Shown: positions 1 to 64,000 of the stretch, piece by piece
How the letters are laid out: the number at the start of each line of letters is the position of its first letter
How positions within the stretch are numbered: position 1 is the first letter of the stretch
Assembly: GCF_014203395.1 (NCBI RefSeq)
Contig: NZ_JACHIW010000001.1
Coordinates: forward strand, 2,170,001 to 2,234,000
DNA: 64,000 bases
Source: Saccharopolyspora phatthalungensis
GTDB lineage: Bacteria > Actinomycetota > Actinomycetes > Mycobacteriales > Pseudonocardiaceae
Direction: 5' to 3'
Translations under genes and position numbers: made by a program
The notes under the pieces: model-generated
What the model was told of the DNA's origin: nothing
Databases searched by the model: none
What the model saw: only the letters and a program-made list of their open reading frames with translations

Positions 1-91
1 AGGCGATCACGGCCGCGAAGGCGGTGATCCACACCGCCTTCGGCTGTCCCTTGAAAACGTCGAGTAACCGAACGTCGTGCCCGGCGCTCAT
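1..91 (-). CDS. MFS-type transporter, N-terminal fragment (cut by window edge)
   Basis: Reading leftward from an ATG at 91 gives about 30 codons beginning MSAGHDVRLLDV, followed by the start of a hydrophobic helix (AVWITAFAAVIA). A short polar N-terminus followed by a KAVW-type first membrane helix is common in drug-efflux members of the major facilitator superfamily. A GAGGGG Shine-Dalgarno-like tract lies 7 bases upstream of the ATG. The rest of the gene is outside the window, so the family call rests on one partial helix and could be another polytopic permease. Confidence 0.45.
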   Translation of the reverse strand, partial: MSAGHDVRLLDVFKGQPKAVWITAFAAVIA

Positions 92-132
92 CAGTCGCCA
101 CCCCTCGCTGAATGGAAGACATTCGTTTGCCA

Positions 133-154
133 TGCTAACAATTTTTCCTTAGCA
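133..154. promoter_or_regulatory. Inverted repeat upstream of the MFS fragment
   Basis: The arms TGCTAA (133-138) and TTAGCA (149-154) are separated by 10 AT-rich bases. With flanks included, 9 of 11 bases pair (128-138 against 149-159). It lies 40-60 bp upstream of the transporter start, where an operator would be expected. No regulator gene for it is visible in the window. Confidence 0.35.
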
Positions 155-225
155 GGCCAACGGACATGAGCAAGCTCACGAACGCGAGGCTTTGACCAGC
201 GAAAACGGTTTGCGGCCGAGGATGT

Positions 226-2043
226 TCAGGGATTCAGGGCGGCTTGGGCAGCTGCCGCGATCACCTCCTTCGGGTGATGTTCGGCGAGAGCCGCGAGGAT
301 CTCGCTCGCGCTGTTGTGGTCGGTCGTCGCGATCTCCTCGACCAGCGAAAGCTGCTCCGGCTCCGGGTGCCGGCCCAATTCGGCGAGGAACAGGTCGACG
401 TCTTCGTCCAGGGCCGCCGCCAGGCCGTCGAGCGAGCACCGCAGTTCGTCGCCGGGCCGGGTCAAATTCTCCGCGCCGGACGGCCGGGACCGCAGCCACA
501 TGCGGGCCGCCGCGCCGACGACCGGATCCTCGATCAGCTCGCGCACCGCCAACACGCCTTCGCCGCCGGTGTGCTCCAGCAGGCCCAGCGCCCCGAGGCG
601 GATCGTCGGGTCGTCCACGCGCCGCAGCAGGGCAGTCAGTTCGGTGCTCGCTTTCTTGGCACCGCGCCGCTCGATCCATTGCGGGATCAACACCTGCTGC
701 ACGTCCACCGGGGTGTCCGCCGTGATCAGTGCCAGCAGTTCCGCCGAGCACGACACCAGATCGTCCACAGTGGGCACCTGGAAGCCGAAGGCACGCAACG
801 ATTCGCGCGCCGCCCATAGTCCGGGCGGCAGCAGCTCGACCATCGTGCGATCGGCGGTAATCCCCACCGGCAAGTCCGCCCGCAGCGCCTCGATCTCCTC
901 CGGCGCGGTGGTGACGTGGCAGCGAACCGCCTGCATCGCCTCCCACTGGGCGAGCATCCGCCGCACGACGCTGCGCACCGACTCCCGGTCGCCCGGCTCC
1001 TCGGTGCCCAGGAAGTCGCAGACCATTGTGACGATCAGCTCCAGCGGCACCGCGTCGGTCCGCGAGTACAGCAAGGTCAATGCGGCCTGGACGATCTCCG
1101 GTAGCGCGTCCTGCTCGTCGGCAAGCCCGTCGAGCTCTGCGCGAAAGACGTCGCGGACCAGCACGAAGCGCTGCCAGAGCCGCGTCCACAGCAGCTCCGG
1201 TTCCGCCAGCAGTGGTTCCGCGACCTGGGTGGGCACCAGCAAATCCCCGGCCGACCGGACCAGGCCCGCCCGCTCGGCCCACTCCAGCAGCAGGTCGGCC
1301 TCCTCGGCATCACAAGGAACCGCGGTGCCCGAAGACTCCGCGAGTGCCATGACGAGATCGTCTACATCGGACGGATCCCGGCCGTTGCCAACCCAGTCGA
1401 GGACCATGCGCATCCGCTGCATGATCAGCGATTTCGCGGCGATGGTCCGGTGCGGCTCCAGGTGGGTGAGGTCGACCGGTGGCAACCAGAGCGCCGGCTG
1501 GGGCGGCGCCTCCAGCGAGTCCCGGCGCTCGATCTCCTCGACTACCTCGCCGTCGAAGTCGATCTCGCCCGCGTCCACCACTTCGAAGAACGCGATGACT
1601 GCTTGCGGATCACCGGTGTCCACGCCGAGCTCGCGCATCGTCGTGGCCCAGAACTTCTCCAGGCCCCACTCGGTCGGTTCGGCCATCGCAGCCAGGTAAT
1701 CCGGCACGGTTCGCTCGACCGCCTCGTGCAGCGCCGATACCGAACTGGGCGAGGTCAGCAGGCCCTCGTCGGAAAGGAATCCCAGCCACTGGTGCAGGAA
1801 GTCCGGCACCAGCGACCACCGCGGCACGATCAACCGGCGCGGCACCACTTCGACCAGGAACCGCGCGAGATCTTCTTCGGTCCAGCTGGCCAGCAGGCCG
1901 TCCCTGCTGAACTTGTCGTCCAGGAGACACTCCACCAGCCAACCGGCAGCCATTTCCGGGCGGCTGCGGGTGAACCCGTCGACCAACTCACCGCGAGCCG
2001 CGTCGAACCGGCCCATTTCGCCGTGGATGAAGACAGTACGCAT
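226..2043 (-). CDS. Conserved-looking hypothetical protein, 605 aa
   Basis: I do not recognise this family. The protein is acidic, predicted all-helical, has no signal peptide or membrane helix, and begins MRTVFIHGEMGRFD. Residues about 430-520 contain short helix-turn-helix units resembling HEAT/ARM repeats (RLGALGLLEHTGGEGVLAV). The middle has Trp-rich segments (LLEWAERAGLV, LLWTRLWQRFVLV) that could be winged-helix-like. A GAAAGGAAAC ribosome-binding site precedes the ATG. It is transcribed away from the next gene and has no operon partner, so context gives no function. It may be a cytoplasmic scaffold or regulatory protein; that is a guess. Confidence 0.75.
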   Translation of the reverse strand: MRTVFIHGEMGRFDAARGELVDGFTRSRPEMAAGWLVECLLDDKFSRDGLLASWTEEDLARFLVEVVPRRLIVPRWSLVPDFLHQWLGFLSDEGLLTSPSSVSALHEAVERTVPDYLAAMAEPTEWGLEKFWATTMRELGVDTGDPQAVIAFFEVVDAGEIDFDGEVVEEIERRDSLEAPPQPALWLPPVDLTHLEPHRTIAAKSLIMQRMRMVLDWVGNGRDPSDVDDLVMALAESSGTAVPCDAEEADLLLEWAERAGLVRSAGDLLVPTQVAEPLLAEPELLWTRLWQRFVLVRDVFRAELDGLADEQDALPEIVQAALTLLYSRTDAVPLELIVTMVCDFLGTEEPGDRESVRSVVRRMLAQWEAMQAVRCHVTTAPEEIEALRADLPVGITADRTMVELLPPGLWAARESLRAFGFQVPTVDDLVSCSAELLALITADTPVDVQQVLIPQWIERRGAKKASTELTALLRRVDDPTIRLGALGLLEHTGGEGVLAVRELIEDPVVGAAARMWLRSRPSGAENLTRPGDELRCSLDGLAAALDEDVDLFLAELGRHPEPEQLSLVEEIATTDHNSASEILAALAEHHPKEVIAAAAQAALNP

Positions 2044-2579
2044 GGCGCGTTTCCTTTCGCTCAGGTGTGCGGATCATGTTCGAGGCTAGGGAGTCAGCGG
2101 CGCGTTCCTCGGCAGTGAAGGCGGGTTCCGACGCGTGTCGTGACCCCCGAACGGGTGATATCGGGGCGCCGCACATCGGTAGGGCCATCGGTACTTGTCC
2201 CGCTTCGGCACCAGGGTCTTAGGTCCATGCTTTTGAAAGCGCCCGGAAGTTCGGACGCGGCGCCGAGACAAACGGCGCACCAGACAACACCGCATGGGAG
2301 CCCAGGTAGCCGAACGGCGATATCGCCGGGTCGGCCGTGGCCCACCCGGTCGGCTCGGTCAAGGTCGACTCCCGGAGTTTCCAGCGGCGTCTCATAAAAG
2401 GGAGGAGGTAGCCAGTGACCGGACAGCAGCTACTTGCCCCAGCTGCCTGTTGTTCGGCCCTCCCATCGGCGAGGTGGGTGCTCCCGTCCGACAAGGCGGT
2501 AACGGAGCCGCCGCACCCGCCTCGCCGACATACCCCCGACCCTCCGAAGGCCCACGCCCCCCCGATCTAAACACCCGAC
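2044..2579. other. Divergent intergenic region, mostly featureless
   Basis: This stretch separates two divergently transcribed genes and should hold both promoters. I see no clear sigma-A promoter, tRNA or hairpin terminator. The only structured element is a strong Shine-Dalgarno followed by a short open frame near its right end, listed separately. Confidence 0.4.
2415..2570 (+). CDS. Possible 51-aa small ORF or leader peptide
   Basis: A GTG at 2415 is preceded at good spacing by the purine run GGGAGGAGG (2400-2408), one of the strongest ribosome-binding sites in this part of the window. The frame runs 51 codons, Pro-rich towards the C-terminus, and stops 9 bases before the next gene, which has no Shine-Dalgarno of its own. 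That arrangement suggests translational coupling. The protein resembles nothing I know, and the frame may be fortuitous. Confidence 0.25.
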   Translation: MTGQQLLAPAACCSALPSARWVLPSDKAVTEPPHPPRRHTPDPPKAHAPPI

Positions 2580-2987
2580 ATGAATAACACTTCTGACTAC
2601 CGTTCCTACGGTTGGTGGGTCGAACCCGACCCGAAGACCGATAACACCACGCTCATCGTCGGCGGCCGCGTCAGCGCATTGCGGATGCCCGCCGAAATCG
2701 CTGCCCGAGTGCACCAAGTCCTGTCCATCCACCTGCAGACCGGACCGGTGCTGGACGCCGGCGACCACTGGGTCTTGTTCACCCAGAGCGACGGTCGCCG
2801 CGACCGCCCGGACGACCTCGCCGAGGTCGCGGTCGTGCCGGCCGGCAGCCGACTGGTGCTTCCGCCGCTGGACGACCCGCGCTGGATCAACCCGCCGCGC
2901 GCGGACCGCTCGGTACCGGAGCGGCAGGTCATCTTCTCGGCGACCCGCCGCGCTCGCACCGACACCATGCCGTTAGTGGCCGCTTGA
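2580..2987 (+). CDS. Hypothetical protein, 135 aa
   Basis: This is a small soluble protein beginning MNNTSDYRSYGWW. It has a predicted alpha/beta core (IVGGRVSALRMP, GPVLDAGDHWVLFTQ) and a conserved-looking PPLDDPRWINPP tail motif. I cannot assign a family; the W-x-LFTQ segment recalls small actinobacterial proteins that have lost an enzymatic partner domain. There is no Shine-Dalgarno directly before the ATG, so translation may depend on the short upstream frame, or the true start may differ. It converges with the LuxR-type regulator downstream. Confidence 0.6.
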   Translation: MNNTSDYRSYGWWVEPDPKTDNTTLIVGGRVSALRMPAEIAARVHQVLSIHLQTGPVLDAGDHWVLFTQSDGRRDRPDDLAEVAVVPAGSRLVLPPLDDPRWINPPRADRSVPERQVIFSATRRARTDTMPLVAA

Positions 2988-3015
2988 CGGGGCCGCTCCG
3001 GCAACGCACTCGCGA

Positions 3016-5337
3016 TCAGGGCTGTTCGGCAACCCACACCGCGATCTGCGCGCGGGAGGTGGCGCCGAGCTTGGCCAGGATGTGCTCGATGTGACTGTCC
3101 GAGGTCCGCTTCGAGATCACCAGCTGCTCGGCGATCTGCCGGTTCGACATGCCCTGCGCGACCAGGTGCGCCACTTCCCGCTCGCGCGGGGTCAGCCTGA
3201 TCGGCGCGTCCGCCGACGCCATCGGCGGCGTCTCCCCGAGCGTGAACCGGATCAGTTCGTCCAGTGTGTCCTCGGTACCCCGGAACCGCGCCGCGCGGAG
3301 TTCCGCCGCCGACAAGGCGTTGCGGATGCGCAGGTCGGCTTCCGCGTGCCATTCGAGGTAGCGCTCGATGCCGAACAGGTAGCCACCCTGCGGTTTCCAC
3401 AGGTGCGCGACCGCCGTGCTCAGCCGGGCGGCCCGGGCCGCGCGCCCTTGGGCGGCGGCGATCCACGCCTCCATCTCGATCGCCATCAAGATCCCGGTGC
3501 GGTCGTTGAACAGGTGCTTGATCCGGACGGATTCGCGCAGGTGCACTAGCGCCTCGGGGAATTCGCCTAGCCGCCAGCGAGCGAGTCCTAGCACCATCTC
3601 GGCCCAGGCGCGCCCCCACAGCTCGCCGTGCTCCTCGCAGATCTCCCGGCACTGCTCGCACACTTCGACGGCCCGTTCGTAGTCGCCCTGGAAGATCGCC
3701 AACAACGCCACGCTCGGCAGACTCATCAGCGCGACCCCGTCGTGCCGCAGCATTTCTTCGCGCCGCAGCGCTTCGGCGAACCGGGCCGCCGCAGACCGGT
3801 GCTCGTTGCGCAACAGCTCGATGGTCCCGGCGGTGTAGGCGGCCAGCCTCACCACCGCGTCTGCCCCGACCTGCCGCGCCACGTCCTGCGCCTCGGCCAG
3901 TAGCAGATAGGCCGTATCGGTGTCCCCTTGTACGCCGCTGACCAGGCCGTCGACCACCAGCGCACGCGCCCGCTGCTGCCCGGGCTCCGGCGCCACCTGG
4001 AGCGCTTCGTCCAGCCAGTACCGGCCCTCCCGCAGCCATCGGCCGGCCACCCAGAAGAACCGCAGCGCGGCGGCCATTCGCAGGCCCTCGTGCCCTTCCC
4101 CGGGTTCGGTGAGGCAGAAGTCCAGGGCGGCTCGCAGGTTTGGGCGGTCCTGCTGGAGCCGGCTCAGCCACTCGACCTGGTTCGGGCCGACCCATTCCGC
4201 GTCGACGTGCTCGGCGAGCAGCAGGAAGTAGTCGCGGTGTCGGCGCCGCAGCGCCAGTTCTTTCGTGCCGCCGCCGAGCCGCATCCGCCCGTACTCCTGG
4301 ATCGTCTTCAGCAGCCGGTAGCGGGTGCGGGTGTCGGGCAGGTCCTCCTTGAACAGCACGGACTTCTCCACTAGGCCCGAGACCCCGACGAAGATGTCCT
4401 CGGCGGCCACCCCGTCACCGACGCAGACCGCCTCTGCGGCGTCCAGCTCGAAGCTTCCGGCGAACACCGACAGTCGCGTCCACAGGGCCTGCTCGGTCGG
4501 CGAGCACAGGTCGAAGCTCCACTCGATAGCCGCCCGCAACGTGCGGTGGTGCGGCACGGCGCTGCGATCGCCCAGGGTCAGTAGCCGGTAACGGTCGGTG
4601 AGCCGGTCCAGGATCTCTTCCACCGAAAGCGACCGCATCCACACCGCTGCCAGCTCGATGGCCAGCGGCAAGCCGTCCAACTGCTGGCACACCCGGACTA
4701 CCAGCGCCTCATTGGCCCGGTTGACGGTGAACCCCGGCAGCACCGCCGAGGCGCGATCGGCGAACAGCTCCAGCGCCTCATAGCCGGTGGCTTTCTGCAC
4801 CACGTGGCCTTGCGGGTCGAGCCGGGGCATGACCATCGGAGGCACCGGCCACACCTGTTCGGCCGCGATCGCCAGCGGCGCCCGCGAGGTGGCCAGGATG
4901 CGCACCTCGGGTGCGGCCGCGAGCAGGTCGCTGACCAGCGGCCCGCATTCGTCCAGCAGGTGCTCGCAGCCGTCGAGCAGGAGCAGCAGTCGCTTGTCCG
5001 CGAGCTGCTCGGCGAGGGCTTTCCTCGGCGACGCCGCGGTTGGCTCGTCGATTCCGAGGCTGGTCAGCAGCACGCGGGCAAGCTCGTCCCGGGGACGGAC
5101 CCTGGCCAGCTCCACCAGCCAGACGCCGTCTGGGAAGACGCGGCGCAGATCGCGTGCGACGCGGGTGGCCAACCGAGACTTGCCGACCCCGGCCACGCCG
5201 GTCAGAGTCACCAGTCGGGAGGCCGCGAGCATCCGTTTGATCTGCGTAATAGCCCCTCGGCGGCCAACGAAACTCGTCAGGTCGTCGGGGAGTTTGCCCA
5301 CCCGTCGGGTTGTCATCGCACGACCGCCCGCACTCAC
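3016..5337 (-). CDS. LuxR-family transcriptional regulator with NB-ARC-like ATPase domain
   Basis: At 773 aa this is a large ATP-dependent regulator. The N-terminal third has a P-loop (GVAGVGKS, residues about 48-55), a Walker B strand (LLLLLDGCEHL) and an AAA/NB-ARC-like signature. The middle is an alpha-helical TPR-like region with many Leu/Ala/Arg helices. The last about 65 residues are a GerE/LuxR helix-turn-helix (LTPREREVAHLVAQG, then SNRQIAEQLVIS). The GTG at 5337 is preferred over the ATG at 5316 because AAGGTGAT sits at proper spacing before it. Such proteins usually activate nearby or secondary-metabolism genes on ligand binding; no target is evident here. Confidence 0.85.
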   Translation of the reverse strand: MSAGGRAMTTRRVGKLPDDLTSFVGRRGAITQIKRMLAASRLVTLTGVAGVGKSRLATRVARDLRRVFPDGVWLVELARVRPRDELARVLLTSLGIDEPTAASPRKALAEQLADKRLLLLLDGCEHLLDECGPLVSDLLAAAPEVRILATSRAPLAIAAEQVWPVPPMVMPRLDPQGHVVQKATGYEALELFADRASAVLPGFTVNRANEALVVRVCQQLDGLPLAIELAAVWMRSLSVEEILDRLTDRYRLLTLGDRSAVPHHRTLRAAIEWSFDLCSPTEQALWTRLSVFAGSFELDAAEAVCVGDGVAAEDIFVGVSGLVEKSVLFKEDLPDTRTRYRLLKTIQEYGRMRLGGGTKELALRRRHRDYFLLLAEHVDAEWVGPNQVEWLSRLQQDRPNLRAALDFCLTEPGEGHEGLRMAAALRFFWVAGRWLREGRYWLDEALQVAPEPGQQRARALVVDGLVSGVQGDTDTAYLLLAEAQDVARQVGADAVVRLAAYTAGTIELLRNEHRSAAARFAEALRREEMLRHDGVALMSLPSVALLAIFQGDYERAVEVCEQCREICEEHGELWGRAWAEMVLGLARWRLGEFPEALVHLRESVRIKHLFNDRTGILMAIEMEAWIAAAQGRAARAARLSTAVAHLWKPQGGYLFGIERYLEWHAEADLRIRNALSAAELRAARFRGTEDTLDELIRFTLGETPPMASADAPIRLTPREREVAHLVAQGMSNRQIAEQLVISKRTSDSHIEHILAKLGATSRAQIAVWVAEQP

Positions 5338-5441
5338 CGATCACCTTGTCGTTCCCGAGTGTATGCCCGCACTCGCGCGTTCGAGCATGTCAGCGCATGC
5401 CGCTGGCCGTCCGACAGTACTTCCGCCCGGCCGGACGTCGC

Positions 5442-6812
5442 TCACCTGCCGGGCGGTGAGCGATCGGACACCAACGGCAGTCCGGCCTCGTGCGCCGCGG
5501 CGAACTCATCGTCGATGAACACGACCTCGCGGCCCTCGCGCGCGAGCAGCGAGGCCGCTGCTGCGGCGCGGTATCCGGCGCTGCAATGTACCCACACAAC
5601 CCCGTCGGCGAGTTCGTGAGACCGGTACCGCAGTTCGAAAAGCGGGATGTGCACGGCGTTCTTGAGATGGCAGGCCCGCCACTCGCGGCGCATCCGCACG
5701 TCCAGCACGACGCTTCCCGGACCGGATTCGGCGAGATCGCCGAACGTCGCGGACGGCATGCTGCGCACCAGGCTCGCGTCCACGGCGAGTTCTCGCGGAC
5801 GACCCACCGCCGCGGTGGGCCGGTCGACGCCGATGCGCACCAGCTCGCGCTGGGCCGCCGCGACCTGCTCCGGTGTCTCGCCGATCAGGGTCAGCGGCGC
5901 TCCCCGGTCGGCCAGCCAGCCGAGCCAGGTGGCCAGCGGACCGTCCAGGCCGAGGCTGATCGTGCCCGCCAGGTGCGCGTGCGCGAACGCCCGGCGGGAT
6001 CGCAGGTCCACCACCCAGTCGCCGAGGCGCAACCGACGCGCGAGCTCCGCCGGCCGAACCCTGGCCGGGGCCCGCAGGTCAACCTGCTCCGGTCCGGCCA
6101 TGTTCCGCGGTGCCATCTGCGCGTAGTAGGCGGGCACGGCATCCAGTGCGGAGAGGGTGTGTTCGACGAACTCGTCCTCGCCCAGCCGGAAGACGGCGTT
6201 GACCTTCTTCTGCTGGCCGACGGTCGCGGAGGAGCCGGACACCTCGGTGGCCGAGCAGAAGTTGCCGAAGCCGTGCGTCGGCCAGATCTGCGCGTCGTCC
6301 GGCAGCACGTCGGCGAGCTTGCGGACCGATGCGTGCTGCTGCCGGGCGAGTTCCTCGCTGTGCTGCTGGCCGAGCAGGTCGGTGCGCCCGGTCGAGCCGA
6401 ACAGCAGCGACCCGCCGGTGAACACCCCGACCGCGCCATCGGTGTCTTCGACCACGTAGGACAGGTGGTGGAAGGTGTGGCCGGGGGTGGCCAGCGTGCG
6501 CAGTCGCAGCCGTTGCGACATCACCACCACGTCGCCTTCGACCAGCGGGCGGCGCGCGAACGACACGACGTCCGACGCGGCCACGCCGTACTCCGCGCCG
6601 GTCAGCCGGCACAGCTCCAGGCCGCCGGAGAGGTAGTCGTTGTGGATGTGCGTCTCCAGCACATGGGTGATCCGGACGTCGTGGCGACCGGCGAGGGCGA
6701 GCATCCGGTCGATGTCGCGCTGCGGGTCCACCACGGCCGCCACCGCGCCGTCGGTGACCAGGTAGCTGCGATCGCCCAGCGACGCCGTCTCGACGACTTC
6801 GACCGCCACCAT
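5442..6812 (-). CDS. Metallo-beta-lactamase-fold persulfide dioxygenase-like protein with two rhodanese domains
   Basis: Residues 1-230 form an ETHE1/glyoxalase-II-type fold with the metal motif THIHNDYLSG and later GHTFHH and WPTHGFG histidines. Two rhodanese domains follow. The first (about 250-345) lacks the catalytic Cys. The second (about 365-450) has HCSAGYRA with the active-site Cys. Such MBL-rhodanese fusions oxidise glutathione-type or other low-molecular-weight persulfides to sulfite and move sulfane sulfur. The gene starts 18 bp after the cupin gene's stop, so the two are almost certainly one transcript. The dead first rhodanese domain is usual for this fusion. Confidence 0.88.
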   Translation of the reverse strand: MVAVEVVETASLGDRSYLVTDGAVAAVVDPQRDIDRMLALAGRHDVRITHVLETHIHNDYLSGGLELCRLTGAEYGVAASDVVSFARRPLVEGDVVVMSQRLRLRTLATPGHTFHHLSYVVEDTDGAVGVFTGGSLLFGSTGRTDLLGQQHSEELARQQHASVRKLADVLPDDAQIWPTHGFGNFCSATEVSGSSATVGQQKKVNAVFRLGEDEFVEHTLSALDAVPAYYAQMAPRNMAGPEQVDLRAPARVRPAELARRLRLGDWVVDLRSRRAFAHAHLAGTISLGLDGPLATWLGWLADRGAPLTLIGETPEQVAAAQRELVRIGVDRPTAAVGRPRELAVDASLVRSMPSATFGDLAESGPGSVVLDVRMRREWRACHLKNAVHIPLFELRYRSHELADGVVWVHCSAGYRAAAAASLLAREGREVVFIDDEFAAAHEAGLPLVSDRSPPGR

Positions 6813-6830
6813 GACAGGCCCGGCCGCAGG

Positions 6831-7178
6831 TCAGGTGGGCTTTTCGTCGCGGCCGTGGACCTGGGCCGGTGGGTGCGTGGCCTCGACGGCGGTGAAAGTC
6901 TCGAGGATCTTGTAGTGGTGCTCGGCGCCCTTGGGGATAACCCAGGAGTCACCGGGTTCGAGCAGCACCGTCTGGCCTTCGCTGTGCAGCTCCGCGCGGC
7001 CACTGATCACGTACCCGGCGGTCTCGTAGTTCCGCGCCGCCGACGGCTTGTCCACGCCCGGCGGTTCCTCCCGCCACAGCCGCATCGCCAGGCCCAAGCC
7101 TTCGGCGAGGTAGTACTGGCCGAGGGAGCCGCGCGGCGAGTGCGCGCTGTCCACCTTGATGATCGTGGTGTCACTCAT
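6831..7178 (-). CDS. Small cupin-domain protein, 115 aa
   Basis: This is a single conserved-barrel cupin. The motif region GYVISGRAELHSEGQ is followed by LEPGDSWVIPKGAEHHY, which carries the second-motif histidines. An AAGGGGGA ribosome-binding site precedes the ATG at 7178. It heads a two-gene operon with the MBL/rhodanese gene, so a role in sulfur-species sensing or detoxification is plausible. Small cupins are too diverse for a substrate call. The first motif has Tyr/Glu instead of two His, so metal ligation may be partial. Confidence 0.8.
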   Translation of the reverse strand: MSDTTIIKVDSAHSPRGSLGQYYLAEGLGLAMRLWREEPPGVDKPSAARNYETAGYVISGRAELHSEGQTVLLEPGDSWVIPKGAEHHYKILETFTAVEATHPPAQVHGRDEKPT

Positions 7179-7263
7179 CAGGTCCCCCTTTTTCCGCCGT
7201 TGCGGTTCGATTCTCCCGCCAGCGGTACGGTCGGGCAGCGCGACGACCCGTGACCGACCGGAA

Positions 7264-7311
7264 GCGATTTCACTGGAAATCAGGGAGGGTGTTGATTTCC
7301 ATCGAAATCGC
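7264..7311. repeat. Interspersed palindromic repeat, copy 1
   Basis: The left arm starts at 7264 (GCGATTTCACTGGAAATCA) and the right arm ends at 7311. They pair at 17 of 19 positions around a loop of about 9 bases. The core GCGATTTC...GGAAATC matches the copies at 54534, 57413 and 60651. Here it lies in the 5' region of the nucleoside hydrolase gene, 24 bp before the start codon, unlike the other copies, which lie at 3' ends. Confidence 0.8.
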
Positions 7312-7334
7312 CGCCGCAGGAAACGAGGCAGCGA

Positions 7335-8267
7335 ATGGTCAAGGTCATCTTCGATGGCGATTATGGGATCGACGACGCGCTCGCGACGCTGTTCCTCGCC
7401 GGCCGGGCGGACGTCGAACTCCTCGCGGTCGGCACGGTGCACGGCAACGCGCGGGCCGATGCCGCCGCGGCCAACGCCCTGCAGGTGCTCGACATCGCCG
7501 GCCGGCGCGACATTCCGGTGGCGGTTGGTGCGCTGCGACCGCTGGCTCAGCCGCTGGAGGTTTCCGCGCTCGTGCACGGCGAGGACGGCCTCGGTGGGCA
7601 GGCGCACGCGGTGCCCGAGCTGCGACGGGAGCCGGTGTCGGCCGCCGAGCAGCTGGTGCGAATCGTGCGGGAGCGTCCCGGTGAGTGCACCGTGGTGGCC
7701 ACCGGACCGCTGACGAACCTGGCGGTGGCGCTGCTGCTCGAACCCCGGCTGCCGGAGTTGGTGCGCAACGTGGTCGTCATGGGCGGCACGACGCGGGAGC
7801 CCGGGAACATCAGCCCGCTGGCCGAGGCGAATATCTGGCACGACCCGGAGGCCGCCGCGCTGGTGTTCGGCGCCGGCTGGTCGCTGACCCTGGTCGGACT
7901 GGACGTCACGATGCACACCTGGCTCGATCAGTCCGATGTGGACCGAATCGCCTCGGCCCCCGGGCGCGTCGCCGAGTTCGCGCACTCGATCCTCCGGCAC
8001 TACCTGACGTTCTACCGGGGCAGGCATGACCGGCCCGGCTGCCCGCTGCACGACCCGAGCGCCGCCGTGCTCGCGGTGCGCCCCGACCTGGCGCGCTACA
8101 AAAAGGTGCCGGTCCAGGTGGAACTCCGGGGCGCTCAGACTCGCGGCATGCTCGTCGTCGACCGCCGCGAGTTTTCCGGGCGCGACGGCCCGCTGATCGA
8201 CGTGGCAACCGAAATCGACCGGGACCGCCTCGTCGCGGAGTTCCTCAGCGGCCTGCTCGGGCCGTGA
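7335..8267 (+). CDS. Nucleoside hydrolase (IUNH family)
   Basis: The 310-aa protein opens with MVKVIFDGDYGIDDALA, the Asp-rich calcium-binding signature of inosine/uridine-preferring nucleoside hydrolases (usually DTDPGIDDA; the third position is Tyr here). Further family blocks are VATGPLTNLAVAL, NVVVMGGTTREPGN and EANIWHDPEAA. It hydrolyses the N-glycosidic bond of ribonucleosides for base salvage in the cytoplasm. GAGG lies 6 bases before the ATG. It stands alone, followed by convergent ABC exporter genes. Confidence 0.92.
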   Translation: MVKVIFDGDYGIDDALATLFLAGRADVELLAVGTVHGNARADAAAANALQVLDIAGRRDIPVAVGALRPLAQPLEVSALVHGEDGLGGQAHAVPELRREPVSAAEQLVRIVRERPGECTVVATGPLTNLAVALLLEPRLPELVRNVVVMGGTTREPGNISPLAEANIWHDPEAAALVFGAGWSLTLVGLDVTMHTWLDQSDVDRIASAPGRVAEFAHSILRHYLTFYRGRHDRPGCPLHDPSAAVLAVRPDLARYKKVPVQVELRGAQTRGMLVVDRREFSGRDGPLIDVATEIDRDRLVAEFLSGLLGP

Positions 8268-8303
8268 GCGGTCGTGGCCGCCGGGGCGGCCACGACCACG
8301 GGC

Positions 8304-9104
8304 TCAGCGGCTGGCGACGCGGCGGTAGCGGGCGACCGCGAGCGGCATGAAGATCGCCAGGATGACCAGCGCGGACACCACCGAGTACAGCACCGCGTGC
8401 TGCGCCGGCCAGCTGTCCGGTACCGGCCCGGTCACCCGCAGCGGGTTGCCGTAGAGCTGGCGTAGCGCGTCGGCGGTGACGGTGATCGGGTTCCACTCCG
8501 CGAAGGCGCGCAACGGCCCCGGCATCGATTCCGCGGGCACGAACGCCGACGAGATGAAGGTGACCGGGAACAGCCAGAGCAGCCCGGCGCTCTGCGCCAC
8601 CTCGACGCTGCGCGAGATCAGCCCGATGAAGGCGCCGACCCAGGACATCGCGAACGAGAACAGCAGCAGGATGGCGAACGCGAGCAGCGCTTCGAACAGG
8701 CTGCCACGGATCCGCCAGCCCACCACCAGCCCGCACAGCGACATGATCACCACCGTCAGCACGCTCACCACGAGGTCCGAGCAGGTGCGGCCGAGCAGCA
8801 CCGCGACCCGCGACATCGGCAGCGAGCGGAACCGGTCCACGATCCCCTTTTTCAGGTCGTTGGCCAGCCCGATGACGGTGAACGCGCTGTTGAACGCGAC
8901 GGTCTGCACGAAGATCCCGCCGATCAGGAACTCCCGGTACGCCTCGCCGCCGAGGCTGCCGCCGAAGACGTAGGCGAACAGCAGCACGAACATGATCGGC
9001 TGCGCGGTGCTGGACAGCAGCATGTCCGGGTTTCGCTTGATGTTCATCAGGTTTCGCCACGCGACGACACTGCTGTCGCGCATGCTGCCGGCGAGTGCGG
9101 TCAC
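8304..9104 (-). CDS. ABC-2 type multidrug transporter permease (DrrB-like)
   Basis: This 266-aa polytopic protein has six predicted helices and the ABC-2 hallmark region around PITVTADALRQL near the C-terminus. The N-terminal segment WRNLMNIKRNPDML is typical of DrrB-like daunorubicin exporter subunits. The GTG at 9104 overlaps the stop of the ATPase gene (GTGA), indicating translational coupling; an ATG seven codons in is an alternative. With its partner it would form a 2+2 exporter in the cytoplasmic membrane. Confidence 0.92.
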   Translation of the reverse strand: MTALAGSMRDSSVVAWRNLMNIKRNPDMLLSSTAQPIMFVLLFAYVFGGSLGGEAYREFLIGGIFVQTVAFNSAFTVIGLANDLKKGIVDRFRSLPMSRVAVLLGRTCSDLVVSVLTVVIMSLCGLVVGWRIRGSLFEALLAFAILLLFSFAMSWVGAFIGLISRSVEVAQSAGLLWLFPVTFISSAFVPAESMPGPLRAFAEWNPITVTADALRQLYGNPLRVTGPVPDSWPAQHAVLYSVVSALVILAIFMPLAVARYRRVASR

Positions 9105-10057
9105 GACTGCCCCTCCTGCTCTTCGGTGCGCCGACCGGTCAAACCCAGGAACACGTCGTCCAGGGTGGGCCGGTGTAATGCGACGTCGTGCACCGCGACG
9201 TCTTCGGAGTCCAACCGGCGCAGCGCCTCGATGAGCGCCTTCGGCCCGGCGTCCACGGCGACAAACGCCTTCCGCAACTGCTCCTCGACCTCCGGCGGCC
9301 CGGCGCCGACCTCGGCGAGCACCCGCGTCACCACCGGCAGGTCCGCGGCGTCCTGCACGATCAGTTCGAGGCGCTCTCCGCCGACCTGGGTCTTGAGCTG
9401 GTCGGCGGTGCCGCTGGCGATCACCCGGCCGCGGTCGATCACCGCGATGCTGTTGGCCAGCTGGTCGGCTTCTTCCAGGTATTGGGTGGTCAGCAGCACG
9501 GTGGTGCCGTCGGCGACGAGTTCACCGATGACCTGCCAGGTGTCCATCCGGCCACGCGGGTCCAGCCCGGTGGTGGGCTCGTCGAGCACCACGACGGCGG
9601 GCGCGGCGACCAGTGCGCCGGCCAGGTCCAGCCGTCGCCGCATGCCGCCGGAGTAGCCCTTCGACGGCCGGTCGGCGGCTTCCTGCAGGCGGAACCGGTC
9701 CAGCAATTGGCGCGCTCGTGCGGTCGCGTCCGCCCGGGACATGCCATACAGCCGGCCGACCATGTAGAGGTTCTCGTAGCCGGTGAGGTTCTCGTCGACG
9801 GCCGCGTACTGCCCGGACAGGCCGATCGAGCGGCGCACCGCCTGCGGCTCGGCGAGCACGTCGTGGCCGGCCACGAAGGCTCGTCCGGAGTCGGGTTTGA
9901 GCAGTGTGGTCAGGATCCGCACGGTCGTGGTCTTACCCGCCCCGTTGGGGCCGAGCAGACCGAGGACCTGGCCGGTCGGGATCTCCAGGTCCACGCCGTC
10001 GAGCGCGCGGTTCGATCCGAAGGTTTTCACCAATGCTTCCGCGCGCACGGCGGTCAT
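9101..10057 (-). CDS. ABC transporter ATPase (DrrA-like, daunorubicin-resistance family)
   Basis: The protein has about 318 aa. Its Walker A is GPNGAGKT, its signature motif YSGGMRRRLDLA and its Walker B VVVLDEPTTGLD, followed by the DrrA-type C-terminal domain of about 90 residues. The ATG at 10057 follows CGGAGGACCCG; longer upstream reading has no ribosome-binding site. It couples ATP hydrolysis to export through the overlapping permease gene. No antibiotic cluster is visible next to it, so the substrate is unknown. Confidence 0.93.
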   Translation of the reverse strand: MTAVRAEALVKTFGSNRALDGVDLEIPTGQVLGLLGPNGAGKTTTVRILTTLLKPDSGRAFVAGHDVLAEPQAVRRSIGLSGQYAAVDENLTGYENLYMVGRLYGMSRADATARARQLLDRFRLQEAADRPSKGYSGGMRRRLDLAGALVAAPAVVVLDEPTTGLDPRGRMDTWQVIGELVADGTTVLLTTQYLEEADQLANSIAVIDRGRVIASGTADQLKTQVGGERLELIVQDAADLPVVTRVLAEVGAGPPEVEEQLRKAFVAVDAGPKALIEALRRLDSEDVAVHDVALHRPTLDDVFLGLTGRRTEEQEGQS

Positions 10058-10303
10058 CGGGTCCTCCGTTAGGGGTATTGCCGGGAATGTCAGCGTCACT
10101 GTATGAGTCCGCCCCGACAAACCGCCGCCGATTTTCGGCAGCCACCCGGGCAACCGAGGCGCAGCCGTTCGGATGAACCCGGAATCGGCGCGTGGTCGCA
10201 CTTGCCTGGCGGGAGGCTGGCGCCGGGAGCCGATTTTCGCGGGGAATCCCCTGGTCGTGATCGATGCCGACGACGGCTTGGGGAAGAATGGTCTTGGCAG
10301 AAG

Positions 10304-10341
10304 TTACCGTCAGGTAATATCCTCTTGTTACCGACGAGTAA
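10304..10341. promoter_or_regulatory. Twin 14-bp operator candidates upstream of the acyl-CoA dehydrogenase
   Basis: Two near-palindromes, TTACCGTCAGGTAA (10304-10317) and TTACCGACGAGTAA (10328-10341), share the form TTACC-N4-RGTAA and start 24 bp apart. That is slightly over two helical turns, and they end 47 bp before the start codon. TTAC/GTAA half-sites are typical of TetR-type fatty-acid-metabolism repressors. The cognate regulator is not adjacent. Confidence 0.6.
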
Positions 10342-10388
10342 GGGCCGAGCCGGGCCCGCCCGCAGCAGCGCGCAAGAGGGAGCCTTTG

Positions 10389-12233
10389 ATGGGCCACTAC
10401 AAGAGCAACGTCCGCGACCTCGAGTTCAACCTGTTCGAGGTCTTCAGGGTGCAGGACCGGCTGGGCAAGGGCGCCTTCGAGCAGTCCGACGAGGACACCG
10501 TGCGCGGCGTGCTCACCGAGCTCAACGAGCTGGCTACCGGCCCGCTGGCCGAGTCCTTCGTCGCGGGCGACCGTAGCCCCGCCCAGTTCGACCCGGCGAC
10601 GCACTCCGTGACCCTGCCCGAGGCAGTCAAGAAGTCCTACCAGCAGGTAGTGGACGGCGAGTGGTGGCGGCTGAGCCTGCCCGACGAACTCGGCGGGTAC
10701 GGCACCCCGCCCAGCGTCATCTGGTCGGCCGCCGAACTCATGCTCGGCGCGAACCCGGCGATCTACATGTACATGGCGGGCCCGAGTTTCGCGACCATCC
10801 TGTGGAGCACCGGCACCGAGGAGCAGCGCCACTGGGCCAAGCTGATGATTGAGCGCGGGTGGGGCGCCACGATGGTGCTCACCGAGCCGGACGCGGGCTC
10901 CGATGTCGGGGCCGGCCGCACCAAGGCCGTCAAGCAGGAAGACGGCTCCTGGCACCTGGAAGGCGTCAAGCGGTTTATCACCTCCGCGGACCAGGACATG
11001 ACAGAGAACATCATGCACCTCGTGCTGGCCCGCCCCGAGGAGCCGGGCGTGGCGGCGAAGCCCGGCACCAAGGGCCTGAGCCTGTTCCTGGTGCCGAAGT
11101 TCCGCTTCGACACCGAGACCGGCGAGCTCGGTGAGCGCAACGGCGCCTTCGTCACCAACGTCGAGCACAAGATGGGCCTGAACGCCTCGGCCACCTGCGA
11201 GGTGACCTTCGGCCAGCACGGCACCCCGGCCAAGGGCTGGCTGCTCGGCGAGGTGCACGACGGCATCGCGCAGATGTTCCAGGTCATCGAGCACGCCCGG
11301 ATGATGGTCGGCACCAAGGCCATCGGCACCCTGTCCACCGGCTACCTCAACGCGCTGGACTACGCCAAGCAACGGGTGCAGGGCGCCGACCTGACCGAAG
11401 CCGCCGACAAGAGCGCGCGGCGCGTAACCATCACCAACCACCCCGATGTGCGCCGCATCCTGATGCTGCAGAAGGCCTACGCCGAAGGTCTGCGCGCGGT
11501 CTACCTCTACACCGCGAGCTTCCAGGATCAGGTGGCGCAGAGCAGGCACGATGGCACCGACGCCAGCACCGCCGAACAGGTCAACGACCTGCTGCTGCCG
11601 ATCGTCAAGGGCGTCGGCTCGGAACGGGCCTACGAGATGCTGACCCTGTCGCTGCAGACCCTGGGCGGCTCCGGCTACCTGCAGGATTATCCGATCGAGC
11701 AGTACATCCGGGACGCCAAGATCGACAGCCTGTACGAGGGCACCACCGCGATCCAGGCGCAGGACTTCTTCTTCCGCAAGATCGTCCGCAACAACTGCGC
11801 CGCCATCGGCCATGTCGCCGCCGAGATCCAGGCGGCGCTGGAGGCGGAGGGTGCCGACGAGCGGCTAAAGGAGGAGCGCGCGTTGGTGGCCCGGGCGTTG
11901 CAGGACGCCCAGGGCATGCTCGGCACGCTGATCGAGTTCCTGACCTCGTCGCAAGAGGACGTCAAGAACATCTACAAGGTGGGCCAGCACGCGGTCTCGT
12001 TCCTGCTGAGCATGGGCGACCTGCTCGTCGGCTGGCTGCTGCTGCGGCAGGCCGAGATCGCCCTCGCCGCGCTCGACGCCGGCGCGTCCGCCAAGGACCA
12101 GCCGTTCTACCAGGGCAAGCTGGCGGTGGCCCGGTTCTTCGCGAAGAACGTGCTGCCGGAGCTCACCGGCCGCCGAAAGATCATCGAGGCGGCCGACAAT
12201 TCCCTGATGGAGCTGGACGAATCCGTTTTCTGA
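10389..12233 (+). CDS. Acyl-CoA dehydrogenase, FadE5-like, 614 aa
   Basis: The N-terminus [19 protein letters not shown] matches the long (about 610 aa) FadE5 type, with an extra N-terminal helical domain, the central FAD-binding acyl-CoA dehydrogenase fold ([22 protein letters not shown]) and a C-terminal extension. The segment [15 protein letters not shown] matches the region holding the catalytic base and FAD contacts. It performs the first oxidation of fatty-acyl-CoA beta-oxidation, passing electrons to ETF; an EtfD-like ETF reductase is encoded at 33.1-35.4 kb. GGGAG precedes the ATG. The twin palindromes upstream suggest repression relieved by acyl-CoA. Confidence 0.93.
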
Positions 12234-12348
12234 GGCGCTGTTTCCGTCGGTAACGGGGCCGTGAGTCCGTTGGATGGTGACCAGCAGATCCACGGCCCCC
12301 GCAGCCGTACTTCGTGAGCGGAGTCGGCTCTTGCCCGCGTGCGCACCG

Positions 12349-12753
12349 TCAGTCCAGGTCGTAGTCGAAGGTGTAGGCCACCTGTTTGCCGGGTTCCGCG
12401 GTGTAGTGACCGGTGCCGCGGAGTCCGGCCAGCTCGTCGGTGCCCGACCCCGGCAGCACCTCGAAGTCGCTGTGGATCACGCCGTCGTCGCCGAACCAGC
12501 CCCGTTCCTGGAAGATGAATGTTCCCTTGCGCCCGGCGAGAGTCCCGCTGAGCAGCTGCATGCCGGTGAAGCGGCCGGTCGCCTCCGTGACGTAAGCGAT
12601 GGTGTATTCGCAGCTCGCGCCGGCCGCCTCGATGCCGCCGGAAAAGTCGTTGGTGACCGCGGCGTGGGCGAGCTTCGGATGCAGCTCGGGGTTGCCTACG
12701 GCGCTCTCCTCCCAGCGCGAGACGGCGAAGCTCCCGGTGGTCTGCTTGGTCAT
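12349..12753 (-). CDS. DUF3224-family protein
   Basis: This 134-aa beta-rich protein starts MTKQTTGSFAVSRWEE and contains the DUF3224 pattern (DFSGGIEAAG, YVTEATGRFTGMQLLSG, FIFQERGWFGDDG). The fold is an allene-oxide-cyclase/AttH-like barrel; the biochemical role is unknown. The ATG at 12753 is chosen over the GTG two codons earlier because AAAGG is well spaced for it. It is divergent from a WYL regulator across a 31-bp palindrome, so it is very probably that regulator's target. Confidence 0.85.
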   Translation of the reverse strand: MTKQTTGSFAVSRWEESAVGNPELHPKLAHAAVTNDFSGGIEAAGASCEYTIAYVTEATGRFTGMQLLSGTLAGRKGTFIFQERGWFGDDGVIHSDFEVLPGSGTDELAGLRGTGHYTAEPGKQVAYTFDYDLD

Positions 12754-12790
12754 GGGCACCCTTTCGATCGGTCTCTAGACAAGCCTGATC

Positions 12791-12821
12791 GCCGTACCTG
12801 ACACCTCCCGTCAGGTACGGC
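12791..12821. promoter_or_regulatory. Operator of the WYL regulator/DUF3224 divergent pair
   Basis: A perfect inverted repeat has 12-base arms GCCGTACCTGAC (12791-12802) and GTCAGGTACGGC (12810-12821) around the 7-base spacer ACCTCCC. It fills the centre of the 84-bp divergent promoter region. The inner TGACACCTCC-type core is known to me from genes next to actinobacterial YafY/WYL regulators, so autoregulation plus control of the DUF3224 gene is likely. Confidence 0.8.
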
Positions 12822-12837
12822 GGGCAGAATCCGTGCC

Positions 12838-13803
12838 ATGCGCGCCGACCGGCTGCTCGCCGTCCTCCTGCTGCTCCAGAACCGCGGCCGGATGACCGCG
12901 ACCGAGCTAGCCGCGGAACTGGAGGTGTCGGTCCGCACGATCTACCGGGACATCGAGGCCCTCGGGTCCGCCGGCGTACCGGTTCGCGCCGATCGCGGAC
13001 CCGAAGGCGGCTACCGCCTGATGGACGGCTACCGCACCCGGCTGACCGGCCTCACCGACGCCGAGGCCGGATCGCTGTTCCTGTCCGGCGCACCGGGTCC
13101 GGCACACGACCTGGGCTTGGGCGCTGTCCTGGCCACCGCGCAGCTGAAGGTGCAAGCAGCGCTGCCCGCCGAACTGGCCGAACGCGCCCGGCGCATCCAG
13201 GGCCGGTTCCACCTCGACGCCCCTGGTTGGTTCCGGGATGTCGAACCGGTCCCGCACCTGGCCGACATCGCCCATGCGGTGTGGGAACAGCGCGTGCTGC
13301 ACGCGCACTACCGCCGCTGGCGCGGCGAGGTGCATCGGAAACTGGGCCCGCTGGGAATCGTCCTCAAGGGCGGGATCTGGTACCTGGTAGCACAGGCGGG
13401 CACGGCCGTCCGCACCTACCGGATCTCGCGCTTCCTGGCCGTGGCGGTCACGCCGGAATCCTTCACCCGACCCGCCGGGTTCGATCTCGCCGCCACCTGG
13501 GCGGAGTCGTCCCGCCGAATGGAAGCGGCGATGTACGTCGGAACCGCCCGGCTGCGGATCTCGCCGGAGGCGCAGAAACTGCTGCCCGCGAAGTTCGGCG
13601 CGAACGGCAGCCGGGCCCTCGCGGCAGCCGGGCCGCCGGACGAGAACGGCTGGGTGCAGGTTGAACTGCCCGTCGAAAAGCAAGCCGTCGCCGTCACCGA
13701 CGTGCTCCGGCTCGGCGTGGGAGCCGAGGTCCTGGGCCCGCCTGAACTCCGCGCCGCGGTCGCCGAAGCCGTCACCGCACTGGCGTCCCGCTACGCCTCG
13801 TGA
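12838..13803 (+). CDS. YafY-type transcriptional regulator (HTH plus WYL domain)
   Basis: The 321-aa protein begins with a winged HTH (MRADRLLAVLLLLQNRGRMT, then ELEVSVRTIYRDIEAL). A WYL ligand-sensing domain follows (residues about 140-215, with GGIWYLVAQ) and then a WCX C-terminal extension. There is no Shine-Dalgarno, but CAGAAT lies 7 bases before the ATG, as for a leaderless message. It likely binds the perfect palindrome upstream and controls the divergent DUF3224 gene. Its 3' end overlaps the convergent glycosyltransferase gene by 32 bp. Confidence 0.88.
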   Translation: MRADRLLAVLLLLQNRGRMTATELAAELEVSVRTIYRDIEALGSAGVPVRADRGPEGGYRLMDGYRTRLTGLTDAEAGSLFLSGAPGPAHDLGLGAVLATAQLKVQAALPAELAERARRIQGRFHLDAPGWFRDVEPVPHLADIAHAVWEQRVLHAHYRRWRGEVHRKLGPLGIVLKGGIWYLVAQAGTAVRTYRISRFLAVAVTPESFTRPAGFDLAATWAESSRRMEAAMYVGTARLRISPEAQKLLPAKFGANGSRALAAAGPPDENGWVQVELPVEKQAVAVTDVLRLGVGAEVLGPPELRAAVAEAVTALASRYAS

Positions 13804-15163
13804 GTCTCGTGTCGCTTCGCGCAACGGAGCCGAATTTGTCCACAGTGGAACGCGCGGCGAGGAATGCCACGAACAGTCCGACCAGCAGCGCGGCCCGGCC
13901 CCACACCCCGATCATCAACGCCTGCGAGGTGAAACCGTCGGAAATGCCGCTCGGCTGACCGGCCATATTCAGGTAGAGCCAGCGGAAGATGCTGATGCCC
14001 ATCGCCGAGTCCGCCACCAGGTACGCCACGACCCAACCCCATCGCACCGACACCAGCACGAAGAACGGCAACAACCACAAGGTGTATTGCGGTGAATGCA
14101 CCTTGTGCAGCAGCAGGAAACCGCACAACATCGCCGCCGACACCTGGATCCACGGATACGTCCCGGTGCGCTCGTAGCGCAGCCAACCGACCGCGCAGGC
14201 GACCGCGAACGACAGGAGCACCAGCAGCGGCGAGACCACGCCCATCGCCGACTGGAAACCCTCGGAGTCGGTCCAGTGCCGGAAACCCCAGTACCAGATC
14301 GAGTTCGTGCTGATGTCCACCTGCCGCCGGGACTGGAATTCGAACGACGCCAACCAACCGCCGAACCCGGCCAGCATGAACGGCAGGTTCGCCAACACCG
14401 CCGTCCCGGCCGTCACCCCCACGACCTGCAACGCGCCACGCACGTCGAACCGCCGAGCGCCGTCCCGGCCCTCGGTCAACACGTACAACGCCAGCGGCAG
14501 CGCGAAAAACGCCGGATACAACTTGAGCGCGAAACCCAATCCCAACAACAAAGCAGCCGCCGTCGCGCGACGGCGCAGCGACGCCGACCGCCACCGATGC
14601 ACCACGAAGACCGCACCCACGGCGCACGCGACGACGGGCAAATCCCAGTTGTGGAACGCATAAAGCACCAACGGAGGGCTGAGCGCCCACAACAACGCCC
14701 GCCAGCCGCTCAACCTGCCCAGCCACCACGTGACGGCGAACCCGAACGGCGCCATCAATACCGCCGACGCGGCCAGGAATCCCGCATCCGTGTGAGCGAA
14801 CAAAGCCCCCGCCCAGATCAGCACCCCGGTCAGCACCGGATACTCGACCACACCGCCGAACAACGACCCATCGGCGTTGATCCCCCCGTGCACGTAAGGG
14901 AAGACATGCCGATCGATGTCCCGGCCAATCCACAGATTCTGGATGTCGGAGTAGCACACATCACCGTAGGCCCGCTGCTGGTAAGCAGGCTCCGAACGTC
15001 CCCACTCGTCGAACAGCGGGCCGGTGCAACGCGCCTTGTTCGCGTAGCCGAGCGCCAACGTCAGCGCGGTGAACAAACACAGCGCGACCAGGCCGGAAAT
15101 CGTCAACGCGCGGGTCGCCGACCATGCCCGGAAAGGGCGATGCGAACGGCCGACGGCAGTCAC
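13772..15163 (-). CDS. Polyprenol-phosphate-mannose-dependent mannosyltransferase, GT87 family
   Basis: This 463-aa integral membrane protein has about ten hydrophobic helices. The N-terminal loop carries acidic residues typical of GT-C enzymes ([20 protein letters not shown]) and the C-terminal half has [13 protein letters not shown]. The DUF2029/GT87 family extends mannans or glycolipids using polyprenyl-phosphate mannose on the outer face of the membrane. GTG at 15163 overlaps the stop of the endonuclease IV gene (GTGA), so the two are co-translated. A consensus DnaA-box 9-mer lies inside the 3' coding end at 13836-13844. Confidence 0.85.
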
Positions 15164-15927
15164 GAAACTTTGCCGCGCAGGAAGGAGATGTCGTCGGCCT
15201 GCCCCTCATCCGGCGTCTCGACCACCACCGGCGCCCCCGCGTTCGCGCACACCGCGACCAGCAGGTCCGGATCGATGTTGCCCGCTCCGATGTTGGCATG
15301 CCGGTCCCGCGACGAACCGAACTCGTCCCGCGAATCGTTGAGGTGCACCAGATCGATCCGCCCGGTGATCGCCTTCACCCGGTCCACGATGTCCAGCAGT
15401 TCCTCGCCCGCGGCATGCGCATGACAGGTGTCCAGGCAGAACCCCGCCCCGAACTCGCCGACGGCATCCCACAACCGCGCCAACGCATCGAATCGGCGGG
15501 CCATCGCGTTGGCTCCGCCGGCGGTGTTCTCGATCAAGATCGGCACCTCGAAACCGCCGTCCACGGCCTGTCGCTCGAACAACTTGCGCCAGTTCGACAC
15601 GCCCTCTTCCGGCGCATCGTCCTTGGTCACGTGCCCACCGTGCACGATCAGGCCCTGCGCGCCCACCCCGGCCGCCGCCTTCGCCTGCTGCGCCACCGCC
15701 TTGCGGGACGGAATCCGGATCCGGTTGTTCAACGACGCCACGTTGATCACGTACGGCGCGTGGATGAACACCGCCAGTTCGCTGGCCCGCAACTGCTCGG
15801 TCTGCGGATGCGGCTTCGGTGCCTTCCACCCCTGCGGGTCCGACAGGAAGAACTGCACGACCTCCGCGCCACGCTCGGCAGCGGCGGTCAACGGATCATC
15901 ATCGCGAACGTGGGCGCCGATACGCAT
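15160..15927 (-). CDS. nfo: Endonuclease IV / deoxyribonuclease IV (AP endonuclease)
   Basis: The 255-aa TIM-barrel protein starts [13 protein letters not shown] and carries the metal-ligand strands expected of endonuclease [64 protein letters not shown] and VVETPDEG. It cleaves abasic sites in base-excision repair. The ATG is preceded by TAGACT with a 6-base gap, so the message is probably leaderless. Downstream it overlaps the GT87 gene by 4 bases, an arrangement with no obvious functional logic. Confidence 0.93.
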
Positions 15928-15959
15928 ACCCAGAGTCTAGGCGGCCGAGCAGGCCGCCT
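15928..15959 (-). promoter_or_regulatory. Leaderless promoter and palindrome of the endonuclease IV gene
   Basis: On the minus strand TAGACT (15939-15934) is followed after six bases by the ATG, the geometry of a -10 box with transcription starting at the A of ATG. Immediately upstream, 15939-15959 holds an inverted repeat with arms AGGCGGCC and GGCCGCCT and a 5-base loop. Lying in the spacer, it could be an operator. Confidence 0.5.
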
Positions 15960-16105
15960 CTCGCGGGACTGAACAGCGCAATCCCCCTGCACAGAAACCT
16001 CGTCGACCCCCGGGCGAGCAGTCCCCAACGGCGGTGTCCAGACGTTATCGACTTCTGAGAGAGTTGATCGGCTTTCGCAATTGCACTGCCGTGGGAGGCA
16101 AGCCA

Positions 16106-17029
16106 ATGGGTGCACGGGGGAAACCCAATCCACTGATCAAACCGAACGCGCTCAGCCGGACCGCGTCCGCTGGACTCGTCGGCCTCGCGATCATCGCGAG
16201 CACCGTCCTTGGTGGCGGGGCCGCCTACGCCGCCGACCCGCTGGTCGTCGACGAGCCGTCGGCGGTCGTTCAAGCAGAGGCCGGCCAGCAGATCCTCGTC
16301 GCGCCATCCACCCTCGGCTTCAAGGTCCGCCAAGCCGTGTTGCTGACCATGCCGCTGACCGGTCAGGCCAGCGACGCCGCCGACCGGTTCGCCGCGCTCG
16401 CGCCGATCCCGCTCGGCGCCGCCCGCGAAGGCCGCACCTTCTACTCCGGCAGGGACATCGCCGAGGCCGCCGCGCCCCGGCTCGCCGAGATCGGCCTGCC
16501 CGCCGACGGGGTCGACGCGGTGACCCGGTGCTTCATCGACCTGGTCAGCATCGGCAACTCCGTCACGGTGAACGCCGGAAAGCCCGAGGAAGAACCGCCG
16601 CCGCCCACGACACGCGAGTCCGCGCCCGGGCAGCCCCGGCCGACGCACCCACCGCAACCTGGCCCGACCACGTCGCCGGGCCCGACCGCGCCGCCGTCGA
16701 CGCCCACGACATCGGCACCGGCCCCGACGGTCAGCGAAGTTCCGGCGATGACCGGTGCCCTGCCGCCCCGCCTGGGCGAGTTATCGGGCAGATCGACGCC
16801 GTGGGCGCAGGCGCGCTCCGGCCTGGGCCCGAACCCGGACGACCTCGCGAGACAGGCCGAGGAGCGCCGGAAGGCCCGGGAGCAGCACGAGATCCGCGCC
16901 GCGGGCAAGGCCGAGGCGCTGCCCACCCAGGTGACCGATCGAGTCGCCGCCCCGGTGCTGCTCGCCGCGATCGCGCTCGCCGTGGTCACCGCGGCCCTCG
17001 TGCGCAGCTGGGTCCTTCGCCGCCACTGA
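16106..17029 (+). CDS. Secreted, C-terminally anchored Pro-rich protein, 307 aa
   Basis: The family is not recognised. From the ATG at 16106 (GGGAGG eight bases upstream) there is a signal peptide with hydrophobic core GLVGLAIIAS and an AYA-AD cleavage site near residue 45. A folded domain of about 110 residues follows, then a linker of about 60 residues very rich in Pro/Thr/Ser. A basic helical stretch (RQAEERRKAREQHE) precedes a final transmembrane helix with a short RRH tail. It looks like a cell-envelope protein whose linker crosses the peptidoglycan. It precedes rpsF in the same direction but is probably a separate transcript. Confidence 0.75.
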   Translation: MGARGKPNPLIKPNALSRTASAGLVGLAIIASTVLGGGAAYAADPLVVDEPSAVVQAEAGQQILVAPSTLGFKVRQAVLLTMPLTGQASDAADRFAALAPIPLGAAREGRTFYSGRDIAEAAAPRLAEIGLPADGVDAVTRCFIDLVSIGNSVTVNAGKPEEEPPPPTTRESAPGQPRPTHPPQPGPTTSPGPTAPPSTPTTSAPAPTVSEVPAMTGALPPRLGELSGRSTPWAQARSGLGPNPDDLARQAEERRKAREQHEIRAAGKAEALPTQVTDRVAAPVLLAAIALAVVTAALVRSWVLRRH

Positions 17030-17250
17030 CCCGGAAGCTGCCTTTTCGCTGGTCAGCTGCCGTGAGTGCGTCGGGGTGCCGCAGCGCCTCGACACAATCG
17101 GGGCTGTGACCTGCGCAGATGCCTCGGCGCGTCGCCCCCGTCGGCAGGGCTGTCGGGGTGGCTTGCTAGCCTTGTCCAGTTCGTCGACGCGACGACCCTC
17201 CTGCCACGGAAAGCCCGTGGCCGTGAGTCCACAGGAGGTGAATGGTCTTC

Positions 17251-17589
17251 ATGCGTCATTACGAAGTCATGGTCATCCTGGACCCGAGCATGGACGAGCG
17301 CACCGTCGCTCCGTCCCTCGAGAACTTCCTCAACGTTGTCCGCAACGACGGTGGCACCGTCGAGAAGGTCGATGTCTGGGGCCGCCGGCGGCTCTCGTAC
17401 GAGATCGAGAAGAACGCCGAGGGCATCTACGTCGTCCTGGACCTCAACAGCGAGCCGGCCACCATCAAGGAACTGGACCGGCAGCTGAACCTCAACGAGT
17501 CGATCCTGCGGACCAAGGTGCAGCGCAAGGTCGTGGAGCCCCGCAAGGCCGCTCGTGCCGCCAAGGCCCGCGCCAAGGCGTCTGCCTGA
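17251..17589 (+). CDS. rpsF: 30S ribosomal protein S6
   Basis: This is a 112-aa S6 protein ([19 protein letters not shown] start, [15 protein letters not shown] core) that binds 16S rRNA with S18. The start at 17251 follows the family consensus. An ATG at 17242 in the same frame would add three residues, and the perfect AGGAGGTGA (17233-17241) touches it directly, so the real start is ambiguous. It is the first gene of the rpsF-ssb-rpsR-rplI operon. Confidence 0.96.
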
Positions 17590-17632
17590 CCGGCCCCGAT
17601 CCCGCTAACGACCAGACTGGAGTACCGAGGTC

Positions 17633-18112
17633 ATGGCTGGTGAAACGGTAATCACGGTGGTCGGAAACCTGACCGCCGACCCGGAGCTGCGCTTCACCCC
17701 GTCCGGTGCCGCGGTCGCGAACTTCACGGTCGCCTCCACGCCCCGGACCTTCGACCGCCAGAGCGGCGAGTGGAAGGACGGCGAAGCCCTCTTCCTGCGC
17801 TGCAACATCTGGCGGCAGGCCGCGGAGAACGTGGCCGAGTCGCTGACCCGCGGCATGCGGGTCGTCGTGCAGGGCAGGCTGCGGCAGCGGTCCTTCGAGA
17901 CGAAGGAAGGCGAGAAGCGCACCGTCGTCGAGCTCGAGGTCGACGAGATCGGGCCGTCCCTGCGCTACGCCACCGCCAAGGTGAACAAGGTCAGCCGCGG
18001 CGGCAGTGGCTTCAGCGGCGGGGGCCCGGCGAGCAGCCCGGCCGACGACCCGTGGGGTTCCGCCCCGCCGGCCGGTTCCGGTGGTGGGTTCAGCGACGAG
18101 CCGCCGTTCTAA
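17633..18112 (+). CDS. ssb: Single-stranded DNA-binding protein
   Basis: At 159 aa, an N-terminal OB-fold ([46 protein letters not shown]) is followed by a Gly/Ser/Pro-rich tail ending in DEPPF, the acidic tip that recruits repair and replication partners. It coats ssDNA at forks. It lies 43 bp after rpsF and 45 bp before rpsR in the standard actinobacterial order. Confidence 0.97.
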
Positions 18113-18157
18113 ACGGCGCAGCAACGCTTACGAAGTTTTCGTTCAGGAGGAAGACCG

Positions 18158-18394
18158 ATGGCCAAGGCGCCCGTGCGCAAGCCGAAGAAGAAGGTCTGCG
18201 TGTTCTGCAAGGACAAGGCGGCGCAGATCGACTACAAGGACACGACGCTGCTGCGGAAGTACATTTCCGACCGCGGCAAGATCCGTGCCCGTCGCGTGAC
18301 CGGCAACTGCAGCCAGCACCAGCGCGACGTCGCCATCGCGGTGAAGAACGCCCGCGAGATGGCACTGCTGCCCTACACCTCGACCGCTCGCTGA
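18158..18394 (+). CDS. rpsR: 30S ribosomal protein S18, zinc-binding form
   Basis: The protein has 78 aa and pairs with S6 on the 30S platform. CVFC near residue 14 together with C-SQH around residue 50 gives the four-ligand zinc-binding (C+) version, not the zinc-free paralogue induced under zinc starvation. CAGGAGGAAGACCG provides a strong ribosome-binding site. Confidence 0.97.
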
Positions 18395-18412
18395 CCCGGA
18401 AGGAGACACGTC

Positions 18413-18865
18413 GTGAAGATCATTCTCACCGCTGACGTGACCGGTCTCGGCGAATCCGGCGACATCGTCGAGGTCAAGGACGGTTACGCGCGTAACTACC
18501 TGCTGCCCCGGGGCCTGGCCATCGTGGCCACCAAGGGCGCGCAGAAGCAGATCGAAACGATTCGCCGCGTGCAGGAGAACCGCCGGGTGCGCAACCTGGA
18601 GCACGCCCGCGAGTTGAAGCAGCAGCTGCAGGACCTCGGCGCGATCACGCTGACCGCGAAGGTGTCCTCGCAGGGCAAACTGTTCGGTTCGATCACCAGC
18701 GGCGACGTCGTCACCGCGGTCCGCAAGGCCGGTGGCCCGAACCTGGACAAGCGCACCGTCGCACTGCGCGGTCACATCAAGTCGCTGGGTAAGCACGTCG
18801 TCGACGTGCAGCTGCACCCGGACGTGACGGCCGCCGTCAACGTCACGGTCGCCGGCGAGCAGTGA
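18413..18865 (+). CDS. rplI: 50S ribosomal protein L9
   Basis: The 150-aa two-domain L9 begins [21 protein letters not shown] with [13 protein letters not shown], then a long connecting helix and the C-terminal RNA-binding domain. It binds 23S rRNA at the L1 stalk base. GAAGGAGA precedes the GTG start. It is the last gene before the hairpin at 18889-18937. Confidence 0.97.
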
Positions 18866-18888
18866 CCCGGTAGTACCGGTTTCCACAA

Positions 18889-18937
18889 CGCAGCATCGTC
18901 CACTCCGGCATTCGTGTGATGGGTGGGCGATGCTGCG
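18889..18937 (+). terminator. Hairpin after rplI
   Basis: The arms CGCAGCATCG (18889-18898) and CGATGCTGCG (18928-18937) pair perfectly, with further partial pairing inside (TCCAC with GTGGG). It begins 24 bases after the rplI stop and separates the ribosomal operon from dnaB. No U-run follows, as is common for actinobacterial terminators. Confidence 0.6.
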
Positions 18938-19086
18938 TCCGGTGCACGCACCGATGGTCACGGCGGAAGCGAAGCCTCGCCGATCCCGACACGCTGAAGA
19001 CGGCGACACGCCGGGACTTTTCCACGGGTTTCTTCCACAGCCTGTGCACGGCAGTTGACCTGGGGATTCTTCTCGATCATGGCGAC

Positions 19087-19182
19087 TTGTCCCCAGGTTG
19101 TCCCCAGCTGTGCGGAAGGCTCGCGGAAGTTATCCCCAGCTCAATTCAATCTATCCACAGGTTGTCCAGAGCTTTATCCACA
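19087..19182 (+). promoter_or_regulatory. Array of DnaA-box-like 9-mers upstream of dnaB
   Basis: Six sites lie in one orientation: TTGTCCCCA (19087), TTGTCCCCA (19098), TTATCCCCA (19130), CTATCCACA (19151), TTGTCCAGA (19162) and TTATCCACA (19174). The last is a perfect classical DnaA box. Starts are spaced 11, 32, 21, 11 and 12 bp, close to whole helical turns, so all face one side of the helix. Weaker relatives lie at 19018 (TTTTCCACG) and 19031. Known DnaA biology suggests control of dnaB expression or DnaA titration; this is inference. Confidence 0.65.
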
Positions 19183-19280
19183 GCTGGATTTGCCTGCTCC
19201 GGGCGGGCGATCTAGCTTCGCGCGCGGGCTCTCGCCCACTACGCGTGATCGTCTTGGCGCCGGAGGAGGTGACGGGTCCG

Positions 19281-21749
19281 GTGGCGGTGCCCGACGAGCG
19301 GGAGGATCCGTACTTCGCCAGCGAGGGCGGGTCCGGCAACAACACCTTCGAACGGCAGCCCCCGCAGGACCTCGCCGCGGAGCAGTCGGTCCTCGGCGGC
19401 ATGATGCTGAGCAAGGACGCGATCGCCGACGTCGTCGAGGTGTTGAGTCCCAACGACTTCTACCGGCCCGCGCACCAGGCGATCTACGACTGCGTTCTCG
19501 ACCTCTACGGGCGCGGTGAACCGGCGGACGCGATCACCGTGTCGGCCGAGCTGGAGCGCCGCCAGGAACTGCTCAAGGTCGGCGGCGCACCGTATCTACA
19601 CACCCTGATCGCCACCGTGCCCACGGCCGCGAACGCCGGTTATTACGCGGAAATCGTTTCGGAGAAGGCGATCCTGCGCCGCCTGGTGGAGGCGGGTACC
19701 CGGATCGTGCAGCTCGGCTACCACGGCTCCGAGGGCGCGGCGATCGAAGAGATCGTCGACCGCGCCCAGTCCGCGATCTACGACGTGACGGAGCGCCGGG
19801 CCAGCGAGGACTACCACGCCCTCGAAGAACTCCTCCAGCCGACGATGGACGAGATCGACGCCATCGCCTCCCGAGGGGGAGAATCCCAAGGCATCCCAAC
19901 GGGCTTCACCGACCTGGACGCCTTGACCAACGGCCTCCACCCAGGGCAAATGATCATCGTCGCGGCCCGACCAGGTGTGGGCAAGGCGCTGGCGCTCGAA
20001 ACACCGCTGCCGACCCCGGATGGCTGGACCACGATGGGTGAGGTCGCGGTCGGCGACTACCTGATCGGCGCGGACGGCAAACCGACCAAGGTCGTCGCGG
20101 CAACCGAGGTTATGCACGACCGGCCCTGCTACGAGGTCGAGTTCTCCGATGGCACGGTCATCACTGCCGATGCCCAACACCAGTGGTTGACCGGCACCCG
20201 GGCATCGCGGAAGTCGGCGCAAGCCGCTGCGGTCGGATACAACGGCTACCGCAACCAGCGAACCTTCGCGGAAGTGCGGACGACCGAGGAAATCGCGGCG
20301 ACCCTGCGCTGCGACACGGCCGATCGACGGCTCAACCACTCGGTGAACGCCGCACGGGCGCTCGACTTGCCGGAGCGAGATCTCCCCATCGCGCCCTATG
20401 TGCTGGGCGTCTGGCTGGGTGATGGCACATCGATGTCGGCTGCCTTCACGAGTGCCGATCCCGAGATCGCGATGTACGTGGAAGCGGAGGGTTACCACGC
20501 TCCGCGAGTGCGTGACCGTTACTACCGGATCCAACCGACGTGCGGTCTGCGCCAGGGCCAGGCATGCCGGAATGAGCCGGGAACTGTTCAAGCCCTGCTC
20601 CGGACGATGGGAGTACTGGGCAACAAGCACATCCCGGCCGAATACCTCCGGGGTTCCGAATCCCAACGCCGTGCGATTCTCGCGGGTCTTCTCGACACCG
20701 ACGGCACGGTGGCACCGAGCGGATCCGTGCAGTTCAGCGTGACGAGTGAGCGACTGGCACGCGATACGTACGAGCTCATCGTCGGCCTCGGCTATCGCTG
20801 CACCATGACGACCAAGAGGGTCCGTGGCCGAACGGAAGCGTCGTCCACGGCCTTCACGCTCACGTTTACCACGCAGGACGAGGTTTTCCGGCTGAACCGC
20901 AAGAAGTTGGTTCACAAGGAGCGCAACGCGCGTTCACCTCGGATGGTCGGCACTCGCTTCATCACTGACGTGCGGCTGGTGGCGAGCGTGCCGGTTCGGT
21001 GTGTGGAGGTGGACTCTTCGGACCACCTTTACCTGGCGAGCCGATCGATGATCCCGACCCACAACTCGACGCTCGGGTTGGACTTCGCCCGGTCGGCATC
21101 GGTGAAGCACGGGCTCGCGAGCGTCATCTTCTCGCTGGAAATGGGGCGCACCGAGATCGTCATGCGCATGCTCTCCGCCGAGGCCCGGATCCGGCTCGGC
21201 GACATGCGCGGTGGCCGGATGACCGACGACGACTGGACGCGGCTGGCGCGACGGATGAGCGAGATCAGCGAGGCGCCGCTGTTCGTCGACGACTCACCGA
21301 ACCTGACGATGATGGAGATCCGCGCGAAGGCCCGGCGGCTCAAGCAGCGCCACGACATCCAGCTGATCGTCGTGGACTACATGCAGCTGATGACCTCCGG
21401 CAAGCGCGTTGAGTCCAGGCAGCAGGAGGTCTCGGAGTTCTCCCGAAACCTCAAGCTGCTCGCCAAGGAGCTCGAAGTCCCGCTGATCGCGATCTCCCAG
21501 CTCAACCGAGGCCCGGAACAGCGAACGGACAAGAAGCCCCAACTATCCGACCTGCGCGAAAGTGGTTCGCTCGAACAGGATGCCGACATGGTGATCCTGA
21601 TCCACCGGCCGGATGCGTTCGAGCGAGACGATCCGCGAATGGGCGAAGCCGACCTGATCCTGGCCAAGCACCGCGCCGGTCCAACCGCAACGATCACCGT
21701 CGCCCACCAACTGCACTACAGCCGCTTCGTCGACATGGCCCAGGAATAA
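19281..21749 (+). CDS. dnaB: Replicative DNA helicase DnaB with in-frame intein
   Basis: Encoded as 822 aa: about 462 aa of helicase split by a 360-residue intein. The N-terminal domain starts MAVPDERED and contains PPQDLAAEQSVLGGMMLSKDA. The RecA-like domain has ARPGVGK interrupted by the intein and resuming at STLGLDFARS, then VVDYMQLM (Walker B) and the arginine-finger region near LAKHRAGPT. DnaB unwinds DNA ahead of the fork as a hexamer. GTG 19281 is chosen because homologues begin MAV and GGAGGAGGT (19262-19270) lies upstream; the frame is open further 5' through the DnaA-like boxes. Splicing must rejoin the P-loop Lys and Ser before the helicase can bind ATP. Confidence 0.95.
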   Translation: MAVPDEREDPYFASEGGSGNNTFERQPPQDLAAEQSVLGGMMLSKDAIADVVEVLSPNDFYRPAHQAIYDCVLDLYGRGEPADAITVSAELERRQELLKVGGAPYLHTLIATVPTAANAGYYAEIVSEKAILRRLVEAGTRIVQLGYHGSEGAAIEEIVDRAQSAIYDVTERRASEDYHALEELLQPTMDEIDAIASRGGESQGIPTGFTDLDALTNGLHPGQMIIVAARPGVGKALALETPLPTPDGWTTMGEVAVGDYLIGADGKPTKVVAATEVMHDRPCYEVEFSDGTVITADAQHQWLTGTRASRKSAQAAAVGYNGYRNQRTFAEVRTTEEIAATLRCDTADRRLNHSVNAARALDLPERDLPIAPYVLGVWLGDGTSMSAAFTSADPEIAMYVEAEGYHAPRVRDRYYRIQPTCGLRQGQACRNEPGTVQALLRTMGVLGNKHIPAEYLRGSESQRRAILAGLLDTDGTVAPSGSVQFSVTSERLARDTYELIVGLGYRCTMTTKRVRGRTEASSTAFTLTFTTQDEVFRLNRKKLVHKERNARSPRMVGTRFITDVRLVASVPVRCVEVDSSDHLYLASRSMIPTHNSTLGLDFARSASVKHGLASVIFSLEMGRTEIVMRMLSAEARIRLGDMRGGRMTDDDWTRLARRMSEISEAPLFVDDSPNLTMMEIRAKARRLKQRHDIQLIVVDYMQLMTSGKRVESRQQEVSEFSRNLKLLAKELEVPLIAISQLNRGPEQRTDKKPQLSDLRESGSLEQDADMVILIHRPDAFERDDPRMGEADLILAKHRAGPTATITVAHQLHYSRFVDMAQE
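19986..21065 (+). mobile_element. DnaB P-loop intein with LAGLIDADG homing endonuclease, class 3 features
   Basis: The insert lies between Lys and Ser of the Walker A GVGK-ST. Its first residue is Ala (ALALETPLPTPDGW), so the usual N-terminal Cys/Ser nucleophile is missing. It ends PTHN followed by Ser. Block B has TADAQHQW (Trp), block F has PVRCVEVD (internal Cys) and block G has the Thr of PTHN: together the Trp-Cys-Thr set of class 3 inteins, where the internal Cys makes the first attack. Two LAGLIDADG-type motifs (VLGVWLGDG and ILAGLLDTDG) mark a homing endonuclease that looks complete. The 1080-bp length is an exact multiple of 3. Confidence 0.9.
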
Positions 21750-21995
21750 CCCGCCTGTGTAGGGTCTCATTTTCGGCTGCACTTTCTCACGGATCGCTGC
21801 ACTTGGGCTGCACTTGTGCAGTCGACGTGAGATTGGGCCATCTGTGGTGGACGCGAGCACCGCAGTGCCCGTTCTTTGGGGCGAGAGCTTCACGGCAGCC
21901 TGACTGGTCGGATCACGTCCACGTCCGTCCGGCACACTCCGCGAGCTCGCGCGAGCTGCTGTGGCCCTCGGCCTACGCCGTGATAGGAGGCTCTG
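21750..21995. other. Intergenic region after dnaB with short direct repeats
   Basis: No gene is evident. GCTGCACTT occurs three times in one orientation (21776, 21796, 21807). TGTAGGGTCTCA at 21758-21769 is the reverse complement of the 12-mer that closes the long repeat at 23282-23326, and 10 of its bases match the one at 22555-22599. The right end contains a strong ATAGGAGG ribosome-binding site (21983-21990) for the disrupted DinB gene. Confidence 0.5.
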
Positions 21996-22473
21996 ATGGG
22001 TTCGTTCGATGTGCCGCTGGACGATGAGCGCCCAGCTCGATGCATTCGTCGAGGAATATCGCAGCGCCATTGAGGCGACTCTCGACGGTCTCACCGAGGA
22101 ACAGGTTCGCCGCCAGCTCGTCTCGTCGGCGACGACACTGCTAGGGCTGCTCAAGCACGTCACGTGGATGCAGCGGGTTTGGTTTGAGGAGTGCGTCGGC
22201 GGCACGTCCCGCCGGGAACTCGGCCTGGTGCAGAGTCCGGATGAATCCTTCCGACTCTCCGACGACGACACCGTCGCCTCGATCACGGCAGCCCACCGGG
22301 AAGCCTGTGCCATAGCCCGGACGGCGATCGCAGACCTGCCACTGGACGCCGTCGTGATGGGCCACCGGGCCGGACCGCGCACGCTTCGCTGGGTGTACCT
22401 GCAAGTTCTGCGGGAGCTGGCCCACCATTGCGGACACGCCGACATCCTGCGCGAACAGGTACTTGCAGACTGA
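21996..22473 (+). pseudogene. DinB/DUF664-family protein with N-terminal frameshift
   Basis: The well-placed start (ATAGGAGGCTCTG-ATG at 21996) encodes MGSFDVPLDDER, then runs out of frame. The next frame carries the rest of the fold from AQLDAFVEEYR (near 22024): TTLLGLLKHVTWMQRVWF, with a metal-type His, and ELAHHCGHADILRE with the other His ligands. The two pieces join naturally if two bases (GC) are restored after CGC near 22029. DinB-like proteins are metal-dependent thiol-transferases or of unknown role. It could still be translated from an internal ATG at 22021, which lacks a ribosome-binding site, or the shift could be a sequencing error. Confidence 0.65.
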
Positions 22474-22554
22474 GCTCTGAGACCAAGTCTTAGGAAATGC
22501 ACCCGGTCTTGAGACAGCGCGCGCGTGATCCTGACTGAGACAACCGGAGAAGCC

Positions 22555-22599
22555 GCAGGTCAAGCAAGATCAACATGTCACCCGATCTGAGACCCTATA
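22555..22599 (+). repeat. Long direct repeat A, possible solitary element end
   Basis: This segment starts GCAGGTCAAGCAAGATCAA and ends TGAGACCCTATA. It matches the segment at 23282-23326 at about 38 of 43 positions, in the same orientation, so the two copies bracket the GrpB-family gene. The terminal TGAGACCCTA also occurs inverted just after dnaB. No transposase gene accompanies any copy. Confidence 0.6.
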
Positions 22600-22644
22600 C
22601 CTGTAGGTGACCAGCAGTTGCGGCGCGGCTCTTAAAATGCGCCG

Positions 22645-23181
22645 ATGGCCATTGATATTGCGGAGTACGACGCTTCCTGGCCCGAACAGGGAGCCCAGGC
22701 TAGCGCGGAGTTGATCGACGCACTGCCCGGGCTGTTCCTGAACGTCGAGCAGGTGGGCAGCACCTCCGTACCGGGTCTGGCCGCCAAGCCGGTGATCGAT
22801 TTGATGGCGTCGGTTACGAGGCTGGACGACGTTACCGCCGACCGGGAGGCCGTGTTGGAGCGGCTGGGCTACCGGCCACAGGAGACCGGGATGCCCGAGC
22901 GGCTGTTCTACTACCGGAACACTGACGTCGGGCGGCGCAGCCACCACCTGCATATCGTTACCGCCGACACTTGGGGCACTCGTAACGAGCGGCTGTTCCG
23001 CGACCACCTGCGGATGCATCCGGAGGTGGCGGCCGAGTACGGAGAGCTGAAGCGGCGCGTCGCTGCTGAGGAAGACAACGGACTCGCCTACACCAAGCGC
23101 AAGACGGAGCTGATCCAACGCGCAGTCGACCACGAGCGTGCCGCCCGCGGCCTGCCCCTCGTGCCGGTTTGGGAGGAGTGA
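22645..23181 (+). CDS. GrpB family protein (UPF0157, nucleotidyltransferase-like)
   Basis: This 178-aa protein starts MAIDIAEYDASWPEQ. It has the GrpB signature VEQVGSTSVPGLAAKPVIDLMASV (GS-T and D-x-x-like nucleotidyltransferase residues) and RSHHLHIV further on. The biochemical function of the family is not settled; the fold resembles the KNTase superfamily. TAAAAT lies six bases before the ATG and there is no Shine-Dalgarno, so the message is probably leaderless. It sits between two copies of a 45-bp repeat, which may have brought it in. Confidence 0.88.
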   Translation: MAIDIAEYDASWPEQGAQASAELIDALPGLFLNVEQVGSTSVPGLAAKPVIDLMASVTRLDDVTADREAVLERLGYRPQETGMPERLFYYRNTDVGRRSHHLHIVTADTWGTRNERLFRDHLRMHPEVAAEYGELKRRVAAEEDNGLAYTKRKTELIQRAVDHERAARGLPLVPVWEE

Positions 23182-23281
23182 GCCCGACGCAGCGGCCGAC
23201 ACCGCTTGGTGCGCCTCCGAAGAAATGCCACGAAACTGAGACTGACCTTGACCTGTCAACAGGTGAGAAAACAACAAACGC

Positions 23282-23326
23282 GCAGGTCAAACAAGATCAA
23301 GATGTCACGCGGTTTGAGACCCTACA
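23282..23326 (+). repeat. Long direct repeat B, possible solitary element end
   Basis: This is the second copy of the repeat at 22555-22599 (about 38/43 identity), ending TGAGACCCTACA. A short palindrome CCTGTCAACAGG lies just upstream, near 23252. The orientation matches copy A, so the pair does not define one intact element with inverted ends; either two elements have decayed or the repeats flank a mobilised cassette. Confidence 0.6.
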
Positions 23327-23638
23327 GTCAGCGGCCTGCGCTGCTCCGGTCTTGGTCCCGATTTGAGAGCCACCGTACTGTCGGCTGCGCTGGTTCGCTG
23401 CTTCGCGGAACGAGCTCCGATGATCGGGTTGACGACATCGGCGGGGTTGTCGGGGGCATGCCCGAGACTCGGGTCTGTGCCCGAGTTTGGAATCACGACC
23501 AGCGAGTCCGCGCTGGAAGATCCGCGGAAAGGCTTTGGACCTGGGGTCGGCGATCGCGCGACGGAATTTGCTGTTTCCGCAAAGAACTTTGCCCGAATTT
23601 TGCCGCCCGGGGCAGGGTTGTAGTCGGAGGTGGTCACG
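23327..23638. other. Intergenic DNA without recognisable genes
   Basis: No convincing coding frame, hairpin or promoter is seen on either strand. Codon-position GC bias is weak, as expected of decayed or non-coding sequence next to the repeats. Confidence 0.35.
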
Positions 23639-23785
23639 ATGACCCGACAGCAACGGCCCGGCGACACCCGGGGCGGAAACACCGAGGACACCGCGGACTC
23701 CCGGTTCCGGCCGGAAGCCCTTCTCGAACGAGTCGGAAGCGTGCGTTTGCGCGCTCGTCATGAGGATCGACGGCATGGCTTCTGA
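23639..23785 (+). CDS. Possible 48-aa small protein
   Basis: ATG at 23639 is preceded by CGGAGGTGG at good spacing. The frame encodes a hydrophilic, Arg-rich peptide (MTRQQRPGDTRGGNTEDTAD start) with no known motif. It overlaps the start of the methyltransferase gene, as coupled genes do, and may serve mainly to bring ribosomes to that start, which lacks its own Shine-Dalgarno. Confidence 0.3.
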   Translation: MTRQQRPGDTRGGNTEDTADSRFRPEALLERVGSVRLRARHEDRRHGF

Positions 23786-24407
23786 CGATCGCCGCGAGGC
23801 GCCGACGACGTACCAGGAGCTCTGGGACCGGACTTACCTAAGCCGCGAGCAGCTCTTCAGCGGCTCGCCGAACGGGGTGCTCGTCACCGAGGTGCCCGGC
23901 CTGCCGCCGGGGCAGGCGCTCGACGTGGGATGCGGCGAAGGCGCCGACGCGCTCTGGTTGGCCCGGCGCGGATGGCAGGTCACTGCGGTGGATGTTTCCC
24001 AGGTCGCGTTGGAGCGCGCTGCCCGAGCCGCAGGTGGTCACGGCGTCGCTTGGACACGCGCCGACCTGACCGCCACGGCCCCACCGGCCGACGCGTTCGA
24101 CCTGGTGTCGCTGCAGTATTTTCCGCTTCCGCACCAGCCGGACCACAGCGCTTTGCGCGGCTTGCTGGCGGCAGTCGCGCCGGGCGGCACACTTCTGGTC
24201 GTCGGCCACGACCCTGCTGAGGTGCCGCCGGACAATGAGCACGGGTTCGACCCGGGTGACTACTACCAACCCAGCGAGATCGCCGCGCTCCTCGACGAAA
24301 ACTGGACCGTCCTGATCGACGAAACCCGCCCGCGAACCGCTCCCGCCCCGGCGGGCACACACCACGCCCACGACATGGTCCTCCGCGCGCAGCGCCATCG
24401 GTGCTAG
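23760..24407 (+). CDS. Class I SAM-dependent methyltransferase
   Basis: At up to 215 aa, residues about 55-70 carry motif I (ALDVGCGEGADALWLARRG) and VTAVDVSQ is motif II. FDLVSLQYFPLP and LLAAVAPGGTLLVVGHD are the later Rossmann strands. The TYQELWDRTYLSREQLFSGSPNG N-terminus resembles the tellurite/thiopurine methyltransferase-like group, but the acceptor is unknown. The start could be the ATG at 23760 or 23775. The upstream small frame overlaps it. Confidence 0.82.
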   Translation: MRIDGMASDDRREAPTTYQELWDRTYLSREQLFSGSPNGVLVTEVPGLPPGQALDVGCGEGADALWLARRGWQVTAVDVSQVALERAARAAGGHGVAWTRADLTATAPPADAFDLVSLQYFPLPHQPDHSALRGLLAAVAPGGTLLVVGHDPAEVPPDNEHGFDPGDYYQPSEIAALLDENWTVLIDETRPRTAPAPAGTHHAHDMVLRAQRHRC

Positions 24408-24647
24408 AAACGCGCCGTTCAATGATCGGGTGACGGGAAAAGCGGATTCCCGGCTTGTCAACGGGATCCCGGCGCTACAAGCCACCGGGTTCAGCCTCGA
24501 GACACATCTCGTCGAGTGCCTGCGCGCCGGTCGCGCACAGATTCGATCGAGCCTTACCGGCGCAAGCTCGCGGAGGTGGACTGTCTTATGTGGATTCGGC
24601 ACACTCGCGGTCGGCGGCGTCGTCCAGGCCGTCACCTGCCTGTGCGC

Positions 24648-25073
24648 TCAGGTCGCACCCGCCACGAAGATGCAGAACGGATGCCCGGCGGGGTCGGCGT
24701 AGACGCGCAGAGGCTCCTCGGGATCGTCGGACCGGTCGCGGAGCAGGCGGGCACCGAGGGCCAAGGCCCGCTCGTGCTGGACGTCGAGATTTGCCGGAGT
24801 CGGCACCGTCAGGTCGAGGTGCAGTTGCTGCGGGCGCGGGCCCGCCTGCCACGTCGCTTCCGGCAGCTCGATCACCTGCTGGAACGCCACCCGGAGGCGA
24901 CCGTCGGCGTCGAGCAGCACTAGCCAGTCCTGCCCCGCCGGGTCCGGCTCGCCGGGGGCCGGCGGCTCGTCCCCAGGGCGGTATCGGAAGCCCAGCAGTC
25001 GGCGGTAGAACTCCGCCAGCGCCCGCGCATCGGTGCAGTCCAAGACGATCTGCCGAAGCACTGGAAAGTCCAC
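24648..25073 (-). CDS. VOC-superfamily (glyoxalase/dioxygenase-like) protein, 141 aa
   Basis: The GTG at 25073 follows GGAGGTGG and gives VDFPVLRQIVLDCTDARALAEFY, the first beta-alpha-beta module of a vicinal-oxygen-chelate protein. The second module holds QQLHLDLTV and VYADPAGHPFCIF. This pattern is typical of the actinobacterial glyoxalase-like group of unknown substrate. It lies just downstream of a decayed methyltransferase on the same strand, whose shifted frame runs into it. Confidence 0.83.
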   Translation of the reverse strand: MDFPVLRQIVLDCTDARALAEFYRRLLGFRYRPGDEPPAPGEPDPAGQDWLVLLDADGRLRVAFQQVIELPEATWQAGPRPQQLHLDLTVPTPANLDVQHERALALGARLLRDRSDDPEEPLRVYADPAGHPFCIFVAGAT

Positions 25074-25123
25074 CGAACCACCTCCGTCGGCGAGTCTGCC
25101 ACCGCTCGGTGTCCGGCTCGACC

Positions 25124-25763
25124 TCAAAGCTGAGCAGGTGGTTTGCGGGCCAGGAGGTGGGCCTGCGAGGTTCGCTCGGTCTCGTCGGCTTCGCACCAAC
25201 CGGGCGGGCACGACGAATCCGGCGTCGCACAGCAACTCGGCGAGCCGATTCGGCGGCCACCGGTGGAAATCCAGCCCCTCCGCGCGGCCGAACGCCTCGG
25301 CGATGTGCTGCGGCTCGTCGCCGACCCGAAAGGCAAGCAGCAGGTGGCCGCCCAGGAAGTAGAACTCGCTCAGCACCAGCGGCACCAGCTCCGGCAGCGT
25401 GTGGATGATCGAGTACCAGCCGACGACGCCAGCAACCACGCCGTCGGCCTGCTCCAGGGCGTTCATCGAACCCTCGTCGAACCGCAGGCCGGATGCGACC
25501 GCGTTGCCACTGCCACCATTTCCGCCGATAAATCCATGCTGCGGACGTCCAAGCCAAGAGAATGCAGGTGTGCGGCCACATTGCCGAGCCCGCACCCGAC
25601 GTCGGTGACCGGTCCACCCCCGTCACCCCGCACGAGCTCGGCAAACGTACCGAGCATCGCGCGGCCCAGCGGCCTGGCTTCGAATTCGGTCTTGAAGTGC
25701 GCTGCGACGTCAACGTCAACGGCGTCGTAACCAGCGCGAACCGAAGTAGGCGAGTTCGGTCAT
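25124..25763 (-). pseudogene. SAM-dependent methyltransferase broken by at least three frameshifts
   Basis: Reading leftward from ATG 25763 (MTELAYF), the homologous sequence continues in another frame as SVRAGYDAVDVDVAAHFK and PVTDVGCGLGNVAAHL (SAM motif I) to RSHP. It then moves to a third frame (LRFDEGSMNALEQADGVVAG, WYSIIHTLPE) and again to one encoding EADETERTSQAHLLARKP before a stop at 25124. Each junction is healed by a one- or two-base change, two of them in short G runs. The assembled protein would be about 210 aa, normal for the family. Three shifts make a functional product very unlikely unless they are sequence errors. Confidence 0.75.
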
Positions 25764-25954
25764 GACCAAGAACAGTAGCTTGGGAATCCGATGCAGGTGC
25801 CCGGTCATGGGCTCTGACCTGGGGCCAAGGTTCGTCCAGTATGACCGTGATTGACTCCTCTGCCCGGCCCTAATGGCCCTTGTGTGGCCCGAAGTGGCTG
25901 GAGCCCGGACGGCTTCACGCTGACCGGTCCGGCTGTCCGGAACGGCCGCAGTAG

Positions 25955-26452
25955 GTGACCGTCATAGGCCGGTTGGCAAGCCGACCCGGAGCGGAGTGCA
26001 ACGAGCCTGATTCTGAGTTGCTGATGGCTGCGGCGGTCCTGCATGACGTCGGTTATGCGCCACACCTGGTAGACACGGGTTTCCATCCGCTCGACGGCGC
26101 GCGGTTCCTTCGGGCAGTCGGCGCAAATGAGCGGTTGTGCGCAATAGTGGCGCATCACTCGGGTGCCAGGGTTGAGGCGGCGATTCGTGGACTTTCGGAT
26201 GAGTTGGCTGAGCTTGCTGATGAGCGGAGTCCGTTGCGGGATGCTTTGTGGTACTGCGACATGACGACTGGGCCGGATGGGCAGCGGTTGACGTTCGATG
26301 AGCGAGTCGCCGAGATCGAACGGCGGTACGAGCCGGGGTCGGTGACGCGGTGGTTCTTAGCTGAGGGCTATGACGAGTTGGAGGCCGCGGTGCAGCGGAC
26401 GACTCGGCGGCTCGTTGCTGCGGGACTGGCTATTGCTGATCAGCCGATGTAG
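25955..26452 (+). CDS. HD-domain phosphohydrolase, probably 5'-truncated
   Basis: The 165-aa frame contains the HD motif AAAVLHDVGYAP followed by DTGFHPLDGARFLR and IVAHHSGA, the metal-ligand pattern of small HD hydrolases. The expected N-terminal helix with the first conserved His (H-x-x-x-V-x) is missing or replaced by SRPGAECNE, so the 5' end may be deleted or recombined. The GTG start has no good Shine-Dalgarno. The last 13 bp overlap the convergent NUDIX gene. Confidence 0.65.
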   Translation: MTVIGRLASRPGAECNEPDSELLMAAAVLHDVGYAPHLVDTGFHPLDGARFLRAVGANERLCAIVAHHSGARVEAAIRGLSDELAELADERSPLRDALWYCDMTTGPDGQRLTFDERVAEIERRYEPGSVTRWFLAEGYDELEAAVQRTTRRLVAAGLAIADQPM

Positions 26453-26910
26453 GGCTCAGTGCGCTGTTGGAGGCCGTGTTCGATGCGGAGGCGGTTGGCC
26501 TGGCCGATGTTGAGAGTGGTGATGTCTGCGGGGTTTAGCCAGTGGACTTCTTTGCTTTCGCTGCTGGTGCGGGGTGTGCCGCCGATGGGGCGGGCGCGGA
26601 AGCAGAGGGAGAACTCTTGGCGGACTTCGCCGTCGTCGTAGGCGATGACGTGGCCGGGGTCGGAGTAGACGCCTATGAGCTCGGTGATCTCGATGTTGAT
26701 GCCGGTTTCTTCGGCGGTTTCGCGGATGGCCGCCTGGGCGACGGTTTCGCCGATGTCTTGTGCGCCTCCGGGGATGGCGTACTGGTCGTTGTCGGTTCGG
26801 CGGATCATCAGGACTCGGTCGGCGTCGTCTTGGACGAAGGCAGCGACCGCGACGACGATGCTGTTGGCCGTCGGGGCGGTGGGGTCGTTGTAGTAGTCGC
26901 GTTTGGGCAC
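26440..26910 (-). CDS. NUDIX hydrolase, 156 aa
   Basis: The Nudix box is complete: G-x5-ETVAQAAIRETAEETGI at residues about 54-76, preceded by QYAIPGGAQD. It would hydrolyse a nucleoside-diphosphate-linked compound; the substrate is not inferable. TAGACA lies seven bases before the GTG at 26910, with no Shine-Dalgarno, suggesting a leaderless transcript. GC is visibly lower than in the core genes, consistent with an accessory origin. Confidence 0.9.
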   Translation of the reverse strand: MPKRDYYNDPTAPTANSIVVAVAAFVQDDADRVLMIRRTDNDQYAIPGGAQDIGETVAQAAIRETAEETGINIEITELIGVYSDPGHVIAYDDGEVRQEFSLCFRARPIGGTPRTSSESKEVHWLNPADITTLNIGQANRLRIEHGLQQRTEPYIG

Positions 26911-26920
26911 GTCAGCGTGT

Positions 26921-27663
26921 CTACCACTTCGGCAGTTTGGCCGCGTTCCAGACCGCTTCGAAGCTTTCGGAGTAGGTCTCGAAAAGGTCGCCCGCAGACA
27001 ATCGCCTCAGGTGCAGGGCCGGGGCGTGTGGGGCCTGGAAGCCGTAGACGTGCGGGTTGACGATCATGTCGTCGTCATAGCGGTAGATCGAGTTGTACAG
27101 CGTCGTCCCGTGGCAGCGGATCTCGATCCCATCGACCGTAGAGACCGGTTTGAAGAACGCGAGGGCTTGGCGGATCTTTGCCGAGATGGTGCTCTTGCCG
27201 ATGTTCTCTTCGGCGCTGCGGCGGGTGATGGCCGCGTTCGTGGGGTCGCCGAACAGCAACCGGACGCGCGCGCCGTTGTTGGCCTTGTTGGTGAGTTTCC
27301 GCAGGATGGTGCGGTCCTCGTTGAGGAACATGCCTACGTAGACCAGGATTTCGACCTCGCTGGTGGCGCGGTCGAGGAGCTGGTTCCAGAGCTCCCGGGG
27401 AACGCCGTGACGATGCGGGTAAACCTTGACGATTTCGGATCCGCTGACTTCCGCGCTGCGTTCTGGCTCGATGGCGTCCGGCCAGAGATAGCTTTCGGAC
27501 TCGCGCACCATTGCGGCCACTGCGTGGCGGTGCTTGGGTAGGGGGTCCTGGACTTTGTGATCCAACGTTCGACCGTCTTGGGGTCGACCTTGGTCGCCTC
27601 GGCGACTTGCTCAGGCGTGATTCCGTTGCGCAGCAGGGCATCTCGTAGCCGCTCGTTCCGCAT
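26921..27663 (-). pseudogene. XRE-type HTH regulator with DUF5919/phospholipase D-like C-terminus, frameshifted
   Basis: ATG 27663, after AGGGGGCGAA, encodes MRNERLRDALLRNGITPEQVA, then VDPKTVERWITKSRTPYP, a Cro/C1-like HTH. The frame is then lost, and KHRHAVAAMVRESESYLWP continues in the next frame through EILVYVGMFLNED to the end at 26921. Restoring one C in the run near 27540 makes a single protein of about 247 aa. I recognise this two-part architecture from actinobacterial regulators next to small genes. The C-terminal part resembles a degenerate PLD fold without a clear HKD motif. Confidence 0.7.
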
Positions 27664-27672
27664 TTCGCCCCC

Positions 27673-27714
27673 TAGGGACAAGTAGGGACACCTCGGACGT
27701 TAGCAATGACGTCC
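27673..27714 (-). promoter_or_regulatory. Repeat-rich promoter region of the XRE gene
   Basis: TAGGGACA occurs twice exactly one helical turn apart (27673-27680 and 27683-27690). An inverted repeat GGACGT (27695-27700) / ACGTCC (27709-27714) lies just upstream. Both lie within 55 bp of the XRE start, where an autoregulatory operator would be. Confidence 0.45.
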
Positions 27715-27812
27715 TTAGAAGTCCCGCAGCGTGGTGCTCGTGTCCCACAATTTCGCCGAAAGTCGTGGTCAGACGTCGAGAACGGCTCGGCGCAGAGCTC
27801 AGGAGGACCACG

Positions 27813-27860
27813 ATGGCTATCCCGGACGGCTGCTGGGTCCAAATTCGCGGCGCGGGGTGA
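27813..27860 (+). CDS. Possible 15-codon leader peptide
   Basis: AGGAGG at ideal spacing precedes ATG 27813, which opens a frame of only 15 codons (MAIPDGCWVQIRGAG). The stop is 14 bases before the next small gene. So strong a ribosome-binding site on so short a frame suggests a leader peptide or translational-coupling device; alternatively it is the intact 5' end of a gene broken by a frameshift. Confidence 0.35.
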   Translation: MAIPDGCWVQIRGAG

Positions 27861-27874
27861 TAGGGAGCCGCGAG

Positions 27875-28084
27875 ATGCAAGGCATGGTGCATGTGCACGT
27901 TACGACGGAGGTCCCTATCCGGGCTCGCGCACTGGCCTTCGCCGACCGAGTTGAGATTCGGTTCGGCAAGGCGTTTCCGGTCGCGCTGTTGGTCGACCGA
28001 GATGCAGTGGACAGGCTTCGACAGGCGCTCAAGGACGGGATGGATGCGTTGGTCGCGGCCGATGAACAGCCGGGGAAGGTGTGA
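27875..28084 (+). CDS. Small hypothetical protein, 69 aa
   Basis: The start MQGMVHVHVTTEVPIRARAL has a GGGAG ribosome-binding site nine bases upstream. The protein is a compact beta-alpha unit (VEIRFGKAFPVALLVDRDAVDRLRQALKDG), not recognised. It opens a run of tightly packed small genes on one strand that diverges from the XRE-type regulator, like the regulator-plus-small-gene modules of actinobacterial accessory regions. Confidence 0.55.
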   Translation: MQGMVHVHVTTEVPIRARALAFADRVEIRFGKAFPVALLVDRDAVDRLRQALKDGMDALVAADEQPGKV

Positions 28085-28091
28085 GGCGGAT

Positions 28092-28406
28092 ATGCCGATT
28101 TTCGTCACGGTGGAGCCGGATAGTGGGACTCGCGCCGAGTGTCTGATCTATGCGACGGGGACGCCGATGTTGGCGATTCATGATCCGTCGGCGAGCGTGA
28201 TGGTCACGGTTGGGCAGTCCCCTGAATCTGCTGCGCGGGCGGCGGGGTTCGCGGCGCAGTTGGTCCGTGCTGGCCAGCAGTTCGAGCATGAGGCCCGTCG
28301 GTGCGCTGGTTTGGCTAGCGGCATCACTGCGGCTGGTTCGCTGAATACAGGACCACTTGTCTGTGAGGTCCCGGTGAGTCAGTGGCCTCGTGAGGAGCCG
28401 TCATGA
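28092..28406 (+). CDS. Small hypothetical protein, 104 aa
   Basis: ATG 28092 lies 7 bases after the previous stop, with GAGGCGGA as ribosome-binding site. The N-terminal half is beta-rich (MPIFVTVEPDSGTRAECLIY, then TPMLAIHDPSASVMVTVG); an Ala-rich helix follows (ESAARAAGFAAQLVRAGQQF). No family is recognised. Its stop overlaps the start of the next reading frame (ATGA at 28403). Confidence 0.55.
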   Translation: MPIFVTVEPDSGTRAECLIYATGTPMLAIHDPSASVMVTVGQSPESAARAAGFAAQLVRAGQQFEHEARRCAGLASGITAAGSLNTGPLVCEVPVSQWPREEPS

Positions 28407-28661
28407 CTGAACCGTTGGGGGCGGTCTTTGCCGGCTGATTTCCTGAACAGTGTTGCGTTGCCGGGCAGGCCGACGCGGTTGCTGATCGTGGATCGCACCG
28501 GGATTGAGACGCGTGTGTGGCCGCAGTTCAAAACCATTGACCTGCTCATCGACTGCCGGGCACCGATCCTCTACACGATGAGTCGGCGGAACCTGTTGCG
28601 GCTCAATGAGTCCGTCAGCGCCGCTGTCGCGGAGCTCGACGGCCAGGAATTCGGGGGTTGA
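28403..28661 (+). pseudogene. Small gene, apparently frameshifted after codon 10
   Basis: ATG 28403 overlaps the previous stop (ATGA), the normal start for a packed operon, but stops after MTEPLGAVFAG. The neighbouring frame continues with a well-formed sequence: ADFLNSVALPGRPTRLLIVD, RTGIETRVWPQFKTIDLLID, ending QEFGG at 28661. A +1-type shift near 28430 would join the halves into about 85 aa. Alternatively translation starts at TTG 28428, preceded by GGGGGCGG. The family is unknown. Confidence 0.45.
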
Positions 28662-28662
28662 C

Positions 28663-28746
28663 GTGTTCGTGAAATTCCTGCGGCGTTGGCGGAAGAACCT
28701 GGAATGGCGGCGGATGCGGCGTCGGCGAGTGCGTGTCTACCTGTAG
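28663..28746 (+). CDS. Possible 27-aa Arg-rich micropeptide
   Basis: GTG 28663 follows the previous stop with GGGGG five to six bases upstream. The product (VFVKFLRRWRKNLEWRRMR start) has about half basic residues with a few aromatics, an amphipathic-helix composition. It ends seven bases before a double hairpin. It may be a real membrane- or nucleic-acid-binding micropeptide or a chance frame. Confidence 0.3.
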   Translation: MFVKFLRRWRKNLEWRRMRRRRVRVYL

Positions 28747-28752
28747 AGGCTT

Positions 28753-28823
28753 GGTCAGCCCACGCCGATGCGGGCTGACCTCCGGTTGGCGGGGCGGTAT
28801 TCCCCCGGCCTGCCCCGCCAACC
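28753..28823. terminator. Two adjacent perfect hairpins
   Basis: Hairpin 1 has arms GGTCAGCCC (28753-28761) and GGGCTGACC (28772-28780). Hairpin 2 has arms GGTTGGCGGGGC (28784-28795) and GCCCCGCCAACC (28812-28823). Both are perfect and only three bases apart. They follow the small-gene string and could terminate it, or form a structured RNA or replication-type element. No U-run follows. Confidence 0.55.
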
Positions 28824-28844
28824 ATCCACGGACGGGATCACCAC

Positions 28845-29081
28845 GTGGGGAAGAACCAGACCACAGACTTGGGAGAATTGCGCAGGCTAGCGCTGACGAT
28901 CGCGAATCAGATGGCAGACCTCAGCGACCGTGTTTCCGGGTTGGAGACTCGGGTTCCGACTACTCGGCAGGGAACTTCGCCTTCGAGGGAGGCGACCCGC
29001 TCGGTGAGCTGCTCGACAGCGGAACTGAGCGGCTGGAACAGCCGGGCTAGATCCGCCGCAGCAGACGACAAGGCCGGATGA
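28845..29081 (+). CDS. Small hypothetical protein, 78 aa
   Basis: GTG 28845 opens a helical N-terminal half with heptad-like spacing (TTDLGELRRLALTIANQMAD, then LSDRVSGLETRV), suggesting a coiled coil. After residue 37 the composition becomes low-complexity Ser/Thr/Arg, and another frame looks more protein-like (SDYSAGNFAFEGGDPLGELL), so a frameshift near 28955 is possible. No Shine-Dalgarno is evident. Confidence 0.35.
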   Translation: MGKNQTTDLGELRRLALTIANQMADLSDRVSGLETRVPTTRQGTSPSREATRSVSCSTAELSGWNSRARSAAADDKAG

Positions 29082-29185
29082 TGATCGAGTACCGCGAAAG
29101 CCGGGCGGAACGGTCGGCGGACGAAGACGGCCTCGGCGAAGAGGGACCGGTCGGTATGTCCCGCGAGCTAACTGCACGCGCATAA
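29078..29185 (+). CDS. Possible 35-aa small protein
   Basis: Its ATG at 29078 overlaps the preceding stop (ATGA), the hallmark of coupled genes. The product is acidic and helical (IEYRESRAERSADEDGLGEE) with no known family. It is the last frame before tRNA-Gly. Confidence 0.25.
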   Translation: MMIEYRESRAERSADEDGLGEEGPVGMSRELTARA

Positions 29186-29265
29186 CACGAAGCGGGTCCG
29201 AGACATCAAAAAGGTTCCCCCGAAGATCGGGACCACCCTTGCTGACGTGCTGAAACTGTGTTGAG

Positions 29266-29336
29266 AGCGGATGACGGGAATCGAACCCGCGTTCTCAGCT
29301 TGGGAAGCTGATGTTCTACCATTGAACTACATCCGC
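29266..29336 (-). tRNA. tRNA-Gly (CCC anticodon)
   Basis: Read on the minus strand, the acceptor stem GCGGATG pairs with CATCCGC. The D-arm is GTTCAATGGTAGAAC, the anticodon loop TTCCCAA gives anticodon CCC, and the T-arm is CGGGTTCGATTCCCG. The CCA end is not encoded. It is divergent from dcd. No second copy of its 3' end is found in the island to its left, so I cannot show it served as an integration site. Confidence 0.96.
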
Positions 29337-29410
29337 AGTGCCTTTCGGCTGGATCAGCCTAACACGGTGGCGCGCGAAGATCGTTGCCGGGTTCCCGATA
29401 CGCTGTGTGT

Positions 29411-29992
29411 GTGTTGCTGAGTGACCGGGACCTGCGCAAAGAGCTCGACGAGGGCCGTCTCGAACTGGATCCGTTCGACGCCGCCATGATCCAGCCGTCG
29501 AGCATCGACGTCCGGCTGGATCGTTTCTTCCGGGTCTTTGACAACACCCGGTACACGCACATCGATCCGTCGAAGCAGCAGGACGAGCTGACATCGTTGG
29601 TGGAGACCCCCGACGATGATCCGTTCGTGCTGCATCCGGGCGAGTTCGTGCTCGGGTCGACCTTCGAGTCCGTGCGGTTGCCGGATGATCTGGCCGGCCG
29701 GTTGGAAGGCAAGTCGTCGTTGGGGCGGCTGGGGCTGTTGACGCATTCGACCGCCGGGTTCATCGATCCCGGGTTCACCGGTCACATCACCCTGGAGCTG
29801 TCCAACGTGGCCAACCTTCCGATCACCCTCTGGCCGGGGATGAAGATCGGACAGTTGTGCCTGTTCCGGCTGTCGAGTCCCGCAGACTTCCCTTACGGCT
29901 CGAAGCAGGCCGGGTCGCGGTACCAGGGGCAGCGCGGGCCGACGCCGTCGCGGGCGTACCTGAACTTCCGGCGCACCGACACCCGAAGGTGA
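29411..29992 (+). CDS. dcd: dCTP deaminase
   Basis: This 193-aa trimeric dUTPase-fold enzyme starts [20 protein letters not shown] and has [11 protein letters not shown], then [18 protein letters not shown] (catalytic Glu region) and [12 protein letters not shown]. It converts dCTP to dUTP, or directly to dUMP in the bifunctional actinobacterial type. GTG 29411 matches homologue length and is preceded by TACGCT with a six-base gap, indicating a leaderless mRNA. Confidence 0.96.
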
Positions 29993-30064
29993 CCCCGGGT
30001 ACCCAGGTTGGATGGTCGTCGGCGAGGACGCGCACCTGCCCTTCCAGTGTGGCGCGGTGGCGCT

Positions 30065-30354
30065 GGGTCTGCGAACGCTTTCGTGCTGTTCTTCGCCGCC
30101 TCGTGGGGCGTCGTGATGTGGGTGCTGCTGGGTGAGATGTTTTCGGCGCGCATCCGCGCGGCGGCGCTGGCGGTCGGGACCGCGACGAACCGGATCGCGA
30201 ACTGGCTGGGGACGGTGAGCGTCCCCAGCCTGCGGGACTGGAACCTGCCCGCGACCCATTTCGGTATGCGGCGTTCGCGTTGATCTCCCTGGGGTTTGTG
30301 GTGCGGTATCTGACGGAGACGAAGGGGCGTTCGTTGGCGGAAATGGGTCGCTGA
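30065..30354 (+). pseudogene. C-terminal remnant of an MFS sugar-porter
   Basis: One frame reads GSANAFVLFFAASWGVVMWV, then LLGEMFSARIRAAALAVGTA, the late helices of a sugar/MFS symporter. After NLPAT the match moves to another frame: YAAFALISLGFVVRYLTETK and GRSLAEMG, stop at 30354. ETKGRSLAE is the conserved tail motif of the sugar-porter family. Only about 95 of about 470 residues remain and there is one frameshift, so this is debris. Confidence 0.75.
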
Positions 30355-30446
30355 CCTGCTCTGATGCGTGAGGGGTGTCCCCTGGTGGGGGCGCCCCTCG
30401 AATTTTTCCTGGGTTCGGGGAACAACGCCGGCGCGCTGCGCGTATT

Positions 30447-30466
30447 ACGTACCGTACGGCGTACGA
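30447..30466. promoter_or_regulatory. Palindromic operator candidate before the epoxide hydrolase
   Basis: ACGTACCGTACGGCGTACGA contains three CGTAC/GTACG half-sites in alternating orientation and a perfect central CCGTACGG. It ends 10 bp before the start codon and overlaps the expected transcription start, as TetR-type operators do. No regulator is adjacent. Confidence 0.4.
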
Positions 30467-30476
30467 AGGAGCGCGC

Positions 30477-31445
30477 ATGGCCTCTCGTGACATCACCCCG
30501 TTCCGCCTCGACATCCCGCAGCAGGACCTGGATGACCTCCGGGAGCGGCTGGTCCGGGCCCGCTGGACCGACGAGGTGCCCGGGCTGGGCTGGAGTTACG
30601 GCCCGCCGCTGGGCGATATGCGGGAGCTGGCGGAGTACTGGCACAGCGACTACGACTGGCGCGTGCAGGAGGCGCGACTGAACGAATTCCCGCAGTACAC
30701 CACCGAGATCGACGGCGAGAACATCCACTTCCTGCACGTCCGTTCGCCGCAGCCGGAAGCGCTACCGCTGATCCTCACGCACGGCTGGCCGAGTTCGGTC
30801 GCCGAGTATCTGGACGTCATCCGGCCGCTGACCGCACCGGACGGCCAAGAGCAGGCGTTCCACGTGGTCATCCCGTCGTTGCCGGGTTACGGCCTGTCCG
30901 GGCCGACCCGCTCCGTCGGTTGGGGCGCGAACCGGGTCGCGCGGGCCTGGGCTGAGCTGATGAGTCGGCTCGGGTACGAGCGGTACGGCGTGCAGGGCGG
31001 GGACTGGGGGACGTGGATCTCCCGCGAGCTGGCGATCATCGCGCCGGACAACGTGATCGGCCTGCACACCAACGGGATGATCACGTTCCCGTCGGGCGAC
31101 CCGGACGAGATGGCCGGGCTCACCGAGGTTGATCACGCGCGGATGGGCGCGTGGCAGCGCTACACCGACGAGCTGTACGGCTACAAGCTGATCCAGTCCA
31201 CGAAGCCGCAGGCGTTGGCGTATTCGCTGGCGGACTCGCCGATTGGCCTGCTGGCGTGGATCGTCGGTGTGCTCAGCGAATGGACCGACTGCGAGGGCAC
31301 GCCGGAAGACGCGACCGATCCGTGCCGTTCTGCAACTGCGCGAAATCGCCGTCCGTCCACCCAGATGCGGTGGCGGTGCGGGATTCCAAGGATCGCGACG
31401 GGCCGGTGTTGGCGTTTCCGGCCGCTTCCTGGGGGGCTTTCCTGA
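30477..31445 (+). pseudogene. Epoxide hydrolase, 3' part replaced
   Basis: ATG 30477 after AAGGAG encodes MASRDITPFRLDIPQQDLDD, the epoxide-hydrolase N-terminal domain. The alpha/beta-hydrolase core follows (LILTHGWPSSVAEY, oxyanion HGWP; GVQGGDWGTWISREL with the nucleophile Asp). The match ends abruptly at DCEGTPEDATDP (about 31320); the remaining codons are unrelated. The final about 100 residues, including the catalytic His (usually in GGHFAALE), are missing, so the enzyme should be inactive. The break abuts a DUF397 fragment, indicating a deletion or recombination scar. Confidence 0.8.
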
Positions 31446-32634
31446 TCCTGTTAGCCGACCGTTGAGCTTGCAGATTCGGCGATAGGACGAAGCCTTTCCG
31501 CATGGCCGTCACATCCCCGGGCCGGGTGTGGGGCGGCGGGGGCTTGCGGTGCGGGGGCAGGGCCGGTGCCGGCGTGGGGCCGGGGGTCAGAGTTCGGGCC
31601 GGGGCGGGGAGTTGGGAGATCATGCCGCTGGGCGGCTCGCTCTGGGCCAGCCCGAACGCGATGGCGATTGCCAGGGCTAGGACGCTGAGCATCAGAAGCA
31701 GCCAGTGCCTAGCCCTAGGGAACGCGATGCCGGTCACCAGGCCCAGGGAGCTGAGCATCACAAGCCAGGCCCGGACGGTCGAACCTCCGGTGCCGGGTTG
31801 CGCGAGTTTGTGATCTGCGCGGGATTCCCAGCTCGCCGGTTCTTCGCCGTATGCCTGGATCAGTTCGGCCGTCAGTGCCGGGCCCAGTGCGAGCGGCGCG
31901 ATGAACGCCCGGAGACAGCTGTTGATCTCGACTATCTCGCTTGCTACCGCGCGGCACTGATCGCACCTGTCGAGGTGGGTTTCGACCAGGATCCGGTCCC
32001 GCTTCGACAACGCATTCCTGGCCCAGTTACCCAGCCGGGAGGTCGCGGCCCGGCATCGCTCGTCGGACACCTCGGCCAGGTGGGCGTTCAGGTACTCCAT
32101 GCGCAGACCTGCCCGAGCGCGGTAGGAGAGCGCGGCCACGGCGTTCGGCGTCAGCCCAAGCAGTGGAGCGGTTTCGGCGGCCGTTCGTCCCTGTATCTGG
32201 GTGAGCCAGAGAACTTTCCGCCAGTTCTCCGGGAGGCGGGCGAAGGCTTTCGCGGCGAGCGTGCGCTCGGCCGCATCCACTGCGGCGTCCTCGACGGGGG
32301 CCGTTGGCTCGCGGGCCGGCACCAGTTGGACGTCTTCGACCAACTGGACTTTGCGCGCGGCTTTCGTGCGGTCGTAGGCGGTGTGCCGCAGCGCAGTCAG
32401 GAGGTATGCGCGAAACGCCCTCGTGGGGCCTCGGCCGTCGAGCAAGGTGTCGAGCACTTTGGCGAACGTCTCGGAGACAAGGTCGTCGGCTTCGGCTCCG
32501 GAACGGCAGAGCTGGCGGGCCAAGTTGTACGCGGCGGGGACGTGTCGCTCGTAGAGCTGCCCGTAGGCCGCTATCTCCCCGGCGCGAACCAGTTCGATCA
32601 GTTCGACATCGCTGAGCTCGGGCGTCTCGGTCAT
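31273..32634 (-). CDS. ECF-type sigma factor fused to a zinc anti-sigma domain and membrane helices
   Basis: ATG 32634 after GGAGGAACG starts MTETPELSDVELIELVRAGE. Region sigma-2 (AYGQLYERHVPAAYNLARQL, ADDLVSETFAKVLD) and sigma-4 (LPENWRKVLWLTQIQGRTAA) fill residues 1-190. A zinc anti-sigma motif (H-LDRC-DQC, about 225-232) and two hydrophobic helices (near 290 and 310) follow, then a Pro-rich tail. The protein could therefore be a self-inhibited, membrane-tethered sigma factor. The last about 60 codons run antisense through the epoxide-hydrolase/DUF397 debris, so the native C-terminus was probably lost and replaced by read-on sequence. Confidence 0.82.
   Translation of the reverse strand: MTETPELSDVELIELVRAGEIAAYGQLYERHVPAAYNLARQLCRSGAEADDLVSETFAKVLDTLLDGRGPTRAFRAYLLTALRHTAYDRTKAARKVQLVEDVQLVPAREPTAPVEDAAVDAAERTLAAKAFARLPENWRKVLWLTQIQGRTAAETAPLLGLTPNAVAALSYRARAGLRMEYLNAHLAEVSDERCRAATSRLGNWARNALSKRDRILVETHLDRCDQCRAVASEIVEINSCLRAFIAPLALGPALTAELIQAYGEEPASWESRADHKLAQPGTGGSTVRAWLVMLSSLGLVTGIAFPRARHWLLLMLSVLALAIAIAFGLAQSEPPSGMISQLPAPARTLTPGPTPAPALPPHRKPPPPHTRPGDVTAMRKGFVLSPNLQAQRSANRIRKAPQEAAGNANTGPSRSLESRTATASGWTDGDFAQLQNGTDRSRLPACPRSRSIR
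31330..31465 (+). pseudogene. DUF397-domain fragment
   Basis: DAVAVRDSKDRDGPVLAFPA followed by SWGAFLILLADR and a stop at 31465 is the C-terminal half of a DUF397 protein, normally about 65-85 aa and paired with an XRE regulator. The preceding strand REIAVRP lies in another frame, so the fragment is also frameshifted. It is joined to the truncated epoxide hydrolase. Confidence 0.65.
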
Positions 32635-32792
32635 CGTTCCTCCGCGCATCCGGTTCGCCGATGACTACCGGGACTGGCTCGGGGCCGGGGTATGACGCCG
32701 GAACGAGAAATCTTCGCGGAGTCCGTCATCGCCGATATCGCGGCCCGTCTGCTGTGCATGAACGGATTCACTGCGGCGCGCGGGCGGGTGTG

Positions 32793-33131
32793 ATGGAACG
32801 GCTGCACACCTTGGCACTGATCGTCTTGGTGCTCGGTTTCCTGAGCCGGTTCCTGCTGTTCGGGGTGAGTCTGCTGGCGCACCACCGGTGGCGGATCCCG
32901 ATCAAGGACATCGAGCGCCTGATCCGGGCCTGCTATCCCCGACGACCGCGGCCGGGCCAGGACGATCCCGCTGATATCTCTAGGGCCAGCGGCGTGGCCG
33001 TCGAACTCAGGCCGGGCTGTCGACCGGTGCAGGATCCGAAGATTGACCTACTACGCGGCACGCCCCCGGCGAAGCACGAGGGGCACCCTGCGCCAAGCGA
33101 CTTGGCCCAGGGTGCCCCTCGTCTCGAATGA
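32793..33131 (+). CDS. Small membrane protein, questionable 3' end
   Basis: From ATG 32793 the first 50 residues are convincing: MERLHTLALIVLVLGFLSRF then LLFGVSLLAHHRWRIPIKDI, one or two membrane helices followed by a basic stretch. The frame then continues through a 15-bp-stem hairpin to 33131, which is atypical for a real C-terminus, so the gene may be frameshifted or end earlier. No family is recognised. It diverges from the sigma-factor gene. Confidence 0.4.
   Translation: MERLHTLALIVLVLGFLSRFLLFGVSLLAHHRWRIPIKDIERLIRACYPRRPRPGQDDPADISRASGVAVELRPGCRPVQDPKIDLLRGTPPAKHEGHPAPSDLAQGAPRLE
33076..33122. terminator. Strong bidirectional terminator hairpin
   Basis: The arms ACGAGGGGCACCCTG (33076-33090) and CAGGGTGCCCCTCGT (33108-33122) pair over 15 bases without mismatch, and an inner CCAAG/CTTGG adds five more pairs. 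It lies between converging transcription units, 17 bp beyond the stop of the EtfD-like gene. Confidence 0.85.
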
Positions 33132-33138
33132 CGCCCCG

Positions 33139-35367
33139 TCAGCTGCCGGTGGGTGCCGGGTCGGCGGCGTCCTCTGTGGACGCTTCGCCGCGCTTGACCG
33201 CCGAGAGCAGCAGTTGGGCGACGTCGACGACCTCGATCGACTCCGAGGCGATCTTCTCGCTCTGGCGCGCGGTCAGGCCGTCGGAGAGCATCACCTTGCA
33301 GAACGGGCAGCCGGTGGCGATCTTCGACGGTGCCGTGCCCAGCGCCTCGTCCACGCGCTCGACGTTGATGCGCTTGCCGATGCGTTCCTCCATCCACATC
33401 CGCGCGCCGCCAGCGCCGCAGCACATCGAGCGGTCCGCGTGCCGGGGCATTTCCCGGAATGTCGCGCCGGCGGCGCCGACCAGTTCCCGCGGCGGCGTGT
33501 AGACCTTGTTGTGCCGCCCCAGGTAGCACGGGTCGTGGTAGGTGACGTCCTCGGCGACCGGGGCGACCGGCACCAGCCGCTTCTCCCGCACGAGCTTGTT
33601 CAGCAGCTGGGTGTGGTGCACCACCTCGAAGTCGCCGCCCAGCTGCGAGTACTCGTTGGCCAGGCTGTTGAAGCAGTGCGCACAGGTCGCGACGATCTTG
33701 CGTTTGCCGCGCTCGCGGCCCTCGAACACCGAGTTGAGCACCTCGACGTTCTGCTGCGCCAGCATCTGGAAGATGAACTCGTTGCCCGCGCGCCGCGCCG
33801 GGTCGCCGGTGCAGGTCTCCTCCGGGCCGAGCACCGTGTAGCCGACCCCGGCCCGGTGCAGCAGCTCGGCCACCGCGCGGGTGGTCTTCTTCGCCCGGTC
33901 CTCGAACGCGCCCGCGCAGCCGACCCAGAACAGGTACTCCACGTCGTCGGCCAGCTCACCGTCGAACACCGGGACCTCGAAGTCCAGGCCCTCGGTCCAG
34001 GCCAGCCGGTCCTTGGCGTTCTGGCCCCACGGGTTGCCCTTGTTCTCCAGGTTCTTGAACATCCCGCCCAGCTCGGTCGGGAAGTTCGACTCGATCATCA
34101 CCTGGTAACGGCGCATGTCCACGATGTGGTCGACGTGCTCGATGTCCACCGGGCACTGCTCCACGCACGCCCCGCAGCTGGTGCACGACCACAGCACGTC
34201 GGGGTCGATGATGCCCATCTCTTCCGGGCCGCCGATCAGCGGCCGTTCGGCCTCGGCCAGCGCCAGCGCGTCGATCTTGGCCAGCCGGGCCTCGGCGTCG
34301 TCGCCGGTGATGCCGACTTCGTCGCCGGCCAGGTCCTTGCGGCCACCGGCCAGCAGGTACGGGGCCTTGGCGTAGGCATGCTCACGCAGCGAGGTGACCA
34401 GCAGCTTCGGCGACAGCGGCTTGCCGGTGTTCCAGGCCGGGCACTGCGACTGGCAGCGGCCGCACTCGGTGCAGGTGGTGAAGTCCAGCCAGCCCTTCCA
34501 GGAGAAGTCCTCGACCTTGCCCGCGCCGAAAACGTCGGTGTCGGGGTCGGCCTCCTCGAAGTCCAGCGGCTTGCCGCCGCTCATCATCGGCTTCACCGCG
34601 CCCAGCGCGACCCCGCCGTCGGCCTCGCGCTTGAAGTAGATGTTGAAGAACGCGGTGAACCGGTGCCAGGCCACGCCCATCGTGATGTTCGAGGCGATCA
34701 CGATCACCCAGATCATCGCGGACAGGATCTTGAACGTGGCGAACACCGACACCGCCGCGGTGCTGGCCGGCAGCACGCCGCCGATCGCGTAGGTGACCGG
34801 GGCCGCCCACACCGGTGCCTCGAACAGGCCCGAGGAGTACTTGAACGCGCGCAGGCCCATGATGCCCGCGCCCTCAAGCACCACCACGGCCTCCACGAAG
34901 TAGGCCTGCCAGAAGTTCGAGCCCTGGAAACGAGAGACCCGGCCCGCCCGGCGCGGGTGGTTGAGCTGGCGCACGCCGATCAGCCACAGCCCGCCCAGGA
35001 TCGTGGTCACCCCAAGGAACTCGACCAGCAGGTTCCACAACGACCACTCGCCCAGCAACGGGAAGTGAAACGGCGGGTAGAAGACCTCGAAATAGGCCTC
35101 CAGCACCGTCAGGCTCAGCCCGCCGAAACCGGCCATCACCAGCCAGTGCGCCACGCCGACGTGGCCCCACTTCAGCATCCGGGCATGGCCGAGGATCTCC
35201 TTGACCATGTTCCCGAAGCGGGCGCCGAACGGGCCCTTCCTGGTCGGGTCCGGTTGCCCGAGCCGGATGGACGACACCATCCGCCGGACGGTCCTGACGA
35301 CCAGCACCACCGCGACCACCGTCACGGCGAGACAGATCAGGCCCAGGACGAGCTGCAGGGCACCCAT
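33139..35367 (-). CDS. Membrane Fe-S oxidoreductase, EtfD/heterodisulfide-reductase-like, 742 aa
   Basis: The N-terminal about 270 residues carry five to six helices of a NarI/cytochrome-b-like module. Two 4Fe-4S motifs follow (CTECGRCQSQCP and CTSCGACVEQCP), then two CCG domains (VGCAGAFEDRAKKTTRA with CAHCFNSLANEY; RSMCCGAGGARMWMEERIG with GCPFCKVML). This matches the actinobacterial reductase that takes electrons from ETF and acyl-CoA dehydrogenases into the quinone pool (Rv0338c/EtfD type). ATG 35367 follows AGGAGG. It probably serves the FadE5-like enzyme at 10-12 kb, although unlinked. Confidence 0.9.
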   Translation of the reverse strand: MGALQLVLGLICLAVTVVAVVLVVRTVRRMVSSIRLGQPDPTRKGPFGARFGNMVKEILGHARMLKWGHVGVAHWLVMAGFGGLSLTVLEAYFEVFYPPFHFPLLGEWSLWNLLVEFLGVTTILGGLWLIGVRQLNHPRRAGRVSRFQGSNFWQAYFVEAVVVLEGAGIMGLRAFKYSSGLFEAPVWAAPVTYAIGGVLPASTAAVSVFATFKILSAMIWVIVIASNITMGVAWHRFTAFFNIYFKREADGGVALGAVKPMMSGGKPLDFEEADPDTDVFGAGKVEDFSWKGWLDFTTCTECGRCQSQCPAWNTGKPLSPKLLVTSLREHAYAKAPYLLAGGRKDLAGDEVGITGDDAEARLAKIDALALAEAERPLIGGPEEMGIIDPDVLWSCTSCGACVEQCPVDIEHVDHIVDMRRYQVMIESNFPTELGGMFKNLENKGNPWGQNAKDRLAWTEGLDFEVPVFDGELADDVEYLFWVGCAGAFEDRAKKTTRAVAELLHRAGVGYTVLGPEETCTGDPARRAGNEFIFQMLAQQNVEVLNSVFEGRERGKRKIVATCAHCFNSLANEYSQLGGDFEVVHHTQLLNKLVREKRLVPVAPVAEDVTYHDPCYLGRHNKVYTPPRELVGAAGATFREMPRHADRSMCCGAGGARMWMEERIGKRINVERVDEALGTAPSKIATGCPFCKVMLSDGLTARQSEKIASESIEVVDVAQLLLSAVKRGEASTEDAADPAPTGS

Positions 35368-35769
35368 GCTCGCGGCCTCCTGTTCGAGGGTTGTCCGTTT
35401 AGGGAGCGTACGCCCTGTTACCCGCTGGTAACTACGGGGGCTGGGCGCGCATATCGGGAACAGTCGGTGATTCTGCGAGACCGCTGGGCGAAAAACTAGT
35501 TGTGCACTTGTACAGTTTTTTCCGATATTGTCGGGTGTGCGAGGGGTTCGTCCGGCTTCGCGAGACGCGCGGTCGTTGCAGACGTTTCGGGAGTTGTTCC
35601 TGTTAAGCGTGTGCGGCGCGGCATCACGATTTCGCCGCGAGTCGGCCCCCGCGGATGTCGATCGCGGCAGACTTGCGGTCGACGGTGCGATTTTCGCCAC
35701 GTATTCGATCGAGCGAACGGGCGGTCCGGCTATGTCAATCACGTGGGGGCCGGAATTAGGGGGTTTGGC
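35368..35769. other. 402-bp divergent intergenic region
   Basis: It should contain promoters for the Fe-S reductase and the DUF1707 gene. An AT-rich tract with TTGTGC (35500-35505) and GATATT (35524-35529) at 18-bp spacing is a possible rightward sigma-70 promoter. The short similarity TGCACTTGT-CAG to a sequence at 21810 is probably chance. No gene is seen. Confidence 0.35.
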
Positions 35770-36213
35770 ATGACCGAATCGGACAGTGGATCGATGCGTG
35801 CGTCGGACGCGGACCGGGAGGCGATCGCGCAGCGGCTGCGGGCGGGGCTCGACGAAGGACGGCTCAGCATCGTCGAGTACGACGAGCGCCTGCGGCAGGC
35901 ATACGCATCGACGACGTTCAGTCAGCTGGAGCCGTTGGTCGCCGATCTGCCGGAGCCGGTGCCCGCGAAGCCGTCGGCGGAGACCGTCAAGCGCGAGCGC
36001 GATAAGCGCAAGGTGGTCAAGGAATGGCGGGACTGGGCGAGCGTCACCTTCATCCTGGTCGCGATCTGGGGTGTGACCTCGATCGCCTCCGGTGGGCCGC
36101 TCTTCTTCTGGCCGATGTTCCCGATGGGCATCTGGGCGGCGGTCAACCTCGCCTCGATGATCTCCGGTGGCGGCGGCCACAAGAAGTGCAAGGAATCCGA
36201 TTCGGATCACTAG
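35770..36213 (+). CDS. DUF1707 domain protein with 2TM region, 147 aa
   Basis: The N-terminus RASDADREAIAQRLRAGLDE, then GRLSIVEYDERLRQAYAS, is the DUF1707 (SHOCT-like) signature. A basic linker and two helices (FILVAIWGVTSIASGG, FWPMFPMGIWAAVNLASM) follow, with a charged His/Lys/Asp tail. DUF1707 proteins are abundant envelope-associated proteins of unknown role in actinobacteria. AGGGGG precedes the ATG. Confidence 0.88.
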   Translation: MTESDSGSMRASDADREAIAQRLRAGLDEGRLSIVEYDERLRQAYASTTFSQLEPLVADLPEPVPAKPSAETVKRERDKRKVVKEWRDWASVTFILVAIWGVTSIASGGPLFFWPMFPMGIWAAVNLASMISGGGGHKKCKESDSDH

Positions 36214-36290
36214 GAATGCCGCGTGCCGGCGTGGCAGGCTACCCATACCCAAACAACTAGGGCGGTCGTACAAGTTCCCTGGGAGGAAGC

Positions 36291-36614
36291 GTGGCGTACC
36301 TGCTGCTGGCGGTGGCGATCCTGAGCGAAGTGCTCGGCACGATCTCGCTCAAGCTCTCCGATGGCTTCAGCAAGACCGGCCCATCGATCCTGGTCGCGGT
36401 CGGCTACGTCGTGGCCTTCACCGCGCTCAGCGTCGTGCTCAAGCTCGGCCTGCCAGTTGGCGTCGTCTACGCGATCTGGGCCGGTGCCGGGGTGGCGCTG
36501 GTGGCGATCATCGGAGTGGTATTTCTCGGTGAGACGATCACCGCGGTCCAGGTCGGCGGGGTCGCGCTCATCATCGGCGGTGTCATCGCACTGGAACTGG
36601 GAGGCACGCATTGA
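36291..36614 (+). CDS. Small multidrug resistance (SMR/EmrE-type) transporter
   Basis: The 107-aa protein has four helices. The essential membrane Glu is in helix 1 (MAYLLLAVAILSEVLGTISL) and the helix-2/3 sequence GVVYAIWAGAGVA is typical of EmrE/QacE. It exchanges protons for cationic drugs as a dimer. GGGAGG precedes the GTG start. Its stop overlaps the TetR gene's TTG start (TTGA), so pump and regulator form an operon. Confidence 0.94.
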   Translation: MAYLLLAVAILSEVLGTISLKLSDGFSKTGPSILVAVGYVVAFTALSVVLKLGLPVGVVYAIWAGAGVALVAIIGVVFLGETITAVQVGGVALIIGGVIALELGGTH

Positions 36615-37231
36615 TCGCTGCGCACCACAGATTCGATGACGCGGAGACCGACGGCCGCCGGGCCAAGGGCGAACGCCGCCGCCGCGCGATCATCGACGCG
36701 ACGCTGCGGGTCGTGGCCCGCGACGGCGTGGGTGCGGTCAGCCACCGCAACATCGCCCGCGAGGCCGAGGTGCCGCCGGCGTCGATCGCCTACTACTTCG
36801 CGGGCATCGACGACCTGCTGGTGGCCACGCTGCTGGAGAGCTGCGAGACGCTGATCTCCGAGATGAACCGGTTGCGCGAGCGGGTCCAGGAGAAACGCGA
36901 ATGGCCCCGGGCCGTCGCCGAGCTGCTGGCCGGAATGGTGCGCGAACACCGCGAACGCACCATCGGCGAGTACGAGCTGTACCTGCTGGCGTCCCGGCGC
37001 CCCGCGCTGCGGTCGGCCGCCCGCCGCTGGATCGAGGTCGCCGCCAGCTACATCACCGATGGCCAGGGCGGCGACCAGCCGGTGACTCGCGCGCTGTTCG
37101 CGGCGATCGACGGGCTGCTCATCCAGGCCCTCATCGCCGACGAGCCGCCCACCGCCGACGACTTCGAACCGACATTGCGCTTCCTCATGCAGCCGGTGGA
37201 GTACCTGCGGGGCAGCGGCGCTGTCGACTGA
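36611..37231 (+). CDS. TetR-family regulator of the SMR pump
   Basis: The 206-aa protein has a TetR HTH: RRRAIIDATLRVVARDGVGA, then VSHRNIAREAEVPPASIAYYF. An all-helical ligand domain follows. TTG at 36611 overlaps the pump's stop codon. The co-transcribed pump is the obvious target and cationic drugs the probable ligands, but I see no clear palindrome before the pump gene. Confidence 0.92.
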   Translation: MIAAHHRFDDAETDGRRAKGERRRRAIIDATLRVVARDGVGAVSHRNIAREAEVPPASIAYYFAGIDDLLVATLLESCETLISEMNRLRERVQEKREWPRAVAELLAGMVREHRERTIGEYELYLLASRRPALRSAARRWIEVAASYITDGQGGDQPVTRALFAAIDGLLIQALIADEPPTADDFEPTLRFLMQPVEYLRGSGAVD

Positions 37232-37313
37232 TCGAGGGCTATCGGTCCGTCAAGGTGTACCCAGACCGGTATCCAGGCGTAGCTTCGGCCGCGATCAGGT
37301 TCTGGGGGTGACG

Positions 37314-38129
37314 ATGGCTCGAACGATACTCATCGCGGCCGTGCTGCTACTGATCAGTGGCGCGGCGCTGCGCTGCGAGTCAGGTGGGTCGAAGGGCGGC
37401 GGTTCCGGAGACGGGACGGGCGGCGGCGAACAGCGCACGAGCCAGGTTGCCGGGATCGCCAACATCAGGCTGCTTCCCGGCAGCGGCGGTGTGACGGTCC
37501 GCCACGCGCCGGGCGGTGGCGGCCAGGTGGAGCAGCGCGTGCAGCGCTGGGACGGGGCGCCGCCGCCGCCCGGCGACCAGCTGTACCACCGGGTTGAGGG
37601 CAAAACCCTCGTGCTGGACACCGATTGCGGCCAGAACTGCAGCGTCGACTTCGACGTCACGCTGCCGGATCAGGTCGCGATCACCGGTGAGCTCGGGGCC
37701 GGCTCCCTCGACGTGACCGGCATGGCGTCGGTCCGGGCGGAGGTTGGATCCGGCTCGGTTGACGTGCGTCAGATTGACGGGCCGCTCGACGTGCGCACCG
37801 GCTCCGGAGGCGTGCGGCTCGACGACCTCGGCGGCACGGTGGCCGTCGAAACCAGCAGCGGCGGCATCGAGGGGCGCAACCTCCGCGGCGGTGAAGTCAC
37901 AGCGAAGACCGGCTCCGGGCAAATCGAGCTGGGTTTGCTCGCTCCCGGATCGGTCCAGGCGGACTCCGGCAGCGGCGGCATCGAGCTAGTGGTCCCGCAG
38001 AACACCTATCGGGTCGAAGTCGAGACCGGCGTCGGCGAGTCGCGAATCGACGTGCCGCAGGACCCGAGCTCGCCGCGCCGACTCAGGCTTTCCACTGGCG
38101 TCGGGAGCATCGAGGTCCGCGCGGGCTGA
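37314..38129 (+). CDS. Exported DUF4097-type beta-helix protein, paralogue 1
   Basis: ATG 37314 (GGGGGTGACG upstream) starts MARTILIAAVLLLISGAALR, a signal peptide followed by a Gly-rich linker. A cysteine pair sits in TDCGQNCSVDFDVTLP, then about six short beta-helix turns of the form SGSVDVRQIDGPLDVRTGSG. This is the DUF4097 putative-adhesin pattern. A Cys follows the signal helix but Arg at -1 makes a lipobox unlikely. It is closely related to the protein at 39038-39877, with a macrodomain gene between. Confidence 0.85.
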   Translation: MARTILIAAVLLLISGAALRCESGGSKGGGSGDGTGGGEQRTSQVAGIANIRLLPGSGGVTVRHAPGGGGQVEQRVQRWDGAPPPPGDQLYHRVEGKTLVLDTDCGQNCSVDFDVTLPDQVAITGELGAGSLDVTGMASVRAEVGSGSVDVRQIDGPLDVRTGSGGVRLDDLGGTVAVETSSGGIEGRNLRGGEVTAKTGSGQIELGLLAPGSVQADSGSGGIELVVPQNTYRVEVETGVGESRIDVPQDPSSPRRLRLSTGVGSIEVRAG

Positions 38130-38243
38130 GGCCCTCTTGTCCTACGCAGCGGTCCGGGGAGACGGAACCCCAGACGCCTACTTGACGCGTGCGCATCCGG
38201 GGCACAACAAGCGGGGTTCGCGGCGTGGGGGCACACTCCCCGC

Positions 38244-38762
38244 ATGCGGGTCGTGCTGATCCAGGGCGACATCACCGAGCAGGATGTCGACGCCGTCGTG
38301 AACGCGGCGAACTCCTCGCTGCTGGGTGGAGGCGGCGTCGACGGCGCGATCCATCGGCGCGGCGGACCGGCGATCCTCCAGGAATGCCGGCTGATCCGGG
38401 CCGGCGCGTACCCCGACGGGCTGCCGACCGGGCAGGCGGTGGCGACCACCGCCGGTAAACTCCCGGCCCGCTGGGTGATCCACACCGTCGGGCCCACCTA
38501 CGCCGCCGCCGAGGACCGGTCCGCGCTGCTGGCGTCCTGCTTCCGGGAATCCCTGTGGATCGCCGACGAACTCGGCGCGAAGGTGGTCGCTTTCCCCGCG
38601 ATCTCTACCGGCATCTACCGGTACCCGCTCGACGAGGCGGCGCGGATCGCCATGCGCACCGTGCGCGAAACCCCGACCGATGTCGACGAGGTGCGTTTCG
38701 TGCTCTTCGACGCGAAGTCCCTCGCCGCCTTCGAAGCCGCCTACGACGACGTCTTCGGATAG
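38244..38762 (+). CDS. Macrodomain protein (O-acetyl-ADP-ribose deacetylase type)
   Basis: At 172 aa this is a full-length MacroD/YmdB-like domain: QGDITEQDVDAVVNAANSSL, LGGGGVDGAIHRRGG, RWVIHTVGP and FPAISTGIYRYPLDEAA. The Asn-Ala-Ala-Asn and GGGGVDGAI loops bind ADP-ribose and the distal phosphate. It removes ADP-ribose esters from O-acetyl-ADP-ribose or from proteins. It sits between two DUF4097 genes on the same strand, 114 bp after the first. Confidence 0.94.
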   Translation: MRVVLIQGDITEQDVDAVVNAANSSLLGGGGVDGAIHRRGGPAILQECRLIRAGAYPDGLPTGQAVATTAGKLPARWVIHTVGPTYAAAEDRSALLASCFRESLWIADELGAKVVAFPAISTGIYRYPLDEAARIAMRTVRETPTDVDEVRFVLFDAKSLAAFEAAYDDVFG

Positions 38763-39037
38763 CACAATGATCCAAAGTGGACAGACGGCGAGGCGGGCAC
38801 GCAGGCCCGAGTCGCCCGAGAGTTCTCCAACGTGTTCGCCGCACCCGATGGCAAGCCGGCCGAACGCGCGGTTGATCCGGCTCACCAAGCGGGTCGTGTC
38901 GCCGGATGGGGGAAAGTCGAAGGTCGCTAACGCCCCGGGGAAGATTCCGGGGTGTTTCGGGGGTGTCCCTGAGGTCCGGCCCAGGCGCGGTGCGTAATTT
39001 CGTTCGCGCGAACAGTCGGAAACAGGGGGATCACGCG

Positions 39038-39877
39038 ATGGTTCGGGTGGGACTCGCGGTGGGCGGGGCGGCGCTGGTGCTGATCGGGGGAGCGGCACTG
39101 ACCTGGGGGCCGCTGGGATCGGCCGAAGAACGCACCACCGCGTTGGACGGGATCGACCGCATCGAACTCGCCAGCGGCTCCGGCGACGTCGAAGTGAGCT
39201 ACGCGCCCGGCGCCCGTGGCGAGATCGTGCAACGGGTGCACCGCTGGGCAGGCGCGTTCTGGGGCGCCGACAAGGTCGAGCACCGGGTCGAGGGCGGCGC
39301 GCTCGTGCTGGCCACCGACTGCGGCTGGAACTGCAGCGTCGACTACCGGATCACGCTGCCGGCCCCGGTGCCGATCCGCGGCAATCTCGACTCCGGTTCG
39401 CTGCACGTGGTCGGGATGCGGTCGGTGCAGGCCGAGGTCGGCTCCGGCTCGGTCGACGTGAGTGAGATCGGTGGCGCGGTCGACGTGCGCACCGGTTCCG
39501 GCTCGGTGTCGGTGCGCCGGGTCGACGGTCAGGTCGACGCCCACACCGGCTCCGGGGAGATCACCCTGGCCGATATCGGCGGCAAGGTCGGGGCTGAGAC
39601 CGGTAGCGGCGACATCGAAGGGCGTGGGCTGCGCGGGGCGGACATCGTCGCGAAGACCAATTCCGGCAGCGCCCGGTTGGGACTCGCCGGGCCGCAGTCC
39701 GCTGACGTGTCCACCGACAGCGGCCAGATCGAGCTGACCGTGCCCAACGACCGCTACCGCGTCGACACCGACACCGGCAGCGGCGACATCGACATCGAGG
39801 TGGCGCAGGACCCGAGCGCGCCGAAGCGGCTGATGTTGTCCAGCGGCAGCGGCGACATCGTCGTCCGGCAGTCCTGA
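39038..39877 (+). CDS. Exported DUF4097-type beta-helix protein, paralogue 2
   Basis: ATG 39038 follows AGGGGGATC and encodes MVRVGLAVGGAALVLIGGAA, an uncleaved or cleaved signal helix. The body repeats SGSxxV-type beta-helix turns about eight times (GSGSVDVSEIGGAVDVRTGS, TGSGSVSVRRVDGQVDAHTG) and has the same Cys pair context TDCGWNCSVDYRITLP as paralogue 1. The two share order and length (about 272-279 aa), so they arose by duplication around the macrodomain gene. A perfect palindrome GTTCGCGCGAAC lies at 39002. Confidence 0.85.
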   Translation: MVRVGLAVGGAALVLIGGAALTWGPLGSAEERTTALDGIDRIELASGSGDVEVSYAPGARGEIVQRVHRWAGAFWGADKVEHRVEGGALVLATDCGWNCSVDYRITLPAPVPIRGNLDSGSLHVVGMRSVQAEVGSGSVDVSEIGGAVDVRTGSGSVSVRRVDGQVDAHTGSGEITLADIGGKVGAETGSGDIEGRGLRGADIVAKTNSGSARLGLAGPQSADVSTDSGQIELTVPNDRYRVDTDTGSGDIDIEVAQDPSAPKRLMLSSGSGDIVVRQS

Positions 39878-40069
39878 ACGTCCGGGTCGGCATGTCGACA
39901 AGGCGATGTGCCGACCCGCAGCCGAAGGCGCGGTCGCGCCGATGCCGACCGAAGCCGCTGAATCAGCCTCGCCGGTGTCGGCCATGCTGAGATCGGCAAT
40001 GTCGGCCACATCACTTCATGTCCGGCCGGGGAACTCCCGCCCCTGGTCAGCCGTTGAGTCGGCAGAAAG

Positions 40070-40090
40070 ATTGAGCGGGTCGCGCTCAAC
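40070..40090. promoter_or_regulatory. HAIR-like element 1 upstream of dnaK
   Basis: ATTGAGC-N7-GCTCAAC matches the HspR-associated inverted repeat (CTTGAGT-N7-ACTCAAG) at spacing and at most half-site positions. It lies just upstream of the probable -35 box (TTGACG, 40096-40101). Confidence 0.65.
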
Positions 40091-40124
40091 CCCGTTTGAC
40101 GTTGGTGTCGCGCGGTGGGTAAAA

Positions 40125-40145
40125 CTTGAGTGAGCAAGGCTCAAG
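40125..40145. promoter_or_regulatory. HAIR element 2 overlapping the dnaK promoter
   Basis: CTTGAGT-N7-GCTCAAG differs from the HAIR consensus at one position. It abuts a plausible -10 (TAAAAC, 40120-40125; 18-bp spacer from TTGACG), so bound HspR would block RNA polymerase. It lies 53 bp before the dnaK start. Confidence 0.88.
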
Positions 40146-40197
40146 GGCTCGGGATGGCGCTTGGGCGGACAGGTAATCAAGTCGGGAGGAATCCAGC

Positions 40198-42071
<1,874 letters not shown>

Positions 42072-42075
<4 letters not shown>

Positions 42076-42806
42076 CCGCGGACAGGCCGGAAATGTCGCG
42101 CAACGAAGGCGAGCAGGAACCCGTGGTGGTCCGGGATCGGCGGCGCATCGACCCCGTGACCGGCCAGCGCCGGGTGCCTGCTTCGAACGGAGAAGGGGCG
42201 CAGGTGGCCGAAAGCATGTCCGGCACCCTTGACGAGGAGATCGTCAAGGCCGCCGAGCAGGAGACCGCGCAGCAGGCGTCCGGGCAACCCGGAGCCGAGG
42301 AGGCGGCGGGCGAATCGACCGGGCTGCAACAGCAGGTCGACGAGCTCACCGCCGACCTCAAGCGGGTCACCGCGGAGTACGCGAACTACCGCAAGCGGGT
42401 GGAACGCGACCGCGAAGCCGTGATCGCCGGCGCGAAGGCGTCGGTGGCCGGTGACCTGCTGACGGTGCTCGACGATCTTGAGCGCGCCGAGGCCCACGGC
42501 GACCTCAACGGCGCGTTCAAGGCCGTGGCCGACAAGCTGGTCGCGACGCTGAACTCCGCGGGGCTGGAGTCGTTCGGCCGGGAAGGCGACGAGTTCGACC
42601 CGTCGGTGCACGAGGCGGTGCAGCACAGCACCTCCCCGGACGTGAGCGGTCCGACCGTGACGACCGTGCTGCGCCGCGGCTACCGGTTCGCCGACCGGGT
42701 GCTGCGACCGGCGATGGTGGCGGTGACCGATCACGAGCCGGCCGCCGAGCCTGTCGCTGGGCAGCAAGCCAAAGCGGCCGACGAGAATCAAGCCGAGCAG
42801 GGTTGA
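42072..42806 (+). CDS. grpE: Nucleotide exchange factor GrpE
   Basis: At 244 aa it has a long acidic N-terminal extension, a central coiled coil ([30 protein letters not shown]) and the beta-wing head with [10 protein letters not shown] and [18 protein letters not shown]. It releases ADP from DnaK. GTG 42072 overlaps the dnaK stop (GTGA). The N-terminal extension of about 85 residues is long compared with E. coli GrpE but usual in actinobacteria. Confidence 0.97.
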
Positions 42807-42831
42807 TCAGGAACGGAGGGAGGGGCGTCCG

Positions 42832-43998
42832 GTGAGCGCCAGGGAATGGCTTGACAAGGATTTCTACGCCGAGCTGGGCGTCTCCTCCACGGCCTCGGCC
42901 GACGAGATCAAGAAGGCGTACCGGAAGCTGGCCCGGGAGAACCACCCGGACGCCAACCCCGGCAACGCCCGGGCCGAAGCGAAGTTCAAGGCCGTCTCCG
43001 AGGCCTACGGAGTGCTCTCCGATTCGGACAAGCGCAAGCAATACGACGAGGCCCGGAAGCTGTTCGGCTCCGGCGGTTTCGGCGGTGGTCAGGGCGGCTT
43101 CGGGGGTTTCGGCGGCCCCGGCGGCGGCTTCGACCTCGGCGACCTCTTCGGCGGAGCGCAGGGCGGCAGCGGCGGGCTCGGCGACCTCTTCGGCGGGCTC
43201 TTCGGCAACCGCCGACCCGGTCCGACCACGGCGAATCGGCCGCGGCGCGGCGCCGACGTGGAGACCGAGGTGCGCATCGACTTCGCCGAGGCGGTGCGCG
43301 GGGCAACGGTGCCGCTGCGGCTGTCCAGCCCGGTGAGCTGTCCGACCTGCCACGGTTCGGGTGCCAAACCGGGTACCCGGCCCCGCGCGTGCGCCACCTG
43401 CTCCGGTTCCGGGCTGGTGACCCGCAACCAGGGCGCGTTCGCGTTCAGTGAGCCGTGCCCGGACTGCCGGGGCCGCGGCCAGCTCATCGACGACCCGTGC
43501 CCGGACTGCCGCGGCGAAGGGGTCAGCACCCGCAGCCGCACGCTGACGGTGCGGATCCCGGCCGGGGTGTCCGACGGGCAGCGGATCAGGTTGGCGGGCC
43601 AGGGCGAACCGGGTCGGCAGGGTGCCACCGCCGGCGACCTGTACGTGGTGGTGCACGTCAGTTCGCACCGGGTGTTCGGACGTTCCGGCGATGACCTGAC
43701 GATCACCGTGCCGGTCACCTTCCCCGAACTCGCGCTGGGCACTACGTTGACCGTGCCGACCCTGGACGGGAAGGTTTCGCTGAAGGTCCCGGCCGGGACC
43801 GGCAGCGGCCGCACCTTCCGGGTGCGCGGCAAGGGCGTGGGCAAGAAGGACGGCAGCAGTGGTGATCTCCTGGTCACGCTCCAGGTCGCGGTTCCGTCCA
43901 AGTTGGACGAAAAAGCGGCCGAGGCGCTGGCGGACTACGCGAAGGCGACCGCCGACCACGATCCGCGTCGCGACCTGAACGAGTTGCTCGGGAGGTAG
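42832..43998 (+). CDS. dnaJ: Chaperone DnaJ (Hsp40)
   Basis: The 388-aa type-I J protein has a J domain with HPD in [10 protein letters not shown], a long Gly/Phe region and four zinc repeats ([32 protein letters not shown]). The C-terminal peptide-binding domains follow. It delivers clients to DnaK and stimulates its ATPase. GTG at 42832 follows a GGAGGGAGGGG run. Confidence 0.98.
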
Positions 43999-44000
43999 TC

Positions 44001-44450
44001 ATGGCCGGTCGCCCCAATCCGGGCTTCGGGTTCCCGCCGGGGGCCAACGAGGACACGCCGATGTTCGTGATCTCGGTGGCCGCGCAGCTGTCCGGGCTGC
44101 ACGCGCAGACCCTGCGCAGCTACGACCGGTTGGGCCTGGTCTCGCCCGGACGCACCCCTGCGGGTGGCCGCCGCTACTCCCTGCGCGATATCGCCCTGCT
44201 GCGCGAGGTGCAGCGCCTTTCCCAGGAGGAGGGCGTCAACCTGGCGGGCATCAAGCGGATCATCGACCTGGAGAACGAGGTCGACGTCCTGCGCGCCCAG
44301 GTCCAGGAACTGGCCGAGGAGGTGGCGGCCGCCCACGCCGCTGCTGAGCAGGCGGCGGCCCAGGTGCACGCCTCCTACCGCCGTGATCTGGTCCCGATTC
44401 GGCAGGAAACGGCCCTGGTCGTCTGGAAACCAGACCGCAAACGCCGCTAG
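44001..44450 (+). CDS. hspR: Heat-shock repressor HspR (MerR family)
   Basis: At 149 aa its MerR-type winged HTH reads FVISVAAQLSGLHAQTLRSY, then DRLGLVSPGRTPAGGRRYSL. A coiled-coil segment follows (IIDLENEVDVLRAQVQELAE) and a Lys/Arg-rich end. HspR binds HAIR boxes with DnaK as co-repressor; such boxes are present before dnaK and clpB here, so it likely represses both. It starts 2 bp after dnaJ. Confidence 0.96.
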   Translation: MAGRPNPGFGFPPGANEDTPMFVISVAAQLSGLHAQTLRSYDRLGLVSPGRTPAGGRRYSLRDIALLREVQRLSQEEGVNLAGIKRIIDLENEVDVLRAQVQELAEEVAAAHAAAEQAAAQVHASYRRDLVPIRQETALVVWKPDRKRR

Positions 44451-44519
44451 TGCCGCCGGGAGCGCTGGTTTCGTCGGCGCCCCGATCATCCGGGACCGCT
44501 ACGGACGACGCCGATGGCC

Positions 44520-44556
44520 GAGGGTTCCGCTTGGCGCAACAAGTTTGGGAACCCTC
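44520..44556. terminator. Hairpin between hspR and the flavohaemoglobin gene
   Basis: The arms GAGGGTTCC (44520-44528) and GGAACCCTC (44548-44556) pair perfectly, with an inner CTTG/CAAG. Three copies of AGTCCAA follow (44557, 44564, 44573), the last within the end of the convergent gene. It probably terminates both convergent units. Confidence 0.7.
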
Positions 44557-44570
44557 AGTCCAAAGTCCAA

Positions 44571-45743
44571 TCAGTCCAAGGTGAATGGGTCATAGCGGAT
44601 GTGGTCGAGGGCCGTGCCCGCGACCAGCATCCGGGAGACCGTGGCGCGGATCATCGACGGCGAACCGCTGACCAGGACGTCCCAGTCCTTCCATGCGCCA
44701 TAACGGGTCACGACCTCGGCAAGGGTGCCGTGCTCGGCGCCCGAAACGCCCGGATCGTTCTCCAGCACGGGCGTGATCGTCAGCCACGGGTTGTGCATCG
44801 CGATCCGCTGCAGGTTCTCCAGGTCGTAGAGGTCCTCGCGGGTCCGGCCGCCGTAGAACAGCTGCACGCGCGGATTTTCGCCGTATTGCGCGAGATCGTC
44901 GATGATCGCGCGCATCGGGGTCAGGCCCGTGCCACCGGCGATCATCAGGACGTCCGGGGAGTTCTCCCGGTCCACGGTCAGCCGACCCATCGGCGAGCCG
45001 ATCCGCCACTGGTCGCCGGGGCGGGCGTGTCCGACCAGCGCTCGGCTGACCCAGCCGCCCTCCACGGACCGGATGTGAAACTCCATGATCCCGTCGTCGC
45101 TCGGGGCGTTGGCCGGGGTCAGGTACCGCCACAGCCGGGGCCGCTGCGGCACCTCGACGCTCACGTACTGCCCGGGCTGGTACGGCACGGGATGATCGGG
45201 CTGGATGCGGATCACCGCAAGATCCCAGCTGAGCCGCTCGTGGTGCACGATTTGGCCGCTGTACCAGGCGGGACCGTCGTCGGCGGCGGCCGCTTCGGTC
45301 ATCGCGGAGGCCATCACGGTGTATGCCTCGGCCCAGGCTCGCTCCACACTGTCGGTCCAGGCGTCGCCGGCGTACCTCTTGATCGCGGCGAGCAGAGCGG
45401 TGCCCACCGCCTCGTAGTGTGCGGTGACCACGCCGAACTTGCGGTGGTCGCGGCCCAGCTGGTGCAGGAACGGCAGCAGTTCGTCGGGTTTGTCGACCAT
45501 CTGGATCACGTGCACGAGCGCCCGAAGCAGGCGGCTGCGTTGCACCTCCATGTTCACCGCGAAAAGTTCGCGGGTGGCCGGCGAGAGGCTGAAAAGCATG
45601 CCGTAGAAGAACCTCGCCACGTCGTCGGTGTGCGGCTCCACCACTGCGAAGCTCTCGCGGATCAGGCGAACCATCTTGCTCACGCCGGAGTTCGACGGCT
45701 CGCGGTTTGGGGGTCCGGGGCTCAGTACGGCGTTCGCTGTCAT
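44571..45743 (-). CDS. Flavohaemoglobin-like globin with FAD/NAD reductase domains
   Basis: The protein has 390 aa. The globin domain (residues about 20-150) has LIRESFAVVEPHTDDVARFF and the proximal-His segment LGRDHRKFGVV. The FAD-binding domain has YQPGQYVSVEVPQ and the NAD-binding domain has VLMIAGGTGLTPMRAII, ending in the FDPF-like YDPFTLD. Such proteins detoxify NO or, in type II forms, oxidise other substrates. Divergent from a PPOX-fold flavoprotein gene; a shared stress response is plausible. Confidence 0.9.
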   Translation of the reverse strand: MTANAVLSPGPPNREPSNSGVSKMVRLIRESFAVVEPHTDDVARFFYGMLFSLSPATRELFAVNMEVQRSRLLRALVHVIQMVDKPDELLPFLHQLGRDHRKFGVVTAHYEAVGTALLAAIKRYAGDAWTDSVERAWAEAYTVMASAMTEAAAADDGPAWYSGQIVHHERLSWDLAVIRIQPDHPVPYQPGQYVSVEVPQRPRLWRYLTPANAPSDDGIMEFHIRSVEGGWVSRALVGHARPGDQWRIGSPMGRLTVDRENSPDVLMIAGGTGLTPMRAIIDDLAQYGENPRVQLFYGGRTREDLYDLENLQRIAMHNPWLTITPVLENDPGVSGAEHGTLAEVVTRYGAWKDWDVLVSGSPSMIRATVSRMLVAGTALDHIRYDPFTLD

Positions 45744-45964
45744 GGTTCGGGGCAGTCTTCTCCACGTTGGCGGTCGTACCCAGCAGGCACCCCGCTACTT
45801 GCAAGCGTCCCCCGACACAGGGGGGACCATAACTCTTGCCTCGCCACGCGTCTGCATTGATGCCACTTTTGAGTGCTTCCTAACTACCAGTCGTAGATGA
45901 TGCATGCAGCGGTCGGGGGAAACCAAGTACCCATGCCTGTTGGCGCAGCGGCGGACGTGACACG

Positions 45965-46774
45965 GTGATCGGTGTGACTCCCGATCACCTACCCCCGACC
46001 GGAACGGCCGAAGCGGCCCTGCTGGACCTGGAACTGTCCGACCTGCCCACCCCGAACGGTGGCTGGCAGGTCCCCGCCGCGCTCCAGCAACACGGTGCCG
46101 TTCCCGACGCCCCACCGCTGTTCGTCGAACACCGGTCGACCCCGCTGCCGGGCTCGGCGGGCGAGCATCTGCTGCAGCGGGCCTACGGCACCGAGAAGCG
46201 CGCCCGGCGGTTCTATGACGATCAGGTGCTGGACCATCTGAACTCGCAGATGAAGGAGTTCATCGGGCGGATGGAGATGGTCTTCGTGGCCACCGCCGAC
46301 GCCCGCGGCGACTGCGATTCGAGCCTGCGCGCCGGGCCGCGCGGCTTCATCGAGGTCCTCGACGACCGCCACCTGTGTTACCCGGAGTACCGGGGCAACG
46401 GCGTGCTGGCCAGCCTGGGCAACATCAGCGAGAACCCGCACATCGGGATGCTGCTGGTGGACTTCGTCAATGACCTGATCGGCCTGCACGTCAACGGCAA
46501 GGCCCGCATCGTCGAAGACGCCGACCTGCGGGCCATCTACCCGGCGCTGCCCGCCGAGTTCGACCGCCCCCGCACGCCCGAGCGCTGGGTGGTGGTGCAG
46601 GTCGAGGAGGCATATATCCACTGCCGCAAGCACATTCCGCGGATGGTGCCGGTGCTGCGCAATCGCAACTGGGGCACCGACGACGCCAAGCGCAAGGGCG
46701 GCGACTACTTCGAGGCCAAGGGCATGCCGCGACCGTGGCACCGGACCGAACCGGTGGGCGGCTCCGACCACTGA
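45965..46774 (+). CDS. Pyridoxamine-5'-phosphate-oxidase-fold flavoprotein, 269 aa
   Basis: The core FIGRMEMVFVATADARGDCD, RAGPRGFIEVLDDRHLCYPE and GNISENPHIGMLLVDFVNDL is a PPOX/FMN-binding split barrel. The extended N-terminus and the HCRKHIPRMVPV end place it in the group annotated as PNPOx-related with C-terminal metal-site histidines. The substrate is unknown; it may act on a flavin/F420-like cofactor or haem. GTG 45965 or 45974 could be the start. It is divergent from the flavohaemoglobin across 221 bp that hold the promoters. Confidence 0.85.
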   Translation: MIGVTPDHLPPTGTAEAALLDLELSDLPTPNGGWQVPAALQQHGAVPDAPPLFVEHRSTPLPGSAGEHLLQRAYGTEKRARRFYDDQVLDHLNSQMKEFIGRMEMVFVATADARGDCDSSLRAGPRGFIEVLDDRHLCYPEYRGNGVLASLGNISENPHIGMLLVDFVNDLIGLHVNGKARIVEDADLRAIYPALPAEFDRPRTPERWVVVQVEEAYIHCRKHIPRMVPVLRNRNWGTDDAKRKGGDYFEAKGMPRPWHRTEPVGGSDH

Positions 46775-46963
46775 TCGGCTCCGAGCCCTGGTCGTGGGTG
46801 CGAGCGCCGGCGTTCGCCCGTCCGCCGTCCGCCACCAGCACCGCCGCGCGGAGGGGCCAACGCGTCTTCTTAGAGTGGGGCGAAACGGACTAACGTTGGC
46901 TGCGCGAGGCGCGTAGCGCAACGGGGTGGTGTCGCCGCGATCGGCGGCGCGGGTGGGAGAGCT

Positions 46964-47446
46964 GTGATCGAGGACGAGGCGCGAAGTTCGACCGGCGGGG
47001 TGCGCGAGGAAGGCACCGACCGGCGGGCTGCGGCGGAAACCGTCGAGCGCGAGTTGGTGATGATGTTCCGCCGCGCCCGCAACCTGTCGACGACGGTGGC
47101 CGCGCACGTGCACCCGGACCTGGACCCGGCCTCCTACAGCCTGTTGCTGATGGTCGACGACGCGGGGCCGCTGCGCGGCATGGATGTCGCGGACCGCACC
47201 GGGCTGGACAAGTCCACGGTGAGCAGGCAGATCGCGACCCTGGTCGATTTGAACCTGCTGGAGCGCGCGCCGGACCCCGACGACGGCCGGGCTCGCCGCA
47301 TCCAGCTCTCCGACCTGGGCCGGGAGCGGTTGGCCGAGGTGCGCGCCGAGCGGCGCAAGCACCTGCACGGTCAGTTCGCCAGCTGGTCCACACAGGACCT
47401 GAAGGACCTCGCCCGTCTTCTGGGCAAGCTCAACACCATGATGTGA
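46964..47446 (+). CDS. MarR-family regulator 1
   Basis: At 160 aa its winged HTH reads GPLRGMDVADRTGLDKSTVS, then RQIATLVDLNLLERAPDPDD, with the wing GRARRIQLSDLGRERL. GGGAG precedes the GTG start. An imperfect palindrome built from CGTTG...CAACG lies at 46894-46923 upstream and could be its site. It is a single-gene unit ended by a hairpin, separate from the second MarR gene downstream. Confidence 0.92.
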   Translation: MIEDEARSSTGGVREEGTDRRAAAETVERELVMMFRRARNLSTTVAAHVHPDLDPASYSLLLMVDDAGPLRGMDVADRTGLDKSTVSRQIATLVDLNLLERAPDPDDGRARRIQLSDLGRERLAEVRAERRKHLHGQFASWSTQDLKDLARLLGKLNTMM

Positions 47447-47470
47447 CCTGGTTTCACCAGCTTCGGGGCG

Positions 47471-47492
47471 CCCTCGACCGCTCGGTCGGGGG
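47471..47492 (+). terminator. Hairpin after MarR regulator 1
   Basis: CCCTCGACC (47471-47479) pairs with GGTCGGGGG (47484-47492) with one G-T pair and a four-base loop, 25 bases after the MarR stop. Confidence 0.55.
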
Positions 47493-47572
47493 CGGCCCGC
47501 GCTATCGCCCGATCTAACGGTTGCCCTGTTTTCGGTTGCCCCGTTTCCGATGCGTTTGTCACAACGCCTACA

Positions 47573-47618
47573 AGTTGTGTCATGCAACTAACTTGGTTTA
47601 TAGTTGCGTGCAGCAACT
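47573..47618. promoter_or_regulatory. Two-site MarR operator overlapping the pump promoter
   Basis: AGTTG-N7-CAACT occurs twice, at 47573-47589 and 47602-47618. The second has longer arms (TAGTTGC/GCAACTA). TTGTGT (47575-47580) and TATAGT (47599-47604) at 18-bp spacing form a promoter, with one operator on the -35 and the other on the -10/start. MarR2 translation starts 15 bp downstream, so autoregulation is very likely. Confidence 0.82.
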
Positions 47619-47632
47619 AAAGGAATGGGCTC

Positions 47633-48127
47633 ATGGGACCGAAACTCGAAACCTGCACCGAACTGCTCCGGCCACTCCGGGCCATGCTCGGCCTCAAGCA
47701 GTTCGCCATGCAGCGGGGACAGTTCACCGCCGATCACGTGCCCTACGCCGCCGCCGGGTTGCTCACCGAACTCGTCTTGCGCGGCGAATGCCGGGCCTCC
47801 GACCTCGCGCACCACCGCATCGTCGACGCGTCCGTGGTGAGCCGCCAAGTCGGGCAGCTGGAACAGGCCGGCCTGATCACGCGCCGACACGACCCCGCGG
47901 ACCGGCGAGTGGTGCTGCTGCGCGCGACCCCCGACGGCGAGCGCGCGGTGGCCGAACTGGAACGCAGGAAAGCGGAATGGATCCGCGACGCGCTGGCGCA
48001 CTGGGACGACGCCAAGGTGCGCGAACTCGCCGGACTGCTTGGGGAGGCGATGGACGACATCCGCCGCTACACGATCAAAGACGGGGGCTGCGTCGCAGGG
48101 CCCGTGACCAAGGAAGGAACTCGATGA
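47633..48127 (+). CDS. MarR-family regulator 2 (pump repressor)
   Basis: At 164 aa its HTH region is LRGECRASDLAHHRIVDASV, then VSRQVGQLEQAGLITRRHDP, with the wing ADRRVVLLRATPDGERAV. AAAGGAA lies upstream of the ATG. Its stop overlaps the MFS start (ATGA), so the regulator and pump are co-translated and both fall under the twin AGTTG-N7-CAACT sites. Confidence 0.94.
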   Translation: MGPKLETCTELLRPLRAMLGLKQFAMQRGQFTADHVPYAAAGLLTELVLRGECRASDLAHHRIVDASVVSRQVGQLEQAGLITRRHDPADRRVVLLRATPDGERAVAELERRKAEWIRDALAHWDDAKVRELAGLLGEAMDDIRRYTIKDGGCVAGPVTKEGTR

Positions 48128-50736
48128 CCACCTCGACGGCGACGGCGCCGGCCGCGACAGCGCCGGCCCGCCGGGACGGGAGTGCCGAGCCCGCCGCGGA
48201 ATCGTCGATGACGCATCGGCAGATCCTGGAGGCGATGTCGGGCCTGATGTTGGCGCTGTTGGTCGCCATCCTCAGCTCGACGATCGTGTCGAACGCGCTG
48301 CCCCGGATCATCGCCGACCTCAATGGCACCCAGGGCCAGTACACCTGGGTGGTCACGGCGATGCTGCTCACCTCGACCGCGTCCACCCCGATCTGGGGCA
48401 AGCTCGCCGACCTGTTCAGCAAGAAGTTGCTCTACCAGTTGGCCATCACGATCTTCACGGCCGGCTCGGTGCTCGGCGGGTTCGCGCAGTCGATGGAGAC
48501 GCTCATCGGTTTCCGTGCCCTGCAGGGCATCGGCATGGGCGGCCTGCAGGCGCTGATCCAGGTCGTGATCGCCGCGATGGTCGCCCCGCGCGACCGCGGG
48601 CGCTACAGCGGCTACATCGGCGCCACCTTCGCGGTCGCCACGGTCAGCGGTCCGCTCGTCGGCGGGCTCATCGTGGACACCCCCTGGCTGGGGTGGCGCT
48701 GGTGCTTCTGGGTGACGGTGCCGATCGCCGTGATCGCCTTCATCGTGCTCGGCAAGACGCTGAAACTGCCGGTCATCAAGCGGCCGGTCAAGATCGACTG
48801 GTTCGGTGCGTTGTTCCTGGTCGGCGGCGTGAGCCTGCTGCTGGTGTGGGTCTCGCTGGCCGGCAAGCAGTTCGACTGGTGGTCGGTGGAGACCGCGTCC
48901 TACGTCGGTGGCGGCCTGCTCGCCCTGCTCATCGCGGTGGTGATCGAGACCAAGGTCAGCGAGCCGATCGTGCCGCTGCGGATGTTCCGCAATTCGACTG
49001 TCACGCTGGCCACCATCGGCACCGTCGCGGTCGGCACCGCGATGTTCGGCGGCGCGGTGTTTCTGGGGCAGTATTTCCAGATCGCGCGCAGCTTCACCCC
49101 GACCATCGCGGGGCTGATGACGCTGCCGATGGTCGGCGGGCTGTTCATCTCCTCGACCGTGTCCGGCCAGATCATCTCCAGGGTCACCGGCAAGATCAAG
49201 CCGTTCCTGGTGATCGGCTCGATCGTGATGGTCGCCGCGATGGGACTGCTGAGCACCATCGATCACGAGACGAACCTGGTGCTGGTCGGGGTCTACCTGT
49301 TCCTGATGGGCACCGGGGTCGGCATGTTGATGCAGAACCTGGTGCTGGCGGTGCAGAACTCCACCAGCGGCAAGGACATGGGGTCGGTGACCTCGGTCGT
49401 GACGTTCTTCCGGACCCTCGGCGGTTCGGCGGGTGTCTCGGTGCTGGGCGCCGTACTGGCCACCCGGGTGTCGGACTACATCATGCAGGGGCTGGCGAAG
49501 ATCCCCGGTGCCGCGCGGGCGGCCGGATCGGGCGGCGGCTCGCTGGACGTCAACCACCTGCCGGAGCCGGTGCAGACCATCGTGCGAGCGTCCTACGGCG
49601 ATGCGATCGGCGACATCTTCTTTGTCGCCGCGTGCGTCTCGGTGGTCACCTTCCTCGCGGTGATCTTCCTCCGGGAGGTTCCGCTGCGCACTACGGTCGA
49701 CAGTCATGGGGGAAAGGAGCCGGTTGCGATGACCGCGCACGACGCTGTGGACAACTTGACTCAGCCTGTGGACAACTCGGCCGCGACGCGTCTCGTGCCG
49801 AACGGCTCTGCCCAGCTCGGGGGTGTCGGCCCACGGCCCGGGCGACCGACCGCCGAGCCTGTGGACAACTCTGTGGATGACGACTTGGATGCCTGGTCAG
49901 AGCCGGTCGGGCCGCGTCGCTACGCGGTCAACGGCAAGCACTTGGCGGGCAACCTGGCGACCCCGGTCGACGGGGGTGGGCTGTTCGTGCACGGCACCGT
50001 CCATGACTCCATCGGCACCCCGGTCCCCGGCGTGGTGCTCACCCTGACCGACGCCAACGGGCGGCAGGTGGAGCGCGCCCGCGCCGACCAGGACGGGCAG
50101 TTCCGGCTCGCGGTCGGCCACGGCGGCACCTACGTGCTGATCGCCTCCGGCGGCAGCTACCAACCGACCGCCTCGATGGTCGTGGTCGCCGACCGCCCGG
50201 TGCGCCACGACGTGCAGCTGCTCGGCGCCGGGCGGCTTACCGGCCTGGTGCACGTCGGCGGCCAGGGCGTCGCCGGGGCGATGGTGGTGCTTACCGACGT
50301 CCGCGGCGAGGTGGTCTCCGCCGTCGGGACCGGATCGGATGGGCACTACCTCTTCGCCGACCTGGTCGGCGGGGCCTACGCGCTGACCGTCACCGCGCCC
50401 GGCTACCGGCCGGTGGCGAACTCGGTCACCGTGACCGACGGCGAGCAAGCCACCATGGACGTCGCGCTGCAGGCGGGCACGCAGCTAAGCGGCGTGGTCC
50501 GGTCGGCCAACCTCAGGGTCGCGGTGCCCGATGCGCGGGTGACGCTGCTGGACTCCGGTGGGGCCGTCGTCGGCGCGGCCACCACCGACATCGACGGCAA
50601 TTACACCTTCACCGACCTGCCGGACGGCGAGTACACGGTGATCGCGACGGGTTACCCGCCGATCGCAACGCCCTTGCGGCTCTCGGGCGAGCAGAGCACG
50701 CACGACGTCGAGCTCGGCTACCCGCAGGCCGACTGA
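48124..50736 (+). CDS. DHA2-family MFS efflux pump with three C-terminal carboxypeptidase-regulatory-like domains
   Basis: At 870 aa, residues about 30-545 are a 14-helix EmrB/QacA-type proton antiporter (SGLMLALLVAILSSTIVSNA, ALPRIIADL, GFRALQGIGMGGLQ, WRWCFWVTVPIAVIAF). A Pro/Asn-rich linker of about 75 residues (PVDNS repeats) leads to three tandem beta-sandwich repeats, each of the form GTVHDSIGTPVPGVVLTLTD ... DGQFRLAVGHGGTYVLIASG. Such prealbumin-like domains are usually extracellular or periplasm-facing binding modules. A fusion of this size to a drug pump is unusual. The linker DNA contains consensus DnaA boxes (49746-49880). The neighbouring YceI gene carries one more copy of the domain. 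Confidence 0.92.
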   Translation: MTTSTATAPAATAPARRDGSAEPAAESSMTHRQILEAMSGLMLALLVAILSSTIVSNALPRIIADLNGTQGQYTWVVTAMLLTSTASTPIWGKLADLFSKKLLYQLAITIFTAGSVLGGFAQSMETLIGFRALQGIGMGGLQALIQVVIAAMVAPRDRGRYSGYIGATFAVATVSGPLVGGLIVDTPWLGWRWCFWVTVPIAVIAFIVLGKTLKLPVIKRPVKIDWFGALFLVGGVSLLLVWVSLAGKQFDWWSVETASYVGGGLLALLIAVVIETKVSEPIVPLRMFRNSTVTLATIGTVAVGTAMFGGAVFLGQYFQIARSFTPTIAGLMTLPMVGGLFISSTVSGQIISRVTGKIKPFLVIGSIVMVAAMGLLSTIDHETNLVLVGVYLFLMGTGVGMLMQNLVLAVQNSTSGKDMGSVTSVVTFFRTLGGSAGVSVLGAVLATRVSDYIMQGLAKIPGAARAAGSGGGSLDVNHLPEPVQTIVRASYGDAIGDIFFVAACVSVVTFLAVIFLREVPLRTTVDSHGGKEPVAMTAHDAVDNLTQPVDNSAATRLVPNGSAQLGGVGPRPGRPTAEPVDNSVDDDLDAWSEPVGPRRYAVNGKHLAGNLATPVDGGGLFVHGTVHDSIGTPVPGVVLTLTDANGRQVERARADQDGQFRLAVGHGGTYVLIASGGSYQPTASMVVVADRPVRHDVQLLGAGRLTGLVHVGGQGVAGAMVVLTDVRGEVVSAVGTGSDGHYLFADLVGGAYALTVTAPGYRPVANSVTVTDGEQATMDVALQAGTQLSGVVRSANLRVAVPDARVTLLDSGGAVVGAATTDIDGNYTFTDLPDGEYTVIATGYPPIATPLRLSGEQSTHDVELGYPQAD
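49746..49880 (-). promoter_or_regulatory. Cluster of DnaA-box-like sites inside the MFS gene
   Basis: The consensus actinobacterial box TTGTCCACA (minus strand) occurs at 49746-49754, 49767-49775 and 49860-49868, and a related TGTGGATGA at 49872-49880. All have the same orientation. Spacings of 21, 93 and 12 bp approximate whole helical turns. The boxes encode the VDN repeats of the protein linker, so the peptide may be a by-product of DNA-level selection. Confidence 0.6.
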
Positions 50737-50817
50737 AAAGTCGTCGTGAGCGGTGGCCCCGGTGCGAACCGGAAACGACCGCTCACGACCGAGATTGCCC
50801 ACGGAGGGATGTTCGAA

Positions 50818-51672
50818 ATGGATCTCGGCCAACGACAGGCCGCGCCACGCGGGACCGCGCCCGCCGGAGCGGGAGCGGTCACCGCGACGGTGCGCGGCGG
50901 CGACGGCTGGCCGGTGCCCGAAGCGGTGCTGACCGTCATCGACGGCACCGGCAACCAGGTCGCCCGGGTGCAGGGCGACGCGCAGGGCTCGGTGGTCGCC
51001 TCCGGTCTGCGGGGCGGTGCCTACACGGCGATCGTCACGGCGGTCGGGTTCGAGCCGGTCGCCCGGACCACGCTGGTGCACGACGGGACGGCCGCCACTC
51101 TCGGCGAAGTCGAACTGCGCCGGGTCGGCGGGGCCGACCTGCCCGCGCCCGGCTTGTGGCGGATCGACCCGGTGCACTCGTCGATCCAGGTCACCGCCAA
51201 GCACCTGGGGATCAGCAGCATCCACGGCCGTTTCAACGAGTTCGCCGGCGAGGTGCACATCGGCAACCCGGTCGAATCGTCGACGGTCGAGGTCCAGATC
51301 GTCGCGGCCAGCATCGACACGGCCAACCGGATGCGCGACGACCACCTGCGCAACCCGGACTTCCTGGACGTCGAGCGGTACCCGGAGATCACCTTCCGGT
51401 CCACCGGCCTGCGCCCGCGCGGCGGCGACCGCTGGGACCTCGACGGTGAGCTGACGCTGTGCGGGGTGACCCGGCCGGTGCGGCTGGACACCCGGTTCGC
51501 CGGGGTCGGCCCGGACCCGTGGGGCGGCACCCGCGCGTCGGCGACGGCGACCACGCAGCTGCGCCGCGAGGACTTCGCGATGACGTTCAACCAGGCGTTG
51601 CAGAGCGGAATCGCCGCGATCGGCACCACGCTGAAGGTGGAGATCGACATCCAGGCGGTTCGCGAGGGTTGA
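50818..51672 (+). CDS. YceI-family protein with N-terminal carboxypeptidase-regulatory-like domain
   Basis: ATG 50818 has GGAGGG nine bases upstream. Residues about 20-100 form one prealbumin-like repeat (VTATVRGGDGWPVPEAVLTV, GLRGGAYTAIVTAVGFEPVA), the same type as in the pump. Residues about 110-284 are a YceI lipocalin-like barrel (WRIDPVHSSIQVTAKHLGIS, FLDVERYPEITFRSTGLR, LTLCGVTRPVRLD), a family known to bind isoprenoid quinone-like lipids. No signal peptide is seen, so it may act in the cytoplasm or use another export route. It lies 81 bp after the pump, probably in one transcript. Confidence 0.9.
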   Translation: MDLGQRQAAPRGTAPAGAGAVTATVRGGDGWPVPEAVLTVIDGTGNQVARVQGDAQGSVVASGLRGGAYTAIVTAVGFEPVARTTLVHDGTAATLGEVELRRVGGADLPAPGLWRIDPVHSSIQVTAKHLGISSIHGRFNEFAGEVHIGNPVESSTVEVQIVAASIDTANRMRDDHLRNPDFLDVERYPEITFRSTGLRPRGGDRWDLDGELTLCGVTRPVRLDTRFAGVGPDPWGGTRASATATTQLRREDFAMTFNQALQSGIAAIGTTLKVEIDIQAVREG

Positions 51673-51841
51673 CCCTTGGGGCGACGGGTGGCCGCGGGTT
51701 CGGGGCCCGCGGCCACCGGCGTTTCACGGTCCGTCACGGCGGGTTTCTGATTGTGCTCGGAAACTCAAACCCGCTTGGGATTTGAATCCGCATCGCGGAA
51801 GTTTTCCCCGCGTGTGCGCGAGATCGCATCGCGGAAAGCTA

Positions 51842-51862
51842 CTTGAGTGGAACTCGCTCAAC
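51842..51862. promoter_or_regulatory. HAIR element upstream of clpB
   Basis: CTTGAGT-N7-GCTCAAC keeps the HAIR left arm exactly and five of seven bases of the right arm. Its TTGAGT may also serve as the -35, with CCTATC (51866-51871) as -10. It is 81 bp before the clpB start. A direct repeat CGCATCGCGGAA (51788 and 51824) lies just upstream. Confidence 0.82.
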
Positions 51863-51942
51863 TTTCCTATCGTTGTCGATGTGGTAGACGATGGTGCGAG
51901 GGATGAGGTGCTCGCACGAGGCGCCCGGCAACGAGGTGAGGA

Positions 51943-54525
<2,583 letters not shown>

Positions 54526-54533
54526 GGACCGAT

Positions 54534-54579
54534 GGCGATTTCAATGGAAACCGGCGCACCGGTTTCCATTGAAATCGCC
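54534..54579. repeat. Interspersed palindromic repeat, copy 2
   Basis: This copy is perfect: 21-base arms from 54534 (GGCGATTTCAATGGAAACC...) to 54579 around the loop CGCA. It begins 8 bp after the clpB stop and lies between convergent genes, where it may work as a terminator, although no U-run follows. Confidence 0.88.
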
Positions 54580-54607
54580 CTGAAATCGCCGATGGGGCGA
54601 TGCGCTC

Positions 54608-55833
54608 TCAGCGGCGCACAAGGGTGGACAGGCCCGCGATGGTGGCGAAGCAGGCGGCCGTCGCGGCGAAGGCCACCGTCGCCGCGGTGAGGCCGAAGGT
54701 CGTGCTGAGGAAACCGAGGGCGACGCTGGGAACCCCGGCCGAAAGGTACGCGACGACGTAGATCAGCGACGAAGTGCCGGCCCGGTGCTCCGGCGACGCC
54801 AAACCGGTCAGCATCCGGAAGCCACCCATGAACATCAGGCCCCAGCCGATGCCCAGCACCGCCGAGCCGATGAAGAACGCCGCCGCGCTGTGCCCGAGCG
54901 TGGACACGGCCACCCCGGTGAGCCCGACGATCATCAGCGGCGCACCGATCCGCACCGCCCGCCGAGCCGTCCACCCGGACAGCGCCAGTTGGGTCAACCC
55001 GCCGAAACCGGCCAGCACCGCGACCGTCAAACCGCCTACCAGGTAGGGGTTTCCGCTGACGAGCCCCTTGGCCACCGACGGCCCGAGCGACATGAACATC
55101 CCGCCGACGATCCACGAAGCAAGCAGGGTCGTCGCCATCAGCGCGAATGTCCCGGCCTTGCCCGCCGGAACGGTCGGCCGCTGCGGGCGCAGCACCCCCG
55201 CAGCGCACCGCGCCGCGCGACCGGCTCGGCCATCGCCAGCACCCCGGGGATCGCGAGCACGAAAGCGAGGATGAGCAGCAGGTAGCTGGTCAGCGTCGGC
55301 CCGGGCACGAACTGCACCAGGGCACCCGCCAGTAGTGATCCCAGCGCCATGCCAAAGCCCGCGGCGACCCCGTTGACCAGCGATCCGTGGTTCGAGCCCG
55401 GCCGCTGAAAGTCCAGCAGGGCGCCGCTGATCGCACTGGTCGCCACCCCGGTGGCCAGGCCCTGCAACGCCCGGCCGGCGTAGAGCCAACCGACGCCCGG
55501 CGCGGCCGCGAGCACCAGCATCGCGGTGATCTCCACCGCGAGCGCGGCCAGCAGTACCGGCTTTCGGCCGACGTGGTCGGACAGTGAGCCGAACAGCACC
55601 AGCGCGAGCAGGATCGCCACCGCGTAGGCGGCGAAGACCTCGGTGAGCACCGTGGTGGTGAAGTGCCAACGCTGCTGGTAGATCGAGTACATGGGGGACG
55701 GCGCGGTGGATGCCATCAGGAACAGCGCGTACAGCGCGCCGATGAACCAGAACGAGGTGGGCCGGGATAGAGCGCCGCTGCCGAAGAACGCTCGGGCACC
55801 GCTGCGGGGCTCAACGAGGTCCGTGGTGGTCAT
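54608..55833 (-). pseudogene. MFS transporter with a single-base frameshift
   Basis: ATG 55833 (AGAGGAAAGG upstream) encodes helices 1-6: TSFWFIGALYALFLMASTAP, GSLSDHVGRKPVLLAALAVE (conserved G-x-x-x-D-x-x-G-R-K loop). The frame is lost at 55185-55195 after ARRGALRG. The next frame supplies VLRPQRPTVPAGKAGTFALM and helices 7-12 to a stop at 54608. Adding one G to a five-G run restores CTG-CGG-GGG-GTG-CTG and a normal protein of about 408 aa. Divergent TetR gene and operators are intact, so this may be a recent mutation, phase variation or a sequencing error. Confidence 0.8.
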
Positions 55834-55888
55834 GCCTTTCCTCTGCTTCCTACAACCGCGCGATCGGCCTGCCCCGCAGGCAAGCCCG

Positions 55889-55943
55889 GCGGAACGGATG
55901 GTTCCGTTCCGGTGCAACTCCGCTGCGGAACGGATCATTCCGC
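55889..55943. promoter_or_regulatory. Two TetR-type operators in the divergent MFS/TetR region
   Basis: GCGGAACGGATGGTTCCGT (55889-55907) and GCGGAACGGATCATTCCGC (55925-55943) share GCGGAACGGAT-N2-TTCCG, with GCGGAA and TTCCGC as arms. They are 36 bp centre to centre and lie between the MFS and TetR starts, fitting control of both promoters by TetR. Confidence 0.8.
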
Positions 55944-55962
55944 CTCGGCGTATGCTGTGGCC

Positions 55963-56592
55963 GTGCCCACAACGAGCAGATCCGCGCGATACGACGACCG
56001 GGTCATCGCCGCAGCTCGTGCGGTGTTCACCGAGCAGGGCTTCGCGGCCCCGATGGCCGAGGTCGCCAAGCGCGCGGGGGTCGGCGTGGCGAGCGTGTAC
56101 CGGCGATACCCGAGCAAGCACGAGCTGGTCGAGCACGTCCGCATCGCCGCGTTCCGGCTGATCCTCGAAGAGGCGGAGGCGGCCCGCGCCGAGGAGCCCG
56201 ACCCGTGGCAGGCTCTCGCCCGGTTCATGCGCCGCTGCCTGCGGGAAGGTGCCGGGATCGGCACGGTGCTGCCGCCGATGGACCAGCAGCACACCTACTC
56301 CGAGGAATTCCGGGACCTGCGGCTGCGGGTAGCGAAGGCGATCGAGGAACTGGTCGAGGCCGCCAAACACGCCGGCGAGCTGCGCGCGGACGTGGACTGG
56401 ACCGACATCCTGTTGCTGTTCAAGCACCTCAACCCGGCGCTGCCGACCAACGAATCACGTCGCGCCGAGCTCCGCGCCCGCTACCTGGGCCTGGTGCTCG
56501 AAGGGCTCCGCGCGGGCGGTTCGAGGCTGCCGGGGCCCGCGCCGGACCGGGACGAGTGGCAGGCCCTCTGCGACAACTTCGCCACATCCTGA
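55963..56592 (+). CDS. TetR-family regulator, divergent from the MFS gene
   Basis: About 209 aa. The HTH reads DDRVIAAARAVFTEQGFAAP, then MAEVAKRAGVGVASVYRRYP, and SKHELVEHV follows. TATGCT lies exactly six bases before GTG 55963 without a Shine-Dalgarno, which favours this leaderless start over GTG 55957. It faces the frameshifted MFS gene across two near-identical palindromes and is presumably its repressor. Confidence 0.92.
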   Translation: MPTTSRSARYDDRVIAAARAVFTEQGFAAPMAEVAKRAGVGVASVYRRYPSKHELVEHVRIAAFRLILEEAEAARAEEPDPWQALARFMRRCLREGAGIGTVLPPMDQQHTYSEEFRDLRLRVAKAIEELVEAAKHAGELRADVDWTDILLLFKHLNPALPTNESRRAELRARYLGLVLEGLRAGGSRLPGPAPDRDEWQALCDNFATS

Positions 56593-56706
56593 CCGGTCGA
56601 CCCCCGTTTGCTGTTTCCGCAGGTCACCTTCAGCCGATAGAGCGGTTCCGCACCGGATGTCCAGGTGATCTTCGTGTTCGGCGATGATCGGACTACCCTG
56701 CGCTGT

Positions 56707-57396
56707 GTGGGCATACCTGCGTGGCTCTGGTTCGTCGTCGCCATCGTCGCCATCGGGGCGGGCGTCGCGCTGCTGATCGCCGACCGATCCCAGCGCGGCT
56801 CGAACAACCGAGAGCGACGCCGCTGGGCCGCGCTGCGCGGCTGGCAGTTCGCGGAGGCCGACCAGGTCCTGCCGACCCGGTGGGAGCGCGGAGTGCTCGC
56901 CCACTACGGCAGCGCCACGGCCACCGACGTGGTGGCCGGTTCGACGTTCACCGCCGACGGGCGCCGCCAGGTGTACGTCCTCGACCTCGACGTCAACGGC
57001 AAGACGGCCGTGGTGCTGGTCGCGATCCGCTGCCGCCGGACCGCCCCGGCAACCGTCGAGTTGTGGCTGCCGGACGTGCCGGTGCCGCAGGACTCCGGGC
57101 TGGACCTGCTTGGCCCGGTCGGCTCCCGGTACGCCTTCGTCACGGACGTCGCCGCCGCTCGGCCCCTGGTAACGCCGGACCTGGTGGACGCCACCGAGGA
57201 CATCGGCCACGACGTCACGGTGGTGTGGCTGGAGGACGACTGGGTGCTCGCCGCACTGCACCCCGAGGACTCCGATCCGGCGCGGCTGGAGCGACTGCTG
57301 CGCGACCTCGGCGAACTCGCCGACCTGATCGACCCGTTCGACACCGACCCAAACGACGCGGATGTGCCCGAGTCTTCCCCGGAACACCACCGCTGA
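56707..57396 (+). CDS. Membrane-anchored hypothetical protein, 229 aa
   Basis: GTG 56707 gives MGIPAWLWFVVAIVAIGAGV, one N-terminal helix. A basic stretch (RSQRGSNNRERRRWAALRGW) and a cytoplasmic mixed alpha/beta domain follow, ending in an acidic tail. I do not recognise the family; the WAALRGWQF segment is typical of actinobacterial one-TM proteins next to envelope genes. TACCCT is seven bases before the GTG, suggesting a leaderless message. It ends 17 bp before repeat copy 3. Confidence 0.72.
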   Translation: MGIPAWLWFVVAIVAIGAGVALLIADRSQRGSNNRERRRWAALRGWQFAEADQVLPTRWERGVLAHYGSATATDVVAGSTFTADGRRQVYVLDLDVNGKTAVVLVAIRCRRTAPATVELWLPDVPVPQDSGLDLLGPVGSRYAFVTDVAAARPLVTPDLVDATEDIGHDVTVVWLEDDWVLAALHPEDSDPARLERLLRDLGELADLIDPFDTDPNDADVPESSPEHHR

Positions 57397-57412
57397 TCAC
57401 TCGGCGGCACGC

Positions 57413-57430
57413 CGATTTCCATGGAAATCG
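57413..57430. repeat. Interspersed palindromic repeat, copy 3 (short form)
   Basis: CGATTTCCATGGAAATCG is an 18-bp perfect palindrome combining the outer and inner halves of the longer copies without a loop. CGAAATCGCCC follows directly, a third half-copy. It lies 17 bp after the preceding gene's stop. Confidence 0.75.
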
Positions 57431-57514
57431 CCCGAAATCGCCCGGGTGGCCGCGGCGAGCATTTCCCGCGCCTGGGGTGGGCGGACCGAGGTGACTCTTA
57501 GGTAGGTTCGGCGC

Positions 57515-58282
57515 ATGGCTACCGCACTCGTCACCGGCGCCACCTCGGGTATCGGACGCGCCTTCTCCCGCCGACTCGCCGCCGAAGGCCACGACATGGT
57601 CCTGGTGGCCCGCGACACCGAACGGCTCGCCGAACTCTCCGACCGCTTGCGGGCCCGCCATGGCGTCCGGGTCGAGGTGCTCGCGGCCGACCTGGCCGAC
57701 GCCGCGCAACGTGCCACGGTCGAGCAGCGCCTCGCCGACGACCCGGTCGACCTGCTGGTCAACAACGCGGGATTCGGCACCTCCGGCAATTTTTGGGACA
57801 CCCCCGCCGCCACGCTGCAGAACCAGTTGGACGTCAACGTGGCCGCCGTGCTGGCGTTGACCCATGCGGCGGTGCGCGGCATGCGGGAGCGCGGCCGGGG
57901 CGATGTGATCAACGTGTCCAGCGTCGCCGGGTTCTTCCCGGTGTCCGGCTCGACCTACGCGGCGACCAAGGCCTACGTGACCGCCCTCTCCGAGGGGGTG
58001 TCGGCGGCGGTGGCCGGGACCGGGGTGCGGATCATGGCGCTGTGCCCCGGCTTCACGCAGACCGAGTTCCACCAGCGGGCCGGGCTGGCGATGGGGCGGC
58101 TGCCCAAGGTGTTCTGGCTGCAGGCCGACCAAGTGGTGCACGAGGCCCTGGCCGACCTGCGCCGCGGCAAGGTCGTCTCGGTGCCGGGTGCGCAGTACAA
58201 GGCGTTGGTCGCCATCGGCCGGTTGGTGCCGAAGAAGCTGCAGCGCATGATCGTGACCCGGACCACCCCGGGGCGCACCTGA
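57515..58282 (+). CDS. Short-chain dehydrogenase/reductase, 255 aa
   Basis: A classical [13 protein letters not shown] (cofactor Gly motif), [30 protein letters not shown] with the catalytic Ser, Tyr and Lys (Y-x-x-x-K), and a C-terminal segment reaching a hydrophobic end. ARDTERL at the beta-2 end favours NADP(H). The substrate is unknown. TAGGTT six bases before the ATG suggests a leaderless mRNA. Confidence 0.92.
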
Positions 58283-58329
58283 GCCGCCGCTCTCCGGCGC
58301 CCCATACCCGGCCGGTATGCTGAAAACTC

Positions 58330-58878
58330 GTGGTCAAAGTGGATGAACAGCAGCGCACCGAGCTCGCCCGTCTGGTCCGGGAACTCGCCGTGGTGCACGG
58401 TCGGGTCACGTTGTCTTCCGGTAAGGAAGCCGACTACTACGTCGATCTCCGCCGCGCGACGCTGCAGCACCAGGCCGCGCCGCTGATCGGCAGCCTGCTG
58501 CGCGAGCTCACCGCCGACTGGGACTACACCGCCGTCGGCGGCCTCACCCTCGGCGCCGACCCCGTCGCCACCGCGATGATGCACGCCGAAGGGCCGGCGC
58601 TGGACTCCTTCGTGGTTCGCAAGAGCACCAAGACGCACGGCATGCAGCGGCTGATCGAGGGCCCGGACGTCACCGGTCGCCGGGTCTTGGCCGTCGAGGA
58701 CACCTCCACCACCGGCGGCAGCGTTCTCACCGCAGTCGAGGCGCTGCGCTCGGTCGACGCCGAGATCGTCGGCGTGGCCACCGTGGTCGACCGCGATACC
58801 GGCGCGCGCGAGGCGATCGAGGCCGCCGGACTTCCGTACCGGTCCCTGCTGGGCCTAACCGACCTTGGGTTGGCGTGA
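58330..58878 (+). CDS. pyrE: Orotate phosphoribosyltransferase
   Basis: At 182 aa it has LSSGKEADYYVDLRRATLQH near the N-terminus and the PRPP loop VLAVEDTSTTGGSVL. It makes OMP from orotate and PRPP in pyrimidine synthesis. TATGCT eight bases before GTG 58330 suggests a leaderless start. The stop overlaps the trmH-like gene (GTGA), as in related actinobacteria. Confidence 0.95.
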   Translation: MVKVDEQQRTELARLVRELAVVHGRVTLSSGKEADYYVDLRRATLQHQAAPLIGSLLRELTADWDYTAVGGLTLGADPVATAMMHAEGPALDSFVVRKSTKTHGMQRLIEGPDVTGRRVLAVEDTSTTGGSVLTAVEALRSVDAEIVGVATVVDRDTGAREAIEAAGLPYRSLLGLTDLGLA

Positions 58879-59519
58879 GCGAGAATCTCGGCCCCACCGA
58901 GTGGGGTAGCACCGTCGGCGTCGGTCCCTGGTCGGGGCCGTGGCCGAGCGACGAGCGCTACGATCCGGAACTGCTGGAGCACGGCGACCGGCGAAACGTG
59001 GTCGACCACTACCGGTACTGGCGGCGCGAGGCGATCATCGCCGACCTCGACCTGCGGCGGCACGACTTCCACGTGGCCATCGAGAACTTCCAGCACGACC
59101 ACAACATCGGCACCGTGGTGCGCACCGCGAACGCCTTCGCCGCGAAGGCCGTGCACATCGTGGGTCGGAGGCGGTGGAACCGGCGCGGCGCGATGGTCAC
59201 CGACCGGTATCAGCACATCCACCACCACCCCGACCTGGCGTCGCTGCGCGGGTATGCGACCGAGCACGACCTCGCGCTGGTGGCGGTGGACAACACCGTC
59301 GGCGCGGAACCAATCGAGCGGACGGCCCTGCCGCGCCGGTGCGTGCTGCTGTTCGGCCAGGAAGGCCCGGGCCTGAGGGACGACTCGCGGCGCGACGCGG
59401 ACCTAGTGGTGTCCATCGCGCAGTTCGGGTCGACGCGGTCGATCAACGCCGGCGTCGCGGCGGGCGTGGTGATGCACACCTGGATCGAGCAGCACGCCGA
59501 CCTCGCCGAAGCCTGGTGA
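58875..59519 (+). CDS. SpoU/TrmH-family RNA 2'-O-methyltransferase
   Basis: At 214 aa its SPOUT motifs are VAIENFQHDHNIGTVVRTAN (motif 1), CVLLFGQEGPGL (motif 2) and VSIAQFGSTRSINAGVAAGV (motif 3, knot). It methylates a ribose of tRNA or rRNA using SAM bound in the trefoil knot. GTG 58875 overlaps the pyrE stop by four bases. The exact RNA target is not inferable. Confidence 0.93.
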   Translation: MSENLGPTEWGSTVGVGPWSGPWPSDERYDPELLEHGDRRNVVDHYRYWRREAIIADLDLRRHDFHVAIENFQHDHNIGTVVRTANAFAAKAVHIVGRRRWNRRGAMVTDRYQHIHHHPDLASLRGYATEHDLALVAVDNTVGAEPIERTALPRRCVLLFGQEGPGLRDDSRRDADLVVSIAQFGSTRSINAGVAAGVVMHTWIEQHADLAEAW

Positions 59520-59596
59520 TCATCGACGTCGCCGTGTGCGTGCTCGGCCGGTGAATTCTTCCACGCCCGCTAGAAGCGCAGTGCCGTGAAAAGCAA

Positions 59597-59630
59597 TTCG
59601 CGCGAACCCGACGCATCGGATTCGCGCGAA
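59597..59630. terminator. Hairpin of paired TTCGCGCGAA palindromes between convergent genes
   Basis: TTCGCGCGAA, itself a 10-bp palindrome, occurs at 59597-59606 and 59621-59630. The two can pair with each other, extended by CCGA/TCGG around the loop CGCA with one mismatch, giving a stem of about 15 bp. It lies between the convergent trmH-like and dedA genes. The same core occurs as GTTCGCGCGAAC at 39002. Confidence 0.65.
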
Positions 59631-59644
59631 CACGGTGCAGCCGG

Positions 59645-60358
59645 TCAGCTCGTGGAATCGCGGGCCTTCTCGCGGCGGCCCTTCACGTACTCGATGATGA
59701 TCGGGATGATCGAGAACAACACGATCACGATCGCCATCGCTTCGAGGTTGTTCCTGATCCACGGGATGTTGCCGAGGAAGAAGCCGAGCACGGTCATGCT
59801 CACCGTCCACGCGAGGCCGCCGACCGCCGAGTAGGTGAAAAACTTCTTCGGGTCCATCTGCCCGACGCCCGCGACCGCGGTGATGAAGGTCCGCACGATC
59901 GGCACGAACCGGGCCAGGATGATCGCACGAGCACCGTACTTCTCGAAGAACTCGTGCGTCTTGTCCACGTGCTCGCGCTTGAACAGCCTCGAATCCGGCT
60001 TGCTGAACATCGATGGCCCGACCTTGCGACCGATCCAATAACCGGTCACGTTGCCCGCGAACGCGCACACCGCCAACAGCAGGCAGACCAGCCAGATCGG
60101 GGTGTTGATCGCGCCGGTGGCGACGAACAGGCCGGTGACGAACAACAGCGAGTCACCCGGCAGGAAAAAGCCGATGAGCAGGCCGCATTCGGCGAAGATG
60201 ATCAGGCACACGCCGATCAGGGCGAAGGGGCCCATCGACTGGATGATGTGTTCCGGGTCCAGCCAGTCCGGTAGCAGGGCGAGGGCGGGACTGTGGGTGG
60301 CGGCGTCGACAATCGCGGGCAGTTCGGTCGTCACGCCTGCCAACGGTACCGTGACCAC
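59645..60358 (-). CDS. DedA family membrane protein
   Basis: At 237 aa the conserved DedA/SNARE-associated motifs are ECGLLIGFFLPGDSLLFVTG, AGNVTGYWIGRKVG, EFFEKYGARAIILARFVPIV (F-x-R-x-x-P-x-x-R-T) and VGQMDPKKFFTYSAVGGLAW. DedA proteins flip phospholipids or undecaprenyl phosphate. GTG 60358 is taken; GTG 60334 is an alternative with similarly weak initiation signals. The C-terminus is basic. Confidence 0.94.
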   Translation of the reverse strand: MVTVPLAGVTTELPAIVDAATHSPALALLPDWLDPEHIIQSMGPFALIGVCLIIFAECGLLIGFFLPGDSLLFVTGLFVATGAINTPIWLVCLLLAVCAFAGNVTGYWIGRKVGPSMFSKPDSRLFKREHVDKTHEFFEKYGARAIILARFVPIVRTFITAVAGVGQMDPKKFFTYSAVGGLAWTVSMTVLGFFLGNIPWIRNNLEAMAIVIVLFSIIPIIIEYVKGRREKARDSTS

Positions 60359-60416
60359 CCCAGCCCCGGTCTCCGGGCGAGCAACCAGCCAGCGTGCGGA
60401 ATCCGGGTTGTTCCAC

Positions 60417-60623
60417 TCACCCCGCCGGGTAGAGCAGCGTGAGCAGCCCGGCGAGTGTTCCGGCCAGGAGGCCGAGGAGCAGTGCGAACACCAGCACGCC
60501 GACCACGGGGAGGCGCCTGCGGGGCGCAGCGGGTGGCGGAGGCGGCGGAGCCGCGCCGGGGCTACCCCCGGCCTGGGCGCGCAGCGCCGCGGACAGCAGG
60601 TGCGCGGGGTCGGGTCGGGTCAC
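60417..60623 (-). CDS. Small Pro-rich single-TM protein, 68 aa
   Basis: GTG 60623 gives MTRPDPAHLLSAALRAQAGG, a linker with six consecutive Pro, and one C-terminal helix (VVGVLVFALLLGLLAGTLAG). No family is recognised. A longer reading would begin inside repeat copy 4 and is unlikely. It lies between dedA and nagA on the same strand. Confidence 0.6.
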   Translation of the reverse strand: MTRPDPAHLLSAALRAQAGGSPGAAPPPPPPAAPRRRLPVVGVLVFALLLGLLAGTLAGLLTLLYPAG

Positions 60624-60650
60624 GCCCCGAGCGTAGCGAGGGGACGCCGT

Positions 60651-60696
60651 GGCGATTTCAATGGAGATCAGCGCGTCGATCTCCATTGAAATCGCC
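60651..60696. repeat. Interspersed palindromic repeat, copy 4, overlapping the nagA 3' end
   Basis: Perfect 19-base arms, GGCGATTTCAATGGAGATC (60651-60669) and its complement (60678-60696), surround an 8-base loop. The nagA reading frame enters the repeat and uses it for its last 12 codons (GDFNGDRRADLH) and its stop. Confidence 0.88.
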
Positions 60697-61839
60697 GGGT
60701 TCGGTCAGCCAGGCGCCGCCCTTCATGACCGCGTCCAGCTTCAGGTCGGCGTCCAACGCGACCAGGTCGGCCGCGAGACCGGGGCGGATCTCGCCGATCC
60801 TGTCGCCGAGCCCGAGTAGCCGCGCCGGTTTGGTCGCCGAGGCCGCCACCGCCGCCGGTACCGTCAGCCCGCAGACCTCGACGAGGTTGCGGAATGCCAC
60901 GTCCATGGTCAGCGTGCTGCCCGCCAGCGAGCCGTCCGCCAATCGCGCCTCGCCGCCGGTCACGGTGACCGGGATCGTGCCCAGCTCGTAGGTGCCGTCG
61001 CCGGCGTTCGTCGCGCTGATGGCGTCGGTGACCAGCACGGTCCGCCCGATACCCGCGTGTGAGGCCGCCAGTTTCACCACCGCCGGATGCAGGTGCACCA
61101 GATCGCAGATGAGCTCGATGGTCACCCGCTCGTCCGCCAGCAGGACGCCGATCGGGCCCGGCTCCCGGTGGTGCAGCGGCCGCATGGCGTTGAACAGGTG
61201 CGTGGCCACCGTCGCGCCCGCTTCCACGGCGGGCACCACCTGGTCCAGCACGGCGTCGGTGTGCCCGACGGCGGCGATCACCCCTTGGTCGACGAGCTGC
61301 CGGACGGCGTTCAGCGAGTTCGGCAGCTCCGGCGCCAGGGTGACCATCCGGACCGCGCCCCGCCCGGCGTCCAGCAGCTGCTGCACGGCCGCCGCCTCCG
61401 GCGGCCGGAGGATCGCCGGGTCGTGCGCCCCGCAGCGCGCCGTGGCCAGAAACGGTCCCTCCAGGTGGATGCCGGCCAGCGCGCCGTCGGCGACCAGCTC
61501 GCTGAGCGCGCTGATCTGCTTGGCCAGGTCGGGAAGCGGGGCCGACACCAGGCTGGCCAGCATCGTCGTCGTGCCGTGCGCGCGGTGGGTTTTGATCGCG
61601 GTGTGCGACTGGTCGACCTCGATGCCGGTGAACGAGCCGCCGCCACCACCGTGGCAGTGGATGTCCACGAAGCCGGGCACCAGCCACCGCCCGGCCAGAT
61701 CGGCACCGGGACCATCCGGTGCCGGACCCGCGCCGACCGCGGCGATGTGCCCGCCGGAGACCCGGACCCAACCGCGGTCCAGCACTCCGTCCGGCGTGAC
61801 GACCCGCGCGCCGGCGAGGATCAGTTCGGGAGTGTTCAC
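60658..61839 (-). CDS. nagA: N-acetylglucosamine-6-phosphate deacetylase
   Basis: The 393-aa amidohydrolase has DIHCHGGGGGSFTG, IHLEGPFLA, AVGHTDAVLDQV, ATHLFNAMRPLHHREPG and LVTDAISATNAGDG, the metal and substrate motifs of NagA. It converts GlcNAc-6-P to GlcN-6-P for cell-wall recycling or chitin use. GTG 61839 is the start. The C-terminal 12 residues are encoded by an interspersed repeat, so the original stop was probably just before it. A decayed sugar-kinase end may lie directly upstream. Confidence 0.95.
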   Translation of the reverse strand: MNTPELILAGARVVTPDGVLDRGWVRVSGGHIAAVGAGPAPDGPGADLAGRWLVPGFVDIHCHGGGGGSFTGIEVDQSHTAIKTHRAHGTTTMLASLVSAPLPDLAKQISALSELVADGALAGIHLEGPFLATARCGAHDPAILRPPEAAAVQQLLDAGRGAVRMVTLAPELPNSLNAVRQLVDQGVIAAVGHTDAVLDQVVPAVEAGATVATHLFNAMRPLHHREPGPIGVLLADERVTIELICDLVHLHPAVVKLAASHAGIGRTVLVTDAISATNAGDGTYELGTIPVTVTGGEARLADGSLAGSTLTMDVAFRNLVEVCGLTVPAAVAASATKPARLLGLGDRIGEIRPGLAADLVALDADLKLDAVMKGGAWLTEPGDFNGDRRADLH

Positions 61840-61845
61840 GGTCTT

Positions 61846-61960
61846 TCAACCCTTCCGTCGCCAGCAGTGCTGCGCCGAGGCCGCCCGCGGTGGCGCCGAG
61901 CTCGGCCAGTCTGAGGCGACGCCTAACGCAATGGCGTGTGCGGTCACGCCGACGATCCTC
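61846..61960 (-). pseudogene. Possible ROK-family sugar kinase C-terminal fragment
   Basis: One frame reads RLRLAELGATAGGLGAALLATEG, resembling the helical end of ROK kinases (LG-x-x-AG-x-x-GAALLA); a stop in a neighbouring frame (61848-61846) lies seven bases before the nagA start. A GlcNAc kinase would fit this position. Only about 30 residues are recognisable and the frames disagree, so the call is tentative. Confidence 0.28.
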
Positions 61961-62035
61961 CGCCACCAGCACCCAGTGGTCTACACCAAATCGGTGTGTC
62001 GTTCGCCCTGGTTCCCGCGCACTTTCCCTCGTCGA

Positions 62036-62608
62036 TCAGTCGCCGATGAGCTTCTGCAGGGCCTCCAGCCCGCGGCTCGCCGTCGACTTCACGGTCCCCC
62101 GCGAGACCCCGGTAGCCTCGGCGATCTCGACCTCCGAGAGGTCGCCGTAGTAGCGCAGCACCAGCACCTCGCGCTGCCTGCGCGGCAACTTCCCCAGCGC
62201 GGCCACCACCGCCTGGTGCTCGGCGGTCAGCATCGCCAGCGACTCCGCCGACCGGGCGTCGGCCTGGTGCGGCGGCTGATACTCGCGGGCCGTCTTGCGG
62301 CGCCGCAGCACCGAACGACTGCCGTTGACGACCGCCGTTCGCAGGTACCCGAGCGCCGCCCTGGCATCGCGCAACCCGGACCAGTTGCGGTAGAGCCCGG
62401 TGAACGCCTCCTGCACCACGTCCTCGGCCGTCGCCGGGTCGTCGACCAGCAGGATCGCCAGCCGCACCATTCGCATGCGCTGCTGGCGGTACAGGTCCTC
62501 CAGGGTCAGTGGCCGGGCCGGGTGCTCCATCGACGCGCTGTCCAACGCGCGCAGGTGCCCGAGGGTCTGCTCGACGCTCCGTTCGGCTCTGCGTGAATCA
62601 CCGGCCAT
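62036..62608 (-). CDS. ECF RNA polymerase sigma factor, SigE family of actinobacteria
   Basis: About 190 aa. Region 2 is LEDLYRQQRMRMVRLAILLV, DDPATAEDVVQEAFTGLYRN and region 4 is LPRRQREVLVLRYYGDLSEV, EIAEATGVSRGTVKSTASRG. This is the SigE-like (SigM/SigK-type) group of actinobacterial ECF factors. ATG 62608 starts MAGDSRRAERSVEQ. No anti-sigma gene is adjacent in the window. It is divergent from the YciI-like gene. Confidence 0.93.
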   Translation of the reverse strand: MAGDSRRAERSVEQTLGHLRALDSASMEHPARPLTLEDLYRQQRMRMVRLAILLVDDPATAEDVVQEAFTGLYRNWSGLRDARAALGYLRTAVVNGSRSVLRRRKTAREYQPPHQADARSAESLAMLTAEHQAVVAALGKLPRRQREVLVLRYYGDLSEVEIAEATGVSRGTVKSTASRGLEALQKLIGD

Positions 62609-62698
62609 GATCGGACAACCTACCGGCTGGCTACCGGCCCGTGCCCGCATACCGGGTAGCGTCGATACCGATCGGTGATCGAAGGTGGAGGCGTTCGG

Positions 62699-62977
62699 AT
62701 GGCCAAGTTCGTGGTCGATTTGGTGTACGGCGAGGACGAACAGCACCGCTTGGAGGTGCGGCCCGAGCACCGTGAGTACTGCCGGGGACTGGCGGAGCGC
62801 GGCGTGCTGCTGGCCGGCGGCCCGTTCGCCGACCAGCTCGGCGCGCAGCTCATCTACGAGACGCCAGACGCCGACGAGCTTCAGAAGGTCCTCGACGCCG
62901 ACCCCTACACCAAGGCCGGGGTGATAGCCAAAACCACCGTCCGCGAATGGAACCTGGTAACCGGGGCGTGGCTGTAG
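62699..62977 (+). CDS. YciI-like protein, 92 aa
   Basis: ATG 62699 (GGTGGAGG upstream) encodes a ferredoxin-like fold with RPEHREYCRGLAERGVLLAG and GPFADQLGAQLIYETPDADE; the His and Asp match the conserved pair of the YCII family. Some members are hydrolases or dehalogenase-like; the role is unknown. It is divergent from the ECF sigma gene. Confidence 0.9.
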   Translation: MAKFVVDLVYGEDEQHRLEVRPEHREYCRGLAERGVLLAGGPFADQLGAQLIYETPDADELQKVLDADPYTKAGVIAKTTVREWNLVTGAWL

Positions 62978-63186
62978 CCGTCGAACTCGCAGCGTGTGAG
63001 GATGTCCACAGGACTTGTCCGGTGCTGAATCCGGTCACCGGCTTTCCAAACCCGCCCCGGCTGGGGCACCGTGACGCGAAAGTGTGGCACCGGGCTCGAA
63101 GGTCCGCTGGTAACGGGCGTGAGCTCGTAGGATGCTGCGCGGCTTCCCGTCACCACGAATAAAACTTCACCCGAGGAGGACGACCG

Positions 63187-64000
63187 ATGCCCATCGCGAC
63201 CCCCGAGGTCTACGCGGAGATGCTCGACCGGGCGAAGGCGGGCGAATTCGCCTACCCGGCCATCAACGTGACCTCGTCGGAGACGCTCAACGCGGCGCTG
63301 CGCGGGTTCGCCGAGGCCGAGAGTGACGGCATCATCCAGATCTCGACCGGCGGCGCCGAGTTCGCCTCCGGCACCAAGGTGAAGGACATGGTCATCGGCG
63401 CGACCGCGATGGCCGAGTTCGCGCACGTCGTCGCCGCGAAGTACCCGGTGAACATCGCGCTGCACACCGACCACTGCCCGAAGGACAAGCTGGACGGGTT
63501 CGTCCGGCCGCTGATCCAGATCAGCCAGGAGCGGGTCAGCCGCGGCGAAAACCCGCTGTTCCAGTCCCACATGTGGGACGGCTCGGCGATCGACTTGGAC
63601 GAGAACCTGAAGATCGCCCAGGAACTGCTGGCCGCGGCCGCCCAGGCCAAGATCATCCTGGAGCTGGAGGTCGGCGTCGTCGGCGGCGAGGAAGACGGCG
63701 TCGCCAACGACATCAACGAGAAGCTCTACACCGCGCCCGGCGACTACGAGAAGACCGTGGACGCCCTCGGCGCCGGCGAGAAGGGCCGCTACCTGCTGGC
63801 CGCGACGTTCGGCAACGTGCACGGCGTCTACAAGCCGGGCAACGTCAAGCTGCGCCCGGAGATCCTCAAGCAGGGTCAGGACGTGGTGTCCGAGAAGCTC
63901 GGCCTGCCGGCCGGCTCCAAGCCGTTCGACCTGGTCTTCCACGGCGGTTCTGGCTCGCTGCTGGAGGAGATCCACGAGGCGCTCTCCTACGGCGTGGTGA
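63187..64000 (+). CDS. fbaA: Class II fructose-bisphosphate aldolase, 5' part
   Basis: The frame is open to the window edge (271 codons of about 345). It starts MPIATPEVYAEMLDRAKAGE and has the zinc site LHTDHCPKDKLDG, ELEVGVVGGEEDGV, FGNVHGVYKPGNVKLRPEIL and FHGGSGSLLEEI. It splits fructose-1,6-bisphosphate in glycolysis and condenses trioses in gluconeogenesis. GAGGAGGACGACCG precedes the ATG. The substitution pattern is typical of the zinc-dependent actinobacterial enzyme; the C-terminus lies outside the window. Confidence 0.97.
   Translation, partial: MPIATPEVYAEMLDRAKAGEFAYPAINVTSSETLNAALRGFAEAESDGIIQISTGGAEFASGTKVKDMVIGATAMAEFAHVVAAKYPVNIALHTDHCPKDKLDGFVRPLIQISQERVSRGENPLFQSHMWDGSAIDLDENLKIAQELLAAAAQAKIILELEVGVVGGEEDGVANDINEKLYTAPGDYEKTVDALGAGEKGRYLLAATFGNVHGVYKPGNVKLRPEILKQGQDVVSEKLGLPAGSKPFDLVFHGGSGSLLEEIHEALSYGVV

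Follow-up and report, generated by a model that had tools for sequence, protein, structure and literature searches.

How helicase supply is matched to initiation is, to our knowledge, little studied in actinobacteria, and the interval between rplI and dnaB of Saccharopolyspora phatthalungensis raises the question in concrete form: is the row of DnaA-box-like 9-mers lying there a genuine array of DnaA sites, and does it act on dnaB? We analyzed it in a window of 64,000 nucleotides (positions 2170001-2234000 of contig NZ_JACHIW010000001.1, in an 8.54-Mb assembly of 6 contigs), in which rpsF, ssb, rpsR, rplI and dnaB were assigned via NCBIfam and the start of dnaB was set at the GTG at 19281. Among the matches listed, the closest relatives of this rplI are those of Saccharopolyspora species (best identity 95%). 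In window coordinates the interval and its two flanking genes comprise:

18413..18865, plus strand: rplI, ribosomal protein L9 (TIGR00158)
18888..18938, plus strand: terminator-like hairpin 3′ of rplI (folding versus shuffles; alignment)
18988..19013, plus strand: two copies of a conserved non-DnaA element, GACACGCTG (18988) and GACACGCCG (19005) (alignments)
19018..19039, plus strand: weak DnaA-box-like pair, TTTTCCACG (19018) and TCTTCCACA (19031), 2 mismatches each
19087..19106, plus strand: DnaA boxes 1 and 2, tandem with a 2-bp gap, TTGTCCCCA (19087) and TTGTCCCCA (19098)
19130..19138, plus strand: DnaA box 3, TTATCCCCA (motif match; alignment)
19151..19159, plus strand: DnaA box 4, CTATCCACA (motif match; alignment)
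19162..19170, plus strand: DnaA box 5, TTGTCCAGA (motif match; alignment)
19174..19182, plus strand: DnaA box 6, perfect TTATCCACA (motif match)
19190..19218, plus strand: predicted dnaB promoter, TTGCCT (19190-19195), 17-bp spacer, TAGCTT (19213-19218)
19281..21749, plus strand: dnaB, replicative helicase with an intein-like insertion inside (TIGR00665, 518 bits; PF00772, PF03796, LAGLIDADG_3)

The hairpin region (18866-18960) folds at -51.1 kcal/mol (z -4.74; none of 200 shuffles equaled it), and by eye the inverted repeat after rplI is retained in 11 of 14 aligned Saccharopolyspora-type sequences; with so strong a hairpin after rplI, dnaB is probably transcribed on its own, apart from rplI. 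Searches of 17000-22000 against Rfam and of plasmids for a similar stretch returned no match. The insertion in dnaB is in frame, spans approximately 19990-21015 and gives the LAGLIDADG_3 match. At the weak 19018/19031 sites, the alignment places better boxes of other genera close to the same position.

The six 9-mers near TTRTCCACA are all on the plus strand where the original prediction put them, one being perfect and the other five deviating by 1 mismatch each, and the claimed spacings of 11, 32, 21, 11 and 12 bp are likewise correct. Such a row is far beyond what composition yields: six boxes compare with about 0.1 expected from shuffled sequence, and the maximum number of same-strand boxes in 5000 dinucleotide-preserving shuffles, applied to the 415-bp spacer and to 19018-19190, was 2. 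The whole window has 25 sites of this kind versus 9.9 expected, and the assembly has 92 exact TTRTCCACA sites versus 39 for the reversed control. With several TTRTCCACA-like 9-mers in excess of chance, this is, by sequence, a putative DnaA-box cluster outside oriC. Its internal arrangement is also distinctive, as tandem boxes separated by 2 bp (up to 3 mismatches) number 16 in the assembly versus 10 for the control, the sole exact one (TTRTCCMCANNTTRTCCMCA) in all 8.54 Mb being boxes 1-2, and boxes 4-5 being one of two pairs that deviate by one or two mismatches. Tandems with a 3-bp gap number 31 versus 13 for the control; five of these have a single mismatch, among them boxes 5-6, a pair 5′ of dnaA and a pair in a second cluster of the window (see below). 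Box pairs 2-3 bp apart are reported to be favored by E. coli DnaA (PMC11317965).

The original prediction called for a comparison of box number and phasing across relatives, and named relatives without conserved boxes as the outcome that would speak against it. We looked for that outcome and found the opposite: family members share the presence of boxes, their orientation bias and their phasing, and the wider class does so more loosely. Three samples were used: 68 rplI-dnaB spacers (67 loci plus the window, the loci coming from 80 of 499 confirmed, 13 of these 80 having no dnaB in the flank); a class sample (59 genomes searched, 58 matched, one ending at a contig end and 57 analyzed, from 28 families); and a family sample (60 searched, 59 matched and analyzed), the last two including the S. 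phatthalungensis genome itself. Among the matches listed and the window, every spacer has at least one box (68/68, relatives within the order not being independent). Boxes number 294 in the 35.4 kb of the 67 listed spacers versus 66 in the 383.8 kb making up the remainder of those loci, the corresponding counts for the reversed pattern being 11 and 22. In the family, at least two boxes are present upstream of dnaB in 59/59 genomes and at least three in 54/59. Across the class, the kilobase upstream of dnaB has at least one box in 55/57 genomes and at least two in 47/57, with enrichment at p<=0.05 in 48 of the 57 (200 shuffles each); nine genomes miss this level, including the two with no box in that kilobase. 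A motif-free 9-mer search of the class recovered TTATCCACA in 17/57 genomes (0.10 expected) and TTGTCCACA in 18/57 (0.27 expected), both among the most enriched words. A DnaA-box region upstream of dnaB is thus a conserved actinobacterial feature (59/59 in the family, 55/57 in the class).

This conservation belongs to dnaB. We rejected the array as an rplI element: family dnaB loci with no rplI detected upstream keep the boxes in 13/13 cases (in about 1.5-1.8 kb of upstream DNA), whereas 12 of the 13 listed rplI loci with no dnaB in the flank are boxless downstream of rplI (at most 3 kb seen, 545 bases at one locus). The boxes therefore track dnaB rather than rplI. As an aside, records titled Melainabacteria, Acidobacteria and Nocardia among the matches listed have spacers like those of Pseudonocardiales or mycobacteria, which suggests mislabeled or misbinned contigs.

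What the boxes adjoin at dnaB is a promoter-like element. TTGCCT-like and CTAGCTT/CTAGCGT elements directly after the last box are conserved in the alignments, and the predicted -35 lies 7 bp from box 6. A -10-like motif, CTA[AGC]C[GTC]T, which we defined after viewing the alignments, occurs in 61 of the 68 spacers among the matches listed (expected fraction 0.22 by mononucleotide shuffling) and is absent from 7. The distance from the last box to this motif takes preferred values in these listed sequences, namely 38-40 (22 sequences), 50-51 (25), 60-62 (9), 94 (3), 103 (1) and 158 (1); in the window, the six boxes lie 125, 114, 82, 61, 50 and 38 from it. Taken over all boxes, the phase strength relative to the -10 motif is 0.88 at period 11 for the 61 listed sequences (273 boxes), 0.87 for 26 hand-picked representatives of the 68 and 0.64 for those class genomes (17 of 57) that have both motif and boxes; in each of these three sets, all 2000 random rotations stayed below the value observed. 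Between 38 and 182, boxes of the 61 listed sequences fall on about 12 steps and leave those near 136 and 147 empty, and the class genomes also have off-ladder positions (e.g., 131 and 143). The array would stand at a predicted dnaB promoter, with a conserved, phased promoter-like element next to box 6 and a start site that is itself a prediction.

The same periodicity is seen among the boxes themselves. The near-helical spacing claimed for the window has a coherence of 0.96 at period 10.75, matched by 0.4% of random non-overlapping placements; from the window alone, this is suggestive, and it is the comparative data that carry the phasing. Across the class, boxes on the same strand tend to lie about 11-12, 22, 33, 44, 55 or 65 bp apart. 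When TTRTCCMCA sites may deviate at one position, there are 151 same-strand distances in the range 9-70 bp, which give a vector strength of 0.82 at period 10.75 (the 99th percentile for 151 random distances is 0.22), and 150 of them fall inside six narrow intervals near multiples of 11, which were fixed after viewing the distances and span 48% of the integers 9-70; at two mismatches, 517/573 distances fall inside the same intervals. The strength is 0.84 with the stricter TTRTCCACA (90 pairs), 0.83 with one genome per family (44 pairs), 0.82 with S. phatthalungensis and its order-mates removed (68 pairs) and 0.81 at period 11 in the family sample (330 pairs), all of these values being descriptive since pairs inside one genome are not independent. 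Orientation is biased as well, with 130 plus versus 38 minus boxes upstream of dnaB in the class, and opposite-strand pairs there are phased more weakly (0.48 at best; 45 pairs). As a control we used boxes up to 1.5 kb downstream of dnaA in 30 of 59 class genomes, which are partly phased, less tightly than at dnaB and in both orientations (0.57 for 57 same-strand pairs, at most 0.61 for 40 opposite-strand pairs; 62 plus versus 54 minus). Because the dnaA-dnaN boxes are also partly phased, phasing at dnaB may reflect the geometry of the DnaA oligomer alone; at E. coli oriC, spacing between boxes by whole helical turns is reported to matter (PMC4285127, PMC5043065).

DnaA binding upstream of dnaB has reported precedents. 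In Caulobacter, DnaA reportedly controls replication genes and is said to bind upstream of dnaB (Hottes 2005, as cited in PMC7738170). M. tuberculosis DnaA binds upstream of dnaB (the Rv0057 region) in vitro, ChIP-seq in M. smegmatis places DnaA at homologs of the same five targets, dnaB upstream included, and an M. tuberculosis DnaA variant combines weaker binding upstream of dnaB with lower dnaB expression, a result for one allele in which the effect could be indirect (PMC7738170). DnaA upstream of dnaB is thus known in mycobacteria and cited for Caulobacter. The mycobacterial region resembles the present array in serving the same gene and in that mycobacterial rplI-dnaB spacers of the order have TTRTCCACA-type boxes, but its recognizable boxes are fewer (1-4 at one mismatch among the matches listed), and the pertinent sections of the mycobacterial report make no mention of phasing or promoter-locked spacing (PMC7738170). 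Sites of the E. coli DnaA regulon, such as that of purH, are similar in that the boxes preceding a gene are paired with a gap of 2-3 bp, but purH has a single pair (PMC11317965) as against six boxes over 96 bp here and about 12 occupied ladder steps in the listed relatives. For four of the five mycobacterial DnaA targets, we found likely counterparts with boxes in the S. phatthalungensis genome. The cluster at 2014655-2014698 of the window's contig, which neighbors CrgA and bPH_6 genes, is the likely counterpart of Rv0010c-Rv0011c, Rv0011c being crgA. Boxes are also found 5′ of the genome's own dnaA, at 2034638 and 2034650.

We consider it probable that the array is a DnaA control region that activates the dnaB promoter and thereby couples helicase supply to initiation. 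At the sequence level, this is supported by the boxes, their orientation bias, spacing and conservation, and their helical phase to a conserved -10-like element. DnaA very likely binds the array in S. phatthalungensis. It would do so cooperatively on the tandem boxes, lining up in one orientation on a single face of the DNA over about 100 bp; this row would end just upstream of the -35 and could help RNA polymerase to start dnaB transcription, so that helicase supply would rise with active DnaA, the signal that fires oriC. We infer activation instead of repression, as well as the nucleotide form in which DnaA would act, and favor activation because the boxes are all upstream of the -35, are phased to the -10 and have a mycobacterial parallel in the variant that under-expresses dnaB. 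Of the two functions originally offered for the array, linking helicase synthesis to initiation and titrating DnaA, both of them proposals for S. phatthalungensis, the first is the better supported.

The second, in which the main role of the array is to sequester or reset DnaA once the fork has passed and its location at dnaB is secondary, strikes us as rather unlikely, and repression strikes us as weaker still; both fall behind activation. Titration could make use of strong tandem boxes lying about 157 kb from the dnaA-dnaN box cluster, a distance at which they would be copied early, and it has models in the B. subtilis and S. coelicolor clusters, also outside oriC, which are likened to E. 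coli datA and described in a review as repressing untimely initiation (PMC5742627). The array here differs from these in being tied to dnaB, which it follows where dnaB and rplI are separate, and in being phased to the predicted -10, neither of which titration alone requires. Negative feedback, in which bound DnaA lowers dnaB transcription as at some other promoters, draws on the several B. subtilis genes apparently repressed by DnaA (PMC4447404) and on the description of dnaA as autoregulated (PMC7738170); it is hard to reconcile with six boxes that all lie upstream of the predicted -35 with zero overlap and with weaker binding in M. tuberculosis being accompanied by reduced, not raised, dnaB expression (PMC7738170), and we rate its chances as low. 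An accessory or relic origin, in which strand opening or the loading of helicase would begin at the array, would suit the number and density of the boxes and the G+C content of 54% over 19018-19186 versus 68% for the window, but the usual place of the origin, between dnaN (2030360-2031475) and dnaA (match at 2032790-2033848), both on the minus strand of the window's contig, already has a ten-box cluster (2031737-2032173), and conservation tracks dnaB and its promoter-like element, making this a very improbable reading. Chance or a compositional artifact has practically no standing and was rejected, being contradicted by shuffles of which none of the 5000 reaches six boxes, by a 48-fold box richness of the listed rplI-dnaB spacers over neighboring DNA and by conservation across the class.

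Activation of dnaB by DnaA admits a bolder form, which we advance tentatively and regard as rather less than an even prospect: dnaB promoters across the class would hold DnaA positions at 11-bp steps, a ladder in fixed register with RNA polymerase, on which a same-face row of DnaA contacts the polymerase, such that dnaB output measures the available active DnaA in an ancient feed-forward link between initiator and helicase. As part of this reading, species would gain and lose boxes almost only on the rungs of one ladder, about 12 of which are occupied in the order. In the literature searched, outside which subscription papers mostly fall, we found no class-wide, mostly single-orientation dnaB ladder phased to a promoter-like element. 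A promoter that seems designed to gauge how much DnaA is bound, and is conserved as far as families distant from Saccharopolyspora, would offer a simple and testable link between initiator and helicase, and the ladder would be a natural ruler for the packing of DnaA on double-stranded DNA.

The boxes are accompanied by other conserved elements. GACACG is present in 67/68 rplI-dnaB spacers (among the matches listed, window included) but in 18/57 class genomes, and the GACACGCCG-type pair pattern occurs 4 times in the assembly versus 1 for the control. We take GACAC to be the WhiA motif, which could link WhiA to the GACACGCCG pair. A further candidate element, TGACCTGC, was noted with this pair, and a possible likeness to the MtrA site GTCACAGCG, as listed in PMC4285127, amounts to 6/9 letters. 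Between the box groups, TGACCTG (19057-19063 of the window) is conserved in the family alignment, and CTGACCTGC or its complement is found upstream of dnaB in 16/57 class genomes versus 0.5 expected.

Additional DnaA-box clusters were detected in the genome and family. The second cluster of the window (49746-49880, minus strand) has three exact TTGTCCACA and TCATCCACA, and lies inside a reading frame, in the linker of an MFS transporter that is extended at its C terminus. Of 22 genus genomes, S. phatthalungensis included, 16 have this cluster and the other six are boxless in the stretch seen. At three homologous V-D-N-type motifs (one V-E-K), a T at the wobble position is what completes the box, and 48/48 positions chosen by amino acid have it, against a background of T in 523/8677 fourfold-degenerate codons of the same frames; not just the protein but also the DNA thus seems to be under selection. 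MFS transporter loci of other family genomes have box clusters in 13/29 cases, 9 of which include an exact pair at a spacing of 21 bp, the 29 being the best-matching loci listed, related by match and at most presumed orthologs; one of those listed (L287) has nine sites within one mismatch. The S. phatthalungensis genome also has mixed-orientation clusters of 4-6 boxes at three further places. One reading frame at the third was tried against Pfam with no match; of the other two, one is near an inorganic pyrophosphatase gene and the other lies between AlgH-like and phytase-like genes.
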